The notes beneath the pieces were generated by a model. That model saw only the letters and a program-made list of their open reading frames with translations. It was not told the DNA's origin and ran no database searches. The position numbers and the translations under genes were made by a program. 64,000 bases of DNA from a virus: positions 1-64,000 of IMG/VR virus record IMGVR_UViG_3300048838_001273. The stretch is one strand, 5' to 3'. The first letter of the stretch is position 1. Each line of letters starts with the position of its first letter. Positions 1-64,000 of the stretch are shown here, piece by piece.

Positions 1-16
1 AAGTTCCTATTGCCAT
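1..16 (-). CDS. start of a further gene, cut by the window edge
   Basis: An ATG at 16-14 lies one base past the stop codon of the preceding gene and opens a frame reading M-A-I-G-T before the window ends. The tight spacing fits the tail/baseplate operon. Nothing can be said about function. Confidence 0.4.
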
Positions 17-17
17 T

Positions 18-665
18 TTATGTGTTGTTTGCTATTTTAAAATAATTACCACCCGCATATGATTGTAATTCTGCTAAATTTTTCACGTATTCTAATCTAT
101 AATTTTTTTCAAATGCAGATAATTCTTGTCTTATTATAAATACATCATCATCAATTTTGGGATTACTTATAATATTTTCTTTTTTAGGGTCTTTGTAATA
201 TGCCCCATTGATAAAATTAAGACTATTCGTGCCAGATGTAATAAAAACAAATGTTGTTGTTGTTCCTGTAACATCTGTATTATCAACATACTTAATGCCT
301 CCGATGTAATATGTGACACTGACACCGGAAACCGAATTTAAAAAATCAACACCATCAACACTATACGACCCATCACCAATATATTGTTGATTAAATGGGA
401 CATTCACTGCGTACTTTTTTAGTTCACTTAGTCTACTACTTGATGTTCCTCTGACAATATTTATTGAACCTACACCACTTTGTGTTTCAGCATCAGGCGA
501 TGCGTCAAAGAATCCCATATCTTTATGAATTCCAGTTAAATTTATTTTGAAATTATAGGTTACACCAGTATCAGGAATAATTACAATGCAACTACCAGCA
601 GTGCCCGTACATGCAGTCACTCCGGTAGTCATTATCATATGCACCTTTTTTTTTATTATTTCCAT
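18..665 (-). CDS. hypothetical baseplate-operon protein, 215 aa
   Basis: I do not recognise this protein. Its ATG overlaps the stop of the baseplate J/gp6-like gene in a TAATG arrangement, which favours this start over the internal Met 10 and Met 12 and implies translational coupling. The N-terminal part is rich in Thr and Gly, and the middle is Ser/Gly/Val-rich beta-type sequence (residues about 70-150). The last 50 residues are more charged. There is no signal peptide or transmembrane segment. Position directly after two baseplate wedge genes suggests a virion tail or baseplate component. That is inference from context only. Confidence 0.75.
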   Translation of the reverse strand: MEIIKKKVHMIMTTGVTACTGTAGSCIVIIPDTGVTYNFKINLTGIHKDMGFFDASPDAETQSGVGSINIVRGTSSSRLSELKKYAVNVPFNQQYIGDGSYSVDGVDFLNSVSGVSVTYYIGGIKYVDNTDVTGTTTTFVFITSGTNSLNFINGAYYKDPKKENIISNPKIDDDVFIIRQELSAFEKNYRLEYVKNLAELQSYAGGNYFKIANNT

Positions 666-2503
666 TAACTAACCTTTTTTCTCAACAAAACTCTAATATC
701 TTTTTCTGGATATTTGATTTCAAACATTGAATCCTGTGTTGAATAAATGGTATTATTAATGGTTTGAATTTCACCCGTGGTAGTATTTGCAAATGCCTGT
801 GAAATAACATTATTTGAATACTGTCCACCCACCTTATTAAATACCTTGATACTTATGACATTAATCACACCATTCGCTTCAAGAATCTGTCTCTGAAGTC
901 TACCAAGAAATACATCCTGATTCATTTGGTAATCATTTATGTCAAAAAAATCTCTCACAAGTGTGATAATATTGTTTGCAATCGTATTATCACTTATATT
1001 TTCAACATATACCTCGACCTCGAAAGCCAAATTAAATATCTTACCATCTTTAATTTCAACATAGTCATTAATCATTCTAAATTGGCTAATATATTCTGCG
1101 ATGTTTTCTTTTAGTAATGTATTGCTGGTATTATTTAATTTTCCGTTATCACTAAGACCCAATATAGAAATTACTACTTTATTATTTTCCTTAAATGCGT
1201 TTGCACGAAATGGCGAACCAAATCTACCGGGCATTTTATATATCTGTAACAAATAATCGGTCAATGTAACATCTCGCATTTGACTTGAGAAGTTATATTT
1301 AATTAACTGTCTGATTTGCTCAACACTTAAACCATCATTACCACCAATTGCAGGAATTGGATTTGTCACCTTCAAACTTCTTTGAACAGCTAAATTAAAA
1401 TCTTGTCTCGAACCATCAACTTTTAAACTATAATTTCCAAGCTGAGTTAAAACTCTTGCACCAACGTTAGAATTACTGCCACCTCCGGTTCTATATCTTA
1501 CAAACAACGTATAATTTGCTTTAAGTCTTTCACCCAATGCAGTATTATTCAAAAAATTATCAAGAAAACCTTTATTTGTTACCCCTTCTTTTAACAAACC
1601 ATCACGAAATGCATTAACATCACTATCACCAGAGCCAAAAGTTAATTTACAATAACCATTTGGTGTATATTCTTTAACAAATTTTTTTGTTATGTCCAGC
1701 CAACGTGCTGCCTTTATTCCGGTTTCATTTACTGAGGAACTATCTGTGTCTTCAACAAAAATTCTCTGTTGTGCAAGATAATCGACCTCATAAAATCGAT
1801 TCTCTTCTTTAAAGAAATCACTTAACGGTGGGTTAGATACATTTGTTCCTTCAACCAAAATAACATTTTGAATTTCAATTACGTCTGAGTCTGGAAGCGT
1901 TATTGTGAAAAAGGGTATTACGTCAGATGAATTAATTACTCTTTTGAATATATTTGTAGAACCATTAACAACCACTTCTCTTTTTGTTACGCTATAATTT
2001 TGTATAATACCATTCGAATCTAAATTAGGAATGATTGAACGATTAGGGTCACCCAAATTACTTACGGGTGAATTCCAGTCAATAATATCTTGTGTTTCAA
2101 AAACTTTTCCAGCACCAACAATTTGCGCACCAACACCGAGAACCGGATAATATGTGGTGTCAGGTCTATCACCAAGAACAGGAATATTAACAGTAAGGTC
2201 AACAACTGTTACAGAAGGTCTTTTTGCAGGGATATTAAATCCCATGTTTTTCGCTATGTTTAGAATAGATGCTCGTTGTTGTGCATACTCTATTTGTGTT
2301 TCCTGAAATGCTCTATCAGTATTGATTGCCAAGTTGTTTGCAACACCAGCATTTAAATCAATAAGCATTGCACCAACACTTGAATCTGTGAAGTCTGATA
2401 ATACTTCTGGATAGGCTTGTCTTATTAAAGCAATTAAATCTGTTCGGATTTCACCGAAAGTTCTGCTTCCATATTGTATTACATTTGTAGTTTCTGTTGC
2501 CAT
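665..2503 (-). CDS. baseplate wedge protein, gp6/baseplate J-like
   Basis: At 612 residues this fits the T4 gp6 / baseplate J family, whose members form the ring of wedges around the tail hub. The N-terminal 110 residues are typical: a helical start with 'SRTFGEIRTDLIALI', then 'DFTDSSVGAMLIDL' and the 'MGFNIPAKRPS' segment seen in phage baseplate J proteins. The long middle is beta-rich with 'GDRPDTTYYPVLG' and 'LTFGSGDSDVNAFRDG'. The C-terminal third ('ILEANGVINVISIKVFN') matches the family's conserved end. The gene follows the gp25-like gene by 10 bases and overlaps the next gene. This pairing with gp25 is the usual myovirus order. The assignment is by recognition of sequence and context. 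Confidence 0.85.
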   Translation of the reverse strand: MATETTNVIQYGSRTFGEIRTDLIALIRQAYPEVLSDFTDSSVGAMLIDLNAGVANNLAINTDRAFQETQIEYAQQRASILNIAKNMGFNIPAKRPSVTVVDLTVNIPVLGDRPDTTYYPVLGVGAQIVGAGKVFETQDIIDWNSPVSNLGDPNRSIIPNLDSNGIIQNYSVTKREVVVNGSTNIFKRVINSSDVIPFFTITLPDSDVIEIQNVILVEGTNVSNPPLSDFFKEENRFYEVDYLAQQRIFVEDTDSSSVNETGIKAARWLDITKKFVKEYTPNGYCKLTFGSGDSDVNAFRDGLLKEGVTNKGFLDNFLNNTALGERLKANYTLFVRYRTGGGSNSNVGARVLTQLGNYSLKVDGSRQDFNLAVQRSLKVTNPIPAIGGNDGLSVEQIRQLIKYNFSSQMRDVTLTDYLLQIYKMPGRFGSPFRANAFKENNKVVISILGLSDNGKLNNTSNTLLKENIAEYISQFRMINDYVEIKDGKIFNLAFEVEVYVENISDNTIANNIITLVRDFFDINDYQMNQDVFLGRLQRQILEANGVINVISIKVFNKVGGQYSNNVISQAFANTTTGEIQTINNTIYSTQDSMFEIKYPEKDIRVLLRKKVS

Positions 2504-2513
2504 GTTTTATATC

Positions 2514-2906
2514 TTAAAATTTTAAATCTAATTCACCGCTTTCACTAAAAGCATCTTCACTGTATACGAAGGCAATATTTACACTTAGTTGAGCATCACT
2601 ATCACTATTGCCGTCTTCAATTTTATTAAAATTCACGCTTTTAATTGTTAATGCTGGAATATATAATGAAACAATTTTCTTTATTTCTTGCTCAATGTCG
2701 CTTGCTGTTGAATTATCGTTAGGTTCAAAAATAAACTTTAATAAATTTGTTCCATATTCCGGTTCATAATATCTCTCTCCTTTTTGGGTTAAAAGCAATA
2801 ACAATAGGTCTGAACTAAACGCATCCTTTGTTATTCTGCTCATTTCAAAGAATGTGTTTGTTGTCACATCATCATTAAGCGGAAATTTAATATTATATGA
2901 TACCAT
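2514..2906 (-). CDS. baseplate wedge protein, gp25/GPW family
   Basis: This 130-residue protein matches the GPW/gp25 family of short baseplate wedge proteins, related to T4 gp25 and the lysozyme-like component of contractile tails. The diagnostic stretch is 'KGERYYEPEYGTNLLKFIFE' (about residues 42-61), with the conserved R-x-x-x-P-E-Y-G-T-x-L pattern. The length is normal. The start is supported by the GTATTTATA motif 15 bases upstream and by a terminator hairpin beyond it, so this gene probably opens a transcript that continues into the gp6-like gene. Confidence 0.88.
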   Translation of the reverse strand: MVSYNIKFPLNDDVTTNTFFEMSRITKDAFSSDLLLLLLTQKGERYYEPEYGTNLLKFIFEPNDNSTASDIEQEIKKIVSLYIPALTIKSVNFNKIEDGNSDSDAQLSVNIAFVYSEDAFSESGELDLKF

Positions 2907-2921
2907 TATAATAGATTTTTC

Positions 2922-2930
2922 TATAAATAC
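2922..2930 (-). promoter_or_regulatory. GTATTTATA motif before the gp25-like gene
   Basis: The coding strand reads AGTATTTATAG, with 15 bases between the motif and the ATG. It sits immediately after a terminator hairpin, as expected for a new transcription start. It is one of about 15 copies in the window (see findings). Confidence 0.55.
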
Positions 2931-2938
2931 TTATAAAC

Positions 2939-2969
2939 AAAAAAATCCCGACAGTATATTGCCGGGATT
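2939..2969 (-). terminator. rho-independent terminator
   Basis: A hairpin with ATCCCGGC and GTCGGGAT arms is followed on the minus strand by seven T. It ends the transcript of the 155-residue gene before the gp25-like gene. Confidence 0.85.
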
Positions 2970-2989
2970 CATATTTTAAATCAGAAGTT

Positions 2990-3457
2990 TTAATTAAAAA
3001 CAGCTTTTTTTCTACCACGCTTACCTTTATTGGCTGCTTTTTCCTCGTCTTCTTTCTGTTTTCTTGCGTCAAAAAGACTCTTTATTGACTCATGTAACAC
3101 AATAACAGAATTGTCACCATACTTCTGCAGCACGCCTGTATATGTGTTGAAATCCGGTTTAACCAGAGATACTGCATCACTTTCGCTAACGCTCACACCT
3201 GCCAGACATTCAACAATTGCCATCTCTTGTAACTCCACAGGAAGTTGTTCAAGAACTTCTTCATTGAAAACCACAGCAAAGTTTACACCATCTGTAAGAA
3301 TTTCTACAATATCGTTTGTCTTTACGATTTTATAGAGTTCTTTTTGTTTGTTATTACACAGTACTTCGAACTGAATCCACTGTGGAATGGATGTTTTTTC
3401 TCTTACTCCATCAAAGAGACTAACTACGTCCTCAGACGCTTTTTCAATTTTTGCCAT
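2990..3457 (-). CDS. hypothetical protein, 155 aa, basic C-terminus
   Basis: I do not recognise this protein. The core (residues 20-125) looks globular, with an acidic-to-hydrophobic segment 'NEEVLEQLPVELQEMAIVE' that could be a helix. The last 30 residues are strongly charged, ending in a basic 'NKGKRGRKKAVFN' tail that could bind nucleic acid. The layout resembles phage proteins with a metallopeptidase-like fold, but no HExxH is present, so I make no such claim. The gene sits 13 bases after a coiled-coil protein gene and before a terminator. Confidence 0.75.
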   Translation of the reverse strand: MAKIEKASEDVVSLFDGVREKTSIPQWIQFEVLCNNKQKELYKIVKTNDIVEILTDGVNFAVVFNEEVLEQLPVELQEMAIVECLAGVSVSESDAVSLVKPDFNTYTGVLQKYGDNSVIVLHESIKSLFDARKQKEDEEKAANKGKRGRKKAVFN

Positions 3458-3470
3458 AAATTAATTGTTT

Positions 3471-3947
3471 TTAATTGTTAATAATAGAACCATATTTAGA
3501 TGTTATTTCATCTATTTTTTGTGATAATTCTGCATACATTGGGTCTTCGCTCTCAAATTCTTTTTCGAATTTGACTTCCAGTTCATCCATGAATGATGAC
3601 ATGTCTTCGATACTTGCCTTAACCATTTCCTCAATTTCAATTAATGTTTTTAATTGAGTATCAATCATATTGATTAAGTCTGCGATTCGCTTATTTTCTT
3701 GCTCAACCTTCTTAATCTCATTCATTTTCTTTTCATATTCCGAGTTAAGTTCAAGTGCTTCTTCTTCTGTTACGGTTTTTACTCCCGCTTCTTTAAGTCT
3801 TTTTTCAAGATTAGCTTCAGCACCACCAGTTGGTGCTATAATGTCTGCGAGTTTATCGATTTCATTTATTTTTTTTGCTGCATCCGAATTAAATTCACCA
3901 GTATCTACAGCATTCTTTAAGTTTTTTAAAAATTCTGAACCTGCCAT
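3471..3947 (-). CDS. hypothetical coiled-coil protein, 158 aa
   Basis: The protein is nearly all helix with long charged heptads, for example residues 60-110, rich in Lys, Glu, Ile and Leu. It is acidic overall and has no Cys and no membrane segment. Such proteins in phage structural operons can be chaperones, scaffolds or tail-assembly factors, but nothing here selects among them. It lies between a 304-residue membrane-tipped protein and the 155-residue protein, with 11- and 13-base gaps. Confidence 0.75.
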   Translation of the reverse strand: MAGSEFLKNLKNAVDTGEFNSDAAKKINEIDKLADIIAPTGGAEANLEKRLKEAGVKTVTEEEALELNSEYEKKMNEIKKVEQENKRIADLINMIDTQLKTLIEIEEMVKASIEDMSSFMDELEVKFEKEFESEDPMYAELSQKIDEITSKYGSIINN

Positions 3948-3958
3948 TATTGTTGTTT

Positions 3959-4873
3959 TTAAATTGTACCCATGATTTCCATTTCAATTCCTTGAAATTT
4001 CCAGACCTCATGTGTGTTATTATGATTTATTCTTTTAACGAATTTAGTTATACCAAAACCTATCATTTCCCCGTATTCATTTCTAAGAAAGATTTCTTTT
4101 AAATCAATCAATTCACTGAATATCTTTGAGTTCTCTTCAATCTCATTGGTTTTGAATTTCAAAGGTACAAAAAATTCCAATTGTCTGTGTTCAAAACCAA
4201 TTTTTTTTACGTGTAAAAATTCGGTTAATTGTTCAATCTTATTTAAAGTCTCTGTATTGCTGTGAGTTGCTTGTATTGGAAATTCGAATTGTTTTGATTT
4301 ATTTTCTATGTCCTTGACCTCATACTCGTACCCCAAATCTTCCTTTTGACTTTTTTCAACAACATTAAACACTTTAGCCAGACCAACTTCAACGGGTTTG
4401 TTATTGAAAATCTGCAGTAATTCTAAATCATCGTCAGTAGTTCGTCTTTCCTTGTATTCCATTTCCAGAACCTCGCCAATTGTTTTTCCGGCATGTTTAT
4501 GTTTACCATCAAAAAAACCATAATGCTCATACCTTCTACCATATTGGTCTTTATGACCATAATTCATATGATACTTGTCGGCAGCAACAGCCATTTTATG
4601 CGGTGTTGCTGTTCTGATGAACTTATCAGCTTTCTTTAATAGTTCATAGTAATCCTTCACATACTTTTCATCCCTCTGACCAGCATAAAACCTTTCAAGC
4701 AATGGATTGTGATGCAATTTTCTTGTAGTCTTTTTCTTGCTTTCATCCAAATCATCAGGATTTGCTTTAAGTATTTCGGTTTCGGTATTATATAATGCAA
4801 TGCTGATATTTATCAAAATGCTATGAATTTTGATATATATCCAAAGGATGATTTTCTGGAAAATTTTCTTCAC
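3959..4873 (-). CDS. hypothetical protein with hydrophobic N-terminus, 304 aa
   Basis: Residues 4-28 form one hydrophobic segment after a short basic start, which could be a membrane anchor or a buried helix. The rest is soluble, with a His/Lys/Tyr-rich patch around residues 95-125 ('YHMNYGHKDQYGRRYEHYG') and a beta-rich C-terminal domain. The ATG overlaps the stop of the upstream 183-residue gene (TAATG), so the two are probably translated together. Both begin with Met-Lys-Lys and a hydrophobic helix. I cannot assign a function. Confidence 0.75.
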   Translation of the reverse strand: MKKIFQKIILWIYIKIHSILINISIALYNTETEILKANPDDLDESKKKTTRKLHHNPLLERFYAGQRDEKYVKDYYELLKKADKFIRTATPHKMAVAADKYHMNYGHKDQYGRRYEHYGFFDGKHKHAGKTIGEVLEMEYKERRTTDDDLELLQIFNNKPVEVGLAKVFNVVEKSQKEDLGYEYEVKDIENKSKQFEFPIQATHSNTETLNKIEQLTEFLHVKKIGFEHRQLEFFVPLKFKTNEIEENSKIFSELIDLKEIFLRNEYGEMIGFGITKFVKRINHNNTHEVWKFQGIEMEIMGTI

Positions 4874-5424
4874 TATACTTGGTTTTGTGCTAATATTTTA
4901 TCAACCCTTGATGATTGTATTTTTCTCATTCTTTTTTGAGCAATCCCCTTTTTCTCTTCAACAATACCAAGAGCAATTGCTCTATCTGCTCTTTCATCAA
5001 GAGTTGTATTTGCCATGTAATCATTGACTTGAGATTCTACCGTGGAAATTTTACCACGCCATTTTTTAAACAATTGAATACTATCATACAGATTTCTATC
5101 AAAAAGATATAGATATGCAGTAGCAATACCATGTTTAATTCTATCCCAAATTTTGTCACCGAATGGTTGAATAATCTCAACTTCGGGTTTATTTCTTTCA
5201 TACTTAATTGCCTTGTAGAAATATTCTTTATATTTTTTTGAGGAAAGCATTGTTATAATTCTTTTACGTTCAGCATTTGCTCTATCAGTCCCATAAGAAA
5301 ATTTATTACTTTCTTTTGCTTCTTTAGTAAATAAACCAAGCAATGTTGAATCTACTGTTGCTAAGTATCTCTTAACAAAAGTATTAAAGAACCATTTTTT
5401 TAGTTTTAATTTAAGTTTTTTCAT
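4873..5424 (-). CDS. hypothetical basic protein, 183 aa
   Basis: This is a Lys-rich, mostly helical protein. The first 35 residues hold a basic stretch followed by an amphipathic, moderately hydrophobic helix, a layout similar to that of the coupled downstream 304-residue protein. Another charged helical domain occupies residues 60-170. No catalytic motif is visible. It follows the glycosyltransferase gene by 10 bases and is part of the same operon. Confidence 0.72.
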   Translation of the reverse strand: MKKLKLKLKKWFFNTFVKRYLATVDSTLLGLFTKEAKESNKFSYGTDRANAERKRIITMLSSKKYKEYFYKAIKYERNKPEVEIIQPFGDKIWDRIKHGIATAYLYLFDRNLYDSIQLFKKWRGKISTVESQVNDYMANTTLDERADRAIALGIVEEKKGIAQKRMRKIQSSRVDKILAQNQV

Positions 5425-5434
5425 GTGTATATTC

Positions 5435-6817
5435 TTATGCTAACTGTAATGTTTTGGCAACTGCTGCCCTATAAAACTCCACACGCTTTTTCGTAACATT
5501 TGCAAGGTGATATTCTTCTTTAAAATCTTCATATAGTTGTTCACCAAGTTTTTTACGTAAGTCTGCATCGAGAATGAGTCTTTTTAGGTACTTCTTCCAG
5601 TACTTATGTGCATTTTTTTCCGCAGGAATTAATACACAATTTTCCATATGTCTACCATGTACGTTATATGGTGGAATATCTGAACAAACAATTGGAAGTT
5701 TACGTGTCCAGCATTCAACTTGTTTAAGATTAGACTTCATTCTATTGAATTCATTATCTGCGAGTGGTGCAATTACAATATCTGTTTCATCCAACACTTT
5801 CGCATAAGCATTTGCTTTCTGAGTCCAACGTCTTCCAAAATTACCCTCATTATCGTAGCTAACATTTCTTTCAAAATTCATTAACCACTGTAAATAATCC
5901 GGGTTGTCAATCATTTTATGATTATCAGTAAGAATTTTTTCATAGTGCAAATACACACTTTCTTCTGATTTAATGTCTCTTTGTTTTGAACTAAAAATCA
6001 TACCCCTATATTTATTTTTCAGTTCTTCCGGTAAATTAGGAATTTCATCTACATTTCCTCTTGACCTGTTGATTGCTTTAACAATATCGTGTGTCCACAA
6101 TCCCCTCTTTTGAAGTTCAGTACCAAATTCCTGATTAAAAGTAACGTCTGTTGTACTTCCCTCAGTGTCCCATCCAGCAATAATGACTTTAAATTTATCC
6201 TTTAATTGCCAATCACCATATAAGACATTCATTACGCCATCAAGCTGTTCCATGTCACCCATGTGAGAAGAACCTGCCATGTATGTAATTCTTACCTTAC
6301 CATCAGGGTCTGGTTTCCAATTATCTTGAAATTGCTTCATCCATGTGGGGTCGATTGAATTATAGAATACACCAACATTATCTTTACCTGTCACTTTACG
6401 AATTTGTTCAGCAAAAACATCGGTTGTGGTTGTAACATAATCAGCAATTTTCAGGTTCTCCGTTATAGGAATATGCATTTTTTTCTCAAGATTCATTGCA
6501 TAAAAAGGATGTTTCTTATGTAGATACCAATAGTCATCAATATCGACTATTAATATTGTTCCAGACTTCCTAAGTTCAGTCGCAAGTGCAAGCATTTGTT
6601 TTGTATCACCCAAAAATTGACGGTGATAATGAATTATGTGGAATGTTTTTAAATAATCAATTAGTTTCGGGTCATTGAAATCCAACTGTGGATTTATCTC
6701 AACATAAAATTCGTCTGAATGATTTCTTTCAATTTCAGTGGCTGGTGTAAGTGTTCTAAAATAATTAACCCCCGCACCATCAACGTTATAGAATAAAATT
6801 CTTATTTTTCCGTCCAT
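5435..6817 (-). CDS. glycosyltransferase, GT-B fold
   Basis: The 460-residue protein looks like a GT-B glycosyltransferase related to families 1 and 4. The N-terminal domain starts with a beta strand and glycine-rich turn ('RILFYNVDGAGVNYFRTL'), followed by 'FHIIHYHRQFLGD' and 'TILIVDIDDYWYLHKKHP'. The hinge region has 'VGVFYNSIDPTWM', and the C-terminal domain has 'IVCSDIPPYNVHG', which resembles the donor-binding region. A cytoplasmic role modifying virion proteins, host surface glycans or DNA is possible. A second glycosyltransferase lies among the fibre genes at 44701-45618. The donor sugar cannot be read from sequence. Confidence 0.82.
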   Translation of the reverse strand: MDGKIRILFYNVDGAGVNYFRTLTPATEIERNHSDEFYVEINPQLDFNDPKLIDYLKTFHIIHYHRQFLGDTKQMLALATELRKSGTILIVDIDDYWYLHKKHPFYAMNLEKKMHIPITENLKIADYVTTTTDVFAEQIRKVTGKDNVGVFYNSIDPTWMKQFQDNWKPDPDGKVRITYMAGSSHMGDMEQLDGVMNVLYGDWQLKDKFKVIIAGWDTEGSTTDVTFNQEFGTELQKRGLWTHDIVKAINRSRGNVDEIPNLPEELKNKYRGMIFSSKQRDIKSEESVYLHYEKILTDNHKMIDNPDYLQWLMNFERNVSYDNEGNFGRRWTQKANAYAKVLDETDIVIAPLADNEFNRMKSNLKQVECWTRKLPIVCSDIPPYNVHGRHMENCVLIPAEKNAHKYWKKYLKRLILDADLRKKLGEQLYEDFKEEYHLANVTKKRVEFYRAAVAKTLQLA

Positions 6818-6857
6818 ATTTTGTCTTTATAAAATATTATAATTTAATGTAATTTAT

Positions 6858-6866
6858 TATAAATAC
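6858..6866 (-). promoter_or_regulatory. GTATTTATA motif before the glycosyltransferase gene
   Basis: The coding strand reads CGTATTTATAATA, 40 bases before the ATG at 6817. A terminator lies about 20 bases upstream of it. Confidence 0.5.
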
Positions 6867-6907
6867 GAAGATAAGTGGAAAATCTTGAAAATGACAGAGT
6901 TTTTTAT

Positions 6908-6936
6908 AAAAAAAGCCAACAAAATTTGTTGGCTTT
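6908..6936 (-). terminator. rho-independent terminator
   Basis: A perfect stem AAAGCCAACAAA / TTTGTTGGCTTT is followed on the minus strand by a T run. It closes the transcript ending with the 135-residue gene. Confidence 0.88.
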
Positions 6937-6956
6937 GATATCAATGTTATTAGTGG

Positions 6957-7364
6957 TTAGTCTTGTTTACCATCATTAGTTTCTTCCTCACTATCCTTTT
7001 TGGTATATTTTTTCTTGCCAGATGATAACTCTTTGACCTCAGATGATTTTTCTTCTTTATGTGCTACCTTCTTTTTTTCTTCTTTTTTGGGTGCAGCTTT
7101 CTTTTCGGTTTTTGGTTTTGAATTTTCTAACGCATTTGCTAATTCAACAGCACTTACTTCGACAACTGTTATTAAACCCTTAACTCTTAGTCTGTGTACT
7201 GAAAGTGGTAACGAACTTGTTGTTAAAAACATGCTATCGCCCGGTTTAACTTTAACAATTTTTTTTGTCATATCGTCCACATATTCAATATCAAGTATTG
7301 AATTATGTTTGAAATCACGTTTACCTGCCGTATTCGTTATATTTGTAATTCTGTATGTACTCAT
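6957..7364 (-). CDS. small protein with Lys/Glu-rich tail, 135 aa
   Basis: Residues 1-75 form a compact beta-rich domain ('SILDIEYVDDMTKKIVKVKPG') of unknown family. From residue 80 onward it is a disordered, highly charged tail of Lys, Glu and Ser. This layout is common in small phage virion or DNA-associated proteins. It is 8 bases from the upstream ParB/ART-like gene and is the last gene before a terminator. Confidence 0.72.
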   Translation of the reverse strand: MSTYRITNITNTAGKRDFKHNSILDIEYVDDMTKKIVKVKPGDSMFLTTSSLPLSVHRLRVKGLITVVEVSAVELANALENSKPKTEKKAAPKKEEKKKVAHKEEKSSEVKELSSGKKKYTKKDSEEETNDGKQD

Positions 7365-7372
7365 AGCTTTAA

Positions 7373-8206
7373 TTATTTTAGTCCTTGTATTAATGTATCA
7401 CCATATTTAATTCCATCATATCCCATTTTCATTGCTTTCTCAGCAATTGCCTTATTTTTTAAGTTAGATGATGTGGTGTTATGTTTTTTACTTAATTCTT
7501 CAAAATTGACATTTGGAAACCAAATTTTTGCCATAATATCTGCAGGTTCTTGGCTGTCTTTATATGTTACACCCAATGCATTTGTATCTAAAAGATTGTC
7601 GAATTCAATCTGATATTTACTAAATCCGGCAAGCGGTTTTAACGTAAAGAAATTACCAACCACAGAATTTTCTTTTATCGGGTCTTTTCTGTATGCAATA
7701 ATTGTTTGTTGATTACTGTTTGAGTTTTCGGTTTGAATGCTGGCATTATCTTCTTCCAATGTAGATAAGAATTCACTTCTGTCAGTGTAGTTATTATCAA
7801 TATCGTTTTCGTCATTAATGATATCATTATTTACAACTTCCTCCATGCCACTTGCTTGCTCATAATCATAAATATCCTGAATTTTATTTAAAATTCTACA
7901 AGCATCTTTCTCATTTGCCTTGATTTTGACTGCTTTAATTCGAACATTATCGAGCAAAGCACGAACCATTCTATGATGACCATCCAAAACTTTTAAATCA
8001 TCGCTAATCCAAATGGGTTTCATATCATCGAGAGAGATATTTCCAACATCATCACTAAATGTAATGCCCTGTAATGGTTGTAATTCGTTAGCATCGACTT
8101 CAACCATTTCATAATCCACACCCTCATCACCAAGTTTTTGTAATACAACACTAAATGGTGCACTAACTTGTGGAAGAAAACGTGGTTTATATCTCATGTC
8201 AATCAT
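7373..8206 (-). CDS. ParB-like and ADP-ribosyltransferase-like fusion, 277 aa
   Basis: The N-terminal 115 residues resemble the ParB/sulfiredoxin-like nuclease fold, with 'KPIWISDDLKVLDGHHRMVR' (about residues 63-82) containing the D-G-H-H-R signature. A disordered acidic linker (about 120-160) follows. The C-terminal 110 residues resemble the ART-like domain found in phage polyvalent proteins: 'IIAYRKDPIKEN', 'VGNFFTLKPLAGFSKYQIEF', and the ending 'MGYDGIKYGD'. If active it could modify host or phage macromolecules early in infection. Both assignments are from motif recognition. The same two domain types recur in the 2174-residue polyvalent protein. Confidence 0.68.
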   Translation of the reverse strand: MIDMRYKPRFLPQVSAPFSVVLQKLGDEGVDYEMVEVDANELQPLQGITFSDDVGNISLDDMKPIWISDDLKVLDGHHRMVRALLDNVRIKAVKIKANEKDACRILNKIQDIYDYEQASGMEEVVNNDIINDENDIDNNYTDRSEFLSTLEEDNASIQTENSNSNQQTIIAYRKDPIKENSVVGNFFTLKPLAGFSKYQIEFDNLLDTNALGVTYKDSQEPADIMAKIWFPNVNFEELSKKHNTTSSNLKNKAIAEKAMKMGYDGIKYGDTLIQGLK

Positions 8207-8220
8207 TATAATTATTTTTC

Positions 8221-8229
8221 TATAAATAC
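8221..8229 (-). promoter_or_regulatory. GTATTTATA motif before the ParB/ART-like gene
   Basis: This exact copy lies 14 bases from the ATG at 8206, in the 24-base gap after the HAD gene. Confidence 0.5.
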
Positions 8230-8230
8230 A

Positions 8231-8800
8231 TTAAATTATAATTTTTTTTATTTCTTCCTGAATTATACACAATAAATTACGAGCACGACTTGATTCTGTC
8301 AATGCTAATGTTCCATTATTGGCAACATAAATATTGAATTCAATACCCTCCGGTATTTGACTTCTAATTGCTTCATATGCCTCAAGGTCTGTATCACGGT
8401 CTTCAAATACATCAATTATTTTTAAATCTGGAAATTGTTGAAGATACCTGAGAACCTTAACACCCTTATTGCCTTCAGCACGTTTCATATCAAGTTTATC
8501 TACCTTAATGTTATTTATATCAAGTACTGCCTGAACTTGTGGACGTAATTTTTCCATACGTGATGTCAATATTATCACATAAGAATTTGGTAATACAATT
8601 TCCTTTTTTAATTGCATTAACACACTTGGAAACGGTTTGATATCAAACACATTTAAATCCAAACTTTCAGGTCTTCCCCACCAACCTTGATACGGATATG
8701 GAGTGCCAGTCTTTTCAGACCACTGCGGTTTTCCGGTTTCTGGTTCAGGAGAATCCATTAATGTTCCATCAAAATCAAATACTGCCAATTTTGTAATCAT
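8231..8800 (-). CDS. HAD phosphatase, SAK RNA-repair type
   Basis: This 189-residue HAD-superfamily protein starts with 'LAVFDFDGTLMDSP', giving the catalytic D-x-D pair (Asp 9, Asp 11). The following 'GWWGRPESLDLN' is typical of the Swiss-army-knife RNA-repair HAD group (HAD_SAK_1). Motif II is 'YVIILTSR' and the distal acidic motif is 'IIDVFEDRDTDLE'. Family members are predicted phosphatases acting on RNA ends. It lies 7 bases after a 2H phosphoesterase gene, so the two probably act in one RNA-end processing step. The substrate is inferred from the family. Confidence 0.82.
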   Translation of the reverse strand: MITKLAVFDFDGTLMDSPEPETGKPQWSEKTGTPYPYQGWWGRPESLDLNVFDIKPFPSVLMQLKKEIVLPNSYVIILTSRMEKLRPQVQAVLDINNIKVDKLDMKRAEGNKGVKVLRYLQQFPDLKIIDVFEDRDTDLEAYEAIRSQIPEGIEFNIYVANNGTLALTESSRARNLLCIIQEEIKKIII

Positions 8801-8807
8801 AACAACT

Positions 8808-9191
8808 TTATTTATATTCTACTTCAACTACTTTTCCAGATATTAATAATGGTCTCTTTAATTTTTGCCAATCAGTTAATTTGTTTGACATCATTGGCTT
8901 ACCACCATTTGCCCGATTTACTGCCAAGGTGATGTGTGGTTTAACATTTTTACTTTCAAATCCACTGACTCCAACAGCGATTACCTTATCGTCCATTGCA
9001 ATATCATCAACACTTAAACGCACTGGCATACCCAGAAATTTTTGAAATTCGGGGTCTAATTCACCCAAATTAATAGTCATGTGGTGTGCAATAATTTCAA
9101 ATTCAGATGGTATTATTGTTTTAAATCGATTTATTAGTCTCGTTCTGGATTGCTCATCCAGCACAACAGCACTATATGATACATTACTCAT
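8808..9191 (-). CDS. 2H phosphoesterase-like protein
   Basis: Two H-x-T motifs, 'HHMTINLG' and 'KPHITLAV', about 49 residues apart, define the 2H phosphoesterase superfamily (2',3'-cyclic phosphodiesterase and RNA-ligase-like proteins). I place the start at 9191 ('MSNVSYSAVVLD'), giving 127 residues. An in-frame ATG at 9227 would run into the split endonuclease gene and adds unrelated residues. The gene precedes the HAD phosphatase by 7 bases, suggesting joint processing of cyclic phosphate RNA ends. The split GIY-YIG gene just upstream may have inserted next to it. Confidence 0.78.
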   Translation of the reverse strand: MSNVSYSAVVLDEQSRTRLINRFKTIIPSEFEIIAHHMTINLGELDPEFQKFLGMPVRLSVDDIAMDDKVIAVGVSGFESKNVKPHITLAVNRANGGKPMMSNKLTDWQKLKRPLLISGKVVEVEYK

Positions 9192-9195
9192 TTGT

Positions 9196-9779
9196 TTATT
9201 TTTTATTCCATTTCCAAATATAACCACCTGCAGTCTTTCTCAAACCATTACACACTTCAGATATATGTAGAATGCCAGTTTTATTAGTTGCTTCGGTATA
9301 TGAAGAAAATTTATTTATTATTTCATTATTTTTATTCAGCATTATAACGGGTTTTGATAGCAATACACCAATTATTGGTTTTTTTTGACCTTTTAATGAT
9401 TTCGACATTACATCGGATTTCCACCTCCACGTCTCTTTATTTTTGATTCTTCACTCCATTTAGTGCCAAGTCTTGACTTTCCGACAGAGCAGATATTATA
9501 TCCAAAATCACGACAATTTGAATCGTATAATAATATGTATTTTCGCTCTAATTCCAATAATTTATTAATTTCAATATCATCATAAGATTCAATAATATTA
9601 AATGAAAAACCACTTTCTCCATACTTATTCCAAGCATTTTGTAATATTGGATTTTCATGTGTGTTTTTTTGCAATTGTTTCTTATGTGTTTTAAATCTAA
9701 TATCGAATGATTTTAAAGTACTACCAACATAAATTTTATTATTTATGTTATTTTTTATTATATATATTCCCACACACAT
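9196..9779 (-). pseudogene. GIY-YIG homing endonuclease, split by a frameshift
   Basis: Two frames together make one homing endonuclease. The first (9779-9408, 123 aa) has the GIY-YIG nuclease domain ('GIYIIKNNINNKIYVGST', then Arg in 'IRFKTHKKQL' and Glu in 'LLELERKYI') and the start of a NUMOD3 helix ('GTKWSEESKIKRR'). The second (9408-9196, 70 aa) continues with 'MSKSLKGQKKP' and a NUMOD1/IENR1-like DNA-binding end ('SSYTEATNKTGI', 'GGYIWKW'). They meet at an ATGTAATG, one reading frame apart. The NUMOD3 repeat is interrupted exactly there, so I read a frameshift, although coupled translation of two polypeptides is possible. Local A+T is higher than in its neighbours, as usual for inserted homing genes. 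Confidence 0.8.
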
Positions 9780-9798
9780 CGCTAATTAATTCATAATA

Positions 9799-10104
9799 TT
9801 ACTCATCTTCGTTTTTCCATATTAAAATACCTGACCCATTATCAACAGTTTTTTTTATCAAATCACCATCTTTATGATATTCTATACCACAAAATCTATG
9901 TGATTCGGCAATGTATTCAAAACTAATTTCATCATATCTGTCACTTAAATCAATTACATCCAAAATGTGTTTATGATTTAAATTTCTTAATGCAAAAGAT
10001 AGTAATTCATTTTCGGTATTAACTCTTTCCAAACCGGAATATTTTCCACCATCATGCCTCGGACAATTTGGAAAATATTCAATTGAAAATACAAAGCCAT
10101 TCAT
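9799..10104 (-). CDS. hypothetical acidic protein, 101 aa
   Basis: This small soluble protein is not recognised. It has a Cys, several His and an acidic end ('DNGSGILIWKNEDE'). It lies 14 bases after the giant polyvalent gene and just before the endonuclease insertion, so it may once have sat directly before the 2H phosphoesterase gene. No motif gives a role. Confidence 0.65.
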   Translation of the reverse strand: MNGFVFSIEYFPNCPRHDGGKYSGLERVNTENELLSFALRNLNHKHILDVIDLSDRYDEISFEYIAESHRFCGIEYHKDGDLIKKTVDNGSGILIWKNEDE

Positions 10105-10118
10105 TTTGCCTCCCGATT

Positions 10119-13100
10119 TTATTGCTTTAAATTAATTCTACCTTCATTTAATATATCTCTATCATTAATAATCCAATACATTTCCTGAATTAATCTTGTG
10201 TCGTGCGAGAAATCCTCGTAGTTATTCTGCAAGAATTCAAGAATTGATGCTTTACTGACATCCCGGTATGCTGGTTTACCATTTTGATTATTCCATTCAT
10301 CATATTTTTCAACAAAAAAATGAATATCTACTTCACGTCCATTAATATTCCAAGTATAGGGTTTTTGAAAATCCCCTCTATACCCCATATATTCTTTTAA
10401 ATAATTATAATAAACGTGACCGCCTTTTAAAAATTGTGGGGCATAATCAAACTTTGGTGAGTCAACAATCTCATCATTAATTTCCTTATTTATAATTCCC
10501 AGATATCCCGTTAACCAGTCTTTTCTGTCTGGACTTAATGGTGTTACTTCAATATGTTTATTCGTTTCTCTATCATACACCCACCAGTGTTCGACAAATG
10601 ATGTGCCATATTGTATCATATATCCACCAACCGGATAATATTTTTCGGGATATGTTTTTACCATATTATAAGCATTTCTTTCACATTGTCCAGCAACACC
10701 CATTGGATTATATGTTACAGAATCTCTATCAAGATATTCAAATCCCTTTGAAATTGCCTTATCAAATATTTCCTGCTTCTGTTGATTGAACTGTAATTCA
10801 GCACTTTCAGTCAATTTTGATTTACTTCCACCCGCCAAACTTAATAATTCTTCTTTATTATTCCTAATTTTACCAGCATAAATCTTCAACAGCATTGATT
10901 TTAATGTATCACCAATCTCTTTACCCTGTAGTCCCAATGCCATTAAATCATTGCCATTAACAGCTAACTCACCCAATGTTTTTGGATATTTACCTTCCAG
11001 TAATTCCTGTGCTGCGGTTTCGATTACAGTAGGTAATATTTTACTCTGCAACGATTGCTGCGAAGTCACATACATGTTGTGCGCAATAGACCTTGCCTCA
11101 ATCGCACTCACGCTTTCAGCACCATCAAATGCCATGTCAAGTGCCTTAATTTCCTTATAGGTATCAATGTCACCCTTTAAATTATTTTTATAATAGTCTG
11201 CAGGATTCGGTAATAACCTAATTAATAAGAAAATAAACTCACCCATTGTCTGAACATCATCAAAGGGACTTCTATCAATGGTTGATTGTTTAATGTCAAA
11301 CCCAAAAATCTGATTGAATAATCCAGTGTTTTTTAATAGTTGAGCACCTGTCAACATATTACCCTTTTTGACAATTTTATCAAATTCTGTCAAAATTCTT
11401 TCAGCAGGTATTTCTTTAATTCTACTTGCGTTCTCCTGAATCATTTTCATTGTAACAGGTTCAATAGTAAAACCAAAACGACTTGCGAATTGAACTGCAC
11501 GCAGCATACGCAACGGGTCATCACTAAACGCTTCCGGGTTGACTATACGAATAATTTTATCCTTTAAATCCTGTTGTCCACCATAAGGGTCAACAATATT
11601 ACCATTAACATCTTTTGCAATAGCATTAATGGTAAAATCTCTGCGTTCCAAATCTTTCTCAATTGGTAATGCATGGTCTGAACTTACTTCAAAACCCTTA
11701 TGACCACCATCTCCGGTAGGTTTTTCGGTTCTTGGAATTGCGATATCAATTTCTTCACTCGAACCCTTTGACTTGAATTTTAATATACCAAACGATTTAC
11801 CGACTGCATCAACACGACCGTATTGACTGAGAATTTGTTCCAGTTCATCCATTGAAATACCAGTGATAAGTACATCCAAATCCTTAGATTCTTTACCCAA
11901 GAATTCATCACGAACAGCACCACCAACGCTGAATATTTTACCCCCACGTTTTTCAACTTCAGGTTTAAATGGTAATTGTTCTAATGACATTATTTGTGCT
12001 TCGTTCATATTTTCTCTATTATTGTGAACTTGTTTCCATATACATCTGTGAAATTCGTCATATCCCAATTCCCCACCTAATTTAATAATTGGGTTTGATT
12101 TTATTTCCAAATTGATTTTCAACGGCAAATTTAATACTTTTGCAGCATAAAACCTATGGTGTCCGTCCTCAATATAGAAATTTTTTCCATCGAAAGACAC
12201 ATCTATCGGTTCTTCGAGACTCACCTTTTCAGCATATTGTCTGTCAGTCAATCCTTTATGCTTAATTTCATATTTAACATTTTCGAAATCATCTTTCCAT
12301 TTAATTGAAAGTTTATCCGGTGTTATAGATTTTAATGTGTCTTCATTAAATCCAAAAGCAGCCATATCCAACATGTCTGTTGGAATTCCACCGCTTCTTA
12401 AAAGTTTTTCATCTGAATCGAAACCAGCAACATAATTTTTTATTTCATCTGTTATTCGTATTTCATGACAAGCTGGTTTCTGATTTTCCGTTAAGTTTTT
12501 TTTCTTTTTAATTAAAATCTCTTTATTATCTACGGTATATTCATATCCATTTGGTATGTTTTTTATCACGTATTGTAGATACAATGAAAACCTTCTTTTA
12601 TCATCAACACTTTTAGTTTTAGTGGGTTCAATAACAACAATATCGGGATTTTTTTCAGCAAAAAACTGCCTGATTAATTTTATTATCGTACCCATTACTT
12701 TATACATTCTGCCTTTATTCACAACAGCAATATAAACCTGTGCTGGATTTTTATAATCCAAAATACCGAAATCTATTCTCCACATATTTTCTGTTTCATC
12801 TCTCACGAATTCCAGAAAATATTCATCATTGTCTTCAGTTGTAAATTTGTATATTTTAACCAATTCATCGTCTCTTTCAGTCGTGACCTGATAATCACCA
12901 ATGTTTCCTTCACCCACCTCATTTATTGATTCAGCGAAGTCTTCATAATCTTCAGGTGATTTTTCTGGTATAACAGGAACTTTACTTCCATACTTTCTAC
13001 GAACATATTCGTCAATTGTTGCTTCTCTATATCCTAACAATCCACCTATTTCTCTTGCTTCTTCAGGAGTTTTATCGCTTAGATACCCACCATGACTTTT

Positions 13101-16100
13101 AGCAATTGCGTATAGTCTTTCACCTTTTACTTTATCTCTGAAAACAACACACATCATTGAAGACCGGGATGCCATTCTTACAGGTAAAATTTGTAATCCG
13201 TGTTTTTGAATTTTACCTGCATTATCTTTATTAACCTCAATAAATGCAACATCTCTTTTACCGGACAATAGTGTTTTTAATGCGCCTTGGTCTGTATATG
13301 CTTCGCTTGCATCGATTTCTTCACTTAACATCGAATTACTCCATTGTTTAGTCAAAATTAGATAACCACCATCACCGTCTTCGCCAATAACTTCACCACT
13401 TATATCAAATTCTTCTATATCTGAAAAATCTGGTTCTTCTGAATATCTTTTAGCGTCTTCAAATGTTTTTGTTACCCAGACTATATCACGAGCATTATAC
13501 TTATCTAACTCCTTGAGCATTTCATCACTTATATGTTCGAAATCCCCAACATTTCCTAACTCATCACGCTCAAATCTCACCACATCACCAGCAGTAGTAC
13601 CACGACTATTGGTATAATTAGAATTAACACGATATCCTTTTCCAGAATATGTTTCTTCATTTAATTTCGTACTTTTTGGTAACCTATACATTAACTGCAT
13701 TGTCTGGAAATCCTTGTTCTTGCCTTTATTCATTACGAACCCCAAAGAACCATACCATGCCTTTAACTTAGCTACGCTTGCACCCCAAACATTATCAGGT
13801 GTTAATGTAATAATTAAATTATTATTATCGGCATATTCCAATATTATATTCATGGCAGCATTGGCGTAACCTTTGCCTCTGAAATTCTTGTCAATTATAA
13901 TCTTATCAATTGCAATATAGTGGTTATTCCCCTGTATGCCTCTATCTACAATACCTACACTACCAACAACCTGACCATCATTTGTTATCTGAAAAGAATC
14001 ATATCCAGAAAGTTTAGTCGGAATGTTAATTTTAACTTCCTCACTAATTGAACCAAATTTCAAATTATTAATATCGCCTTGATTACAAGCAACACTGGTA
14101 TTACCCAGACCACCTAATCTACACTTTTTTTTTACTTCTACAGATTGTGCTCCCGGCATATATGATTTCTTCCTGTCTTCATTATACATTGCAGAATTAG
14201 CACCAACATTATTTTCTATTGATGGTGATGTATCGTTTTGATTATATGCAGGAAATCCATCTTGACCCAAATCGCTGTCTGTTGAGAATTTAGAACTACC
14301 ATCTTCTGTTACTTCTATTTTCTCAAGGTTCTTTGGTTGTAAAAAACCATTTCCAAATCCCACATCAAAGAAACCCAAAGCACCGTTCTTTTTGTAACCT
14401 AAATTGCTGTGATTTAAGTAATCCATGCTTTGTATACCATATGATTTCGTTTCTTCTGCGATTCGAAGTAAACCACCAAAAAACTCAGCATCCTGTGAAT
14501 TCTTTTTAAAGTATGAATCTATTTTGTTTTTATCTACTTTTGGATTATCCCACTCACCGAGATAGTGTTCAATCACATCTGGAATACTAAGACCCAATAT
14601 TTTTTCAAATGCAAAATCTAATCTTTTATATAGTCTTTCAATGTTTGGGTCAGTATCTAACTTCTCCAAGATAATTGCATATGTTTTAGGTATTGTAGTG
14701 TTTGTCTTAGCTTCAATTTCATAGACTTTATATGGCTGCGCAATATATTTTAAAGGTATACCTATAAGCATTAAATTTTCTGCTGCCTCACTATTATCTT
14801 TAGTGATTTTTAGTACTTTATCGTTACCGATATCATAAGCAACACCAAAATTACCACCCTTCATTGGTGTGACGTTTATATTTAACTTAGCTGCAACTTG
14901 ATTGGCAATTCTGTCCGCAAGATTTCTATCATAGTCTTCAGAAATCTGACTCTCTTCTAATCTAATAATATTATCTCCAATGTTTGGTTCTTCTGCCTTA
15001 TAACCACCGATATCGAAATACGTCAATACTCCGTCTTTATATCCAAGATTTCCAATTGTTATATAATCAGTAGACCTTATATCATAATCAAGTAGTTCTT
15101 GTCTTATATTTAATATTCCAAGAAGATAATTAAATGCATATTTTCTATCTATTTCATCTACATTTGCTTTCGGGTTTTCCGTTAACACAAGTTTAGCTAT
15201 CTCCAACGCTTCATCATAATTAAATCTTGTGGCTTTTTTTATATAGATTAATATATCTTCATATGTCATGCCGTTTGGCATTATGTTGGTTATGTCATTC
15301 TGATATTTTCTTATTTTTTCAAGAGGCTTGTCTTTTATATTTTCTTGAATTATTGCATAATATGCAACATTTTTTTCGGTATCGACAACCTTATATATTG
15401 CAAATGTTTGTGCAAGATATTTAGGATTACCACGCATTAGTTTTAACGAAGAATCTGCTTCACTTATGTCTGAAGTTATTTTTATTATTCTTTCATTATC
15501 TAACTCAAACGCAAATCCATATCCACCACCACCCATGTATGTTGGTTTAGGTAATTTTAAATATTCTGCTGCACTATCCGCTAATTCTTGGGCATAGGCT
15601 CTATCGTCCAAACTAAATGGTTTAACGTTTGGGTCGGGTTTTTCTTGTTCAACAATACTATATTCATCTAAATCAATTGGGTCTCTATCATAAACTTTTT
15701 GTTGAATAAGGTATTCTTGTAATTTTAATAGATTTTTATAGAATTTTTTATTATCATCTACACGATTCAACACTTCCTTTAAGTTATTTACTGTATCGTG
15801 GAAATTATCTAAAAGATTCGGAATACCAGAAATCGGTTTTTGTGGATATTTATCCCTGTTTAAGACGAAATTTATAAATTCTTCATTAACCATTCCATCA
15901 CCGTCACCAACACCATAAGGTGTTAATGCCCACATTCCCTGACGAATAACTGTTGTATCTCCTATATCTGAAAGTATGTCATCATTACCATGTAAATTAT
16001 TGTAGATTTCATATACTCTATATTTTTCCTTACGTTGTGGATTATAATGTGTATCATATACCTCATCGTTTAATCCATAGTCAGTAAGAACAATAGTGGG

Positions 16101-16643
16101 TTGACCATTACGTAAAACTTCACCATATGAACTTGGTCTGCCGAAATCTCCGGGTGATTGATTATAGTTATGCATGAGATTTTGTAAATCTTGTGCAAAT
16201 TCATTCTCGTAAAAAAATTCAACGGTTTCAGGTTTTTGTCCAAATATTGCTCTCTTACCTTTATTCTGTTCATAATCATTTCTGAGATAATAGTACAAAT
16301 CGTTTAAACTCGGAATTCCGGTTAACTCTTTAATTCTTTTTTCAGTAACCTTTTTACCTTTTTCCGCAACAATCCAAGCACCATCATTATCAAATTCAAA
16401 TATTTTAGTTACAATATCGTGTGTATCTTGATATCTACCAACATCAGATTCTGCATCATTTTGTGCTGCACCCTTTGTGTTTTTAGCTATTTTAAACACC
16501 TTTTCGCCATCAATGTCATAGACAATTCTACCACTACCACTACCTATTCTCTGTAAATATTGGTCGGCAAATTTAATTTTACCAGCGAAAGATTTGATTT
16601 CTTCGAATTGGTCTAAGAAATTTAAAAACTCATCGTATGTCAT
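10119..16643 (-). CDS. polyvalent protein with CCA-adding enzyme domain, 2174 aa
   Basis: This is a giant multi-domain protein. In order I see: a kinase-like lobe with Gly loop and Lys (about residues 30-60, 'GSGSGRIVYDI'); two more such lobes near 370 ('GGGGYGFAFEL') and 593 ('GGNFGVAYDI'); a GNAT acetyltransferase at about 860-990 ('IIIDKNFRGKGYANAAMN'); an ART-like segment near 1045 ('DIVWVTKTFEDAKRY'); a ParB-like 'IEDGHHRFYAAKVL' near 1493; a class II CCA-adding/poly(A) polymerase-type nucleotidyltransferase at about 1552-1950 ('GGAVRDEFLGKESKDLDVLI', 'LERRDFTINAIA', 'DDPLRMLRAVQFASRFGF'); and a C-terminal domain with 'GQCERNAY' and 'EHWWVYD', perhaps a papain-like peptidase. Phage polyvalent proteins are usually packaged and injected. 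The CCA domain would mature the phage tRNAs, which lack CCA. Individual domain activities are inferred. Confidence 0.85.
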   Translation of the reverse strand: MTYDEFLNFLDQFEEIKSFAGKIKFADQYLQRIGSGSGRIVYDIDGEKVFKIAKNTKGAAQNDAESDVGRYQDTHDIVTKIFEFDNDGAWIVAEKGKKVTEKRIKELTGIPSLNDLYYYLRNDYEQNKGKRAIFGQKPETVEFFYENEFAQDLQNLMHNYNQSPGDFGRPSSYGEVLRNGQPTIVLTDYGLNDEVYDTHYNPQRKEKYRVYEIYNNLHGNDDILSDIGDTTVIRQGMWALTPYGVGDGDGMVNEEFINFVLNRDKYPQKPISGIPNLLDNFHDTVNNLKEVLNRVDDNKKFYKNLLKLQEYLIQQKVYDRDPIDLDEYSIVEQEKPDPNVKPFSLDDRAYAQELADSAAEYLKLPKPTYMGGGGYGFAFELDNERIIKITSDISEADSSLKLMRGNPKYLAQTFAIYKVVDTEKNVAYYAIIQENIKDKPLEKIRKYQNDITNIMPNGMTYEDILIYIKKATRFNYDEALEIAKLVLTENPKANVDEIDRKYAFNYLLGILNIRQELLDYDIRSTDYITIGNLGYKDGVLTYFDIGGYKAEEPNIGDNIIRLEESQISEDYDRNLADRIANQVAAKLNINVTPMKGGNFGVAYDIGNDKVLKITKDNSEAAENLMLIGIPLKYIAQPYKVYEIEAKTNTTIPKTYAIILEKLDTDPNIERLYKRLDFAFEKILGLSIPDVIEHYLGEWDNPKVDKNKIDSYFKKNSQDAEFFGGLLRIAEETKSYGIQSMDYLNHSNLGYKKNGALGFFDVGFGNGFLQPKNLEKIEVTEDGSSKFSTDSDLGQDGFPAYNQNDTSPSIENNVGANSAMYNEDRKKSYMPGAQSVEVKKKCRLGGLGNTSVACNQGDINNLKFGSISEEVKINIPTKLSGYDSFQITNDGQVVGSVGIVDRGIQGNNHYIAIDKIIIDKNFRGKGYANAAMNIILEYADNNNLIITLTPDNVWGASVAKLKAWYGSLGFVMNKGKNKDFQTMQLMYRLPKSTKLNEETYSGKGYRVNSNYTNSRGTTAGDVVRFERDELGNVGDFEHISDEMLKELDKYNARDIVWVTKTFEDAKRYSEEPDFSDIEEFDISGEVIGEDGDGGYLILTKQWSNSMLSEEIDASEAYTDQGALKTLLSGKRDVAFIEVNKDNAGKIQKHGLQILPVRMASRSSMMCVVFRDKVKGERLYAIAKSHGGYLSDKTPEEAREIGGLLGYREATIDEYVRRKYGSKVPVIPEKSPEDYEDFAESINEVGEGNIGDYQVTTERDDELVKIYKFTTEDNDEYFLEFVRDETENMWRIDFGILDYKNPAQVYIAVVNKGRMYKVMGTIIKLIRQFFAEKNPDIVVIEPTKTKSVDDKRRFSLYLQYVIKNIPNGYEYTVDNKEILIKKKKNLTENQKPACHEIRITDEIKNYVAGFDSDEKLLRSGGIPTDMLDMAAFGFNEDTLKSITPDKLSIKWKDDFENVKYEIKHKGLTDRQYAEKVSLEEPIDVSFDGKNFYIEDGHHRFYAAKVLNLPLKINLEIKSNPIIKLGGELGYDEFHRCIWKQVHNNRENMNEAQIMSLEQLPFKPEVEKRGGKIFSVGGAVRDEFLGKESKDLDVLITGISMDELEQILSQYGRVDAVGKSFGILKFKSKGSSEEIDIAIPRTEKPTGDGGHKGFEVSSDHALPIEKDLERRDFTINAIAKDVNGNIVDPYGGQQDLKDKIIRIVNPEAFSDDPLRMLRAVQFASRFGFTIEPVTMKMIQENASRIKEIPAERILTEFDKIVKKGNMLTGAQLLKNTGLFNQIFGFDIKQSTIDRSPFDDVQTMGEFIFLLIRLLPNPADYYKNNLKGDIDTYKEIKALDMAFDGAESVSAIEARSIAHNMYVTSQQSLQSKILPTVIETAAQELLEGKYPKTLGELAVNGNDLMALGLQGKEIGDTLKSMLLKIYAGKIRNNKEELLSLAGGSKSKLTESAELQFNQQKQEIFDKAISKGFEYLDRDSVTYNPMGVAGQCERNAYNMVKTYPEKYYPVGGYMIQYGTSFVEHWWVYDRETNKHIEVTPLSPDRKDWLTGYLGIINKEINDEIVDSPKFDYAPQFLKGGHVYYNYLKEYMGYRGDFQKPYTWNINGREVDIHFFVEKYDEWNNQNGKPAYRDVSKASILEFLQNNYEDFSHDTRLIQEMYWIINDRDILNEGRINLKQ

Positions 16644-16663
16644 GTGTTAAATTATAGTATATC

Positions 16664-16672
16664 CATAAATAC
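16664..16672 (-). promoter_or_regulatory. GTATTTATG variant before the polyvalent gene
   Basis: The coding strand reads TGTATTTATGGATATACTATAA, with one change from the consensus, 20 bases before the ATG. A terminator lies 24 bases upstream. Confidence 0.45.
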
Positions 16673-16695
16673 AAACTTAGTAATAAAAACATTAA

Positions 16696-16725
16696 GAAAA
16701 AAAGCGCAATTGTTATTGCGCTTTT
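16696..16725 (-). terminator. terminator overlapping a stop codon
   Basis: The stem AAAGCGCAAT / ATTGCGCTTT is followed by a T run on the minus strand. The upstream arm contains the last codons and the TAA of the 231-residue gene, so the ribosome ends inside the terminator stem. Confidence 0.85.
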
Positions 16726-17408
16726 GCTTTGTTTTTTTGCTGTATTTCTCGAATGGTTTCTATAACCACAGTTTTTATCATTTCTCGATTTTCTTTGAGC
16801 ACTTCCTTAATACGCTCAACAGCATACATTTCAATAATAGTGTCTTTAATTGCTTCTTCGAAGATAGGTCCTAAATTTTCACTTAAATAACCATTAACGA
16901 TTTTTTTAACATTCTCAACCAAAACGCCTTCATTGATTGTTGAAAGACCACCAGTAGCTGGAGGTGTGGTTAATAATTTTTGACCATTATAATCAACATA
17001 ATTACCTTGATTTGTTCTTGGCTGTGCACCAGTGAAACCTTCAATAGATTCTGCTAATGTTTGTTTTCTTTTTCTTTCGATATCAACAAATAATTGCTCG
17101 TCTCTTTCCGGTGACATATCAATGGGTTCGGTTCTATGTACTGGTTGTTGCACCGGGGCAACAGGCTTTACATCATGTCTTGCAACCTCACCTTTACGCA
17201 ATGCAGCTTTATTATCAACAGTCTTAACTAAATTGCTTGATGCAGTATCCCTACCAGTATTCAAAGATTCAATCAATCCATTTAAAAATGTATCTCGTGG
17301 TGCAAGATTACCACCAACTTTTTCACCGAATGGTGATTGTACCATATTTTTTTCTCTTTTACGAGATTCAATTTCACTTTTTATTTTACTTAAATCTGGT
17401 TTTGCCAT
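16713..17408 (-). CDS. hypothetical virion-region protein, 231 aa
   Basis: The first 130 residues are charged, low in hydrophobic residues and rich in Arg, Gln and Pro, likely disordered. The C-terminal 80 residues are a helical domain ('VLVENVKKIVNGYLSENLG') ending in a Lys/Gln-rich tail. No catalytic motif is seen. The layout suits a scaffold, capsid-associated or tail-completion protein, but that is only context. The stop codon lies within its terminator stem. Confidence 0.72.
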   Translation of the reverse strand: MAKPDLSKIKSEIESRKREKNMVQSPFGEKVGGNLAPRDTFLNGLIESLNTGRDTASSNLVKTVDNKAALRKGEVARHDVKPVAPVQQPVHRTEPIDMSPERDEQLFVDIERKRKQTLAESIEGFTGAQPRTNQGNYVDYNGQKLLTTPPATGGLSTINEGVLVENVKKIVNGYLSENLGPIFEEAIKDTIIEMYAVERIKEVLKENREMIKTVVIETIREIQQKNKAKAQ

Positions 17409-17431
17409 TTTTATAAAATTTTATTGTTTTT

Positions 17432-17440
17432 TATAAATAC
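17432..17440 (-). promoter_or_regulatory. GTATTTATA motif before the 231-residue gene
   Basis: The copy reads AAGTATTTATAAAAAA on the coding strand and lies 23 bases from the ATG at 17408. It overlaps the last gap before the WYL-like gene's stop. Confidence 0.5.
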
Positions 17441-17443
17441 TTC

Positions 17444-18343
17444 CTATTTAAAAAAAGGTTTCTTTTCTTCTGAGTTTTTTTCGTTTCTTTCTTGTTCAAG
17501 TTTTTCTCTTGTTTGCCTGATGAATCTATCTTCTTCAGGTTTACTGGATTTTGCAGGTGCAACCAATTTATCGTATAAACTACTCAAATTACCAACAATT
17601 GATTCGGGTGGTACTTTATGTTTGTTTGTTGCCGGAATTACTTCAAATTCATTTTTCTTATTGATTGCAACAAGATAATTGTTTGGTTTTTTCTTCCACA
17701 TGCCCTTAACAATATTATGCAATTTCTGAATATCTGCTGCAGTTTCTTTTCTATTTGCCTTATTTGCGTTATAAAACCTCTGCCACTTATCTGTTTGTGT
17801 GTCAAATGCCGAAACCTTCCGTGCAACAACATCTGGTTCACCAGCACCACCTGTTTTGGCTTTCAATGGTGGAGTGGTTCTTGAAACATATGCAATTATA
17901 CCACCACCCATTTGTTTGTCAGAACCTTCTTTATATTTCGCTGGAATTATTACATGACCTTCTTCATCCACAAATTTTCTTCCAGTAGGATATACGTTTG
18001 ATATTCTATCTACACGAAATAATCTCCATCCCGGTTTTTCTTTACCATCCAAATCATCTGTCCAGTACTCATGTTCGTTTCTTCCACCTCCCATTCGATA
18101 AGAAACACTTTTATAATTATCTTGCCATGCCCTTAATACCTTATTGCCTTCACTTGTTGTACCCAAAACATAAGGACGTATTGTTCTATTACCTGCTTGT
18201 ATACCATTATCACCAGTATAGTAGATATTTATATACTCGTGGTTCTGAATGGCATCAATAAGGTCATTATCTCCGACACCTTCTTTTAAAAGGTTACGAA
18301 AATTTTTGATATTATCGAACAATATTTTGGCTTCAGCTAACAT
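17444..18343 (-). CDS. WYL-like domain protein, 299 aa
   Basis: Residues 25-125 resemble a WYL domain: an N-terminal helix then 'EYINIYYTGDN', 'RTIRPYVLGTTSEGN', 'VLRAWQ' and 'GWRLFRVDRISNV'. WYL domains usually sense nucleic acid or nucleotide ligands in transcription regulators, but no helix-turn-helix is present here. A Lys-rich middle ('WKKKPNNYLVAINKKNEFEV') and a disordered charged end complete it. The start overlaps the stop of the 79-residue gene at 18343. The WYL call is from sequence pattern only. Confidence 0.62.
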   Translation of the reverse strand: MLAEAKILFDNIKNFRNLLKEGVGDNDLIDAIQNHEYINIYYTGDNGIQAGNRTIRPYVLGTTSEGNKVLRAWQDNYKSVSYRMGGGRNEHEYWTDDLDGKEKPGWRLFRVDRISNVYPTGRKFVDEEGHVIIPAKYKEGSDKQMGGGIIAYVSRTTPPLKAKTGGAGEPDVVARKVSAFDTQTDKWQRFYNANKANRKETAADIQKLHNIVKGMWKKKPNNYLVAINKKNEFEVIPATNKHKVPPESIVGNLSSLYDKLVAPAKSSKPEEDRFIRQTREKLEQERNEKNSEEKKPFFK

Positions 18344-18582
18344 TATGCAGTAGCATCGTTATATTCTCGGTTTTTGTTGTACCTGTTTTTTGTCATCGAA
18401 GTTTCTCTCGACTTAATATCAGTAGTACCACCAACCTGATTTTCTAACTCTCCCTTACCTTTTTCGTCTCCATTTGATAATGCATTTGAGTGACCAACAT
18501 TATATTGGTCATTGTTATCATATGAATTTCTGGCAACATTTTGTTTTCTGAATGCCACGCTTTTTTCTTCTAATCTGCTCAT
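18343..18582 (-). CDS. small hydrophilic protein, 79 aa
   Basis: This polar protein, rich in Asn, Arg, Glu and Asp, is probably disordered and has no hydrophobic core ('GHSNALSNGDEKGKGELENQ'). It overlaps the start of the WYL-like gene by one base and has a GTATTTATA motif 31 bases upstream, so it is likely a real leading gene of that pair. Function unknown. Confidence 0.6.
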   Translation of the reverse strand: MSRLEEKSVAFRKQNVARNSYDNNDQYNVGHSNALSNGDEKGKGELENQVGGTTDIKSRETSMTKNRYNKNREYNDATA

Positions 18583-18613
18583 TTTTCTGTTTTTAATTGA
18601 TTATTGTTATTTT

Positions 18614-18622
18614 TATAAATAC
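18614..18622 (-). promoter_or_regulatory. GTATTTATA motif before the 79-residue gene
   Basis: The coding strand reads TGTATTTATAAAAATAACAA. It lies 31 bases from the ATG and only 4 bases outside the stop of the Nudix gene. Confidence 0.5.
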
Positions 18623-18625
18623 AAA

Positions 18626-19408
18626 TTAATCGTATTTTTTAAATGTCAAAGTAATATATTCTATAAGATGCGGAACAATATCAAGAAATTCCATTTCACT
18701 AACATCATACCAGCCATAGTTTGAATTTTCCTCATTTAATGTAATTTCTGTTGACTCACCATCAAATCTGCAAGCAAATATTGTTTCTTCACTATCTTTA
18801 TGTCTTTGAATTGTCAAAATATTTGTGACTTTATTAATTTCCAATCCAGTTTCTTCCATAATCTCACGCTTAACAGCTTCTTCCGGTTTTTCGCCCTTAT
18901 CAATCGCACCACCAACAAGTGCCCATTTATTAGGCATCCACTGGTCTTTAAAATCCGAACGCTTTAATAAAAGAATTTTATTGTCATCATTAACTATAAC
19001 AGCAACAACATTTTGTTTTAATTCCTTTTTTTTCTCACTCTCATTTAAATCTGGTGCAGCACTATATGGTTTTAGTTCTGAATTTGGATTGGTTTTCACA
19101 TCACGCCTTACCTGTTTTGACCTCCGAACACCTGCTCTATCCTGATTCAATGTGGTTTCAATGAATGCTTTCATCGGTTGACCACCAGCAAGTGCGTATT
19201 GCATCTTGTCGTCAGTTTCCGGGTTGAAATAATCAAAGAAATTCTTCAACCTCTTTAGTGCCTGATAGGTCAAATAACCGTTTTTAAGCATGAATTTGGC
19301 TCGTTTAACGCCTTCTCCATGTGGACTGGATACCAAGGTTGCCTGAATACCTCTTAGTACATCTGAAGGTATCTTATACGTTTTATTATATAGTTCTTGA
19401 TTTGCCAT
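18626..19408 (-). CDS. Nudix hydrolase with extra N-terminal domain, 260 aa
   Basis: The C-terminal half (about 130-260) is a Nudix domain. 'GGAIDKGEKPEEAVKREIME' plus 'ETGLEI' gives the full Nudix box G-x5-E-x7-R-E-x2-E-E-x-G, which binds metal and hydrolyses a nucleoside diphosphate linkage. The N-terminal 125 residues are a separate helical, basic domain ('VLRGIQATLVSSPHGEGVKR') that I do not recognise and that standard small Nudix enzymes lack. T4 relatives carry Nudix enzymes that decap RNA or clean nucleotide pools; the substrate here is unknown. The start overlaps the stop of the 208-residue gene. Confidence 0.85.
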   Translation of the reverse strand: MANQELYNKTYKIPSDVLRGIQATLVSSPHGEGVKRAKFMLKNGYLTYQALKRLKNFFDYFNPETDDKMQYALAGGQPMKAFIETTLNQDRAGVRRSKQVRRDVKTNPNSELKPYSAAPDLNESEKKKELKQNVVAVIVNDDNKILLLKRSDFKDQWMPNKWALVGGAIDKGEKPEEAVKREIMEETGLEINKVTNILTIQRHKDSEETIFACRFDGESTEITLNEENSNYGWYDVSEMEFLDIVPHLIEYITLTFKKYD

Positions 19409-20034
19409 TACTTTCTTTCCAAAAGATTAATTAGTTTATCAATGTCCTTCTTTTCTAACTTATTAATTAGACCAGCAATTTTTTCAATTTTCTTTTCTCT
19501 CACCTCATTGCTGTCAGACTTATTTGTAATTTCATCTTCCTTCTTATCAACCAATTTCTCTTCAATCACCTTGGCTTCATCAATATTCTCCGGTTCTTGA
19601 AACGCATTTTCAAAATGTTTTTCAACTGTTTTTACAACCTTTTTCGCCCAATCAAAATCGATTTTCTTTTTATCTTCCGGTTGAGTATTAAAATCATGTT
19701 CATTATGTAATCTAAAATCGGATTTTAATTTATTCGGATTTCTGTAATAGTATTCCAAGGTCTCCATGTATTTGTCATACATGAGTTTTGCCAAATCATT
19801 TAATAATTCAGATTGTCCTTGATTTTCCTTACCTTCGAAAAACGGTAATAATGTGAATCCAAAACGACCAAGCATGTCATACCTAAATGGTTGCGCACCA
19901 ACCTTAACATTATAGTCAGTAGTATTATTTGCTTGTGACTCTAAATCACTTCCAGATGTTGGTGTGTCGTCTTTCCCAATTAATTCTCCATTAGCATCAA
20001 TTATTTCGAAAAGTTCCCTCTTTTTTATTTTCAT
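19408..20034 (-). CDS. hypothetical protein, 208 aa
   Basis: I do not recognise this protein. It starts basic, has a polar Ser/Thr/Asn stretch, then 'FRYDMLGRFGFTLLPFFEGK'. It ends in about 70 residues of Lys/Glu-rich helix likely to form a coiled coil. It is translationally coupled to the Nudix gene (19408 shared). It sits between DNA polymerase and accessory genes under its own motif promoter. Confidence 0.72.
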   Translation of the reverse strand: MKIKKRELFEIIDANGELIGKDDTPTSGSDLESQANNTTDYNVKVGAQPFRYDMLGRFGFTLLPFFEGKENQGQSELLNDLAKLMYDKYMETLEYYYRNPNKLKSDFRLHNEHDFNTQPEDKKKIDFDWAKKVVKTVEKHFENAFQEPENIDEAKVIEEKLVDKKEDEITNKSDSNEVREKKIEKIAGLINKLEKKDIDKLINLLERK

Positions 20035-20049
20035 GACAATATGTTTTCA

Positions 20050-20058
20050 TATAAATAC
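20050..20058 (-). promoter_or_regulatory. GTATTTATA motif before the 208-residue gene
   Basis: The motif lies 15 bases upstream of the ATG at 20034, in the 34-base gap after the DNA polymerase stop. It probably marks the switch from replication to later genes. Confidence 0.5.
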
Positions 20059-20068
20059 TAATTCGTTA

Positions 20069-23000
20069 TTAATATTCATCACTGTCATCAAAATCAGCAT
20101 TTAAATATTCACTGGCTTCGCTTTCAATTTCACCTTCTTGTTCATTGACGTAATCTTCAAACGCTTCATCGGAATGTGGAATTTCGGTAAACATTTGTTC
20201 CATAGTTAAACCCGCAGGAATGCCATATTGTTTTTTAAATCCAGAAAAATGTTTCTCTCTTTTTTTAGTTTGTGCATCTAAATACAAGTCAGTCTCGGTC
20301 TTTGTAGTTAGTTCAGACATTTCTAATTGCTTGAGTTTATTTTCTTCTTCTTCACGCTTTCTGTCAAGTTCCAATTCAACCTCACTCTTGGGGATTTCTA
20401 TATTGGCTCTGACAATCTGCATGTACACCCCATTATATGCACCAACATGATATTCGCTACCGTCTTTAATTAAAACTAAATCACCCTCACCATATTCATC
20501 ATTTATTGATTTGATTCTCGGCTTATTGCTTGCAACCATTTTATCGTTAAGGAATTTCAATGCACTATCGTAAATTTCATAGTATATTTTATTATCCTCA
20601 GTCATTTTAAACCCATTCCATATAAGTCTTGGGTCATATCCGGTTTTATTCCAGAAATCTACCTCAAGTTTTTCCAGATGCATTGCTTCATCATAATTAT
20701 CCAAATCAAAATTCTTCAACACCAATTCATCATTTAATGGATTAAAATCACTTTTAATTAAATGACCATCTTTACCGATTTTAACTAAAATCTTGGATTG
20801 TACTTCGGGTGCAAATCCAACCAGTAGTGATTCTACACGCTTATTGAATCCATCAAGATATTTCTCGTAATTATATTCACCAGTCATATTTGGATTTTCC
20901 TGTAAATCTTCATTTGTAATTAAAGATGCACAGAATCTTTCAACACCAGTTTCCTTATCAGTAATTTTACGTGAATCGCCATGAGATTTCTTATAACCAG
21001 TATTGACATAATATACTACACTATCCAATTCAGGTTCTTGTGGCATGTAATTAGCAACAAGTTTCGTTATTTCTTCAATACTTGGATTCTCTTTTAGTTT
21101 TTCGAGATTAAGACTATCTTTATGTTTTTCAAATAATTCCCTTGCAATATTTTCACGTTTTTCAATAAGAAGTTCCATGTGTGCTTGCATACCCTTGTCT
21201 CTGCCGTTCTTATCCTTACCTCTTTTCTTGTATGCGCTTATTGTGGTTTTTATCTTACTTTTACTCGCAATCTTTTTCAAAGGAATTCTCATGTATCTGA
21301 TGTCATCACAATAATCATGGTAATAACTAACAAATTCTTTTCCTTTACCATGTAGAATTAAATCCAGACCCTTATCAATGAATTCCTCAATGTATTCAGG
21401 CATTACTTTGGATTTGATTGTGTTTCCAGTAAGTTTAATTTTTTCTTTTTCCTTACCAGTTTTCTTATCCTTCGACATTGAAAGAGTTGCGTAATTTATT
21501 CTCGAAAGATTTAAACAAGAAATAGAAACACCATCATTATCAACTGCCATGAATGGCTTCGACATTTCTTCATCATTAAACTTCTCAATGAGTGCTTCAA
21601 TTCCGGTTTTACCACCGTATTGCCACATTTCTTCAATTGTACCTTCTACCTCACCATGTACCACGCCTTCATTAGTTACTCTGATTGTTGTTTTTTCGGG
21701 ATAATGGAAGTTAACACCATCAGTAACAGCCAACAATGCCACACAACCGAAATCAGTAAACCAACTGATTGCATGTCTTAATTCAACCCTACCACTACAA
21801 GTAATCCTTGCAGCACAAACATTATCAGACCAGTTAAATGAAACACCTGAACCCAAAGCACCAAACAATGAGTTGTTCAGAATCTTAATAGGTAACTGTT
21901 TGATTTTCGCCATCGCACCTTCTTTCCCGGATATCTCACCATTAATATATTTTTGGTGTATTTCATGGTCGATTTCCTTTAGAAGTGTAACTTCCTCATT
22001 ATTAAGTTTACTACCATTTGCCAACTTTTTGTAAATGTTACGTGTTGTTGTCAAATATAAAAGCATTTTTTTCAAAACACCTGTGATATCAAACATCGGG
22101 AAGATATCATGTGTTAATTGAAGCATCGGGTAAAGAGATGCAAAGTCGATTTTTATAATTCTTTCAGTATAGCCTGATTTAAAACACCTTGCCAATCCAC
22201 CGGAAAATCTTTCGGGTTTATCGCAATGAGGAATAGCCAAATCATTTTCATAACTCCAAGCAGTCATCAATAAGTTCCAAATACCAGCACTACCCATCGT
22301 ACAAATACGCTGATATGTGGTTGGAACTATTTTTGCCAACATGAATGATGACTGATTATAAAGTTCATCGACTTGTTCGGTTTCCCAAAGGTCATCAAGC
22401 AAGTATTGCTTTACAAGTTTTTTACCGCTAATAAATGTTGTAAGTTTTTTCGGTACTGCGACCTCTCTAAACCAACCAACAAATGATTTATTTTCATCCA
22501 AATGCCTTTTCTTATATGAACTATATTCCCCATCAGTTAAATTCGATTTACTGGTTTGCAGAATATATAGTTTTTTGGCAACATCCTGATATTCATCAGG
22601 TATTTGAACATAATTGTTTGTTTCATCAATAAGGAAAATCTTATTTTCGGTGTAAAATCTACCAATTGAATTGTCTTCACCGTCAATATACGTTCTATTG
22701 TCTCTTGCAACCTTTTCAAACTTCGCAATATATTTTAATCCTGTTTCTTTTAAATCAGAGTTTACTGCTGCAGTTCTTTTTGTGGCATGTAATATATCAA
22801 TTACTGAATATCCCCACATTTCGGTTGCGGTATACTTATCAGCAGTGTTACCATATTTAACACTAACATTACCCCTTCTTTTAAGAGGCATTTCCTCTTT
22901 TAATGAGGTGGGTACACCGGATAAATCCATTTTGAGTTCCTTGGCTCTACCCAAAATAAAGTCGAAGTCAAAACCTTCAGAATAATACCCCGAAATAACC

Positions 23001-23734
23001 GCAGGTCTGAGATAATCAATTAAATTAAAAAAGTCTTGAATTAATGCTATTTCTGATTCATCGTCATTAGGTTTTTCTACTTCAAGTATTGTTTCGAAAC
23101 CCCTGTTATCCCGAACACCGATTGCAAATACTCTTGCGACCTGAAATCTTAAACCAGTGGTTTCAATGTCAAAAGTTACTTTATGAACATCCTTGTATTC
23201 TTCAAACCCCTTATATAGTCTGGTCTGATTTGAAATAAAGAATTGTTCGGTTGTTCTTGGTGCATAAAATAAATCACGATAAAGATAAATAGAATCACCC
23301 TTTTTATCCTTTACGTCCTTGCCGTATTCATCCTTCAGCTTTTCAAAAGGATTTAAACCACCTTCTCTGAAATAACCAACGATACTATTATATGATTTGC
23401 TACTTGTTACCTTAAAACAGTAGCCATCGACAAGTCTTTTTTGGTTTCCGGTTTTTAGCTTATGTATTTTAATCCCGAATAGGACTTTCATACTTTCTTT
23501 AAGTTCCTCACTTTTACCGGGATATAAGACACGGTTTAGTTTCTCCAAATCCTTTACATACATGAAAGGTTCGTATTCTATTTTTACAATCTTTTTGTCT
23601 TTGCCGGGTTCATGTATTACACATTCAGCATAATTTGTGTTAGGGTCAGTTTCAACATTTACCAAATACTTTATTTTATCATCGTAGCCTTCAAGAAAAC
23701 TCTTAATTTCGCCAAGTACTTTTAATTTATCCAT
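20069..23734 (-). CDS. family B DNA polymerase, 1221 aa
   Basis: The protein is a replicative family B polymerase. The 3'-5' exonuclease is shown by Exo I 'VTFDIETTGL' (about residue 187) and Exo II 'SGYYSEGFDFDFI'. The polymerase domain has motif A 'KIDFASLYPMLQL' (about 529), motif B 'LPIKILNNSLFGALGSG' (about 620) and motif C 'AVTDGVNFH' (about 673), where TDG replaces the usual DTDS. It is over 300 residues longer than T4 gp43, mainly through inserts in the palm/thumb part and an acidic tail. The tail 'EGEIESEASEYLNADFDDSD' may be a protein contact. No intein is visible. It follows the QueC-like gene by 21 bases. Confidence 0.93.
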   Translation of the reverse strand: MDKLKVLGEIKSFLEGYDDKIKYLVNVETDPNTNYAECVIHEPGKDKKIVKIEYEPFMYVKDLEKLNRVLYPGKSEELKESMKVLFGIKIHKLKTGNQKRLVDGYCFKVTSSKSYNSIVGYFREGGLNPFEKLKDEYGKDVKDKKGDSIYLYRDLFYAPRTTEQFFISNQTRLYKGFEEYKDVHKVTFDIETTGLRFQVARVFAIGVRDNRGFETILEVEKPNDDESEIALIQDFFNLIDYLRPAVISGYYSEGFDFDFILGRAKELKMDLSGVPTSLKEEMPLKRRGNVSVKYGNTADKYTATEMWGYSVIDILHATKRTAAVNSDLKETGLKYIAKFEKVARDNRTYIDGEDNSIGRFYTENKIFLIDETNNYVQIPDEYQDVAKKLYILQTSKSNLTDGEYSSYKKRHLDENKSFVGWFREVAVPKKLTTFISGKKLVKQYLLDDLWETEQVDELYNQSSFMLAKIVPTTYQRICTMGSAGIWNLLMTAWSYENDLAIPHCDKPERFSGGLARCFKSGYTERIIKIDFASLYPMLQLTHDIFPMFDITGVLKKMLLYLTTTRNIYKKLANGSKLNNEEVTLLKEIDHEIHQKYINGEISGKEGAMAKIKQLPIKILNNSLFGALGSGVSFNWSDNVCAARITCSGRVELRHAISWFTDFGCVALLAVTDGVNFHYPEKTTIRVTNEGVVHGEVEGTIEEMWQYGGKTGIEALIEKFNDEEMSKPFMAVDNDGVSISCLNLSRINYATLSMSKDKKTGKEKEKIKLTGNTIKSKVMPEYIEEFIDKGLDLILHGKGKEFVSYYHDYCDDIRYMRIPLKKIASKSKIKTTISAYKKRGKDKNGRDKGMQAHMELLIEKRENIARELFEKHKDSLNLEKLKENPSIEEITKLVANYMPQEPELDSVVYYVNTGYKKSHGDSRKITDKETGVERFCASLITNEDLQENPNMTGEYNYEKYLDGFNKRVESLLVGFAPEVQSKILVKIGKDGHLIKSDFNPLNDELVLKNFDLDNYDEAMHLEKLEVDFWNKTGYDPRLIWNGFKMTEDNKIYYEIYDSALKFLNDKMVASNKPRIKSINDEYGEGDLVLIKDGSEYHVGAYNGVYMQIVRANIEIPKSEVELELDRKREEEENKLKQLEMSELTTKTETDLYLDAQTKKREKHFSGFKKQYGIPAGLTMEQMFTEIPHSDEAFEDYVNEQEGEIESEASEYLNADFDDSDEY

Positions 23735-23755
23735 TTCCTGTTTTTTATTATAATA

Positions 23756-24577
23756 TTATTTTTCTATTTCCCCTTCATCAGAACTAAAGTTGAACGATAA
23801 CTGATACGGTTCAAATTTTTTTTCTGCAACTCTCCATTTTTCAGCAAAATTTTCACCATTTTTATCAAGAATAGCATATCCGTTTCTCGTTAAATATCTC
23901 GAATGTAATAGTAAGAGGTTTTCATTATATTGTTTAGGGAACTCACCAATCTCATAATAATTACTTGCAAGTATTGTTCTACATGGAGCACATTCGCAAC
24001 AAGCCTCATAATCAATAATTTCAACATCTTTCGACCCAACTATTTTGGCATTCTCACAACTAAAAATCAAATCCAGATATTTTTTTGGCAATTCCTCTGC
24101 CATTTGCCATTTTTTCATTTTAATTATTGGAAACACCAAAGGTTTCACATTATCTAAAATAGGTGTATAGGACTTATATATGTTTTGAATGTCATCGAGA
24201 TATGAAATTGCATCATCATTCATAACATACCCAATTTGAATTTCATCGACATCCAGACTCTGTAGAAACACAACACTTAAAATCCAAATCGGTATTTGTT
24301 TAAAATGTAGACTATTCTCATTTGCTTTAACACCAACATTTAAAGAATATTGAATGTCCTTGAGATGTGAATCATATGAACACCTATCTACATCGAATTC
24401 TTCTTTAAATAATTCATGTAATTTTAAAATTCGATTTTTTTCAAGTATTGTTTTTATCTCATTATTTGTAATCTCAACATATATTGGTGTCACAATATTT
24501 CCTTCTTTTAAATTTTTCCATATAAGATATGTGGAATCAAGTCCACCGGAGAACAAAACTGCAACTTTTTTTGACAT
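23756..24577 (-). CDS. 7-cyano-7-deazaguanine synthase-like (QueC-like)
   Basis: The 273-residue protein is a PP-loop ATPase: 'VAVLFSGGLDSTYLIW' near the N-terminus matches the S-G-G-x-D-S-T loop. A Cys cluster 'FSCENAK' and 'EACCECAPC' near residue 180-200 matches the zinc site of QueC, which makes preQ0 from 7-carboxy-7-deazaguanine. In phages preQ0 is often inserted into DNA to resist restriction, or used for queuosine in tRNA. The gene lies between helicase and DNA polymerase, which favours DNA modification. No other preQ0 pathway gene is in this window. It could also be another PP-loop enzyme acting on a similar base. Confidence 0.78.
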   Translation of the reverse strand: MSKKVAVLFSGGLDSTYLIWKNLKEGNIVTPIYVEITNNEIKTILEKNRILKLHELFKEEFDVDRCSYDSHLKDIQYSLNVGVKANENSLHFKQIPIWILSVVFLQSLDVDEIQIGYVMNDDAISYLDDIQNIYKSYTPILDNVKPLVFPIIKMKKWQMAEELPKKYLDLIFSCENAKIVGSKDVEIIDYEACCECAPCRTILASNYYEIGEFPKQYNENLLLLHSRYLTRNGYAILDKNGENFAEKWRVAEKKFEPYQLSFNFSSDEGEIEK

Positions 24578-24586
24578 AAAGCAAGA

Positions 24587-27406
24587 CTATTTTCTATGTT
24601 TTTCCTTAATTTTATTTATTACATCACTAAGTACTGATTCACTGACGTTTGAAGTATAATCTTCGTTATCAATAACCTTTACGATTTCTTTTCTTTTACT
24701 CTCAATCGAAGAAAACACATAATCATCAATGGTATCAGGGAAAATCAACACGTAAATATTAACAGCAGATTTTTGTCCAATTCTATGTAAACGGTCACTA
24801 ACTTGGTCATATTCGCCCACACTATATGGTAGTGTCATTATAAATAACTTACTTGCTGCTGTCAGGGTAAGACCATAATTACAGGTTTGAATTGAACCCA
24901 AAAATCCTTTAATTGTGCTATTAATGTCCTGAAATATTTTAACAATTTCTGCACGTTCTTCAACGCTTTGGTCGCCAGTGTGTAAGGCAGCAACATCTCC
25001 AAGTCGTTCCTTTAATTCATATAGGCTTTCCTTGAAGAAATCTACAACCACCACCTTTTCTCCGGTTTCAAATATGTTTTCAATTAATTCAATAACATGC
25101 TTTATCTTCAATTGTGCCAAGTATTGTCTTAAACGAATCATGGTAGTCAATGGATTACCAGTGGGATGAATTACAAATTCATTTGCAACACCTGCTTCAA
25201 TTTCATTATAAATTTTAGCTTCCTCATCAGTCATTTCCAATATAATACGCTGATATGTTTTATCTGGAAGGTCGGTAAGTACTTCGAATTTTCTTTTTCT
25301 ATGTGTATATGGCGCAATTTTATGATAAAGTTCTTCAAGTTTTTGTTCCATACTATCGGTAATATAACCCCAACCACCATACACATCATATGTCATTCCG
25401 CAATAATATTCGTAAAAATATTTCTTTGTTGCGAAGTCAACGGGCGATATTTGATTTAAAACCGTGTATAATTCGTATGCTCTATTCGGTGCAGGAGTAC
25501 CGGATAAGAAAATCTTACTTTCTTTATTGTTCTTAAAAATATCTTTTTTAAAAGTAGATTTGAAGTTTTTAAATGTATTTGCCTTGGTGTTCTTTAATTT
25601 CTGACTTTCATCACAAATAACAGCATCAATCTCACCGATTTTTAACTTTTTCCATTTAGTTAGGAATTTTTCTTTACTTGAGGGATTAAAGAAGTCATAA
25701 TTAAGTATTACATACTTTGCATCTTCAATACCACAAGTATTTTTCTTCCAGTTTACAATATGTGCATTACTATTTGTAAACTTCTGTACCTCATTATAAA
25801 AGTTAAATTTAAGTGAGTTAGGTGTTACTACCACTACTTTCTCAAAACCATTCATTTCAACGTAAAGAATGCTTGAAAGTGTATTGTGTGTTAAAATACA
25901 ATTATTAGTACAATATAAATGGTCATCACTATCAATTAAAATACATTGTGCTTCCATTTTTCCAACATATTTAACATCAACAATTGCTCTGTTCGGTGGA
26001 TATTTTGTTGTAGCAACAAAGGTTTTAATTTTTCTTTCAAGTTTAAATGGAATAAATTGTGCTGGTAATTTTATATGTAATCTATAATATAATCTATTTT
26101 CACCTTTATATTTAACCCATTTTTCTGTTAATCTGCCAATACCACCTAACGATTGTACTATAAATTGCACATCATTAATTAATTGTTTTGATGCCAAGGT
26201 TAGTTCAACTATTGAATCTTTTCTTGAATGTCCGTCTGTATCTAAGATACCTTGTAGTATTTCAAGTCTTTGGTGTATTGATGAAAACTTATAATCATTT
26301 GGGATATATTTTGTATGTGAATTACTACCTTTCAATCCATATTTCTTCAATTCTTGATTTATGAGATTATTTTTACCATCGGCAGTTAAATAATAATCTT
26401 TTACTGACTTACCATTAATTACCATATTATGATTTTCAGGTAACCGCAATGACATTTCATTAATTAATTCTACATCCATAGAAGAAAAACCAATACCATT
26501 CAAAACAGTCAGAGACCCATCACCCAATAAACAACCTAAAATATATGGGTCGATTTTCAACTCTCTTTCTTCAAATTCTATTGGCTTAACAATTGGTATA
26601 TACCACTTATTATTACCATTCTCGAATTGTAAACCTTCATCCATAATTTCTCTGAGAGTTTTCGTCATAAATGGGTTTCCACGCCAATTACGAATATAAG
26701 TATTCACATTCCAAAGATGCTCATCACATGAACGTGCAGTAACACCATCATTAAATGTGATTTCATAAATATCTTTTAATCCCTGTGGATATACACCTAA
26801 AACCTTCTTAGGCTTACCATCGCTACCAATCACGAAATCATCAATTTTGATATCACCCATTCTAACCAAACCATTTGGTGTAACCAATTTAGAATCAAGT
26901 GGTTCGGCTTTACCCAATCCCATTTCATGGGAAATCAGCGTGTTACGGGTAACGTTCATGAACATTCCGGCAACAATTTGATGTGGATAGAGTTTTACAT
27001 CTTCTCTTAATAAAGCATGACATTTTTCAGAGTACTGAACATATGTTTCTTCGAGTTCTTTTTTATATTGTACCCAATGTTCTTTCTTTATGTTAAGGTC
27101 TGCAATAAATTTGCGTTTTTCTTCTTCCCTGACCTCAATTTTCCTGATTTGCTGAATAAAAACTTTACGACTGTCTTCATTGCCGAAATCAAAATGAATT
27201 TTATTTGAACCCTTGTATTTCTTGATTATTGCAAATAAGGAAGGTGTAGTAACTTCCCATGCCATAGCTGCAGGACTCCATTTACGGGTTTCATCCGGGA
27301 GTTCTTTAATGCGTGCAATTAACTGGTCATTGGGTGAAAAACGAACGTAATACGCTAATCTTCTTGGTATTCTTTCGCAATGCACTACAAAAATTGGTTC
27401 AAGCAT
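24587..27406 (-). CDS. SNF2-type DNA helicase interrupted by an intein
   Basis: The 939-residue precursor contains a SNF2/superfamily 2 helicase split by an intein at residues 167-508. After removal the helicase is 597 residues. Walker A is 'SHEMGLGK' joined to 'TLSS', motif II is 'AVICDESQKL', motif III 'FLSGTPAPNRAYEL', and motif VI 'SDRLHRIGQKSAV' with the arginine fingers. The N-terminal 130 residues are a separate domain common to SMARCAL1/HepA-like phage helicases. Such proteins remodel forks and drive branch migration. A host-type promoter precedes it and QueC follows after 9 bases. The intein sits in the ATP-binding loop, so the enzyme is inactive until splicing. Confidence 0.92.
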   Translation of the reverse strand: MLEPIFVVHCERIPRRLAYYVRFSPNDQLIARIKELPDETRKWSPAAMAWEVTTPSLFAIIKKYKGSNKIHFDFGNEDSRKVFIQQIRKIEVREEEKRKFIADLNIKKEHWVQYKKELEETYVQYSEKCHALLREDVKLYPHQIVAGMFMNVTRNTLISHEMGLGKAEPLDSKLVTPNGLVRMGDIKIDDFVIGSDGKPKKVLGVYPQGLKDIYEITFNDGVTARSCDEHLWNVNTYIRNWRGNPFMTKTLREIMDEGLQFENGNNKWYIPIVKPIEFEERELKIDPYILGCLLGDGSLTVLNGIGFSSMDVELINEMSLRLPENHNMVINGKSVKDYYLTADGKNNLINQELKKYGLKGSNSHTKYIPNDYKFSSIHQRLEILQGILDTDGHSRKDSIVELTLASKQLINDVQFIVQSLGGIGRLTEKWVKYKGENRLYYRLHIKLPAQFIPFKLERKIKTFVATTKYPPNRAIVDVKYVGKMEAQCILIDSDDHLYCTNNCILTHNTLSSILYVEMNGFEKVVVVTPNSLKFNFYNEVQKFTNSNAHIVNWKKNTCGIEDAKYVILNYDFFNPSSKEKFLTKWKKLKIGEIDAVICDESQKLKNTKANTFKNFKSTFKKDIFKNNKESKIFLSGTPAPNRAYELYTVLNQISPVDFATKKYFYEYYCGMTYDVYGGWGYITDSMEQKLEELYHKIAPYTHRKRKFEVLTDLPDKTYQRIILEMTDEEAKIYNEIEAGVANEFVIHPTGNPLTTMIRLRQYLAQLKIKHVIELIENIFETGEKVVVVDFFKESLYELKERLGDVAALHTGDQSVEERAEIVKIFQDINSTIKGFLGSIQTCNYGLTLTAASKLFIMTLPYSVGEYDQVSDRLHRIGQKSAVNIYVLIFPDTIDDYVFSSIESKRKEIVKVIDNEDYTSNVSESVLSDVINKIKEKHRK
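25883..26908 (-). other. class 3-like intein with LAGLIDADG endonuclease
   Basis: The insert encodes 342 residues, starting with Ala ('AEPLDSKLVTPNG') and ending 'CILTHN' before an extein Thr. It lacks the usual Cys1/Ser1. Instead it has the three marks of class 3 inteins: Trp after the block B His ('CDEHLW'), Cys in block F ('MEAQCILIDSDDH'), and Thr at +1. Two LAGLIDADG motifs ('ILGCLLGDGSL' and 'LQGILDTDGHS') mark a homing endonuclease. It lies exactly in the helicase Walker A, between Lys and Thr of G-K-T. Confidence 0.9.
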
Positions 27407-27425
27407 AATAAATTACAATATCATG

Positions 27426-27455
27426 CAAAGATAGTTAAAAAAATATGATTGTCAA
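27426..27455 (-). promoter_or_regulatory. Bacteroidetes-type promoter for the helicase gene
   Basis: The coding strand has TTG, a 19-base spacer and TATCTTTG, matching the -33 TTG / -7 TAnnTTTG form of the main Bacteroidetes sigma factor. The ATG at 27406 follows 19 bases later. Confidence 0.65.
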
Positions 27456-27458
27456 GGA

Positions 27459-27875
27459 TTATACTACAGTTGTTTTTGTTAAACTGTCAGAAATTATAAT
27501 ATCGATATAACCATTGGTGGGTAATGTAATTTTACCACATTTACCATCACCCAAGAAGTCTACCTTAAATTCACCCTGATATCTGCCGTTCTTTTTTGTG
27601 TCTTTTAATTTAAAACGATATACGAGAGTATATTCTATTTCATCCGGGAATTCCGGTCTATTTTTGTTAATAACAAGATTTGCTGGTGCATTGGCTATAC
27701 GATATAACCCATTATCTACATCAACCATTGAAAAAGTCACGGCACAATTTTCAAGCATGTCCTCAGAAATATCATACATCTCCCTTACCTTTTGAATAAG
27801 TGGATATTTCAATTCGGGAAGTGTGCTATCCTTCTTTATGAAAAATTTGTTTATATTAAATGTTGAGTAATTCAT
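27459..27875 (-). CDS. hypothetical tail-region protein, 138 aa
   Basis: This beta-rich, soluble protein has an 'ITLPTNGYIDIIISDSLTK' end and resembles the small baseplate-upper-protein-like or tail accessory domains of many phages. I cannot place it with certainty. It overlaps the stop-start junction with the two-helix membrane protein gene at 27875. It is the last gene before the helicase transcript on the left. Confidence 0.65.
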   Translation of the reverse strand: MNYSTFNINKFFIKKDSTLPELKYPLIQKVREMYDISEDMLENCAVTFSMVDVDNGLYRIANAPANLVINKNRPEFPDEIEYTLVYRFKLKDTKKNGRYQGEFKVDFLGDGKCGKITLPTNGYIDIIISDSLTKTTVV

Positions 27876-28261
27876 TATCCCAATTCTTCATTTGGCATGT
27901 GTGACATTAATTTTTCTCTATCAGCTTTGAGTGCATTAACTCTTTTCTTTGCAGTTGCACCAACACCATCCCCAATTAAACCCATCATAAGTGCTTCGAA
28001 ATTCGTAAGTGGATGTCCAACGAATTCAATGTAAAATCTAAAGAAAATATATGTAAATAAAACTGTTGTTAAATATCTTTTCCAGTTATCTCCGAGCCAG
28101 AATTTCCAACTCCATTTTTTTGGTGTATGTGTACTTTGAACATCACGCCCTGTGGTTTCAGTTAAACCATAAATAACATATCCTATGATTAAAAACCACG
28201 CATAACCAAATAGTTCAATCCAAGTATATTCACCAAAAATAATTTTAAAAATTTCATCCAT
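27875..28261 (-). CDS. small membrane protein, candidate holin
   Basis: The 128-residue protein has two strong membrane segments (about residues 12-32 and 60-80) with a Trp/Lys-rich loop between ('PKKWSWKFWLGDNWKRY') and a charged C-terminal tail. Size, two membrane spans and the basic end fit a class II holin, but no endolysin gene is next to it. It could also be a membrane-anchored superinfection factor. A GTATTTATA motif lies 14 bases upstream of the start. Confidence 0.6.
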   Translation of the reverse strand: MDEIFKIIFGEYTWIELFGYAWFLIIGYVIYGLTETTGRDVQSTHTPKKWSWKFWLGDNWKRYLTTVLFTYIFFRFYIEFVGHPLTNFEALMMGLIGDGVGATAKKRVNALKADREKLMSHMPNEELG

Positions 28262-28275
28262 TGTTTCCGCTTTAA

Positions 28276-28284
28276 TATAAATAC
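28276..28284 (-). promoter_or_regulatory. GTATTTATA motif before the membrane protein gene
   Basis: The copy reads TGTATTTATATTAAA on the coding strand and lies 14 bases before the ATG at 28261. This is the whole of the gap to the next gene. Confidence 0.5.
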
Positions 28285-28286
28285 AA

Positions 28287-28550
28287 TTATTTTATCTTAT
28301 TGCCACCTTTAATTCTTCCTTTATTTGGAATAATTTTATTTCTATCATCCATATTTAATTCAAAATCATAATTTACATCTATTGATAACTTATAACCATT
28401 ACCACCTGATTTAATATAAACTTCTTTAATTATTGGTTGATAATCAATTTCTTCAATTGTTATTTTAGTGCCGTTATCAAGATACATTTCTTGACCTATA
28501 AGTGTTTCTCTTAACAGAAGTTCTATAAAATTTGTTCTAATCTTTGCCAT
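28287..28550 (-). CDS. hypothetical small protein, 87 aa
   Basis: This short soluble protein has a helical start followed by beta-type sequence and a basic end ('IPNKGRIKGGNKIK'). It lies 5 bases after the 241-residue gene in the fibre operon. No family is recognised. Confidence 0.62.
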   Translation of the reverse strand: MAKIRTNFIELLLRETLIGQEMYLDNGTKITIEEIDYQPIIKEVYIKSGGNGYKLSIDVNYDFELNMDDRNKIIPNKGRIKGGNKIK

Positions 28551-28555
28551 AAAAA

Positions 28556-29281
28556 TTATAATATAAAGTTTTCATACTTATCATAAACACCCCAAACAAA
28601 CACATTTTTCATTGCAAGAATAAATTCATCCCAAGTTCCTTGTAATAATACATAACTATTTTCCCTTAAACCTTGTCCGGCAAATGCATTTGTCGATTCA
28701 ATATAATCCATGATACCGTCTTTCTTATCACCATAATTAATACCTAATCTACCCATATCATGATATGCGAACACCAGAGGTTCAACAGTATTAAGTAGGT
28801 CTTCCGCATCATCAAAACTCAGGTATTGTGGTACAATGAATTTAACATAAAACCATCTCTGTCTACATGAAGCAGTAATGTTTCCATGATGTTTATGCCA
28901 TTCCAATAATATATAACCCTGTGCTTGTTGCAAAGACATACCTTTGGTTGTCATTAAAAAAATTACTGCACTTGTGGCATCTGGATATGCATAATATTTA
29001 ATACACAAATCTTTTTCTGTGTTTGTTAAACCAGTCCAACCAACTTCCATCGCAATTGTCTTAATTGCACATTTATATGCAAAATAATCGTTGGCGACTA
29101 AACTCCCATATTTATCCCAATTCGCAATTGAACTAATGTCAACATATCCTGTTGGCATCGTGTCACCACTATAAATCATTCTGAATGGTTCGTTGCCGTT
29201 TAGTTGTTCTGATGTCCAACTATCCAAATCAACCCCAATGATTTCATCACCTATTTTATATGCCAATAAATATCTTTTCAT
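28556..29281 (-). CDS. hypothetical tail-region protein, 241 aa
   Basis: This unrecognised soluble protein is rich in aromatic residues, with a central helical domain ('AVIFLMTTKGMSLQQAQGYI') and 'GNITASCRQRWFYVKFIVP'. The gene starts one base after the stop of the adjacent fibre gene, implying coupled translation. It may be a fibre assembly or connector protein, by context only. Confidence 0.7.
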   Translation of the reverse strand: MKRYLLAYKIGDEIIGVDLDSWTSEQLNGNEPFRMIYSGDTMPTGYVDISSIANWDKYGSLVANDYFAYKCAIKTIAMEVGWTGLTNTEKDLCIKYYAYPDATSAVIFLMTTKGMSLQQAQGYILLEWHKHHGNITASCRQRWFYVKFIVPQYLSFDDAEDLLNTVEPLVFAYHDMGRLGINYGDKKDGIMDYIESTNAFAGQGLRENSYVLLQGTWDEFILAMKNVFVWGVYDKYENFIL

Positions 29282-29282
29282 G

Positions 29283-30608
29283 TTATATTAATGAACTTGT
29301 TTTTAATAATGTTAAATATCTATTTGTTGATGTTGCAGTACCAGTAGAAGTTCTCCATCTGATTTCAACGGTTGCTGTTGTTCCTAATGTTATTGGATAA
29401 CCAGCAATAACGTGAGTGGCTGCAACATTACCTTGTGTTGCACCTCTTCTAAACATCATTTCACTATTGGTTTGAGCAACACCACCAATATAAATTGTTG
29501 TATAAATTTGAGCATTTGAACTACCATGCTGCACCCAATTACCATAATTAAGTAAATAAGTACCTGCTGGTACATTTGTTATTTGCATGCCGGTTTGTAA
29601 TGTATCTGTTGTGCTTGTTGTTGTTGCTGCACCAGCACTTGTAGCATTTAAAACTACCATTGGGTGTGTATCAACAAATTGTTTATCAACAAGTGTTCTG
29701 TCATCATAACTACCACTTAAATCTGTTGAATATTTCGCCAGTCCTGCCATATTGGTTGCGCCAGCAATACCCACACCACCAGCAACAGTTAAAGCACCTG
29801 TTGTCGGTGATACAGATGCTGTTGTCATTGGTACGATTGCTGTGGTGTCCGTTATTCTTAATTTTTCAACAGTATCAACAGTTCTTCTTCTGATTGAAAA
29901 TGCATCATTTGGTGTTGTATCTCCATCCAAATACATGTCCCACCAAGCATTACCTGCGGTAGTTGGTGTATTACCTGTGCCCCAAACGAATTCAACAGCA
30001 GGGTCTCCACCAACACCACCAACTCTCCAAACACGAATGACGGCATTTGTATCAATTAGCGATAATGTGCGAGGTACGTTCCCCGGTGTGTTTCCCCTTA
30101 ATCTATCTACATTAACTGAATCACCAAAAGCAACTTTACCAAGACCCAACAATCCCAAATTATCGTTCGAAACTAAACCAGTTAATCCGCTTGTATTGAA
30201 GTAAAGAATATTATCAACAGTATTAACAATAAAAACTGGATTAATGCCGTCAACTACATTAAAATTACCTGTCATAGTATCACCACTCCGATTAACCTTA
30301 GTGTTTTCTAAATTAATTATTGCTGTTGTTGTGTTTCCACTGAAATCAGTAAAAATATCATAAGTAACACTATCTTCAGATGTTGGTGGTGGCGAAATTT
30401 CCTTAACATATTCATTAACTGTTTGTTCTGTATTAAAAACAATAGTTCCACCACTCTCTCTATATAAATAAAGAGGTTGAATATCTGGAATAAAGAAATC
30501 GATTAAAATCTCACCAGTATCTGGTGGCAAAGGAGCAAAACTATTATTGCTCCTTGCTACCAAAGTATTATTATATTCAGTATTATATAGAAAATATTCT
30601 AACGCCAT
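29283..30608 (-). CDS. tail fibre-like protein, 441 aa
   Basis: The N-terminal 95 residues form a domain shared with the next fibre gene: both have 'PDIQPLYLYR'/'PEIQPVFLWR', then 'ISPPP'/'IAPPP' and 'VTY'. This is probably the attachment part. A 'TLVDKQFVDTHP' segment typical of Bacteroidetes phage fibres precedes a C-terminal beta-sandwich of about 120 residues ('MQITNVPAGTYLLNYG') resembling C1q/TNF-like jelly-roll tips. The middle contains 'NMAGLAKYSTDLSGSYDDR'. I infer a receptor-binding fibre of the virion. The receptor is unknown. Confidence 0.75.
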   Translation of the reverse strand: MALEYFLYNTEYNNTLVARSNNSFAPLPPDTGEILIDFFIPDIQPLYLYRESGGTIVFNTEQTVNEYVKEISPPPTSEDSVTYDIFTDFSGNTTTAIINLENTKVNRSGDTMTGNFNVVDGINPVFIVNTVDNILYFNTSGLTGLVSNDNLGLLGLGKVAFGDSVNVDRLRGNTPGNVPRTLSLIDTNAVIRVWRVGGVGGDPAVEFVWGTGNTPTTAGNAWWDMYLDGDTTPNDAFSIRRRTVDTVEKLRITDTTAIVPMTTASVSPTTGALTVAGGVGIAGATNMAGLAKYSTDLSGSYDDRTLVDKQFVDTHPMVVLNATSAGAATTTSTTDTLQTGMQITNVPAGTYLLNYGNWVQHGSSNAQIYTTIYIGGVAQTNSEMMFRRGATQGNVAATHVIAGYPITLGTTATVEIRWRTSTGTATSTNRYLTLLKTSSLI

Positions 30609-30615
30609 TCATTAA

Positions 30616-33600
30616 TTATTGTAATGTATTTTTCTTTTTAATTGAAATACTACCACTTAATTGTGTTGTTGCCGTACCAGTTTGAGCGGTTCTAAATCCA
30701 CTCAACACAATAATATCATTTGCAGTCAACGTTACAACTGCAGACGCTAAGTTTACACTACCAGCAGCACCAGTTCTATTTGCCATACCCGCAGCAGCAG
30801 TCACATTAAGTGTTGTCGCACCGTTTAATGTGACATTTCCACCAATACTAATATTACTATTAGAATTAATAACAAACGGTATATTGTAACTAATCTCATA
30901 ACTGCCTGTTTCAAGAACTTTTATATTAGTTCCACCTGTCCATTCATATAACGAACCGCTAAGTGTTTGAGAATGCCATATAATTCCTGTTGGAGCGACA
31001 GTATTAATATTTGTTCCACCTGTGTGAACCAAGAATATCTCATTTGCACTTGTGCTTGCTGTGTAACCAGTAAATATTGTTGTATCGAGTTTTGTATCGG
31101 TTACACCTGAAATATAGTCAATATCATCTTCAATACCAGATAATCTTGTTTCGGTATCTCCAGTATAAGTATTAAAATCCGTTATTAATAACCTATTATC
31201 TGTTTCACCACTAATATAATCGATATCATCTTCAATACCGGATAATCTGGTTTCAGTATCTCCAGTATATGTGTTGAATACAGAAACATCAAGTTTTGTT
31301 GCGGTTAAACCAGTAACATCGCTTTCAAGGTTACTAATATCGGTTTCAATACCCTGTAATCTGGTTTCTGTAGTACCCGTATATGAATTGAAAACACTTG
31401 CATTGAGTTTACTATTTAATGCAGTTGCAAGTGTACCACTTGTGATATCAACATTGAATGTATTACCAGTCCAAACAATCGAATTACCAGCAAGACTTGC
31501 ACCATCAACCGCAATTGTCTGACCAGTAATTCCAATACCAACACCTGCCTGTAAATCAAGAGGTGAACTAAATAAGGTAAATGTTAATGGAGTTGTCCCA
31601 ACAATAATTGGATTTGGTGTTACCAGTACCCAAATTGTGTTCTCGTACTCAGTACCATATAAAACAGGTATTAAATTACCATCAGTTACTTCACCATCAG
31701 GATTGCCATTAAAGTCATCTGAACGCACAAAATCATTTGTTGCTAACGTATAAACATATATACCGTTCTCACTTGCAAGTGTTTGCTGTGTAATTAAAAC
31801 TCTATCACCATCAAGTAAAGTGTAACCATCAATGCTACCAGTAAATGTTGCACCTGTAAGGTCAATATTACCATCAACAGTTGTAGTTGCTGCCTTAACA
31901 TTTGCTTTTGGAATCAAACCACTTGCAACACTATCAACATATGCTTTATCAACTAAGGAACGATTTTGGAATGTTCCACTATAATCATCAGCATATTGAA
32001 TACCACGTGGTGTTGCACGGTCATCGGTAATTAATAGTGTAGTTTCGCCAACCTCAATTTTTGTAACAGGTGTTGAAGTACTGTCATTACCCTGTATTTT
32101 AACAACACCACCATCGCTTTCGATATTTATCCCACCCACACCGTTAGCATCAATAAGGTTAATTGCACCTACCGATTGTAAGGTGATATTATCAACATTA
32201 ATTGTAAAATCATGAGTTAAACCACTAATTACAGTATCTTCAGTAAGTGTACCACCAAGTTTAACATCTTTACTTCCAGACTTGCTTAAACCATTGGTTG
32301 CACCTGTAATATTTATAAGACTTTCATTAAATAGTTCAGTAACATCATCTTCAAGGTCACCAATTCTGGTTTCAGTTGCACCAGTATAGATATTAAATGT
32401 ACTTATATCGAGTTTATTTGCTATTTGTGCACTTAAACCCGATGTTAAACCTGTTACATAAGCAGCATCAACAAGCGAACGAGCAACAAAATTTGGACTG
32501 TAATTCGCAAGATATTCAATACCAGCAAATCCACTATCACCATTAGCAATTATTCTACCGTTATTACATATTTGAAGTTGTGCATTATCACCACCAGCAA
32601 TATTGTATGCACATAAACTAATTGTCAGATTAGTTTGAGTAATTAAAGTACCACAAGAATTATTAACAGTGTTTTGATTTAAAGTTAACACACTTGGTTG
32701 TATGTCAATTGAACTATTACCAAATGCATCATTACCCAATGTATATAAACCATCTGAATGTATTACTGTGCTAAAAGTAGTACCAGTATCTTTAAATGTA
32801 AGACTTCTGCTTGGATTTAATGTTATTGTCGTATTTGTATCAATATTTCCACCTAAACCAATATCTGCACCATAAACACTTAAACCACGTGTAGCACCAG
32901 TAATTGTTCCAGCACCACCTGTTTGTCCACTAATAATCAGATTATCAGCATCACCACTAAGACTTAATCCACCTAAAACACTAATTGATTTAAGCGTTAT
33001 GTTTCTTCCCGAAGTACTACCTAAAGTAGTTCCAGTTCCCAAATTGGTTACTCCTGTAAGAGCAGCATCGAGAATTGGCTGAGTATTACCAGTATATGTA
33101 TTGAATACTGATACATCGAGTTTACTTGTAGTTAAACCGGAAGTAACACCACTTAAATAATCAATATCTTCATCAATTGCTTCTAACCATTGTTCAGTAC
33201 TTGCTGTATATCCAGTGAAAACGCTTTCATCGAGTTTGGCATTTAGAGCATTCTGTAAATCTGTTTGATTTGAAAGTGTTCCTGTAATATCACCCCAATT
33301 AACTGTTGTTCCTGATGGAACTACCGAATAAATTGTTATTGTGTTACCGTCTTCAAAAACCTGAGTACCACCACTACCAACAAATGTGAGGTCTGTACCA
33401 CCAGTTAATTGTGCAATGCTGAATCCACTGTCTTCAATATTACCGTCAGCAGTGAAAATAGGTACTTGACCTGTTGCACCAGTAACAGTATCAATTTTAG
33501 TTTCAGTTATACCAGTTACCTGACCATATGTTACCAAATCATCAGGTGATGGTGGTGGTGCAATGTGTTGACTATACGCACTAATGTTTGAATCGGTGTT

Positions 33601-33777
33601 TGGTACTACATCTGTGCCACCAGTTACTCTCCAAAGAAACACTGGTTGAATCTCAGGGATTACGAAATTCGAAAATAATGATGCTTCATTAACTCCGGGA
33701 TTGTTTGTAGCACTTTCTCTTACAATTGTTTCTGCGTAAGTTGTGCCCGTGCTGTAAATTAAATATCTAAATGCCAT
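30616..33777 (-). CDS. long tail fibre with coiled-coil repeats, 1053 aa
   Basis: It starts with the same domain as the 441-residue fibre. The body is mostly beta-helix or trimeric shaft with repeated units of the form 'SVFNTYTGDTETRLSGIEDD' (several copies between about residues 190 and 900), each a short trimeric coiled coil between beta parts. 'NRSLVDKAYVDSVASGL' and 'ARSLVDAAYVTGLTSGL' units also repeat. The C-terminal 120 residues look like a C1q/TNF-type jelly roll ('YEISYNIPFVINSNSNISIG'). The gene lies 7 bases from the previous fibre gene. The repeats at DNA level could recombine and change fibre length. Confidence 0.78.
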   Translation of the reverse strand: MAFRYLIYSTGTTYAETIVRESATNNPGVNEASLFSNFVIPEIQPVFLWRVTGGTDVVPNTDSNISAYSQHIAPPPSPDDLVTYGQVTGITETKIDTVTGATGQVPIFTADGNIEDSGFSIAQLTGGTDLTFVGSGGTQVFEDGNTITIYSVVPSGTTVNWGDITGTLSNQTDLQNALNAKLDESVFTGYTASTEQWLEAIDEDIDYLSGVTSGLTTSKLDVSVFNTYTGNTQPILDAALTGVTNLGTGTTLGSTSGRNITLKSISVLGGLSLSGDADNLIISGQTGGAGTITGATRGLSVYGADIGLGGNIDTNTTITLNPSRSLTFKDTGTTFSTVIHSDGLYTLGNDAFGNSSIDIQPSVLTLNQNTVNNSCGTLITQTNLTISLCAYNIAGGDNAQLQICNNGRIIANGDSGFAGIEYLANYSPNFVARSLVDAAYVTGLTSGLSAQIANKLDISTFNIYTGATETRIGDLEDDVTELFNESLINITGATNGLSKSGSKDVKLGGTLTEDTVISGLTHDFTINVDNITLQSVGAINLIDANGVGGINIESDGGVVKIQGNDSTSTPVTKIEVGETTLLITDDRATPRGIQYADDYSGTFQNRSLVDKAYVDSVASGLIPKANVKAATTTVDGNIDLTGATFTGSIDGYTLLDGDRVLITQQTLASENGIYVYTLATNDFVRSDDFNGNPDGEVTDGNLIPVLYGTEYENTIWVLVTPNPIIVGTTPLTFTLFSSPLDLQAGVGIGITGQTIAVDGASLAGNSIVWTGNTFNVDITSGTLATALNSKLNASVFNSYTGTTETRLQGIETDISNLESDVTGLTATKLDVSVFNTYTGDTETRLSGIEDDIDYISGETDNRLLITDFNTYTGDTETRLSGIEDDIDYISGVTDTKLDTTIFTGYTASTSANEIFLVHTGGTNINTVAPTGIIWHSQTLSGSLYEWTGGTNIKVLETGSYEISYNIPFVINSNSNISIGGNVTLNGATTLNVTAAAGMANRTGAAGSVNLASAVVTLTANDIIVLSGFRTAQTGTATTQLSGSISIKKKNTLQ

Positions 33778-33792
33778 TTTTTTGTGTTTTTC

Positions 33793-34926
33793 TTATATTA
33801 TTCTGTTTATTTTTATCCATGTTCCATTTCCTAAAGTATATACAGCACCCGAATTTCCAATTCTGAATGCCATTAATTCAAGATAATCACCACTTAATAG
33901 TGCTTCCATATATTCTGGCATTACATTGGTACTTGAATCATTGATATTATTCAAATTGAATGATGCCATACTCATTGGAGTTATATCTGTATTTCCGTTT
34001 TTTCTGATAACAGTACCAATATTTTTTGCACTGCTTGTATCATTATTAACATTTAAAACATATGAAATACCATATAAACCATCTTCTTGTATATAAATAC
34101 GAGAACCACCCGTAAAACTCAAAGAAGTTCCAGTTGTACCCGTTGTCCAGATAATTGCACTTGCCACAATGTTATTTACGTTTACACCACCAACAGTATC
34201 AAGTAATCTTATTGCCTTTGGTAGTTTTACATTGATAGTATTTCCTGTTGTAATTTCAATACCTGTTCCCGGAATCAATAAATCCTGTTTTGCTTGAATT
34301 AAAAGCAAAGTTTGTCCACTATATGTATTAAAATTAGATTTTGCTAAATACGTATTAGGAATTGTTGTGCCAGAAAACGTATTAAAATCAGATTTTGCTA
34401 AATACGTATTAGGTGCAGTTATTCCGGTATATGTATTGAATGCAATTTTTGATGCAAATTGGTTTGGTGCTGTATTGCCCGTATAGTCAGCAAATGCAGA
34501 TATGTCAACTTTAGCACCAATATCACTTAAATAAGCTATTGTGCCATTAGAATTTTGAATCGTTAATTTCCTAAAAGTGTTTGTACTAATACCGGATGTT
34601 GTGAACATCACACCTTTTGTGCTGTCAACACTATCATATATTTGAAAATTATCTGATTTGAAATAATCGGGCGTATCACCAAGAAACCTCCACACACTGC
34701 CTGTTGAGAAGTAAAATCCAGAAGATTTTCTATTTAAAACATAATTACCACTTCCAGAGCGAACAACATAAATTTGACCACTGGCTGAACCTGCTGCTGG
34801 TAATTCCGAAAAAGTATTAACTTGAGGATATGTTGAACCGCTTGTGGGTGTGCTACCACTTCCAGAGAAATCCCCGTTAAATAAATATATGTTACCAGTT
34901 AATAAATCTACTGTAAAGGTTGCCAT
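33793..34926 (-). CDS. tail fibre-like protein, 377 aa
   Basis: The N-terminal 110 residues contain a domain often found in phage fibre proteins ('QVNTFSELPAAGSASGQIYV' then 'FYFSTGSVWRFLGDTPDY'). Short repeats 'SDFNTFSGTTIPNTYLAK' and 'FNTYSGQT' form a shaft. The last 140 residues are a C1q/TNF-like beta sandwich ('IYIQEDGLYGISYVLNV') related in style to the tip of the 1053-residue fibre. A GTATTTATT motif lies 14 bases upstream, so this gene probably starts a transcript carrying the two long fibres. Confidence 0.72.
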   Translation of the reverse strand: MATFTVDLLTGNIYLFNGDFSGSGSTPTSGSTYPQVNTFSELPAAGSASGQIYVVRSGSGNYVLNRKSSGFYFSTGSVWRFLGDTPDYFKSDNFQIYDSVDSTKGVMFTTSGISTNTFRKLTIQNSNGTIAYLSDIGAKVDISAFADYTGNTAPNQFASKIAFNTYTGITAPNTYLAKSDFNTFSGTTIPNTYLAKSNFNTYSGQTLLLIQAKQDLLIPGTGIEITTGNTINVKLPKAIRLLDTVGGVNVNNIVASAIIWTTGTTGTSLSFTGGSRIYIQEDGLYGISYVLNVNNDTSSAKNIGTVIRKNGNTDITPMSMASFNLNNINDSSTNVMPEYMEALLSGDYLELMAFRIGNSGAVYTLGNGTWIKINRII

Positions 34927-34940
34927 TAAATATACTTTTT

Positions 34941-34949
34941 AATAAATAC
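34941..34949 (-). promoter_or_regulatory. GTATTTATT variant before the 377-residue fibre gene
   Basis: One base differs from the consensus. It lies 14 bases from the ATG at 34926 and just downstream of a terminator. Confidence 0.45.
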
Positions 34950-34980
34950 TTACGAGAAACGTTTTATCGGAAAGCAGATA

Positions 34981-35010
34981 AAAATAAAAAGGGGAATTTT
35001 TATCCCCCTT
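34981..35010 (-). terminator. rho-independent terminator
   Basis: The stem AAGGGG / CCCCTT with loop GATAAAAATT is followed by TTTTTATTTT on the minus strand. It overlaps the last codon region of the 79-residue gene. Confidence 0.75.
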
Positions 35011-35248
35011 ACATTTTATATGTGTACGATAATCGGTCGTCCCAGACATATTTAAAGTCTTGTTTACCGTCTGGATATCCGAAATGCCAAACACTTCCAA
35101 TTTTCCAAATTCTCCTTATTCTCCAATGTGGTTTGCTTGGGTCTTTGAAATTATTTGAAATTCCAATATAATATTCAGTTGCCGATAATTCGTCAATTAG
35201 CATTATTGGGTCTCTAACCCTATCTTGTACATTAAAATCGTTTAACAT
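35009..35248 (-). CDS. small Trp-rich tail protein, 79 aa
   Basis: This short protein contains 'HWRIRRIWKIGSVWHFGYPD' and 'DFKYVWDDRLSYTY', a pattern seen in small phage virion proteins of about 75-90 residues. It might be a carbohydrate-contacting or connector domain. It has its own motif promoter and terminator, so it is probably a single-gene transcript. Confidence 0.62.
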   Translation of the reverse strand: MLNDFNVQDRVRDPIMLIDELSATEYYIGISNNFKDPSKPHWRIRRIWKIGSVWHFGYPDGKQDFKYVWDDRLSYTYKM

Positions 35249-35260
35249 TTTTTGTTTTAC

Positions 35261-35269
35261 TATAAATAC
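35261..35269 (-). promoter_or_regulatory. GTATTTATA motif before the 79-residue gene
   Basis: The exact motif lies 12 bases before the ATG at 35248, the shortest spacing in the window. Confidence 0.5.
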
Positions 35270-35280
35270 TGAAAATTTTC

Positions 35281-36240
35281 TTATGTATTATAATTTTCAT
35301 ATAATTTATATGCAAGTAATCCACTTGGTTTAACGGCATAAATATATGTACCATCCCCCGTGATTTTATTAATTCCATTATCAACACTCCAAAGATTTGT
35401 ATCTTGTGGCACAACATTAGAATCCTGAGTATAATTCGCTAATCCAAATGTATCTTGAGCAACATATACGTATTTACCATCACCCCAGATACCTAATGGG
35501 TCGCTTGGTGTTGTTCCTTGTGCTCGATTCATAACCAAAGATAATGTCGAACCATTAAAACTAAATACACCAATACCCCTTTCTCCAGTAGCTACATAAA
35601 TATATGAACCACCACTCCACACACCGTTTGAAGGAACACTTGAAGTAATATTAGCTATCTGAGTCCATGTTGTACCATCGAATGTGTGAACATATAAACC
35701 ATTATTTTCTTTTGCACCCAATATATATGTATCATTACACCATATACCAACAAAATAATTACCACTAATAAATCTTACTTTCGCTGTTGAAAACGTAGTT
35801 CCATTAAATGTATATCCAATTATACTTGCTGTCTCAACACCAAAAACTTGCCCAACATTATTAGCAGTAACTAATTGATATGCTTCGCTCCATTGTTGTT
35901 TTAAGGTAATATGTGTTAATACACTACCATTAAAACTATATGCTCTAAGTCCTTCCTGACACGCAGCAAATATATACGTACCATTACCACCAACACCATT
36001 ATATGTTCCACCTTGATAATCAGTATCTATTAACGTAAAAGAAGTTCCATTGAAACTATACACCCTTAATCCAGATGTACCACATGCAACAAAAATATAT
36101 GTACCATCACAATATATATCACTATACACCCCACCTGCCCATGTTTCAGTAAGATATTTTATTTTACCAATGACATTATTTTGTACTGTGAATATTTTAG
36201 ACATATGTTGCAATATTAAAATCTGTATTAGTTCCGTCAA
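35281..36240 (-). CDS. LVIVD-like beta-propeller protein, 319 aa
   Basis: The protein consists of about six repeats of roughly 45 residues, each with a pattern like 'DGTYIFVACGTSGLRVYSFN' followed by 'GTSFTLI'. Examples are 'GNGTYIFAACQEGLRAYSFN' and 'GDGKYVYVAQDTFGLANYTQ'. This is typical of LVIVD-type beta-propellers, which often act as surface adhesins. It lies in the fibre cluster and overlaps the end of the 621-residue gene by 44 bases. The start at 36240 may be too far upstream: Met 13 at 36204 gives a smaller, 8-base overlap and a more natural N-terminus. Likely a virion adhesin or fibre accessory. Confidence 0.7.
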   Translation of the reverse strand: MTELIQILILQHMSKIFTVQNNVIGKIKYLTETWAGGVYSDIYCDGTYIFVACGTSGLRVYSFNGTSFTLIDTDYQGGTYNGVGGNGTYIFAACQEGLRAYSFNGSVLTHITLKQQWSEAYQLVTANNVGQVFGVETASIIGYTFNGTTFSTAKVRFISGNYFVGIWCNDTYILGAKENNGLYVHTFDGTTWTQIANITSSVPSNGVWSGGSYIYVATGERGIGVFSFNGSTLSLVMNRAQGTTPSDPLGIWGDGKYVYVAQDTFGLANYTQDSNVVPQDTNLWSVDNGINKITGDGTYIYAVKPSGLLAYKLYENYNT

Positions 36241-38062
36241 AAATCCACGTTAAATGATATGTTCCTGTTGGTATTGCAGTTACACTTCCATTAAGTTTTG
36301 ATGTGGGAAGTGTTATTGTTATAGGTCCTGATGTAACAACAAGTCGTAAATCCCCGGACATGCCATTAACTCGATTAGTTAATGATAAGGTAAAATTACC
36401 AGACGCACTTAATGTTTTATTTAATCCAGTACTTGTATCCCATGTAACAGTTGAACCATATGTTAATGCTGCATATGCATCATATCCACCACCAGCAGCA
36501 CCACAACTTAGATTTCCGGTTGCATCAATATAAACAACATTTGTTTCGCTTGATTTTGCGGGTAATTCTTTTAACATAATTCTACCAGCAGTTCCTGAAG
36601 TAGAAGCACCCGCCTGAATACAAACATCACCACCAGTACCAGTACTTGAATTGCTACCACCACAAATTCTAACTGCTCCCGCTCCCGTTGAAGACGAAGA
36701 AAGTCCTGCCCTTAATGCCACACTACAACAATTACCAGCAGCATAAGAAATAATTCCCCCAATTGTTGTATCAATAATGCCCTTTGAACCAAGACCACCA
36801 ATGGTTAAATATCCACCCGTTGATGCATATGTGTTATTAAGAAGTAGATAGTTAGTATTTGCACATAATCTAACACCAGTTGTTGAATTAAATATACTCT
36901 CACCAGCACTACTACATATACATGTTGAGTCAGACCATTTCAATTTATCACCAGCAGGTAGATAGATATCTTCACCTTCTGCTGGAGATAAACCCGTTGC
37001 ACCACTTGACCAATATGAATCGCCACCACTCGTTGCACCAGAATATAATTTACCAGCACTATCAATATATAGTACATCTGTTTGTGTTGTGCATGTCGGT
37101 AAATTTTTCATATGAATATATGAATTATTACCACCACAAATGTCTATACCCTGACCAACACTAATGATATTTCCATCACAACCACACAGAACCACTTTTC
37201 CCGCAGCAGCATCAACATTAAAATCACTTAATTGGTGAAATGACATTGAGTGTGTATACGAATCACCAGATATTGTTGTACTTTCACTTAAATTACCGCC
37301 TAATTTAACTGTTGTCGTATTTGCACTCAAACCATTACAAGCAACAGTAAATCCACCACCACTACCACCACTTATAAGACCAGCACTTAATTTACCGTTT
37401 GCATCAACATAAATTCCACATGTTTCTGTTGTTTTTGCTGGTAAACTTTTTAAATAAACATCATCGCTTTCAATATACATGTCATCATTATGCATATATA
37501 GGTGTCTGCAACCATTATCACTTAAAAAAGTTATTGTATCAGAATATGTGCCGTCATATCTTCTACCCAGACCAGAATTCGGTTCATCAACAAATCCATA
37601 ACTTACATTACAAGTACCAGTTTGAAATGGGTAAACATTTAATTTAAAATCACCACTAACATTTCTCGTAAAAGAATATTTACTAAATATCCATTCATAT
37701 GAATTATCGTTAGTTCTCATGGCAATTTCACCAGTAGCATCACTACCAAATGCTCTCATATAAAGATTATTATTCCAATATATGCAGCCACTATTTAAAT
37801 CAATATTTTCACCATTAGATGGATATAAACCAGTCGTACCACTTGACCAATAAGCATCTCCACCACCGCCAGTAGCACCACTAATTAATATTTCATTATC
37901 GGTTTGAATTATTTGAATTGATGTTCCGGTTGCAGAAATACTTCTAAATTCCAGATTATTTCCACCAGCTTTACCTTTAAAAACGCAAGCATCACCACCA
38001 CCAAGATTCTGACCCTGTGTTGTATTACCAACTAAACTTATGTTTGACCTATTTCCGCTCAT
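36197..38062 (-). CDS. tail fibre protein, Cys- and Gly-rich, 621 aa
   Basis: The first 75 residues contain 'GGDACVFKGKAGGNNLEFRS' and 'IQIIQTDNEILISG', a fibre-type start. The body carries repeated 'YIDATGNLSCGA', 'YVDANGKLSAGL' and 'YIDSAGKLYSGA' units, each ending a beta module. Cys is unusually frequent for a phage fibre. The C-terminal 90 residues are a small beta domain ('LVVTSGPITITLPTSKLNGS') typical of fibre tips. It has its own GTATTTATA motif 13 bases upstream. Confidence 0.75.
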   Translation of the reverse strand: MSGNRSNISLVGNTTQGQNLGGGDACVFKGKAGGNNLEFRSISATGTSIQIIQTDNEILISGATGGGGDAYWSSGTTGLYPSNGENIDLNSGCIYWNNNLYMRAFGSDATGEIAMRTNDNSYEWIFSKYSFTRNVSGDFKLNVYPFQTGTCNVSYGFVDEPNSGLGRRYDGTYSDTITFLSDNGCRHLYMHNDDMYIESDDVYLKSLPAKTTETCGIYVDANGKLSAGLISGGSGGGFTVACNGLSANTTTVKLGGNLSESTTISGDSYTHSMSFHQLSDFNVDAAAGKVVLCGCDGNIISVGQGIDICGGNNSYIHMKNLPTCTTQTDVLYIDSAGKLYSGATSGGDSYWSSGATGLSPAEGEDIYLPAGDKLKWSDSTCICSSAGESIFNSTTGVRLCANTNYLLLNNTYASTGGYLTIGGLGSKGIIDTTIGGIISYAAGNCCSVALRAGLSSSSTGAGAVRICGGSNSSTGTGGDVCIQAGASTSGTAGRIMLKELPAKSSETNVVYIDATGNLSCGAAGGGYDAYAALTYGSTVTWDTSTGLNKTLSASGNFTLSLTNRVNGMSGDLRLVVTSGPITITLPTSKLNGSVTAIPTGTYHLTWIFDGTNTDFNIATYV

Positions 38063-38075
38063 TTTATTATTTTAT

Positions 38076-38084
38076 TATAAATAC
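38076..38084 (-). promoter_or_regulatory. GTATTTATA motif before the 621-residue fibre gene
   Basis: The motif lies 13 bases upstream of the ATG at 38062, in the 26-base gap after the methyltransferase stop. Confidence 0.5.
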
Positions 38085-38088
38085 TGGT

Positions 38089-38642
38089 TTAATTTCTTAT
38101 TTTCTTCCAAATCTTATTATGAAATTTATCATCATCAAGACTAATAAACCTTTCATCTTTTCCAGTATTTTGATTTTCTTCCTCACCGAGAATAATATAC
38201 CCACCTACCTTAATTTCGTCTTCAATTCTTTTTTTCAGCAATTCTTTTAACTCTGGTTTATAAAAAGGTAGCCAATAATAAATAATATCATAATTACAAT
38301 AATTTTTAAAATCCAGACAATCCATTTCGTTAAACTTGATTTCAGGAAACATTTGTTTAGATATTAAAAATAGTGTTGGATTCTTTTCAATACCTTCAGC
38401 AATCATTCCCATCTGTTCGGCAATTCCACACATGTATCCAACACCACTACCAATTTCTAAAAATCTTTTATTGTTAAAATCAAATCCGGTTTTTTTATTA
38501 ATTCCATTAACCCCAAAAAAAAATCAAGATTCAACATAAAATATCTATAACTATCAGTTCCGAGTATCTCATCATGTTTTTCTAACGCAAGATTAAAAAA
38601 ATAATGATTAATTTGTTTCAATAAATATTCACTATAATTCAT
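38089..38642 (-). pseudogene. SAM methyltransferase, frameshifted at a nine-T run
   Basis: Two frames join into one class I methyltransferase of about 184 residues. Frame 1 starts at 38642 ('MNYSEYLLKQINHYF'). After the T9 run at 38523-38515 it continues only in the shifted frame with 'VNGINKKTGFDFNNKRFLEI' and 'GSGVGYMCGIAEQMG', the SAM-binding motif I, and ends at 38089. The reading frame as given puts a stop at 38457, and a short open frame restarts at 38433. Frameshift at a homopolymer may be phase variation, slippage on the run, or a sequencing error. Position in the fibre cluster suggests a target on host surface or virion protein, but this is a guess. Confidence 0.78.
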
Positions 38643-38644
38643 AA

Positions 38645-39253
38645 TTATTCAGGTAAAAACCCCGTTCCAGATACTTGACTTGTTGGTGACCCTTTACAAT
38701 ATGTACCAACACATTGTGTTATTGAATCTAAACTAACTCGTGCTGTTGCAATACTCTCACCAAAAATACTAACACATGTCACAATATGTATTAAATCATT
38801 ATAATCCACTTTACGTGCAATTGTTGTCCAAGTACCACTACAATTATATGCTTTTGAACTAACACTACATTGATAAATTCCGACTCCATTACATATAACA
38901 CAAACCAATGCTTGCGATACGTTAATATTATTGGCAGTCATTGCCCACGAATAATTCGGATAATAACAATCGCCAACAGGAACTACACCACTTGGTTGTA
39001 AACATCCACACGTACAACAAACAGTTAATGTAGATTGAGTTGATATTGGTAATATGCTTAATGTTTTTGTCGTTACTGGTGCATATCCATAAAATTCTAA
39101 CATACTATGTGGTGCTGATTTACCTGCACTAACACTTAGTGCAGATAAACTCTTCGGTGGTGTTACATTACCATCAACTGCTTGTGCAATTGATGTACAA
39201 GTACCACCGGGACACGAAATTATCCCTAAACAACCACTTAAAGGCATTGCCAT
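38645..39253 (-). CDS. Cys-rich tail protein, 202 aa
   Basis: The protein has about 18 Cys, including 'VCCTCGCLQ'. The start 'MAMPLSGCLGIISCPGG' and 'HSMLEFYGYAP' recall phage tail proteins whose N-terminus docks on the particle. The C-terminal 110 residues ('ALVCVICNGVGIYQCSV') resemble the end of the 249-residue BACON-like protein, so the two share a terminal domain. Disulfides could form outside the cell. The function is probably adhesion. Confidence 0.7.
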   Translation of the reverse strand: MAMPLSGCLGIISCPGGTCTSIAQAVDGNVTPPKSLSALSVSAGKSAPHSMLEFYGYAPVTTKTLSILPISTQSTLTVCCTCGCLQPSGVVPVGDCYYPNYSWAMTANNINVSQALVCVICNGVGIYQCSVSSKAYNCSGTWTTIARKVDYNDLIHIVTCVSIFGESIATARVSLDSITQCVGTYCKGSPTSQVSGTGFLPE

Positions 39254-39266
39254 AATTCTTAATTTT

Positions 39267-39605
39267 TTAGTCTACAATTATTTGTAATTCGATAATTTCT
39301 TCACCATAATGTTCATTTAAAACATCTCTGACCTTTTCATATAACATTTGTGGTGTTAATGTATAAAATTCTTCTTCATCAATGTTATTTAATGTAATAT
39401 CGTCAGGAAGAACTTCATTAGTAACTTGAATATTAGTATATCCACCTTCAAAAAGTTCTCTGTTTCTCCAAATTTTTGGATAAACCTTTACAACAGTAGT
39501 CCCTATTTTGAATACCGACTCAAACTTAATTGTTGCGCCACTTGCAATAAGACTTCCGTCACTTGCTGTTAACCCTGAAAGGGTTATTAAATCAATTTTT
39601 GCCAT
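39267..39605 (-). CDS. hypothetical tail protein, 112 aa
   Basis: This small acidic protein has a beta-rich N-terminal half ('ASGATIKFESVFKIGTTVVK') and a helical end ('MLYEKVRDVLNEHYGEEIIE'). It lies between two Cys-rich tail protein genes with 13- and 37-base gaps. I do not recognise it. It may be a fibre connector or chaperone. Confidence 0.65.
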   Translation of the reverse strand: MAKIDLITLSGLTASDGSLIASGATIKFESVFKIGTTVVKVYPKIWRNRELFEGGYTNIQVTNEVLPDDITLNNIDEEEFYTLTPQMLYEKVRDVLNEHYGEEIIELQIIVD

Positions 39606-39642
39606 ATTTTTTATTTAAATTTTTTATTAAATACTTTAATTA

Positions 39643-40392
39643 TTATCCATAAACATAACTACTTTGATAATATGGGTCTCCAAGTCTATATGAACCAGAA
39701 ACCTGTGTTATTTCACCAATATACATTGATGCATCAGCATATCCGTAAGGACCGTCAATAGAGGCATTTGTACAAAAACATACATTATCTGTTGATTTTA
39801 CAGTAAATGAATAATCTCCTGAATCACTGTTTTCATAAACACTACATCCTAAAATTTGAATGGAATTACATAATATACACATCTCAGCACCTGACATTGA
39901 GTCCCCATATAAATCATAATAAACACAAATAGTTGTACAAGTACTTGGAACACAAACGCCACATAATTTTGAAAGACAATAACTATAATAGCCAGAATCA
40001 TAACTATTTATTGAACTCAAATAAACGGGGTCGGCAGCAAGTTGTGAAATACTAACACATTTGGTTGTTCCAACATTTGGTATAAATTGTATTGTTGCAC
40101 TTCTTGCTGTATCACAATTTTGAGCAATTTCAAGATTTACTGTAGTTCCCGGTGCGGGTGCTGGATATTGTGGAGACGATACTGTAATCCAAGAAACATT
40201 CGGGACTTTTGCCAATGTTGTTTTATTATAAACGTGACCACATAGGCTCACAGAACACGTTCTGCCAGTATTACTGATATTCGTAAATGAAGTTGGTGAT
40301 ATGGTTATATCTGCTGGGTCAATGCATGTAAGATTAATTGCACCAGCACCAAAACTAAGAAGTCTACCATTAACACTTATTGCCTGTCCCAT
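39643..40392 (-). CDS. BACON-like tail protein, 249 aa
   Basis: Residues 27-120 resemble a BACON domain: 'ITISPTSFTNISNTG', 'VPNVSWITVSSPQYPAPAPG' (the W-I-T-V core) and 'TARSATIQFIPNVG', followed by 'SISQLAAD'. BACON domains are typical of Bacteroidetes carbohydrate-binding and mucin-associated proteins, and occur in gut phage tail proteins. The rest is a Cys/Tyr-rich domain ('GAEMCILCNSIQILGCSVYE') shared with the 202-residue protein. I infer a virion adhesin binding host or mucus glycans. It precedes the 112-residue gene and follows the S74 fibre gene by 7 bases. Confidence 0.72.
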   Translation of the reverse strand: MGQAISVNGRLLSFGAGAINLTCIDPADITISPTSFTNISNTGRTCSVSLCGHVYNKTTLAKVPNVSWITVSSPQYPAPAPGTTVNLEIAQNCDTARSATIQFIPNVGTTKCVSISQLAADPVYLSSINSYDSGYYSYCLSKLCGVCVPSTCTTICVYYDLYGDSMSGAEMCILCNSIQILGCSVYENSDSGDYSFTVKSTDNVCFCTNASIDGPYGYADASMYIGEITQVSGSYRLGDPYYQSSYVYG

Positions 40393-40399
40393 GTTATAA

Positions 40400-43177
40400 T
40401 TATCCTTTTAATTTACAGATTTCTGCTTCTAATTTATTAATTTGTAACTGTTGTTCTTTAATTGCTTCAATTAATACCGCAGTTAATTTTCCATATTTAA
40501 GACCTAATTTATCGTCACATATACCATATTCGAAATCATCTTCATTTGGTTGACTATGTGATACAATCTCCGGTAATATTTTTTCAACATCCTGTGCAAT
40601 AAGACCCATATTTCTTTCACGTTTTTCGTCACAGCAAAGATTATAATAAACACCACATAATTGATTTATCTTTGATAAAGCATTCGATATTGGTATTATA
40701 TTTTCTTTTAATCTACAGTCAGAAGTTGCTACCCAATCAGGTGCACTACCACAAGTACTTGCATACACGATACCTGTTACACATACACCATTGGTTAGTG
40801 TTCTAATTTTCTCACTACCGTCATATCTTAATGATACACAGCTATTTGGTGCAACGTATACCTGTAAATCAGTACCTGCATAAAGACGAACATCTCCCGT
40901 ACTAACACCTGCATATGAGCAAATCCATACACTGCCACCACCATATGCACTACCACCACAAATATACACATTACCACCAGTTGCAGTACCAAATGCATCA
41001 CCACCACAAATATATGTGTGTCCACCAGTACCACTGGAACTACCACCACTGCCACCACGAATAGTGACAGCACCACCAGCAGAAGTACTTGCACCCTGAT
41101 TACCATCAATGCTTAATGCAGAGCCAGTAGTTGTTGAAGCCTGATTGAAATATATACATCTTGCTGCACCTGTTTTTAACCTAATATCAGTTGCACCAGT
41201 AATTGTTGAACCATTATAACATAATATATCGTATTGTGCAAGATTTGTTGTAACATCAATAGGTGCACACCATTCGCCAACTCCAGTTGATGTTGAAGTC
41301 AAAACAGAACCTGTTGCTGCACCAGTTGTTAATTGTATTACGGGTGTGATTACACAAGTCGTTACACACGAAATTCCATTTGTATATGTATTACCATAAA
41401 ACACACCCCCCCAACAACCCACAGGTAATGTCGTAGTCCAACCACAACTTGGTGCTATACCAACAATACCTGCACCATCGTTTGTACCTAATAATTGACC
41501 TATTACACCATAATTATATCGGCTGGTTTTACCACCAGCTAATGCCCAAACACCGTGCGAACGACCACTTGAAGAACCAGCAGTATAATATGCATCAATA
41601 TGTGCACCATAGTTTCCACCACCCGTAGTACCACCTTTATTTAAAATTCTTAATCCATAATTTGTTGTAGTGCTACCAGACCAACCATAAATTCTAACCG
41701 CCTCACAGTCGTTTGTTGATTCGAAATGAGCATCGATATTTACATCAGAAACATAATTGGTTTCATTTACTCTTATTTTTGGTGTTTTAACACATGTTGT
41801 TCCACAAGTAATTGGTGCTGCTGCGCAAGTTACCCCACAAACAATAGGACTACAAACATATGTTGTGACATAATGAACACCACTTGTAATTGTTCCTATT
41901 GATGTTGTACTAAATCTAAGGGTCGTACCATAATGTAATGCAACACAACCACAGTCATCATCTCCGACACCACCATATATATTAACAACACCACCACAAA
42001 CTTCATTATAAAATCCGTCACAATAAGAAGCATTTCCACCATAAATATTAACATTACCACCACATGCGGTATCTGCAAAACAAACAATACCAGTTCCTGC
42101 ACAAATATTGACATGACCTCCACAACCACAACCAACCCCACTATCATCTTCATTATATCCAGTACCTGCAATAATGTTAACTGCACCACCAGCAACATAT
42201 CCACTATCATCACAATAATAACTAATATCAGTGCCCCTTAAAGTAATTGGATTTGTTATTGGGGTTGTTAATGCTGCCATACATATCGTTCTTGCAGCAG
42301 TACTTTGAAATACAATATTTCCAGCAACACCCAATACGCTACCATCAAACGTTAAATTAGGCTCTGCACAAATATCACCACTTGCGTTTATATATGTTGT
42401 TATGGCATTATCAGTTGTTCCACTTACAGCAATTCCTCCACCTGCGGGAGTTTGCCATGTTGCATTACCACTTGCATCTGATACTAAAACACAACCAGCA
42501 GCAGCACCTGTTTGAACTTGTAAGGTATCAGTAACTAAATTACCAGTTACATCCACACCAGTTGTGGTTGTTATTAATTTTGGAGAACCATTATATCTCA
42601 ATGATGTTGTACCACTCCTTGTCATTAAAAGTGGTGTTTGATGTGATGAAAAATTGCCTTGAACAGCACCTGTATCAAAATCATATCTTATATCATCGCC
42701 ATCGTAAACGAGTCTAAAATATGTTCCAGCATCACTTTGATGAAATACCATTGGAACAGCAGCACTCGATATTCTCACACAACCACTTGAACAAATAATT
42801 GGCGAACAAACACAAGTACTTGCACAAATATCACCAGTTGCTTTTAATGAAGAACCATTAAAGGTTAGATTTGGTTGTGCACAAATACCACTAACACTCA
42901 TATAAGTACCAATAGCATTAGATGTACTACCACTCCAATTAAGCATACCACTTCCACCACCACTTGTTTTTTCAACAAGACAACCATCAGCAATACCATC
43001 CTTAAACCAGTATTCGACAACACTACCACCAACATTAACACCAACAGTTAAACCAGTTACACGTGTACCTGCTGTATTTGTAAGAGCATCTGCGCAAGAT
43101 GCCCACGGACCGTACCTTGCATCTACATTCGATAATGCATTTATAGGTTGTATTCCAAAAGGAAGATTTAAACTCAT
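40400..43177 (-). CDS. tail fibre with S74 auto-chaperone, Cys-rich, 925 aa
   Basis: The first 75 residues match the N-terminus of two other fibres ('NVDARYG', 'GLTVGVNVGG', 'VEYWFKDGIADGCLVEK'). The body is beta-helical and very rich in Gly and Cys, with units such as 'GGHVNICAGTG' and 'GGNVYICGGSAYGGGS'. The C-terminal 110 residues are a peptidase S74 intramolecular chaperone: 'SDCRLKENIIPISNAL' with the S-D-x-R-L-K-x-N signature and 'NMGLIAQDVEKILPEIV', ending in a coiled coil. Such domains trimerise the fibre and cleave themselves off at the Ser. It is the second gene of a duplicated two-gene module. Confidence 0.82.
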   Translation of the reverse strand: MSLNLPFGIQPINALSNVDARYGPWASCADALTNTAGTRVTGLTVGVNVGGSVVEYWFKDGIADGCLVEKTSGGGSGMLNWSGSTSNAIGTYMSVSGICAQPNLTFNGSSLKATGDICASTCVCSPIICSSGCVRISSAAVPMVFHQSDAGTYFRLVYDGDDIRYDFDTGAVQGNFSSHQTPLLMTRSGTTSLRYNGSPKLITTTTGVDVTGNLVTDTLQVQTGAAAGCVLVSDASGNATWQTPAGGGIAVSGTTDNAITTYINASGDICAEPNLTFDGSVLGVAGNIVFQSTAARTICMAALTTPITNPITLRGTDISYYCDDSGYVAGGAVNIIAGTGYNEDDSGVGCGCGGHVNICAGTGIVCFADTACGGNVNIYGGNASYCDGFYNEVCGGVVNIYGGVGDDDCGCVALHYGTTLRFSTTSIGTITSGVHYVTTYVCSPIVCGVTCAAAPITCGTTCVKTPKIRVNETNYVSDVNIDAHFESTNDCEAVRIYGWSGSTTTNYGLRILNKGGTTGGGNYGAHIDAYYTAGSSSGRSHGVWALAGGKTSRYNYGVIGQLLGTNDGAGIVGIAPSCGWTTTLPVGCWGGVFYGNTYTNGISCVTTCVITPVIQLTTGAATGSVLTSTSTGVGEWCAPIDVTTNLAQYDILCYNGSTITGATDIRLKTGAARCIYFNQASTTTGSALSIDGNQGASTSAGGAVTIRGGSGGSSSGTGGHTYICGGDAFGTATGGNVYICGGSAYGGGSVWICSYAGVSTGDVRLYAGTDLQVYVAPNSCVSLRYDGSEKIRTLTNGVCVTGIVYASTCGSAPDWVATSDCRLKENIIPISNALSKINQLCGVYYNLCCDEKRERNMGLIAQDVEKILPEIVSHSQPNEDDFEYGICDDKLGLKYGKLTAVLIEAIKEQQLQINKLEAEICKLKG

Positions 43178-43189
43178 ATTATCTATTTT

Positions 43190-44554
43190 TTAACTAACAG
43201 TTATTGCATGCGTTGTTGATGTTGGGTACGGTGTATCGGCTTGCATTGCATATAATTTATATGTTCTATCATTATTTCCAGCATCCTTAACAGTAAAAGA
43301 ACCATTAATTAACGCATATTCACTCGTAATATTTAAATTCAAGTTACCTGTATCTATTACAGATGTTATTGATTTCGTACTTGGTATAGCAACAGCAAAA
43401 ATCTTATTTACAGTACCAGTTGTGAGGTTAAAACTATTTACAGTTGCAAAGTTATTATTACTTAAACTCCTTACATCTGTTGAGGTAGTTGGTACAGCAG
43501 TAGTACTACCCCAGAATTGTTTTAATACTGGTGTGATTGTTCTTGTTGGGGAACTAACAGTACCTGCAACAATTTTACCTGTTGGGTCTGGAATACCAAG
43601 ATTATTATCTTTAGTTACACCACATGCATAACTCACTTTTCCAACATATGATATTGCAGATGTAATGTTGGTATCAGTAACTAAATTATTCATATTATTT
43701 GAATAATTACTACCATTACGACATAATTCATATCCGGTTGCAGTACCTGCATCGTTTTGGGTGAAACTTATGTTTGCAGTCGCATTGGTTACAGTAGCAC
43801 CCATTTCAACTGTCTGAGTTAATCCGGCAGTTAAATTAGCTGTTGGTGCTGTATATACAGGAGGTTCTGCAATAACACCTAATATTTGATTTATAACAAT
43901 TGCAATGGCTTGATTTTGAACTGGATTAGTACTACCAGTATTTAATTCAGTATCAACTACAATGCTTGCAGTATCGCCTGTGGTAATTATGTACCCGGCA
44001 TAAGGTAAAACCCAACCACTTGTGGTTGAATCTGCCAATAACATCGCTTTACTTATGTGAGTATCACCAGTAGGTTCTGTTGCAGTCAATAAACCCGGAG
44101 TACTGTCACTCAAGAAATATGTTGTACTTTGAACCAATGAAGTTAAACCAGTTATATAACCAGCCTGTGTTAATTCGAACGCATTGATATTTGGAACACT
44201 ACTGACTATACCCAGAACTTCACCATCATATGTTCCATCAGCGATTGCTTTATTATATGTGCCACCTGACCAACCTATAACATCCTGAACACTAAACCCA
44301 TGTGAAGATTGGCTAATTTGTTTTTTTATTGCATCACCGGAAGCCGAAACATTTATTTCTTGCCATGTTGCAACACCAGATGCATCGGAAACCAAAACTT
44401 TTCCAACACCAGCACCACCACATATACTTAATGTAGCACCGTTTTCAATATCAAGTTGTCCGTAAATTTGAGTACAACCTGATAAATTCATCACATCACT
44501 AACACATTGCTCAAATTTACAACTATTTAGATTCGGTTTTGTATCTATTGCCAT
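43190..44554 (-). CDS. tail fibre-associated protein, 454 aa (module gene 1)
   Basis: The start 'NSCKFEQCVSDVMNLSGCTQ' parallels the starts of the 349- and 385-residue proteins ('HVEQSVGTTLTLSG', 'QFKQLTGSTLTLSG'), so this is the first gene of the third tandem module. Residues 60-200 include 'GHISQSS'-type turns and 'SSHGFSVQDVIGWSGGTYNK', a domain common in phage fibres. The second half is an Ig-like or beta-sandwich repeat ('APTANLTAGLTQTVEMGATV'). It ends 12 bases before the S74 fibre gene. It is probably a short fibre or fibre-tip partner. Confidence 0.72.
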   Translation of the reverse strand: MAIDTKPNLNSCKFEQCVSDVMNLSGCTQIYGQLDIENGATLSICGGAGVGKVLVSDASGVATWQEINVSASGDAIKKQISQSSHGFSVQDVIGWSGGTYNKAIADGTYDGEVLGIVSSVPNINAFELTQAGYITGLTSLVQSTTYFLSDSTPGLLTATEPTGDTHISKAMLLADSTTSGWVLPYAGYIITTGDTASIVVDTELNTGSTNPVQNQAIAIVINQILGVIAEPPVYTAPTANLTAGLTQTVEMGATVTNATANISFTQNDAGTATGYELCRNGSNYSNNMNNLVTDTNITSAISYVGKVSYACGVTKDNNLGIPDPTGKIVAGTVSSPTRTITPVLKQFWGSTTAVPTTSTDVRSLSNNNFATVNSFNLTTGTVNKIFAVAIPSTKSITSVIDTGNLNLNITSEYALINGSFTVKDAGNNDRTYKLYAMQADTPYPTSTTHAITVS

Positions 44555-44595
44555 TACATTAAAATATTATTTTTGAATTAACATTATTACTTAAA

Positions 44596-44604
44596 GATAA
44601 ATAC
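44596..44604 (-). promoter_or_regulatory. GTATTTATC variant before module gene 1 (third copy)
   Basis: The motif lies 41 bases upstream of the ATG at 44554 and follows a terminator. Confidence 0.45.
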
Positions 44605-44635
44605 TCAAAAACTAATACTTAGTTCGGGTTTACGG

Positions 44636-44672
44636 AAAAAAAATAAACCCGTTGGTATCAATGGGTTTATTT
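44636..44672 (-). terminator. rho-independent terminator
   Basis: Stem AAATAAACCC / GGGTTTATTT is followed by T residues on the minus strand. It ends the glycosyltransferase transcript. Confidence 0.85.
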
Positions 44673-44700
44673 AAACTATAAAAATGGCTTTTTATTTGTT

Positions 44701-45618
44701 CTACTTTTGTTTGTTCACGGCTTCAATGATTTTATTAATATCAAATACGTTAACTGTATCGTAGGGGAACTGCTGTATCTGTCCACTAATGTCGAATTGG
44801 TCTAAATAACTGAACTTATTTAACTCCCGGACATAATTTGCATTGGGTTGAACATTAATATGGTCTGGATATCCAAACACTTCGGGTTTATTTCCAATCC
44901 AAACAACGGTGCTTTGTAAATCCAGTGCAGCAGCAACATGCTGTGCAAAACTATCAATAAATAATCTCTTTGTACTTAATGGGAATACTGCATAAAGTTC
45001 CCTATAAGGAAGCGTTAATTGTTCCACTCCCTGTAACACGGGTTGCTCCGGTGACTTTATATGTAAAATTCTATACGATTTTGCAAAATAACTCACGAGT
45101 TTTTGTGCAATTTCAATTGGCATATCCCTATACCATGATTTCTTTGAATATTGCCCCGTAGGAGACCCACCATGCGTTTGTAATAACATAATTGGTCTGT
45201 TATCCGGTTTTATCTTATCCCTCGCTATTTCGAGTTCTCTGGGGTTTAAATAGATTTTTGGTTTTATGCCATCATGAGGGATACCATACATATCACACCA
45301 AGATTGTGTAAGATGCTTTCTTTGTAAAATATGGTCTTCGGTATGATAAACTTCTTGTCTTAAAATTATTGTATCCTCTTTTACATAATCATCAAAAAAA
45401 TACTGCATTTGACCAAATGTGTAAAATCTATATACATCTGGATTATAAAAGAACGGACCGTCCCATGCCGTTACAACAATCAATTTTCTATCTGGATATT
45501 TTTTCTTTATTGCCCTACAAACTGCAGTAGCCATCACTTGTTTACCATGTCCACCCTCTGTATGAAATATAACAAATTTATCTTCTTTTTTTATTGAACC
45601 ATCATTTTTCATGAACAA
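44701..45618 (-). CDS. glycosyltransferase family 9-like, 305 aa
   Basis: The protein resembles heptosyltransferase-type GT9 enzymes. 'HTEGGHGKQVMATAVCRAIK' is the N-terminal Gly-rich loop, and 'LFIDSFAQHVAAALDLQSTV' with 'VWIGNKPEVFG' is the typical C-terminal donor-binding part with a conserved Asp and His. It is isolated within the fibre region by a motif promoter and terminators on both sides. It could alter host surface sugars to block superinfection or glycosylate fibres. Acceptor and donor cannot be read. It appears to have inserted between two copies of the fibre module. Confidence 0.75.
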   Translation of the reverse strand: MFMKNDGSIKKEDKFVIFHTEGGHGKQVMATAVCRAIKKKYPDRKLIVVTAWDGPFFYNPDVYRFYTFGQMQYFFDDYVKEDTIILRQEVYHTEDHILQRKHLTQSWCDMYGIPHDGIKPKIYLNPRELEIARDKIKPDNRPIMLLQTHGGSPTGQYSKKSWYRDMPIEIAQKLVSYFAKSYRILHIKSPEQPVLQGVEQLTLPYRELYAVFPLSTKRLFIDSFAQHVAAALDLQSTVVWIGNKPEVFGYPDHINVQPNANYVRELNKFSYLDQFDISGQIQQFPYDTVNVFDINKIIEAVNKQK

Positions 45619-45655
45619 AATATTTATTTTATAATTATAATTTTTTATACTTTTT

Positions 45656-45664
45656 TATAAATAC
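45656..45664 (-). promoter_or_regulatory. GTATTTATA motif before the GT9-like gene
   Basis: The coding strand reads CGTATTTATAAAAAAG, 37 bases before the ATG at 45618. Confidence 0.5.
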
Positions 45665-45695
45665 GAAACTAATTCAAAAAATCCCGATTTACAAG

Positions 45696-45731
45696 AAAAA
45701 AAAATGGGAAACTTTTGATTTCCCATTTTTT
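45696..45731 (-). terminator. rho-independent terminator
   Basis: Stem AAAATGGGAAA / TTTCCCATTTT with loop TCAAAAG is followed by T residues. It ends the transcript of the 1867-residue fibre gene. Confidence 0.88.
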
Positions 45732-45747
45732 GTAAAAATTGTCGTTA

Positions 45748-48700
45748 TTAGTTAACGAAAGAGAAGACGTACCATGAACCCAAAGCAGCATTCCAAACAA
45801 TTTCAAGTGCACCACCATCTGTGTTGATTAAAGCTGAGTTTGTGCTATTATCAATCTCATCACCAACAGCAGGTGCAATCTCAATAGGATAACTCATTGC
45901 AGCACTTGCAGCATCTTTAATTCTGAACACCTGTCCATCAGTTATTGTTGAACCGGAAGGTAAGGTAATTGTTATACCACTTGTTGGTGAATTAACTAAC
46001 TGTACGTATGTACTACCAGATGTTAAAGTAACATTGGTAGTTACGACTGTCATTGCGTAGATGTTATTCTTATCACCAAGTTCTGAACCACTAACGGTTC
46101 TTACTTCACCACCACTTGTTCTTACAAGAACACTATCGCTTGTTGAACCAGCAGCAGGTGTTGTTGCTAAACAAACAGAACCATAAATTGTTGTATTTGA
46201 ACCACTTAATGTGATAACACCAGTATCAAATGTTGCGCAAGTATCACTATTAGTAAGTTTAAGAGCACTACCTTGCATATCAACACATGAACTACCGTTT
46301 TCGATTTGAACGCAGTCACTTGCAGGTGTTAATCTAATAAAGTTCGTTGAACAAGCATCTAATGAAATGACATTTGTTGAACCATTGACACTTATAGAAG
46401 AGTTGCTTGCCGAAACATCACCAAGGGTAACGTTTCCACTTGTTGAAATATCCAAACCAAATCCACCTGCACTTTCACAAACTCTAAAGGATTTATCAGC
46501 AACATTAATTGTTGTGTTTTCAGTTAATGTACCACCAAGACAAACAACACCACTGGTATTTGTTAAACCATTTGTGAATGTAACAGCACTCACTGAAATT
46601 TGAGAATCAACATATTCTTTATCAACAAGTGAACGGTCAGTAAATGTTCCATGATAACAAGTAGCATATTCAATACCTGCTTCAGAACCACTTCTACCAT
46701 CAGTCCAAACAGCATTACCACTACCATCAATAGTTAAATTACCAATTGCAGTACCTAATAAGATTTTACATATGCTTGATTGAATATTAATATCACCACT
46801 ATTTGCTGCTGGTGGTGTTGCACCTGCTGTATAAATATTAACATCGGTATTATAACCATACAAACAAATACCATCCATTGGATGGAAAACAATATTTTTA
46901 TCGTTTGTACCAGTATTTTCACCAATAATTACAGTACCATTAGAGCAAACATGTAAACCAGTGTCAACCATACCACCACCAGTGGTTACGTTAAAACTAT
47001 ATGTAGTATCAGTACTAATACCAGTATTTTCAGTTAAATTACCACCAAGACAAACAGCACCACTGGTTAATGTTAAACCATTTGTGAATGTTGCAGCACT
47101 CGCTGAAATTTGTGAATCAACATAACACTTAGAAACGAGCGAATCATCTTGGAAAGTCAAACTATAATCAGCAGCGTATTGAATACCATAACCATTTCCA
47201 CTGTTATCAGTGAAGATATTACCAGCAGCAGTAAGACAAAGCACACCACTATCGCTTGCACCTATTTCAACTTCCTCGCTTGAATTAGCAAAAATGTGTA
47301 TACCATTACCTGCCGTTATATTTGTATTATTTGTTACTATATTAAGAGGATTTGCATTGAATATACCGCCATTCATCGGTCCTAAACAAATATAACCAGA
47401 ACTTTCATCAATATTACCTAAAATCGGCTGACCATCAGCATCAATACATAAACCAGTACCACTACCATTATCAATAGTGAAACCATAAATTCCAGTCATA
47501 TCAATATAGGTATTTTCAGTTAATTGACCACCAAGACAAACAACACCACTGGTATTTGTTAAACCATTTGTGAATGTAACAGCACTCGCTGAAATTTGTG
47601 AATCAACATAACATTTAGAAACAAGTGAATTGCCAACAAATGTTAAGCTATAATCGGCAGCATATTCAATACCCGTAGTACCAAGACTTGTAAATACTGT
47701 ACAGCTACCATCCATAAGTAAAGTATCAGCACCTGATTTAAGTGTAATACATTGGTCATTCTCCAATCTAATACATGTATTGGTTTGACAAAATTCTTGT
47801 ACACCCGAACTGACAAAATTTGATGTGCAACCACTTGTCAATTTAAACGAATTATTACACATGCTTATATTTACACAAGTATTATCAACATCAATCTCAG
47901 AATTACCATTATATAAACTAATTAATTTTGTTGCTGGGTCAATGTATACCTCAGTTGTTCCATCACCAATTGTCAAATTAAATGTACTTGGATTGATTGT
48001 TGTGTTACCTGTTAATGTACCACCAAGTTTAACATCATGTGCACCTGATTTACTTAAACCGTTTGTTGCACCAGTCACATAATCAGCTTCGATTGTATCG
48101 AGTCTTGAATCCAAACCACTCGTTAAACCAGTTACATAACCAGCGTCTACAAGTGAACGTGCAACAAAACTTCCACTATAATTATCACCATAAATAACAC
48201 CTTGTTTTACTGTGGTACTACTATCGATAATTCTTAAATTAGTACCTTCCACAATTGTTATATCTGTTGCTTGACATAATGAACCACCAAGACCAACAAC
48301 ACCTGTGGTATATTCAGTTAAACCATTTGTTACACCTGAAAGTACACCACCTAATTGTGTGTTAATATCACTAACATTTACGTCAATAACACCTGCACTC
48401 CAATCTAAAGCGTTACCTGCAATTGCTGAATTTACTGTTAATCCGGTTGACAATAATTGTAAACCTGAATTATCTGCTAAATCAATTTTTAAATCGCCAC
48501 TACTAAATTCAAGACCTGAGTTACTTGCCAATTCAACATTAATTTCTTTGGTCTCTCCTGTGGTATCAATTCTAATACCATCACCAGCACTTACATCAAG
48601 TAATTGTGAGAATTTAGTAAACACTAAATCTGTTAAACCTAAAGTAATTGGGTCTTTTGAAATAAGTATCCAAGAACTATTAATATTTGTACTACCACTT

Positions 48701-51351
48701 AATACTGGTATTAATGCACCCTCACTTACTTCACCATCAGGACTATCATCAAAATCTGATGAACGTGTCCAAGTACCACCAGAATTAACAATATAAATAC
48801 CGTTTTCAGTTTCATCTGTTTGGTCTTTTACAAGAACCCTTTCACCACCAAGAAGCGATATACCATCAATTGTTTCTGTTCCACTTAAATCTAAGTTAGA
48901 ACCTGTTGTTGCTACCAATACTGCTGATTTTGGGTCTAAACCTGCTGCAACAGTATCTACATATAATTTTGTCACAAGTGAACTATCTTGGAAAGTTGTA
49001 CTATAATCTGTAGTATAACGTAAACCTCTTAAATCACTTGTGGTTATTGTACCACCAGAAAGTGACATTACTAAATTAGCGTCACTTGTAATTTCAACAT
49101 TTCCTGATGTATGAACATCAAGTAAATCTAATTTACTACCTGAAGTACCTAATGATAAGTCAAATGCACCAGTAATTTCAGTATCTTCAGTTAATGCACC
49201 ACCAAGAATAGCATTTTGTCCATCAGTACTTAAACCGTTTGTAGCACCAGTAAGACCACCAAGTGAACTTAAAGTAGTTTTTGAAATCGAACCATCAGAC
49301 GGGTCAAAAGTAAGTACATCACCAGCAAAGTTTGCGGGAGTTGTTTTTAATCTAACCTCACCAGTTAAATTAACGCCTGTACTACCAGTTAAATTAGCCT
49401 GATTAACATTAATATTTAATGTTTGTGAACCGTATATTGTTGTGGTTTCAGTTAAAGCACCACCAAGTTGAACATCAACACCATCAACATTTAAACCATT
49501 ACTTGCGGTTACACCACTTGCAGCAACTAAATCATCAACATATTGCTTTGTAACAAGAGTACGGTCAAGGAAAGTACTTTCATAATCTCCACCATATGTT
49601 AAACCGGAATTGGTTATATTAACACATTTTCCCTGACGATGAACTAATTTAAAATCGTTTCCACTGTTGGTTAAATAAATACAAGAACCATTGAAATTCA
49701 ATATTGTACCTAATGAACTAAATTGACTTGTTGCTGTTCCAGAGTTAAAATTAAGACTTCCAGAATCCAAGCAAATAGTTGTATTAGCAGCTAAAGAACC
49801 ACCAAGACACACATTTCTACCTGTTTTACCTAAACCACTTGTTGCCCCCGTAACTGCAATATCTGTAACTTCTTCAATATCATCAAGTCTTGTATCAGTT
49901 GCACCACTCCATGTTTGAAGGTCATCAATTTCACCTTCAATACCAATCAATCTCGTATTTGTAGTACCTGTATATGAATTGAAAGTAGTTATTGCTAATT
50001 TAGTATCGGTTTGACCACTTAAATAGTCGATGTCATCCTCAATACCTTCAAGTCTTGTATCGGTTGTTGCAGTATATCCAGTGAAAACATCTGCATCGAG
50101 TTTATCATCAATATTTTCAACCTGAATTACTTGTGCATCGGTCAAGTGATTATATTCACCTGCAGTACCACCCTGAATTCCACCTAAATCATTGTGAGTT
50201 GCAACACTCTGTGTTACAAAAACCTGTTCATATGCAGAGTCTACTTCAACAATTGTTGAATTACCTTCTTGTACAATAACTCTTGCACTAAGAGTTGCAT
50301 AACCTGAAACAACTGGAGGTAATGCTGCAGGTGGTGTTGCAAGTTGCGCTTGAGTTAAGCCTGAATACTGATTTGTATCATAAACAACATGAATACTACC
50401 ATCATGAACCACATATACCCAACGAATTGTATAATATCCGGTACTTAAAGAAGTAACAGAAGTACTATTTTGGTTATAATTTGTATTATTTATATTACCA
50501 CTTGTAATATTTGGAGCATTCCAAGTACCTGCAATTCTATACCATTCTCTGAAATCATCGGTTATACTATCAAAATCTTCTGTGGTAAATCTATTAAGAA
50601 CTTCTGCCCATAATACACCTGCACTAACTTGAATAGTTAAACCTGAAACACTTGTTGTAACCAAACCGCTTGCTCTCTGAACACCATAAACTTGGTCACC
50701 ATATAGGTGAAGTCTACGATTAAGATTCCAAAGATTTTGTCCACAAAGTCTAATGATTGTAAGATTCAACGTATCGTCATGAAAAACTCTACCTAAGTTG
50801 AAATTGTCATTACGTTGAATTTGTGCTTCATTTGTACTTGCTTTAATTTGCTTATCAACTGCATCATAATAAATATATGAATATCCATCTGCAATTGCTA
50901 AGTTTGATACAGCATTCCAAGTAACATATCTGTTTTGTGCAGTATCACCAGTACCATCTTTAATCAAACCTGTACCTGCTGCTACGTTTACACTTGCACC
51001 CACTCCTTGTGTTATCGTTCCACCACTGATACGACCTGCTGATTCAACGGTATCATACCATGTTTTTAAATTTAAACCTGTTTCAGTTGTACCTGACATC
51101 CAGACTTTATCATATGTTGCTGTAGCATCAGTTGAATTATCTTTAGGTACGAGGTCACCATTACCTATACCGTCTTTGTACCAGTATTCCTCACCAGCAA
51201 TATTTACTGTTAAGCCAGTATATCTCAAGTTACTTGCTATTGCAGCATTTGCTGTTGAAACATCAGCATATGGTGTTAAATTATTAAGATATCTTGCATC
51301 GGTTGGTTTCCCAGCAAGTACTTGTATGTTATCATTTAAATTAATTGCCAT
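45748..51351 (-). CDS. giant tail fibre, 1867 aa (module gene 2, second copy)
   Basis: The first 75 residues ('NLNDNIQVLAGKPTDARYLN', 'YTGLTVNIAGEEYWYKDGIG') match the 468-residue fibre and the 925-residue S74 fibre, so this is a common attachment domain. The shaft is composed of repeats: 'LSGQTDTKLAITTFNSYTGT'-type coiled coils near 430-480; 'SLVDAGYVTGL' and 'SLVTKLYVD' units; and at least three near-identical units of 'TFTNGLTNTSGVVCLGG' with 'SLVSKCYVDSQISASA'. The C-terminal 85 residues ('SPTSGITITLPSGSTITDGQ') are a small beta domain seen at fibre tips. It is the longest virion protein here and is probably trimeric. Confidence 0.82.
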   Translation of the reverse strand: MAINLNDNIQVLAGKPTDARYLNNLTPYADVSTANAAIASNLRYTGLTVNIAGEEYWYKDGIGNGDLVPKDNSTDATATYDKVWMSGTTETGLNLKTWYDTVESAGRISGGTITQGVGASVNVAAGTGLIKDGTGDTAQNRYVTWNAVSNLAIADGYSYIYYDAVDKQIKASTNEAQIQRNDNFNLGRVFHDDTLNLTIIRLCGQNLWNLNRRLHLYGDQVYGVQRASGLVTTSVSGLTIQVSAGVLWAEVLNRFTTEDFDSITDDFREWYRIAGTWNAPNITSGNINNTNYNQNSTSVTSLSTGYYTIRWVYVVHDGSIHVVYDTNQYSGLTQAQLATPPAALPPVVSGYATLSARVIVQEGNSTIVEVDSAYEQVFVTQSVATHNDLGGIQGGTAGEYNHLTDAQVIQVENIDDKLDADVFTGYTATTDTRLEGIEDDIDYLSGQTDTKLAITTFNSYTGTTNTRLIGIEGEIDDLQTWSGATDTRLDDIEEVTDIAVTGATSGLGKTGRNVCLGGSLAANTTICLDSGSLNFNSGTATSQFSSLGTILNFNGSCIYLTNSGNDFKLVHRQGKCVNITNSGLTYGGDYESTFLDRTLVTKQYVDDLVAASGVTASNGLNVDGVDVQLGGALTETTTIYGSQTLNINVNQANLTGSTGVNLTGEVRLKTTPANFAGDVLTFDPSDGSISKTTLSSLGGLTGATNGLSTDGQNAILGGALTEDTEITGAFDLSLGTSGSKLDLLDVHTSGNVEITSDANLVMSLSGGTITTSDLRGLRYTTDYSTTFQDSSLVTKLYVDTVAAGLDPKSAVLVATTGSNLDLSGTETIDGISLLGGERVLVKDQTDETENGIYIVNSGGTWTRSSDFDDSPDGEVSEGALIPVLSGSTNINSSWILISKDPITLGLTDLVFTKFSQLLDVSAGDGIRIDTTGETKEINVELASNSGLEFSSGDLKIDLADNSGLQLLSTGLTVNSAIAGNALDWSAGVIDVNVSDINTQLGGVLSGVTNGLTEYTTGVVGLGGSLCQATDITIVEGTNLRIIDSSTTVKQGVIYGDNYSGSFVARSLVDAGYVTGLTSGLDSRLDTIEADYVTGATNGLSKSGAHDVKLGGTLTGNTTINPSTFNLTIGDGTTEVYIDPATKLISLYNGNSEIDVDNTCVNISMCNNSFKLTSGCTSNFVSSGVQEFCQTNTCIRLENDQCITLKSGADTLLMDGSCTVFTSLGTTGIEYAADYSLTFVGNSLVSKCYVDSQISASAVTFTNGLTNTSGVVCLGGQLTENTYIDMTGIYGFTIDNGSGTGLCIDADGQPILGNIDESSGYICLGPMNGGIFNANPLNIVTNNTNITAGNGIHIFANSSEEVEIGASDSGVLCLTAAGNIFTDNSGNGYGIQYAADYSLTFQDDSLVSKCYVDSQISASAATFTNGLTLTSGAVCLGGNLTENTGISTDTTYSFNVTTGGGMVDTGLHVCSNGTVIIGENTGTNDKNIVFHPMDGICLYGYNTDVNIYTAGATPPAANSGDINIQSSICKILLGTAIGNLTIDGSGNAVWTDGRSGSEAGIEYATCYHGTFTDRSLVDKEYVDSQISVSAVTFTNGLTNTSGVVCLGGTLTENTTINVADKSFRVCESAGGFGLDISTSGNVTLGDVSASNSSISVNGSTNVISLDACSTNFIRLTPASDCVQIENGSSCVDMQGSALKLTNSDTCATFDTGVITLSGSNTTIYGSVCLATTPAAGSTSDSVLVRTSGGEVRTVSGSELGDKNNIYAMTVVTTNVTLTSGSTYVQLVNSPTSGITITLPSGSTITDGQVFRIKDAASAAMSYPIEIAPAVGDEIDNSTNSALINTDGGALEIVWNAALGSWYVFSFVN
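46519..46675 (-). repeat. fibre gene internal repeat, copy 3
   Basis: This copy shares long near-identical runs with 47034-47190 and 47515-47670 (for example the complement of 'accaccaagacaaacaacac'), encoding the 'TFTNGL...LGG' and 'VDSQIS' unit. Confidence 0.8.
47034..47190 (-). repeat. fibre gene internal repeat, copy 2
   Basis: This unit differs from copy 3 at a few positions ('LTLTSGAVCLGGNL' instead of 'LTNTSGVVCLGGTL'). High DNA identity between copies permits homologous recombination. Confidence 0.8.
47515..47670 (-). repeat. fibre gene internal repeat, copy 1
   Basis: The first copy in coding order. It has the same 'SLVSKCYVDSQISASA' block and is almost identical in DNA to copy 3 over about 70 bases. 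Confidence 0.8.
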
Positions 51352-51383
51352 TTTTTCTTGTTTTTATATTTTCCGTTTTATTA

Positions 51384-52433
51384 TTATTGTTGTGCTGTGT
51401 TTGTCATACAATATGCATTTGCACTGGTATCAGTCGGATAGTTACTTATATATATCTTATAACTCTGACCACTCCAACATGACTCAGGCGAGTTAACGCT
51501 TACAGTACTTGGCGCATCAAATAAATCTGCAGGACTGCCAATGTTACCTTTATTGGTAGGACCTTCATACCAACCTAATTTAGTTGTACTTGCAGCAGGT
51601 GTTGCGAACCATAAATATTTATTAGTTTGTGAACCATATGTGATATTTATTTGTGCTGTACTTGTTGCAACAACCTTACTACCTGTAGCAAGCAATGCTG
51701 AATCTGCTGTTGGTTCGCTTGCGCTCACACCATAAAAATATGGGTATAATCCGGTTAACGAAGCATTACTTGCTGTTGTATTTCCAGCACCCAATGGTGA
51801 ACTAAAATCATTATCTTTATTTGATTTTGGTTGAACACCAGCATCATAGAATGTACATGAACCCCAAGTATTTGCACCAGCACCTACAGTATAACCTGTT
51901 ACTTCTTTAATTACGGGCGATGTTGTACATGAATATGTGCCAGCAACCTGTGTACCACTAAAAACATAACTATTTGCTGCACCACTTCTAAATGGTGAAG
52001 CACTACAACCTTGTGGGTTAATACTACCCCTACTAAATGTACTTGTTACATTAATTGATGGTAATACACAACCAACTTCACGTGTACCAGTTTGAGACAA
52101 CGATGTTGATGTTGAGGGAGCAGTAAGTGTTCCACAAATTTCAGGAAACAATAAATCCTGAATAATTTCATTACTTGTTTTTCCGGTTAACACATAACCA
52201 ACATCAATTCCACCAACAGCAACTGCAGCAGGTGATAATAATGGTGGTAAATATACTGTACTACCAGTAGCTGTAACGATATTATCATCAACATATTTTT
52301 TGTCAACGATTTGTGTATCACCAGTAAATGTTGGATGAGAACCGTATCTTGTATTACCGCTAAGAGTTAGGGTAGTACCAACGCTTTGTTCAACATGTTG
52401 GTCATCTATTTTAATTTTTGTATTAAAAGCCAT
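51384..52433 (-). CDS. tail fibre-associated protein, 349 aa (module gene 1)
   Basis: This is a clear paralogue of the 385-residue protein at 53947-55104. Shared blocks include 'TLTAPS', 'EVGCVLPSINVTSTFSRGSI', 'NPQGCSASPFRSGAA', 'YPYFYG', 'WFATPAAST' and 'CWSGQSYKIYISNYPTDTS'. The start 'QHVEQSVGTTLTLSG' is shared with both other module-1 genes. It precedes the giant fibre by 32 bases. Beta-rich, Ser/Thr-rich, with several Cys. I infer a fibre tip, adaptor or short fibre that works with its module partner. Confidence 0.75.
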   Translation of the reverse strand: MAFNTKIKIDDQHVEQSVGTTLTLSGNTRYGSHPTFTGDTQIVDKKYVDDNIVTATGSTVYLPPLLSPAAVAVGGIDVGYVLTGKTSNEIIQDLLFPEICGTLTAPSTSTSLSQTGTREVGCVLPSINVTSTFSRGSINPQGCSASPFRSGAANSYVFSGTQVAGTYSCTTSPVIKEVTGYTVGAGANTWGSCTFYDAGVQPKSNKDNDFSSPLGAGNTTASNASLTGLYPYFYGVSASEPTADSALLATGSKVVATSTAQINITYGSQTNKYLWFATPAASTTKLGWYEGPTNKGNIGSPADLFDAPSTVSVNSPESCWSGQSYKIYISNYPTDTSANAYCMTNTAQQ

Positions 52434-52527
52434 AGTTTTTGTTTTTATTTAATCTCTTATTATTATTTTTCTGTTTCTAATAAATAGTTTCAAAACGCAT
52501 TAAGTCTTTTCACAACTGAAAATTTTT

Positions 52528-53934
52528 TTAATTTATAAATGCTGCAGTACTCCAAAAACATTTACTGTTGAAAATAAAGGTAATTGAGCCGTATTCTGTA
52601 TTAATTGTTGCCGTTGAGCCACCTACAATATGTTGTGATGGTACAGTAGAACATATACATATTGAATTACTTAAAGCATTTCCCGCAATATCTGAAACCA
52701 CAATTCTCTGTCCATCTTTTGGAGAAGCGGGTAAAAATATTGTAGTACCACCACTTGCACCAATAAAATCACTTTCAGTTGTTGCCGTATATCCCGTAGT
52801 TGTGAAATCAGCAACATTTAAAGTATTTCCACCCTGACTCTGAATAATTACAGTACTGCCAGATAGTGAAACCGATGTACTTCCACTACCAACAATATTT
52901 CTAAACTCTAATGTTTTATTATTTTTATTATCAAAAATACCAGTACCACCAGTAAATCCAATATTTGTTGCACCAGTTAACTCAACACCGCTACCACCAC
53001 TTGAAGTAGAAAAGAATACCAAAGTATCACCGACTTGAGTGATATTTGTGTCTCCACTTCCAACAAGTGTACGGAATTGTAATGTAGTTCCGGTTCTTTG
53101 TTTAAAAACCTCATTACCTATACCAACGTTCTGTCCAGTTAAAACACTTGAAACACCAGAAAAATGAATGAAATTATCATCAAAAGTAATTCCCATTGTG
53201 TCTGGAGTATCATTAATTATTGTTCTTAAATGTAAATCCTGATTAGTTTTATTTCTATAAATTGGATTTCCTATTGTTAGTGTAGTACCAGTTGTAAGAC
53301 TACCAGTTGGAGTGACTGAATTACTACCATTTGTCGTAAATCCTGTCCACTGTGTATTGGTATATCCAACACCTGCGTAAGATACTGGTACAACTAAATC
53401 ACCAACACTTTCGGCAACATTACCATCCATGAGTGTCCAAGCAGAAGTGTCTTGATAAAATACCCATGACTTATTCTGTAATGGATTATAATAACCACGT
53501 CTTTGTGCTCCATTATATACAGGAGTTCCTATTCTTACTATATCTGAAGAATCTATGTAGTAATTATTATATTGTGAATAGTAAAATCCATCATATCCTG
53601 AAGGAAATGCACTTAATGCAAGTCTCTGCACACCAGTAAATCCACTAAAAAAACCTAAATTTGTTGCACCAGTAATAAAGTCACCAACAATTTGTTCCGA
53701 AGCATACTTCTTTTCAATTAAATCAATGTCAGCTACACCCGCATAATACCAGTATTCGGTATTACTGCTACCAGTATTAATAAGTACAGTTAAACCAATA
53801 TGTCTTTCAGGAATACTTATTGCTGCATTTACTGCTGCAACAGAAACATAAGCGGTATTTCCACTGCTTAAATATTTTGCATTAACAGGTTTACCCGCAT
53901 TTATTCTAATATTATCATTTAAAATTATTGCCAT
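52528..53934 (-). CDS. tail fibre, 468 aa (module gene 2, first copy)
   Basis: The N-terminal 75 residues ('ILNDNIRINAGKPVNAKYLS', 'IGLTVLINTGSSNTEYWYYA') are the attachment domain common to the module-2 fibres. Three short modules follow with 'LQFRTLVGSGDTNITQVGDT' and 'LEFRNIVGSGSTSVSLSGST'. The last 80 residues ('GTTIFLPASPKDGQRIVVSD') form a beta domain similar in style to the tip of the 1867-residue fibre. It follows the 385-residue gene by 12 bases. Confidence 0.75.
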   Translation of the reverse strand: MAIILNDNIRINAGKPVNAKYLSSGNTAYVSVAAVNAAISIPERHIGLTVLINTGSSNTEYWYYAGVADIDLIEKKYASEQIVGDFITGATNLGFFSGFTGVQRLALSAFPSGYDGFYYSQYNNYYIDSSDIVRIGTPVYNGAQRRGYYNPLQNKSWVFYQDTSAWTLMDGNVAESVGDLVVPVSYAGVGYTNTQWTGFTTNGSNSVTPTGSLTTGTTLTIGNPIYRNKTNQDLHLRTIINDTPDTMGITFDDNFIHFSGVSSVLTGQNVGIGNEVFKQRTGTTLQFRTLVGSGDTNITQVGDTLVFFSTSSGGSGVELTGATNIGFTGGTGIFDNKNNKTLEFRNIVGSGSTSVSLSGSTVIIQSQGGNTLNVADFTTTGYTATTESDFIGASGGTTIFLPASPKDGQRIVVSDIAGNALSNSICICSTVPSQHIVGGSTATINTEYGSITFIFNSKCFWSTAAFIN

Positions 53935-53946
53935 TTTTATATGTTT

Positions 53947-55104
53947 TTAAATATTCCTTAATTGCATTACCGCAGTTGAACATGTTTGATAATTACTAAT
54001 ATATGCTTGATATGTTTGACCACTCCAACATATTGTTGTTATGTCTGTAATATTTGAAGCAGCAGGAAATAAATTACCACCCGGACTCACAGCACCACCA
54101 ATACTTCCTTTATTTGTTGCGTCAACATACCAACAAGTTTTTGGTGTAGATGCGACTGGTATTGCAAACCATATATAATCATCTGGGGTACTACAAAAAT
54201 TAATATTAATGGTGCTATTACTAAATCCCACATTTATGACAGGACCACTATTGACGTTTGAATTTCTACTTAAATCGGCAGCTATTATACAACTACATAT
54301 TGTCGTATCTGTCGGTCTATTAACACCAGCAGGACAACCACCACTTGCAATTTTTCCGAAAAAGTATGGATATATACCACAAACACTTACAACTTGTGGA
54401 GCAGTTACACCCGAAGAAAGTGGTGTATTATACGCAGTACCTTCACTACCTAAAGGTTGAACGCCAGCAGCATATGTTACACATGCAAACGCACTTCTAT
54501 TACCAGCAGCCACAGTATATGAAGGAAACGGTGATACTGATATACTTGATGAACTGGTTACACATGAATGACCACTAAAATAAAAATCATTCCAAGTATA
54601 ACATGTTGCTGCTCCACTTCTTTTATCACTCGCACTACAATATTGAGGATTAATACAACCTCGATTAAATGAAAGTGTTGCAGATAATGAGTTTAAAACA
54701 CATCCAACTTCATATGGATTTGTTACAGGCATTAAGAATGATGGCGAAGGTGCTGTAAGCGTACCAAATAATTCCGGTACTAATATACTTTGAAGTATAT
54801 TTTGGATTGAAGTTCCACTTATTGAAGTTCCGGCAGGTAATCCACCAACAGTACATGTTGTAGGAGAAGCACCATAATAAAATCCACTACCACTACCACC
54901 AGATATTGGTGTTAATTTAATTTTAGTCCCATCGAACACCAACGCATCACCAGCAGCAGTTGTACCGCCAGAAGTAGCATCTATTTCAATACCTTTTGAT
55001 TTTAAAACACCTGTAAAATCAGTCGTACCAGATAACGTCAACGTACTTCCAGTTAACTGCTTAAATTGTTCATCACTTAAATCAGGTCTTGCGAAGAATG
55101 GCAT
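53947..55104 (-). CDS. tail fibre-associated protein, 385 aa (module gene 1)
   Basis: First gene of the first tandem module. It has the start 'QFKQLTGSTLTLSGTTDF', then about 280 residues paralogous to the 349-residue protein ('FGTLTAPSPSFLMPV', 'SFNRGCINPQYCSASDKRS', 'CWSGQTYQAYISNYQTC'). It is more Cys-rich than its paralogue. The leader upstream (55105-55295) contains a GTATTTATT motif and a strong hairpin, so this is likely the first gene of the fibre operon. Confidence 0.75.
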   Translation of the reverse strand: MPFFARPDLSDEQFKQLTGSTLTLSGTTDFTGVLKSKGIEIDATSGGTTAAGDALVFDGTKIKLTPISGGSGSGFYYGASPTTCTVGGLPAGTSISGTSIQNILQSILVPELFGTLTAPSPSFLMPVTNPYEVGCVLNSLSATLSFNRGCINPQYCSASDKRSGAATCYTWNDFYFSGHSCVTSSSSISVSPFPSYTVAAGNRSAFACVTYAAGVQPLGSEGTAYNTPLSSGVTAPQVVSVCGIYPYFFGKIASGGCPAGVNRPTDTTICSCIIAADLSRNSNVNSGPVINVGFSNSTININFCSTPDDYIWFAIPVASTPKTCWYVDATNKGSIGGAVSPGGNLFPAASNITDITTICWSGQTYQAYISNYQTCSTAVMQLRNI

Positions 55105-55175
55105 ATTTTTTAATTTAAATCTTTTATATTATTTTTCAAATTAAGCTAACTTAATGACCGTTCAGTAAGTTACCT

Positions 55176-55199
55176 AAACCGAAGTTTTCGCTTCGGTTT
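55176..55199 (-). promoter_or_regulatory. leader hairpin of the fibre operon
   Basis: Arms AAACCGAAG and CTTCGGTTT with loop CGAAAA lie just downstream of the GTATTTATT motif and about 70 bases before the ATG at 55104. No T run follows on the minus strand, so it is more likely a 5' stabiliser or control element than a terminator. On the plus strand TTTTATTT follows, but no plus-strand gene needs it. Confidence 0.6.
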
Positions 55200-55205
55200 T
55201 ATTTA

Positions 55206-55214
55206 TAATAAATA
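55206..55214 (-). promoter_or_regulatory. GTATTTATT variant heading the fibre operon
   Basis: It is 101 bases from the start codon, the longest leader with this motif, and directly precedes the leader hairpin. Confidence 0.45.
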
Positions 55215-55243
55215 CAAAAGAAAAGATTAAAAATTGCCGGAAA

Positions 55244-55277
55244 TAAAAAAACCCCGAAAGATTTTTCTTCCGGGGTT
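55244..55277 (-). terminator. rho-independent terminator
   Basis: Stem AACCCCGGAAG / CTTTCGGGGTT is followed by a run of seven T on the minus strand. It ends the TROVE transcript after the 365-residue gene. Confidence 0.9.
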
Positions 55278-55295
55278 GCTATATTAAAGATTGTC

Positions 55296-56393
55296 TTAAA
55301 GACTAAATCTTTCTTGTTTTCTTGCTTTCTTCCTGAGTTCATTTACCTCACGAAGTGCATTTGGGTCGAACCTGTCACGTTTAACAACACTTACTAAGTG
55401 GTTAAATTCGTTTTCAGTAATTACCTGACCAACGTACCCTTCTGTTTTAAGAACAAAAGACTTTGGTGCAGTTCTTGAAGTTGACTGTCCTTCAGTATCT
55501 GCAGTTGCATTGAATGTAAGTTCAAGAAGTTCCTGAATCTTTTCATGCACGCTTGCGGTCATGGTCTGCTTTACTTTCTTCAAAGATTTTTCAAGCAAAT
55601 CAATGATATTATCCTGATGACTTTTCTTCATTTCATTGTATGTTTCGGTGAAAACATTCATTGAAGTCCTATTCTTTAACTCGCTGATAATTGCAAGTGC
55701 ACCGTAACAATCACGAATCATCAAATCCCAAACCTGTTCAGCGTATGTGAATGAAGGAAATTTATCGACTGCGACAATTTCACCATCAATCAACACAACA
55801 ATACCGATAAGATTTTTTGGACGTTCGAAGTGTGCAATGAACTGTTCGAGTTTCTTGTCATACTTATTAAAGTAAACGTCCAAGTAATTACCGGAATTAC
55901 ACTGAGTATCCTGTCCCAACTTCTGAATAGCAGGATAGATGTTACCGTGACCTGATGTTTGACCAACGGCATCGAATAACATTTCACGCATGGTTACTGG
56001 AATCATACGGAATTCCTGAGTACCACGGAAGTGTCCAGTCTGTCCACCCTGTACACAACCAGCATCATGATATGTAGTTTGTGCTTTAGGTTCAACATAA
56101 CCTGCCTTCACCATACCGTGGTTCTGAGCACTCTGTTTTGTCATAACAGCCATCTGAGCAGGAAGAATAACTTCCTTATTCTCTTTATTGGTGAAACTGA
56201 TTTGACCATATGAACTGTTACCAGCAGTCAATGAAGTCAAAGGATTAGCAAAACGCTCGTCCAATGAGAATTCTTTGTCAGTTGTTAAACACACGATTTG
56301 CATGTTCATAATTGACTGAACGATAATGTTACCTTCACTATCCTTGACAGGACGGCAACCTTTAAGTAATTCTGTGAAATCTCTTGTATTCAT
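55296..56393 (-). CDS. TROVE-linked protein, ARPP-1-like, 365 aa
   Basis: The gene lies 11 bases after the TROVE gene and shares its transcript. The N-terminal half has 'LPAQMAVMTKQSAQNHGMVK' and 'DAGCVQGGQTGHFRGTQEFR'. These recall the 'G-x-K-Q-N-R' and 'V-x-C-V-E-x-G-R-W' patterns of ARPP-1 domain proteins, linked in bacteria to rhodanese/phosphatase and ADP-ribose systems. The resemblance is partial and from memory. The C-terminal half is helical and ends in a very basic segment ('REVNELRKKARKQERFSL') that could bind RNA. I infer a partner of the Ro-like protein. Function unknown. Confidence 0.6.
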   Translation of the reverse strand: MNTRDFTELLKGCRPVKDSEGNIIVQSIMNMQIVCLTTDKEFSLDERFANPLTSLTAGNSSYGQISFTNKENKEVILPAQMAVMTKQSAQNHGMVKAGYVEPKAQTTYHDAGCVQGGQTGHFRGTQEFRMIPVTMREMLFDAVGQTSGHGNIYPAIQKLGQDTQCNSGNYLDVYFNKYDKKLEQFIAHFERPKNLIGIVVLIDGEIVAVDKFPSFTYAEQVWDLMIRDCYGALAIISELKNRTSMNVFTETYNEMKKSHQDNIIDLLEKSLKKVKQTMTASVHEKIQELLELTFNATADTEGQSTSRTAPKSFVLKTEGYVGQVITENEFNHLVSVVKRDRFDPNALREVNELRKKARKQERFSL

Positions 56394-56404
56394 GTTTTTA
56401 ATTT

Positions 56405-58039
56405 TTAAGCGTTAACACTAATTTTATTTGACCTCTTAACAGGTGCAGCTTCTAAAGCACGAACCTGATTTTCAAGCCACCTTGGGGTATCGATTTCCAA
56501 TAACCTTGCGTTAATCTGTGGCTGAAGTGCAACTGGATTATTGATTGCCATTGTGACAACACCCGAACCCAATTTACGAACATTAGCACCCATTTCAGCA
56601 CTGGTGATTGGTGAAATCTGGAAAATCGGAATGCTCCTACCAGATTCTGCTTGCCAGATTGAAATAACTTCGTTGGTTAGACCATCGTAAGCATTTTCAT
56701 AACCATCAGTTAAGATGAAAATCGCATCATAAGGACGTGCAGTATTTTCTGATTTAAGCAATTCAATGAATGAACTTGCCAAGTCAGTAATTTCGTCACG
56801 AGTCTTAACAAATGTTGCAACATCTGCTGACCTACCCAATACCTTTGCAGTGAAATCAGCAATTGCCCTTGGAGTGTTCTTTGACTCAGCCTTATGACCA
56901 GTCATTGAAGCACTGTCATCGACAACAATACCAATACTCTGGTAGAAGAAACCTGCAATCTTTTTCTTTTCAGCAAGTTTACTAATTGCAACATTCAATT
57001 CAGGTGTGAAACCATTTTCATAACCTGTCTTGTAAAGTGCCATGAAGTCAGTTGCTTTTTCAAGTTCAACATGCTTTTCAACACCCAACTTCGCAGTACT
57101 TTTGGTCTGACGAACCTGCTGGTTAACCGAAGTTACCTTAACATTCTTACGAACCAAAGCCTTTGTTGCTTCTCTCTGAACAGCAGTTGCCCACATACTG
57201 TGGTACTGTGGGTGAGTTACAGAAGAAATTAAACCGAGCAATACTTCTTCCGGTACATTCTGAACATTGGTGATGTCAGTTTTTGCCTTCTGATATTCAT
57301 TTAAAATACTGAATTCACTGTAGTCAATACCAGTATCTCTTTTGAAGATGAATAACAATAACTTAAATGCACGAGTTGTGTCACCGTTAAAGTATTTCAA
57401 AAGCAAATCATTTGCAATACCCATTTCCTTTTCAGTTCCAATAAGAAGGTTGTTACCATAAGTAACGTACTTCTGTGCAATTGAAAGCAGAATTGAAGTT
57501 CTTTTTGTTCCATAGGTGTGCTTCAAAATATTTGCAAGTTTGTTACGGTACTTCAATGAATAGAATTCAAGGTTTGACTGACCCCAAATGAAGCCGAGTA
57601 CAATTTTCCTTGACCTTTCGTTGTTAATCCTTGATTTTTTCAAATCAATGAAAAGACGTAACGCATAGGTAATACCATTATCAGAACCTGCAAGGTTATT
57701 CAACGCACTAAGAACTGCCTTATCAGATAATCCATTATCATACCAGTCAATTGGATTAACTATATTACAAGCACCACCCCTATAGGTTTCTTTGAATTCG
57801 TTAAGCAATACCTCAGACACAAATCTTCCGGTAGCACCTTTTTGGCTTGCAATAATTAATGGAAGTTCCTTTGAAAGTTTATACATACTCCTAATCTGAG
57901 TCTGTAATGCCTTCATCTGTTCATCCTTTTTGTGGTAGTAAGTTGCTGAACTTTTGCTACCTGATGCAATTGTTAAACCTTCAATTAATGACTGCTTAAC
58001 GCTTGTAAGCATCTTCTGTGTTAATACCAATTTTTCCAT
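56405..58039 (-). CDS. Ro60-like TROVE and VWA protein
   Basis: The 544-residue protein has the two-part layout of Ro60 and bacterial Rsr: a helical HEAT-like TROVE ring (about residues 30-330, e.g. 'ITYALRLFIDLKKSRINNER', 'TYGTKRTSILLSIAQKYVTY', 'AVQREATKALVRKNVKVTSV') and a von Willebrand A domain (about 360-510) with the metal site D-x-S-x-S in 'GIVVDDSASMTGH' and 'AIFILTDGYENAY'. Ro proteins bind Y RNAs on the outside of the ring and misfolded RNA ends in the hole, aiding RNA decay and tRNA/rRNA quality control. The candidate Y RNA cluster lies directly upstream. It has its own host-type promoter. The length matches Ro60 (538). Confidence 0.88.
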   Translation of the reverse strand: MEKLVLTQKMLTSVKQSLIEGLTIASGSKSSATYYHKKDEQMKALQTQIRSMYKLSKELPLIIASQKGATGRFVSEVLLNEFKETYRGGACNIVNPIDWYDNGLSDKAVLSALNNLAGSDNGITYALRLFIDLKKSRINNERSRKIVLGFIWGQSNLEFYSLKYRNKLANILKHTYGTKRTSILLSIAQKYVTYGNNLLIGTEKEMGIANDLLLKYFNGDTTRAFKLLLFIFKRDTGIDYSEFSILNEYQKAKTDITNVQNVPEEVLLGLISSVTHPQYHSMWATAVQREATKALVRKNVKVTSVNQQVRQTKSTAKLGVEKHVELEKATDFMALYKTGYENGFTPELNVAISKLAEKKKIAGFFYQSIGIVVDDSASMTGHKAESKNTPRAIADFTAKVLGRSADVATFVKTRDEITDLASSFIELLKSENTARPYDAIFILTDGYENAYDGLTNEVISIWQAESGRSIPIFQISPITSAEMGANVRKLGSGVVTMAINNPVALQPQINARLLEIDTPRWLENQVRALEAAPVKRSNKISVNA

Positions 58040-58068
58040 AATCTATATGTGTTTAAAATTTCGTTCTG

Positions 58069-58098
58069 CAATAATAACAATTATAATTCAATTTACAA
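58069..58098 (-). promoter_or_regulatory. Bacteroidetes-type promoter for the TROVE gene
   Basis: TTG (58098-58096), a 19-base spacer and TATTATTG (58076-58069) differ by one base from TTG-N19-TAnnTTTG. The ATG follows 29 bases later. A terminator lies immediately upstream, so the TROVE gene has its own start. Confidence 0.5.
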
Positions 58099-58106
58099 AA
58101 AAAATC

Positions 58107-58160
58107 AAAAAAAAAATGGGTGAGATGAAACATTTCTGCTCCAAGTCCCCACCCATTTTT
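58107..58160 (-). terminator. terminator after the RNA gene cluster
   Basis: An 11-bp stem AAAAATGGGTG / CACCCATTTTT encloses a 27-nt loop containing a second small stem (GAAA / TTTC), followed by ten T on the minus strand. The large loop is unusual for a plain terminator. Confidence 0.75.
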
Positions 58161-58193
58161 CATTTTGGAATACTCTTCTTCTAAAAAAAAAGA

Positions 58194-58284
58194 GAAGAAG
58201 TTCGGTTGTATTTTGGTAAGTTTGTCCCGCCTCTCATGAGCGGGATTACATTTTTCAATTTACTGTAAACACAGCCAGTTCTTC
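58194..58284 (-). ncRNA. candidate Y RNA, copy D
   Basis: The outer stem pairs GAAGAA (58284-58279) with TTCTTC (58199-58194). An internal loop follows (5' CT, 3' GAAC), then a second helix GGCTGTGTTT with AAATACAACC containing one C-A mismatch, then the shared ACAGTAA. The tail is a GC-rich hairpin TCCCGC / GCGGGA. A T9 run starts two bases after the outer stem, so the stem doubles as an intrinsic terminator. It is closest to the TROVE gene. Pairing was found by eye. The sequence GTGTTTACA just past the stem also occurs, from memory, in vertebrate Y3 RNA. Confidence 0.72.
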
Positions 58285-58495
58285 CACCAAATTTCTTGTT
58301 TTTGAAAAACTCAGTACTTCTACTTAGAAAACCATTCTTAACCTCTCGTGCGTTTAAAACGCAAATTCAAATGTTAGGTGGTATGCCCCTTTTTTGTTAA
58401 AAAATTCTGATACCAACAGCCAAAAACTTTAAGCAGTGGGGTTTGCTTAATATTAAATAAATCTTATTTGCTAACCGTCACCACTTAATAACTTA
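58285..58495 (-). other. structured non-coding stretch between RNA copies C and D
   Basis: No open frame or shared Y motif is seen here. On the minus strand there are several hairpins: TTAAGC / GCTTAA near 58431-58450; TGGTAT / ATACCA enclosing TTTTTT / AAAAAA at 58379-58415; and the palindrome GCGTTTTAAACGC at 58350-58362. Two 'GGTTA' D-loop-like words occur (58476-58472, 58342-58338). It may be another small RNA or a decayed tRNA-like gene. Confidence 0.45.
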
Positions 58496-58633
58496 GGGAA
58501 CATTTTAAAAGTATTTGTTGTTTTTAATGCAAGTTTAACCGACTTGTGACTTAACCGCTTGTCTAATTTTCAATTTTGGCTGAAAATGAAGGATTCGAAC
58601 CTCCGTATTACTGTAAACACTTTTCGTTTTCCC
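58496..58633 (-). ncRNA. candidate Y RNA with permuted tRNA mimic (YrlA type), copy C
   Basis: The outer stem GGGAA / TTCCC and the second helix AAAAGTGTTT / AAATACTTTT enclose ACAGTAA and a tRNA-like tail in permuted order. The order is: T-arm GGAGG-TTCGAAT-CCTTC (58604-58588), acceptor-like strand ATTTTCA, linker GCCAAAAT, complementary strand TGAAAAT, T-A at positions 8-9, and D-arm GAC-AAGCGGTTAA-GTC. A hairpin CAAGT-CGGTTAA-ACTTG (58546-58530) follows. The 7-bp acceptor helix is perfect and is followed by G-C-C-A exactly where a discriminator and CCA would be. Bacterial YrlA RNAs bound by Rsr have such permuted tRNA mimics. A permuted real tRNA-Asn is less likely because position 33 is G. 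Confidence 0.78.
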
Positions 58634-58654
58634 TTTGTACTTTAAAGAACGTTA

Positions 58655-58688
58655 CCCCGAAGTTTGTGTTGCCACAGGGACAACGGGG
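58655..58688 (-). other. hairpin between RNA copies B and C
   Basis: CCCC/GGGG and inner GTTG/CAAC helices enclose TCCCTGTGG, with a one-sided bulge ACAAAC before the outer strand. The same ACAAAC-TT bulge occurs in the tail hairpin of copy D (CAAAC-TTAC), so this may be a related tail module without a Ro stem, or a processing signal. Confidence 0.5.
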
Positions 58689-58700
58689 AATTATAATTTT

Positions 58701-58776
58701 AGAAGAAATTCGTTAGTCTTGTGTTGTAAGTGTCTGATTTACCGTCAAATTTACTGTAAAAACTATCAGTTCTTCT
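58701..58776 (-). ncRNA. candidate minimal Y RNA, copy B
   Basis: Outer stem AGAAGAA / TTCTTCT, internal loop 5' CT and 3' GAAT, second helix GATAGTTTTT with AAGACTAAC (one A-A mismatch, in the same region as the mismatch of copy D), then ACAGTAA. The tail is a single hairpin TTTGA-CGGTAAA-TCAGA (58749-58733), whose loop matches the CGGTTAA hairpin of copy C. It starts only 5 bases after the tRNA-CAU body, so tRNA 3' processing could release it. Confidence 0.7.
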
Positions 58777-58781
58777 TTTTG

Positions 58782-58854
58782 TAGCGGGAGAGGGATTCGA
58801 ACCCCCGACCTCTTGGTTATGAGCCAAGCGAGATACCACTTCTACCATCCCGCA
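58782..58854 (-). tRNA. tRNA with CAU anticodon
   Basis: Anticodon arm CTTGG-CTCATAA-CCAAG gives CAU. T-arm is GGGGG-TTCGAAT-CCCTC and the acceptor pairs GCGGGA with TCCCGC. Position 1 appears to be T opposite T72, an unpaired end reminiscent of initiator tRNAs, but the three G-C pairs of initiator anticodon stems are absent. The D-stem is weak. It could be Met, initiator or Ile2 (lysidine). No CCA is encoded, so a CCA-adding enzyme is needed; the polyvalent protein has one. Confidence 0.85.
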
Positions 58855-58860
58855 ATATAA

Positions 58861-58880
58861 AGGGTTTTTGTGAAAAACCC
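58861..58880 (-). other. hairpin between the two tRNA genes
   Basis: AGGGTTTTT / AAAAACCCT with a tiny loop separates the tRNA-like gene from tRNA-CAU. Only TTTATATT follows, so it may be a weak terminator or an RNase processing site. Confidence 0.55.
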
Positions 58881-58892
58881 TTAAAAACTTTG

Positions 58893-59028
58893 TGGGGAGA
58901 ACAGGACTCGAACCTGTAATCTATTGATTTCAACTCAATTGCTTTACCTTTACTGAAAACACTACGAGTTCTCTCTGTGAAGAGAGCAGTGAGATAGTAT
59001 TTCTTGTTTTTGTTTTTGCTATCTCCCC
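58893..59028 (-). tRNA. tRNA-like gene (UGA) with Y-type stem in the D-loop
   Basis: Acceptor GGGGAGA / TCTCCCC, T-arm ACAGG-TTCGAGT-CCTGT and anticodon arm ATTGA-GTTGAAA-TCAAT (UGA, Ser codon UCA) are intact. The D-region is 66 nt too long: between TAGC and GGTAAAGC lies a hairpin at 59003-58955, with helices GAAATACTA / TAGTGTTTTC and CTCTCT / AGAGAG closed by TCAC. This is the Y-stem motif of copies B-D turned inside out, with both strands in reversed order. The variable loop is short (5 nt), unlike normal tRNA-Ser. No CCA is encoded. It may be a functional tRNA, a Ro-bound tRNA mimic, or both. Confidence 0.75.
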
Positions 59029-59074
59029 ATGTAAAAAAATTCATTTCTTAAAAGAACGTTGTCCAAAGACTCTG

Positions 59075-59105
59075 CAAATATAAAACACCTTTTTTTAATA
59101 TGCAA
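59075..59105 (-). promoter_or_regulatory. Bacteroidetes-type promoter for the RNA gene cluster
   Basis: TTG (59105-59103), 20-base spacer and an exact TATATTTG (59082-59075) match TTG-N19/20-TAnnTTTG. The predicted start lies about 40 bases before the first tRNA-like gene. The next 20 bases include AACGTTCTTTTAAG, similar to AACGTTCTTTAAAG ahead of copy C. Confidence 0.68.
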
Positions 59106-59150
59106 GTGTTTTTGAAAAAAAATAAAAATATTTTTATAGACCTCTGGAAA

Positions 59151-59159
59151 AATAAATAC
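59151..59159 (-). promoter_or_regulatory. GTATTTATT variant upstream of the RNA cluster
   Basis: This motif copy lies 41 bases after the DnaB-like helicase stop and upstream of the host-type promoter. It would give the RNA cluster a second, probably later, start. Confidence 0.4.
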
Positions 59160-59199
59160 TTGATGTTTTACAAAAAGTTACATTTTTTTATAAAAATTT

Positions 59200-61245
59200 T
59201 CACTCTTTTTTTATAACATTCTGTCTTTTACGTAATTGCGCCAACTTTTCTTTTATAAATTTTTCATTATCTTGTGGTGCATCCGGGTCAATTAACCTGT
59301 CATTAACATCTATTTCAGTATTAATATTTTTTTGAACTGGTGGTAAAATTTCTTTTCTTTCTTGAATTTCGGGTAGTGTTTCAACTGATTCTTGCACAAT
59401 ATTAGGTACGTCTTTTAACTCGACTTCCTTTTCAATGACATTAGTATAAAAGGTTTCACCAGTCCAACTATCCATTATAAAATCAGTATCTGTTGTGTTT
59501 ATTCCCTCATTTACTCCCTCACTTACTCCCTCATTTACACCATCACTTACACCATCAGGTTCGTCAGTAGCTTCTTCATCTATTTCTAATATACTTCCAG
59601 TACTCGGCACTACAATATCTTCTACAGTCTCAGGCACATTATTTCCAGTTTTACCGGACATCAAATCTTCTAAACTATCTTTATACGATTGAATTTTACC
59701 GGGTTTTACAGCATCATTTGGAGTATCATTTACGGCATCATCTTTCAGTTTTCCCTCAATTATATTTCCATAATACTCACTAACAGGTATATGAATAGCA
59801 GTACCTGTCTTATTTGTCTTATCTTCCAATTTGTCAATATCTGGAGTATCGTGGTGCTTGATGTTTTTACTCATCTTGCTATACTTATACCTGTCATCTT
59901 CGATTTTGATTTCCATTGTATCATTATTGAAGATACAGTTCGTAAAAGTCTGACCGTCTTGTGCAAACCTTGCTTTAATAATTCTGATATTAGCAAGATG
60001 TGCTTCTTTTTGTTCAGGAGTTTTTGCCACACTCATGAAAAAGTGTGCTTTTTGTACTCTCTTTATATTACCACCAGTTTGATGAACCTCAACGAATTCA
60101 GAATCGAAACCACTACGGTTTGACTGAATTGCAGTCCATGCAGGAATATTCAAATCTCCGGCAAGTGCTTCGAATGATTTAACAATTACAAGTTCAGCTT
60201 CATTTCTATCTGCAGTTTTTTTATGAGATTCCAAACAATCCAGATAATCCAAAACAATTTCATCAAAAACATATCCATATTTTTTCTGATGCCTTGTAAT
60301 CCAGTTACGAATATCCATCATAGTGGTGTTCTCCTGACTAAATTTCTTAATCATGAGTTTACCTCTACCCCTTTTTCTTAATTCATCGGCTTTTTCATGT
60401 GAAAGTTTAGTTACTCTCTCATTTTCATCATCTTCATTTAACTGGCTCAACTTAGATTTTGTCCAAATTGTAAAGTGCTTTCTCTGAATCTGTTCTACAG
60501 TATCTTCGAAGACGATTTGAAGTACGTTTTTACCAACTTCAAGTCCGGTATTTGCTATTTTTGTTAGTAATGTTGTTTTACCAACACCCGATGGTGTTAA
60601 TATTACACCAATTTCTCCCTTACCTAACCCACCACCAGTAAGTACGTCAATAACTTCAACACCAGTGGGTATTGTTTCTCTGAATTCTTTTCTTAATGCC
60701 TTTTCAATGTTATCTGTAACTTCAGTACCATAATCTTCTTCTTCACCAATATGTGAGATTTTCAAGAATTTTTCTTCAATATAACCAAGAGTGTGTTTAT
60801 GTTTTATTTCACCACTTTTGGTTTTAGCTAAAATATATTCACCTATCTTCCTGTATTCCTGTTGTTTAATGAAATTATTGGTTGCCTTTTGTACAACAAT
60901 ACCGTCATAAAGCATTTCTTTATTTAAAACCCTTTCATTCCATAATTCAACACGTTTAATTACAGCAAATAAGGATTCTTCCTCGATTATGTTGTTCGGA
61001 GTTTTATAAGAATTAATTGCAAGATGTATACTTTTATTTTGAAGATTTGGTACTTTTTCATACTCTTTATAATACTCCAAAATGATGAGAAACAGCCTTT
61101 TTAAATAAGGGTCATCAAAGTATTCTACTTCTAAATTTGGTATTGTTTTTTCTGCAAACTCCGGTTCTACAAGCAATTGCCACATTAGGCTTTGTTGAAA
61201 ATCAGGACCGAGATATGCAGAAAATGTATTTGTACTATCACTCAT
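59200..61245 (-). CDS. replicative DNA helicase, DnaB/gp41-like, 681 aa
   Basis: This is a RecA-fold hexameric helicase. Residues 1-190 form an N-terminal domain with a short linker helix. The motor has Walker A 'VILTPSGVGKTTLLTKIA' (about 213-230), the motif 'QIVFEDTVEQIQRKHF', Walker B 'FDEIVLDYLDCLE' (about 330) and 'AIQSNRSGFDSE'. After residue 460 a long, acidic, disordered tail of about 220 residues follows, absent from DnaB and T4 gp41, with near-repeats of 'VNEGVSEG'. The tail may hold primase or polymerase contacts. It lies upstream of the RNA gene cluster and downstream of the duplicated-domain gene. Confidence 0.9.
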   Translation of the reverse strand: MSDSTNTFSAYLGPDFQQSLMWQLLVEPEFAEKTIPNLEVEYFDDPYLKRLFLIILEYYKEYEKVPNLQNKSIHLAINSYKTPNNIIEEESLFAVIKRVELWNERVLNKEMLYDGIVVQKATNNFIKQQEYRKIGEYILAKTKSGEIKHKHTLGYIEEKFLKISHIGEEEDYGTEVTDNIEKALRKEFRETIPTGVEVIDVLTGGGLGKGEIGVILTPSGVGKTTLLTKIANTGLEVGKNVLQIVFEDTVEQIQRKHFTIWTKSKLSQLNEDDENERVTKLSHEKADELRKRGRGKLMIKKFSQENTTMMDIRNWITRHQKKYGYVFDEIVLDYLDCLESHKKTADRNEAELVIVKSFEALAGDLNIPAWTAIQSNRSGFDSEFVEVHQTGGNIKRVQKAHFFMSVAKTPEQKEAHLANIRIIKARFAQDGQTFTNCIFNNDTMEIKIEDDRYKYSKMSKNIKHHDTPDIDKLEDKTNKTGTAIHIPVSEYYGNIIEGKLKDDAVNDTPNDAVKPGKIQSYKDSLEDLMSGKTGNNVPETVEDIVVPSTGSILEIDEEATDEPDGVSDGVNEGVSEGVNEGINTTDTDFIMDSWTGETFYTNVIEKEVELKDVPNIVQESVETLPEIQERKEILPPVQKNINTEIDVNDRLIDPDAPQDNEKFIKEKLAQLRKRQNVIKKE
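59505..59570 (-). repeat. short tandem repeat in the helicase tail
   Basis: Units of 12 bases (plus strand 'ctcatttactcc' and 'ctcacttactcc' types) encode V-N-E-G and V-S-E-G repeats. The copy number could vary. Confidence 0.7.
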
Positions 61246-61260
61246 TATTAATATGTGTCA

Positions 61261-61327
61261 AAAAAAGGGAATAGTTGCAGAAGAAAGAAGAAAACTTATG
61301 AAAAAATATGAAATAGCAACTATTCCC
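61261..61327 (-). terminator. long-armed terminator before the DnaB-like gene
   Basis: A perfect 12-bp stem GGGAATAGTTGC / GCAACTATTCCC encloses a 37-nt pyrimidine-rich loop and is followed by TTTTTT on the minus strand. It ends the transcript of the 215-residue gene; the helicase start lies 16 bases further. Confidence 0.75.
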
Positions 61328-61339
61328 CAATACAGTTAT

Positions 61340-61987
61340 TTAATTTCTGTTGAGTTTCCTCAACATCTCTCCCCTTTTAGCAGGAGAAAGTTCACGAATC
61401 TGATTGATTGACAATCCCCTGATGTTAATCAAATCATAATCGTCCCACATATTACAAATGTCGTTTCTTTTAATTTTATTCTGTATAATATCTGCAGCCT
61501 CAACGATTGCGTCAATTAAATCCACTGACCATCTGGCAACCGGATTAAATCCATCAACGTAAAATAATCTCTCAACAATTGGTTTATCATTAATGTAAAA
61601 ACCCATTTTACATTCAACCCCTCTTATTACCTTTTCTTCAATCTGTTGAGTAATGGAGTTTGGTGAATATCTCATATCCTCTCTCCATTCTTTGGGGTAG
61701 AGACTAATCATTTTTTGGTGATACTGGAATAAATCGTATACTTTGTTTTCAGAATCGGGTGTGGTAGTATCAATTCTACCGACATCTGCAATAACATCAT
61801 AATTTCTTTTAGAAAGTGTCTTTTGTAGTTTAGTGATTGTTTTTGGTAAAACTTCCCGGATATCAATTGAATGTCTGGTGAAGGGATTAAATTGATTTGC
61901 ATCAAAAACTTTCTCTCCCAATAAAACATCTTCTTGGTATACTGAGAATCTAAACTGGTTGGAATAATCCTTCTCTTTCTCGTTCAT
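61340..61987 (-). CDS. hypothetical protein with duplicated domain, 215 aa
   Basis: The protein contains two copies of a 50-residue unit. Copy 1 is 'FSVYQEDVLLGEKVFDANQF' then 'NPFTRHSIDIREVLPKTI' (about 14-55); copy 2 is 'MGFYINDKPIVERLFYVDGF' then 'NPVARWSVDLIDAIVEAA' (about 125-165). They share F-Y-x(n)-F-N-P-x-x-R-x-S-x-D. I do not recognise the family. It lies between replication genes under a TATATTTG -7 element. It may be a replication or recombination accessory protein. Confidence 0.75.
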   Translation of the reverse strand: MNEKEKDYSNQFRFSVYQEDVLLGEKVFDANQFNPFTRHSIDIREVLPKTITKLQKTLSKRNYDVIADVGRIDTTTPDSENKVYDLFQYHQKMISLYPKEWREDMRYSPNSITQQIEEKVIRGVECKMGFYINDKPIVERLFYVDGFNPVARWSVDLIDAIVEAADIIQNKIKRNDICNMWDDYDLINIRGLSINQIRELSPAKRGEMLRKLNRN

Positions 61988-62021
61988 TTTAATTTATATT
62001 AAAAGGTTAATACTATAGGGA

Positions 62022-62029
62022 CAAATATA
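62022..62029 (-). promoter_or_regulatory. TATATTTG -7 element before the duplicated-domain gene
   Basis: An exact TAnnTTTG match 34 bases from the ATG at 61987. No good TTG lies at the right distance, so the promoter may need an activator or be weak. Confidence 0.4.
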
Positions 62030-62059
62030 ACTACAAAACATCAAAAGTAAAAGACTTTT

Positions 62060-63112
62060 TTATAAAGTTCTTGATTTATTTTTTTGATATTCTGTAAGTA
62101 GCTGTTTCTCATTCATGATGACTGAATAAAAAGGTTCGACATAATTCGGAAATGTGCTTGTGTAGACAGTGAGAAACTCATCTTCAAGCATCATTTTATA
62201 TAAATTTTTGCTTCCACGGTCTTCCGGTGAGAGGGGAGCATCTAACTGCAACAACTCTTCTTTGGCATTTTCTGTAAGCATTGGTTGTCTTAAATTAACT
62301 AATTGAAAATTGGTCTTTAGTCTTTCTATATTATTAATTAGGTTTTCCAGTGCTTTTAATGGTTTCTTTTTCTCCAATGCTCGTTGTTTATTTATTTCAT
62401 CGGCTTTGGCACAAATTTCACGAACCGTCAAATGCTTAAAACTCAATTCGGGAAAATATTTTAATAACGTGTCTTCCTTTACACCACCAACACCTTTGAT
62501 GTTGTCAGCAGGGTCACCACAAATAATTTTCAATGCAAGTGCATTTGAATAGTGGTGATTAAAATGCATCATATAATTTATTTTGGTAACTGGTTGTTCT
62601 ATGTTTGCGAACAGGATTGTTATATTTAAATCGAGTAATTGTGCGAAATCCCTATCATTACTATATAAAAAAATCTCTTCTTTATTATTATAATGTAAGC
62701 AATATGCAGCAATTAAATCATCGGCTTCGACATCATCGACCTCAATCTGTCTTATAAATAATTCTTCTGCATATGCTTGAATTCTTTTTCTTTGATTTAA
62801 AATGGATTCCTCTTTTTCTTTCTCCCTGCGAATTTCAGAAGCAGTCATCTCAATTTTTTTGTACCATTCTTTGGTTTTACGGTTTGCTTTATATTCTCTA
62901 TCAATCCGGTGACGCATAACGCCCCCACCTTCACCGTCCCAAACAAGAACAACCTTATTGATTTTATGTTCTTTAATAAGTTTTCGAACCGTAGTCATAA
63001 ATGAATAAAGTCCACCTATATGTCCAAATTTAGACGTATAGGTGTCCTTTGCACCATGAAACGAGCGTTTCAAAAGGAAAGAGGAATCCACTAACAAAGT
63101 TCTGATTTTCAT
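62060..63112 (-). CDS. 5'-3' exonuclease / RNase H-like, 350 aa
   Basis: The protein matches the phage T4 RNase H and DNA polymerase I 5'-nuclease family that removes RNA primers. Metal-binding residues are visible in 'LLVDSSFLLKRSFHG' (Asp 8), 'VVLVWDGEGGGVMRHRIDRE', 'VDDVEADDLIAAYC' and 'FLYSNDRDFAQLLDL'. The helix-hairpin-helix DNA-binding part is 'CGDPADNIKGVGGVKEDTLL'. An extra helical insert with 'EIRREKEKEESILNQRKRIQ' forms the arch. The length is a little above T4 RNase H (305). The stop of the UvsX-like gene overlaps its start by four bases (ATGA type). Confidence 0.88.
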   Translation of the reverse strand: MKIRTLLVDSSFLLKRSFHGAKDTYTSKFGHIGGLYSFMTTVRKLIKEHKINKVVLVWDGEGGGVMRHRIDREYKANRKTKEWYKKIEMTASEIRREKEKEESILNQRKRIQAYAEELFIRQIEVDDVEADDLIAAYCLHYNNKEEIFLYSNDRDFAQLLDLNITILFANIEQPVTKINYMMHFNHHYSNALALKIICGDPADNIKGVGGVKEDTLLKYFPELSFKHLTVREICAKADEINKQRALEKKKPLKALENLINNIERLKTNFQLVNLRQPMLTENAKEELLQLDAPLSPEDRGSKNLYKMMLEDEFLTVYTSTFPNYVEPFYSVIMNEKQLLTEYQKNKSRTL

Positions 63113-64000
63113 CCTATTTCTAAGATTTCCCCAGCTTTTATTTCGGTAAATTTATCTTCGATGTCTTCAACATTAACATCTGAACCAAGTGCATTTCTGA
63201 AATACAATAAATTATCTTTTTTGTATTCATCAATGCCTTCAGGTACAATAAATCCATGCGGTGTTGATATGATTTTACCTTCGAATGAAACACCACCAAG
63301 TTCACAGTCAATCTGGTTCTTAGCAACGCTTACGTTGGTTTCAATACCGTATGTAACACTACGTTTTTTACTTGTAGCTTCTACCTTTTTAGTTCCGTGT
63401 GCTGCAACACCACCGAAATGATAAATAAGACGTGAACCATAATAAAATGTCTCACCACCTTTATGTTTTACAACACCCATACCCATGTTATCAATCCAGA
63501 TTTTCTGAACTCCAATAACAGTATTGGTATATGGTTTATTTTCTTTTCTGCTGCTTGGAATTGTATTATTGAGCAGGTATTTGAATTGTTTTTCAAATGC
63601 TCCGGCATTCCACATGTTGTTATCACTTGTGTTATTTTCCTGTGCCATGATTGTTCTGTTGCAATCAAGTGTTCCAAGTGAATCAATTGCAAATAATAAA
63701 TCAAATGGTAGATTTCCGGCATCCTGCTCATCAATAAAATAATCAATAGCATCTTTCAAGTCTTCAATACTTGCTTCTTTTCTTTTGGGGTCTCTTTTCT
63801 TTCCGAAATTATTAAGAAGATAATCATTATTTACCTCATAATAAAAACCACTTTCCCAATCAAATCCCATCTTTGATAAACGTTCTCTACCTAAGTTATT
63901 TTCGGTATCGATTATAATTGGAAGTACGCCCATTTTCTGAGCATTAACAATACCTTCACATATTGCAGTTGATTTACCAGTATTACTGAAACCACGTGCA
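63109..64000 (-). CDS. UvsX/RecA-like recombinase, 5' end outside the window
   Basis: The frame stays open to the window edge, so the start is missing. The first visible residues contain Walker A 'GFSNTGKST' (near 63950-63980), then 'LPIIIDTENNLGRERLSKMG' and Walker B 'PFDLLFAIDSLGTL'. 'WIDNMGMGVVKHKGGETFYY' and 'KKRSVTYGIETNVSVAKNQI' follow, as in phage UvsX proteins. It catalyses strand exchange in recombination-dependent replication. At least 297 residues are encoded here; UvsX is usually about 390. The end overlaps the exonuclease gene start. Confidence 0.85.
   Translation of the reverse strand, partial: ARGFSNTGKSTAICEGIVNAQKMGVLPIIIDTENNLGRERLSKMGFDWESGFYYEVNNDYLLNNFGKKRDPKRKEASIEDLKDAIDYFIDEQDAGNLPFDLLFAIDSLGTLDCNRTIMAQENNTSDNNMWNAGAFEKQFKYLLNNTIPSSRKENKPYTNTVIGVQKIWIDNMGMGVVKHKGGETFYYGSRLIYHFGGVAAHGTKKVEATSKKRSVTYGIETNVSVAKNQIDCELGGVSFEGKIISTPHGFIVPEGIDEYKKDNLLYFRNALGSDVNVEDIEDKFTEIKAGEILEIG

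What the first reader, a model, noticed from the sequence alone, without database searches (positions are those of the whole stretch)
11000..11990. CCA-adding enzyme fused inside a 2174-residue polyvalent protein
A full CCA-adding signature (GGAVRD, D-x-D in 'DLDVLI', 'RRDFTINAIA', 'RMLRAVQFASRFGF') lies at about residues 1552-1950 of one polypeptide with three kinase-like lobes, a GNAT domain, ParB-like and Cys/His domains. If injected with DNA, the enzyme could act on host or phage tRNA ends immediately on entry.
Basis: partly seen in the sequence, partly recalled or inferred. Interest (0 to 1): 0.72.

Follow-up and report, generated by a model that had tools for sequence, protein, structure and literature searches.

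The report
Phage cargo polyprotein with CCA-adding enzyme
A giant T4-like phage encodes a complete tRNA-tail-building (CCA-adding) enzyme inside one very long protein whose modules are joined by what look like cutting sites of the phage's own capsid-maturation protease, so it probably packs a string of ready-made enzymes into the virion, cuts them apart there and injects them with its DNA.

Summary
The intact 2174-aa ORF (10119-16643, minus strand) contains a complete class II CCA-adding enzyme at residues ~1556-1938. Pfam head, neck and tail match, the catalytic residues are invariant in 36 relatives, and the AlphaFold model fits the whole of 1MIV (E 1.4e-19). The fusion is not an artefact: 45 non-redundant related viral proteins carry the same modules (kinase-like lobes, a Cys tag, GNAT, CCA enzyme, 2H/Acb1 phosphoesterase) in changing order.

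The new element is the joints. They carry [LIM][NTS]E, the site type cut by the T4 prohead protease gp21. This was the top of 408 tripeptide patterns at homology-block ends (z=10). It occurs in 72 of 131 short joints against 13 expected, and is mostly missing where the CCA enzyme sits at a protein end. A T4-type protease (Peptidase_S77) lies beside the gp23-type capsid gene in 11 of the 12 relatives with that gene; in the twelfth the contig ends nearby.

Most likely this is a capsid-cargo polyprotein, cut by the prohead protease into about 11 proteins, one a 398-aa CCA enzyme, then injected. Cleavage and injection are inferred; no virion data exist.

The parts
10119..16643 (-). 2174-aa cargo polyprotein (polyvalent protein)
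   Evidence: Open frame; modules recur in 45 non-redundant relatives; only window ORF with p below 0.05 for [LIM][NTS]E (12 vs 5.1 expected, p 0.003)
15648..16643 (-). residues 1-332: kinase-like lobe 1, ending IVE332|Q
   Evidence: pLDDT mostly >85 except a loop at 202-249, dip at 329-333; Foldseek kinase/APH matches to the whole model; phrog_4301
14937..15647 (-). residues 333-569: kinase-like lobe 2, ending ISE569|D
   Evidence: pLDDT >90, dip at 565-569; 35-57% identity to the module in relatives
14304..14936 (-). residues 570-780: kinase-like lobe 3, ending VTE780|D
   Evidence: relatives at 46-70%
14040..14303 (-). residues 781-868: linker and Cys tag MPGAQSVEVKKKCRLGGLGNTSVACNQGDINNL, ending ISE868|E
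   Evidence: Tag found in 42 viral loci, repeated within one protein (L080); mostly low confidence in the model
13656..14039 (-). residues 869-996: GNAT acetyltransferase, ending LNE996|E
   Evidence: Pfam PF00583 5e-7; Foldseek AtaT/KacT-type GNAT toxins among matches
13320..13655 (-). residues 997-1108: unassigned module, ending LSE1108|E
   Evidence: No Pfam match; 66-77% identical module in relatives
12918..13319 (-). residues 1109-1242: unassigned module D1109, ending INE1242|V
   Evidence: Well-folded in model; 16 copies among the 45 proteins
12486..12917 (-). residues 1243-1386: unassigned, possibly GNAT-like, ending LTE1386|N
   Evidence: DUF6934 0.04, weak GNAT fold matches to model B
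12000..12485 (-). residues 1387-1548: ParB-like module with DGHHR, ending MNE1548|A
   Evidence: phrog_1033 0.006; 67% identical module in L085
10806..11999 (-). residues 1549-1946: class II CCA-adding enzyme, predicted mature product of 398 aa, bracketed by MNE1548|A and LTE1946|S
   Evidence: joints
10143..10805 (-). residues 1947-2167: unassigned Cys/His module, then conserved C-terminal module, ending LNE2167|G
   Evidence: C-terminal module: 16 copies among the 45 proteins, followed in several by LxE and a 2H module; Cys/His part without Pfam match
8808..9227 (-). free-standing 2H phosphoesterase that is a polyprotein module in relatives
   Evidence: PF08302 tRNA ligase CPDase 4.6e-5; 55-67% identity to polyprotein modules of L053, L023, L022, L080, L072
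8231..8800 (-). HAD-type phosphatase, polynucleotide kinase/phosphatase-like, near the polyprotein in relatives
   Evidence: phrog_415 1.8e-5; PF10307 RNA-repair HAD 0.034, below cut-off; found in relatives' loci
58781..58854 (-). phage tRNA-Met(CAT) without encoded 3' CCA (reads ...CCCGCTACAAAAAG)

Best explanation
The ORF is a capsid-cargo polyprotein. It is made late, enters the prohead, and is cut there by the T4-type prohead protease (gp21/Peptidase_S77 family) after [LIM]-[NTSK]-E sites placed between modules. This releases about 11 separate proteins, including a free 398-aa CCA-adding enzyme. The products are injected with the DNA, and the CCA enzyme restores or completes tRNA 3' CCA ends from the first moment of infection: phage tRNA-Met, which lacks an encoded CCA, and host tRNAs damaged by defence nucleases. 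It would act beside 2H phosphoesterase and HAD phosphatase RNA-end-healing proteins. Shown here: the enzyme's identity, the recurrence and shuffling of modules, and the enrichment of the motif at joints. Inferred: late expression, cleavage, packaging, injection and the biological substrate.
For: Enzyme: families, PDB; GG..RD, D-x-D, third Asp, RRD...N and D..LR residues invariant in 36 copies; whole-enzyme match to 1MIV, TM 0.70. Recurrence. Joints: [LIMV][NST]E is the top of 408 tripeptide class patterns at homology-block ends, z=10.2; 72/131 short joints against 13.4 expected from in-domain stretches, while K and G variants stay at background and D rises less than twofold; 29 of 34 distinct joint types; CCA C-side motif 21/27 when internal against 1/9 at protein or contig ends. 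AlphaFold confidence dips at 329-333, 565-569, 1223-1248, 1514-1551, 1940-1952 and 2164-2174, coinciding with sites. Protease: PF03420 within a few kb of gp23-type MCP PF07068 in 11 of 12 relatives with an MCP. T4 gp21 cuts after ITE-6 and LTE-619 in the injected protein Alt (PMC5694885). The scaffold-like gene beside the MCP is enriched in the same motif in 3 of 5 relatives. N-terminus MTYxEF..NFL[PTK]E in many relatives; T4 internal proteins carry a 10-aa capsid-targeting propeptide whose processing depends on residues 8 and 10 (PMC9026906). Phage tRNA without CCA.
Against: No proteomics. The window's own record (78.9 kb fragment) holds neither MCP nor PF03420, so the protease is inferred from relatives. 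The window protein's own N-terminus lacks a clear LxE. Some joints lack the motif (kin3-tag 4/11, kin2-kin3 10/17). Joint sequences of relatives are not fully independent. [LIM][NTS]N is also enriched (24 vs 7.5). Some relatives carry the CCA enzyme as a stand-alone gene (L025, L026, and the 636-kb phage LR756504), so fusion is not required for function. Late expression is assumed.
Confidence: 0.66

Rival explanations
1. Uncut polyvalent protein: the 2174-aa chain is packaged and injected whole, or cut by an embedded peptidase, and the domains work tethered, as proposed for polyvalent proteins in general. LxE is only a favoured linker or recombination seam.
For: Polyvalent proteins with kinases, GNATs and ParB-like domains are described as injected multi-domain proteins (PMC5512222). 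Modules are plainly shuffled at the joints. The N variant of the motif is also enriched at joints.
Against: No recognised peptidase domain in the window protein. The joint motif is a specific protease-type tripeptide; K and G variants stay at background. It tends to disappear when the CCA module stands at a protein end. A matching protease family is present in relatives.
Confidence: 0.17
2. Not a virion protein: the polyprotein is made and used inside the infected cell (early or middle gene), cut there or not, and the CCA enzyme serves only tRNA maturation for phage and host during replication.
For: Stand-alone CCA enzymes are known in jumbo phages and read as RNA repair or translation genes (PMC7824862, PMC7162821). 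Phage tRNA-Met lacks CCA. Neighbouring RNA-repair genes.
Against: Prohead-protease-type sites would have no evident purpose outside the prohead; a capsid-targeting-like N-terminus is seen in many relatives.
Confidence: 0.12
3. The nucleotidyltransferase is not CCA-adding: a poly(A) polymerase or another template-independent RNA nucleotidyltransferase, for example one that modifies tRNA ends as a toxin.
For: The class II family includes bacterial poly(A) polymerases; Pfam names the head 'PolyA_pol'.
Against: Best structural and sequence matches are CCA-adding enzymes over the full length with head, neck, body and tail. The region after motif A reads VGKSFGILKF, which does not fit the poly(A)-polymerase signature (own knowledge of the family, not tested by a tool).
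Confidence: 0.05

Closest known systems
Polyvalent proteins (Iyer et al. 2017, PMC5512222)
   Same: Large multi-domain phage proteins with kinase, GNAT and ParB-like modules, predicted to be injected; module shuffling.
   Different: The passages read describe only minimal Pol-beta NTases, no CCA-adding enzyme, and propose processing by embedded zincins or C-terminal assemblin-like peptidases. Here the processing signal is a T4 prohead-protease-type site at most joints, presumably cut in trans.
T4 internal head proteins and Alt (gp21-processed, injected)
   Same: LxE/IxE cleavage sites (ITE-6, LTE-619 in Alt), N-terminal capsid-targeting propeptide, T4-type protease and capsid in relatives.
   Different: T4 cargo are single proteins trimmed at their ends; here up to about a dozen modules are strung in one chain with a site between neighbours.
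Class II CCA-adding enzymes, including stand-alone phage ones (PHROG 2244)
   Same: Catalytic motifs, full head-neck-body-tail architecture.
   Different: Embedded in a polyprotein rather than a free gene; in named phage records it is annotated as a free gene.
Acb1 anti-CBASS phosphodiesterase (PF23474)
   Same: Module next to the CCA enzyme in relatives, above the Pfam cut-off in six of the ten modules scanned.
   Different: Here a polyprotein module at the same kind of joints, so possibly virion-delivered; not present in the window's own polyprotein.

Membership tests
CCA-adding enzyme (class II tRNA nucleotidyltransferase) | Head-domain motifs GG..RD, D-x-D, RRD..N and the (E/D)D..R template motif | tested here: met
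   Invariant in 36 copies apart from D/E variation at the first position of the template motif
CCA-adding enzyme (class II tRNA nucleotidyltransferase) | Head, neck, body and tail domains of ~390 aa | tested here: met
   Pfam head, RNA-binding and tail matches; whole-length structural match to 1MIV
CCA-adding enzyme (class II tRNA nucleotidyltransferase) | Adds C-C-A to tRNA in vitro | not testable with these tools
   Needs biochemistry
Polyvalent protein | Several biochemically unrelated domains in one phage polypeptide | tested here: met
Polyvalent protein | Delivered into the host with the DNA | not testable with these tools
   No proteomics; indirect support only
Substrate of a T4-type prohead protease | [LI]xE sites at proposed cut points | tested here: met
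Substrate of a T4-type prohead protease | Cognate protease in the same phage | tested here: inconclusive
   Present in 11 relatives beside the MCP; absent from the window's 78.9-kb fragment, which also lacks the MCP
Substrate of a T4-type prohead protease | Cleavage observed in virions | not testable with these tools
   Needs mass spectrometry
T4-like capsid-targeted internal protein | Short N-terminal targeting propeptide ending in LxE | tested here: inconclusive
   MTYxEF..NFL[PTK]E| in many relatives, no clear LxE in the window copy

The most novel reading that the evidence does not exclude
A clade of T4-like jumbo phages uses true maturation-protease polyproteins, in the manner of some eukaryotic viruses, to load the capsid with shuffled sets of about 5-12 ready-made enzymes (kinases, acetyltransferases, CCA-adding enzyme, anti-CBASS Acb1, RNA-end phosphodiesterases), so that tRNA repair and counter-defence begin at DNA entry.
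Probability: 0.55. Interest if true: 0.87.

Novelty: new variant of a known kind. Interest (0 to 1): 0.74.

Why it matters
It would turn the loose idea of injected polyvalent proteins into a concrete, testable mechanism: one motif predicts where the maturation protease cuts, which products enter the cell and where to look for new anti-defence enzymes. It also suggests that a tRNA-repair enzyme, and in relatives an anti-CBASS enzyme, may be delivered preformed rather than made after infection, which bears on how phages survive tRNA-cutting and nucleotide-signalling defences in the first minutes. The joint motif gives a simple way to find and parse such cargo in unannotated jumbo-phage genomes.

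Tried and rejected
Assembly or frameshift artefact: rejected (intact frame; fusion recurs in distinct contigs). Embedded self-cleaving peptidase: no Pfam peptidase in the window protein. LxE as generic linker chemistry: K and G variants not enriched, other window proteins not enriched, although D and N variants rise mildly. De novo dipeptide scan was dominated by conserved motifs of homologous modules and was replaced by the class-based tripeptide scan. First alignment of the C-terminal half (A2) misplaced short fragments and was not used. Bacterial genome scan with the CCA domain found no close relative, so the host was not inferred. Pfam gave no kinase match for the lobes; the kinase label rests on the fold only. 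The 'ART' label used as a module name in scripts has no tool support and is dropped. CC-only or A-only enzyme: not separable by sequence here.

Full report
What is there. The minus-strand ORF 10119-16643 encodes 2174 residues without interruption. Residues ~1556-1938 are a class II CCA-adding enzyme: Pfam PolyA_pol 3.7e-23, RNA-binding neck 2.7e-15 and tail 3.6e-5; PHROG 2244 2.4e-67; CCA-adding enzyme 1MIV 4e-29 by sequence. An AlphaFold model of residues 1109-2174 matches 1MIV over the whole enzyme, E 1.4e-19, TM 0.70 by target length; the 46 best matches are all enzymes of the CCA/poly(A) type. In an alignment of 36 phage copies the catalytic GG..RD, D-x-D, third Asp, RRD..N and D.LR residues do not vary, which speaks for a working enzyme.

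The rest of the protein. Residues 1-780 form three lobes modelled at high confidence, apart from a loop at 202-249 in lobe 1. They match protein kinases and APH enzymes weakly, E 4e-4 and worse, with no Pfam kinase match. A GNAT domain follows. Its fold neighbours include AtaT and KacT toxins. The ParB-like call is weak. Several modules remain unassigned.

The fusion recurs. A scan of viral contigs with the CCA domain returned 26 loci at 51-100% identity. In most the CCA enzyme lies inside a 529-2021-aa protein; in L025-L027 it stands alone. A scan with the small Cys tag (residues ~811-866) returned 42 loci. Among 45 non-redundant proteins the same modules appear in many orders: 36 CCA modules, 37 tags, 14 Acb1/LigT-type 2H modules and 12 of a second 2H type. 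Acb1 (PF23474) passes Pfam's cut-off in six of ten modules scanned. In the window the second 2H phosphoesterase is a separate gene at 8808-9227. The best-scoring relative in a deposited phage record, a 636-kb uncultured phage, has a stand-alone enzyme.

The joints. By eye the window protein shows IVE332, ISE569, VTE780, ISE868, LNE996, LSE1108, INE1242, LTE1386, MNE1548, LTE1946 and LNE2167 between modules or at the end. To test this without choosing the motif, I took ends of homology blocks among the 45 proteins and ranked 408 tripeptide class patterns; [LIMV][NST]E came first, 197 sites near block ends against 108 expected, z=10.2. In 131 short joints between recognised modules [LIM][NTS]E occurs in 72, against 13.4 in same-length stretches inside domains; the D, K and G variants give 22 vs 12.9, 7 vs 13.8 and 11 vs 9.1, and the N variant 24 vs 7.5. 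Counting joint types rather than copies, 29 of 34 have [LIMV][NTSK]E in at least half their copies. The CCA enzyme has the motif on its C side in 21 of 27 internal copies but in 1 of 9 at protein or contig ends. Model confidence drops at several of these sites. No other window protein was clearly enriched, but a second one in the same record, a 968-aa protein just outside the window, is (9 vs 2.6).

Which protease. T4 gp21 cuts after Glu in this context, for example ITE-6 and LTE-619 of the injected protein Alt (PMC5694885). Peptidase_S77 (the gp21 family) was found in 4 of 16 and 7 of 11 records tested, each time within a few kb of a gp23-type capsid gene. One further record with the capsid gene (G009) ends about 1.5 kb beyond it. 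Records in which no capsid gene was found, the window's included, also gave no protease match; they are probably fragments. The scaffold-like gene beside the capsid gene is enriched in the same motif in three of five relatives. Many relatives' polyproteins begin MTYxEF..NFL[PTK]E|, which recalls the 10-residue T4 capsid-targeting propeptide (PMC9026906); the window copy lacks a clear site there.

Mechanism proposed. Shown: enzyme identity, recurrence, joint motif. Inferred: the polyprotein enters the prohead, the prohead protease cuts it into about 11 proteins, they are injected, and the 398-aa CCA enzyme completes or repairs tRNA 3' ends. The phage's tRNA-Met has no encoded CCA, and RNA-end-healing genes lie beside the polyprotein, so both maturation and repair are plausible roles.

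Comparison. Polyvalent proteins are a published class (PMC5512222), but the passages read describe only minimal Pol-beta NTases in them and processing by embedded or assemblin-like peptidases. Jumbo-phage CCA enzymes are described among RNA-repair and translation genes, not as polyvalent-protein modules. I found no paper in the library joining CCA enzymes to polyvalent proteins, or prohead proteases to such polyproteins; most subscription journals are not held. Hence: a new variant of a known kind.

Limits. No virion data; relatedness among proteins inflates the motif statistics, although the count by joint type reduces this; the window phage's own protease is not seen.

Noticed in passing
own record G000:C1 ~67130-70036, minus strand (locus L089:4130-7036), just outside the window: A 968-aa protein with 9 [LIM][NTS]E sites (2.6 expected) and an N-terminus MKIFKDKGSKDRLFEMVEKVNKVKLNE|, similar to that of the adjacent 148-aa zincin-like peptidase (MKVFHPYGSKARLFEMMGRVNRLNE|): probably a second cargo polyprotein and a shared sorting tag.
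   Followed up: partly
L015, L020, L021, L022, L079, L081 (modules in the polyproteins with the CCA enzyme): Anti-CBASS Acb1-type 2H phosphoesterase as a polyprotein module, above Pfam's cut-off: possible virion-delivered counter-defence.
   Followed up: partly
24587-27406, minus strand: SNF2-type helicase interrupted by a LAGLIDADG/Hint element, most likely an intein.
   Followed up: no
G018:C1:63143-64738, G019:C1:214260-215930, G025:C1:29167-30717: Peptidase_S77 prohead protease split by a ~1-kb in-frame insert within one long open frame (598-651 aa), possibly an intein in the protease itself.
   Followed up: no
18626-19408, minus strand: Nudix hydrolase with an N-terminal ~120-aa region ending in LNE123|S before the Nudix domain; conserved in relatives' loci.
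   Followed up: no
window ~14046-14213, minus strand (polyprotein residues ~811-866): Small Cys tag MPGAQSVEV..KCRLGGLGNTS.ACNQGDINNL, the commonest module, repeated in one protein (L080); function unknown, possibly a sorting or binding element.
   Followed up: partly
9408-9779, minus strand: GIY-YIG-type homing endonuclease gene just downstream of the polyprotein gene, which may help module exchange.
   Followed up: no
23756-24577, minus strand: QueC-like queuosine/7-deazaguanine gene next to the DNA polymerase gene.
   Followed up: no
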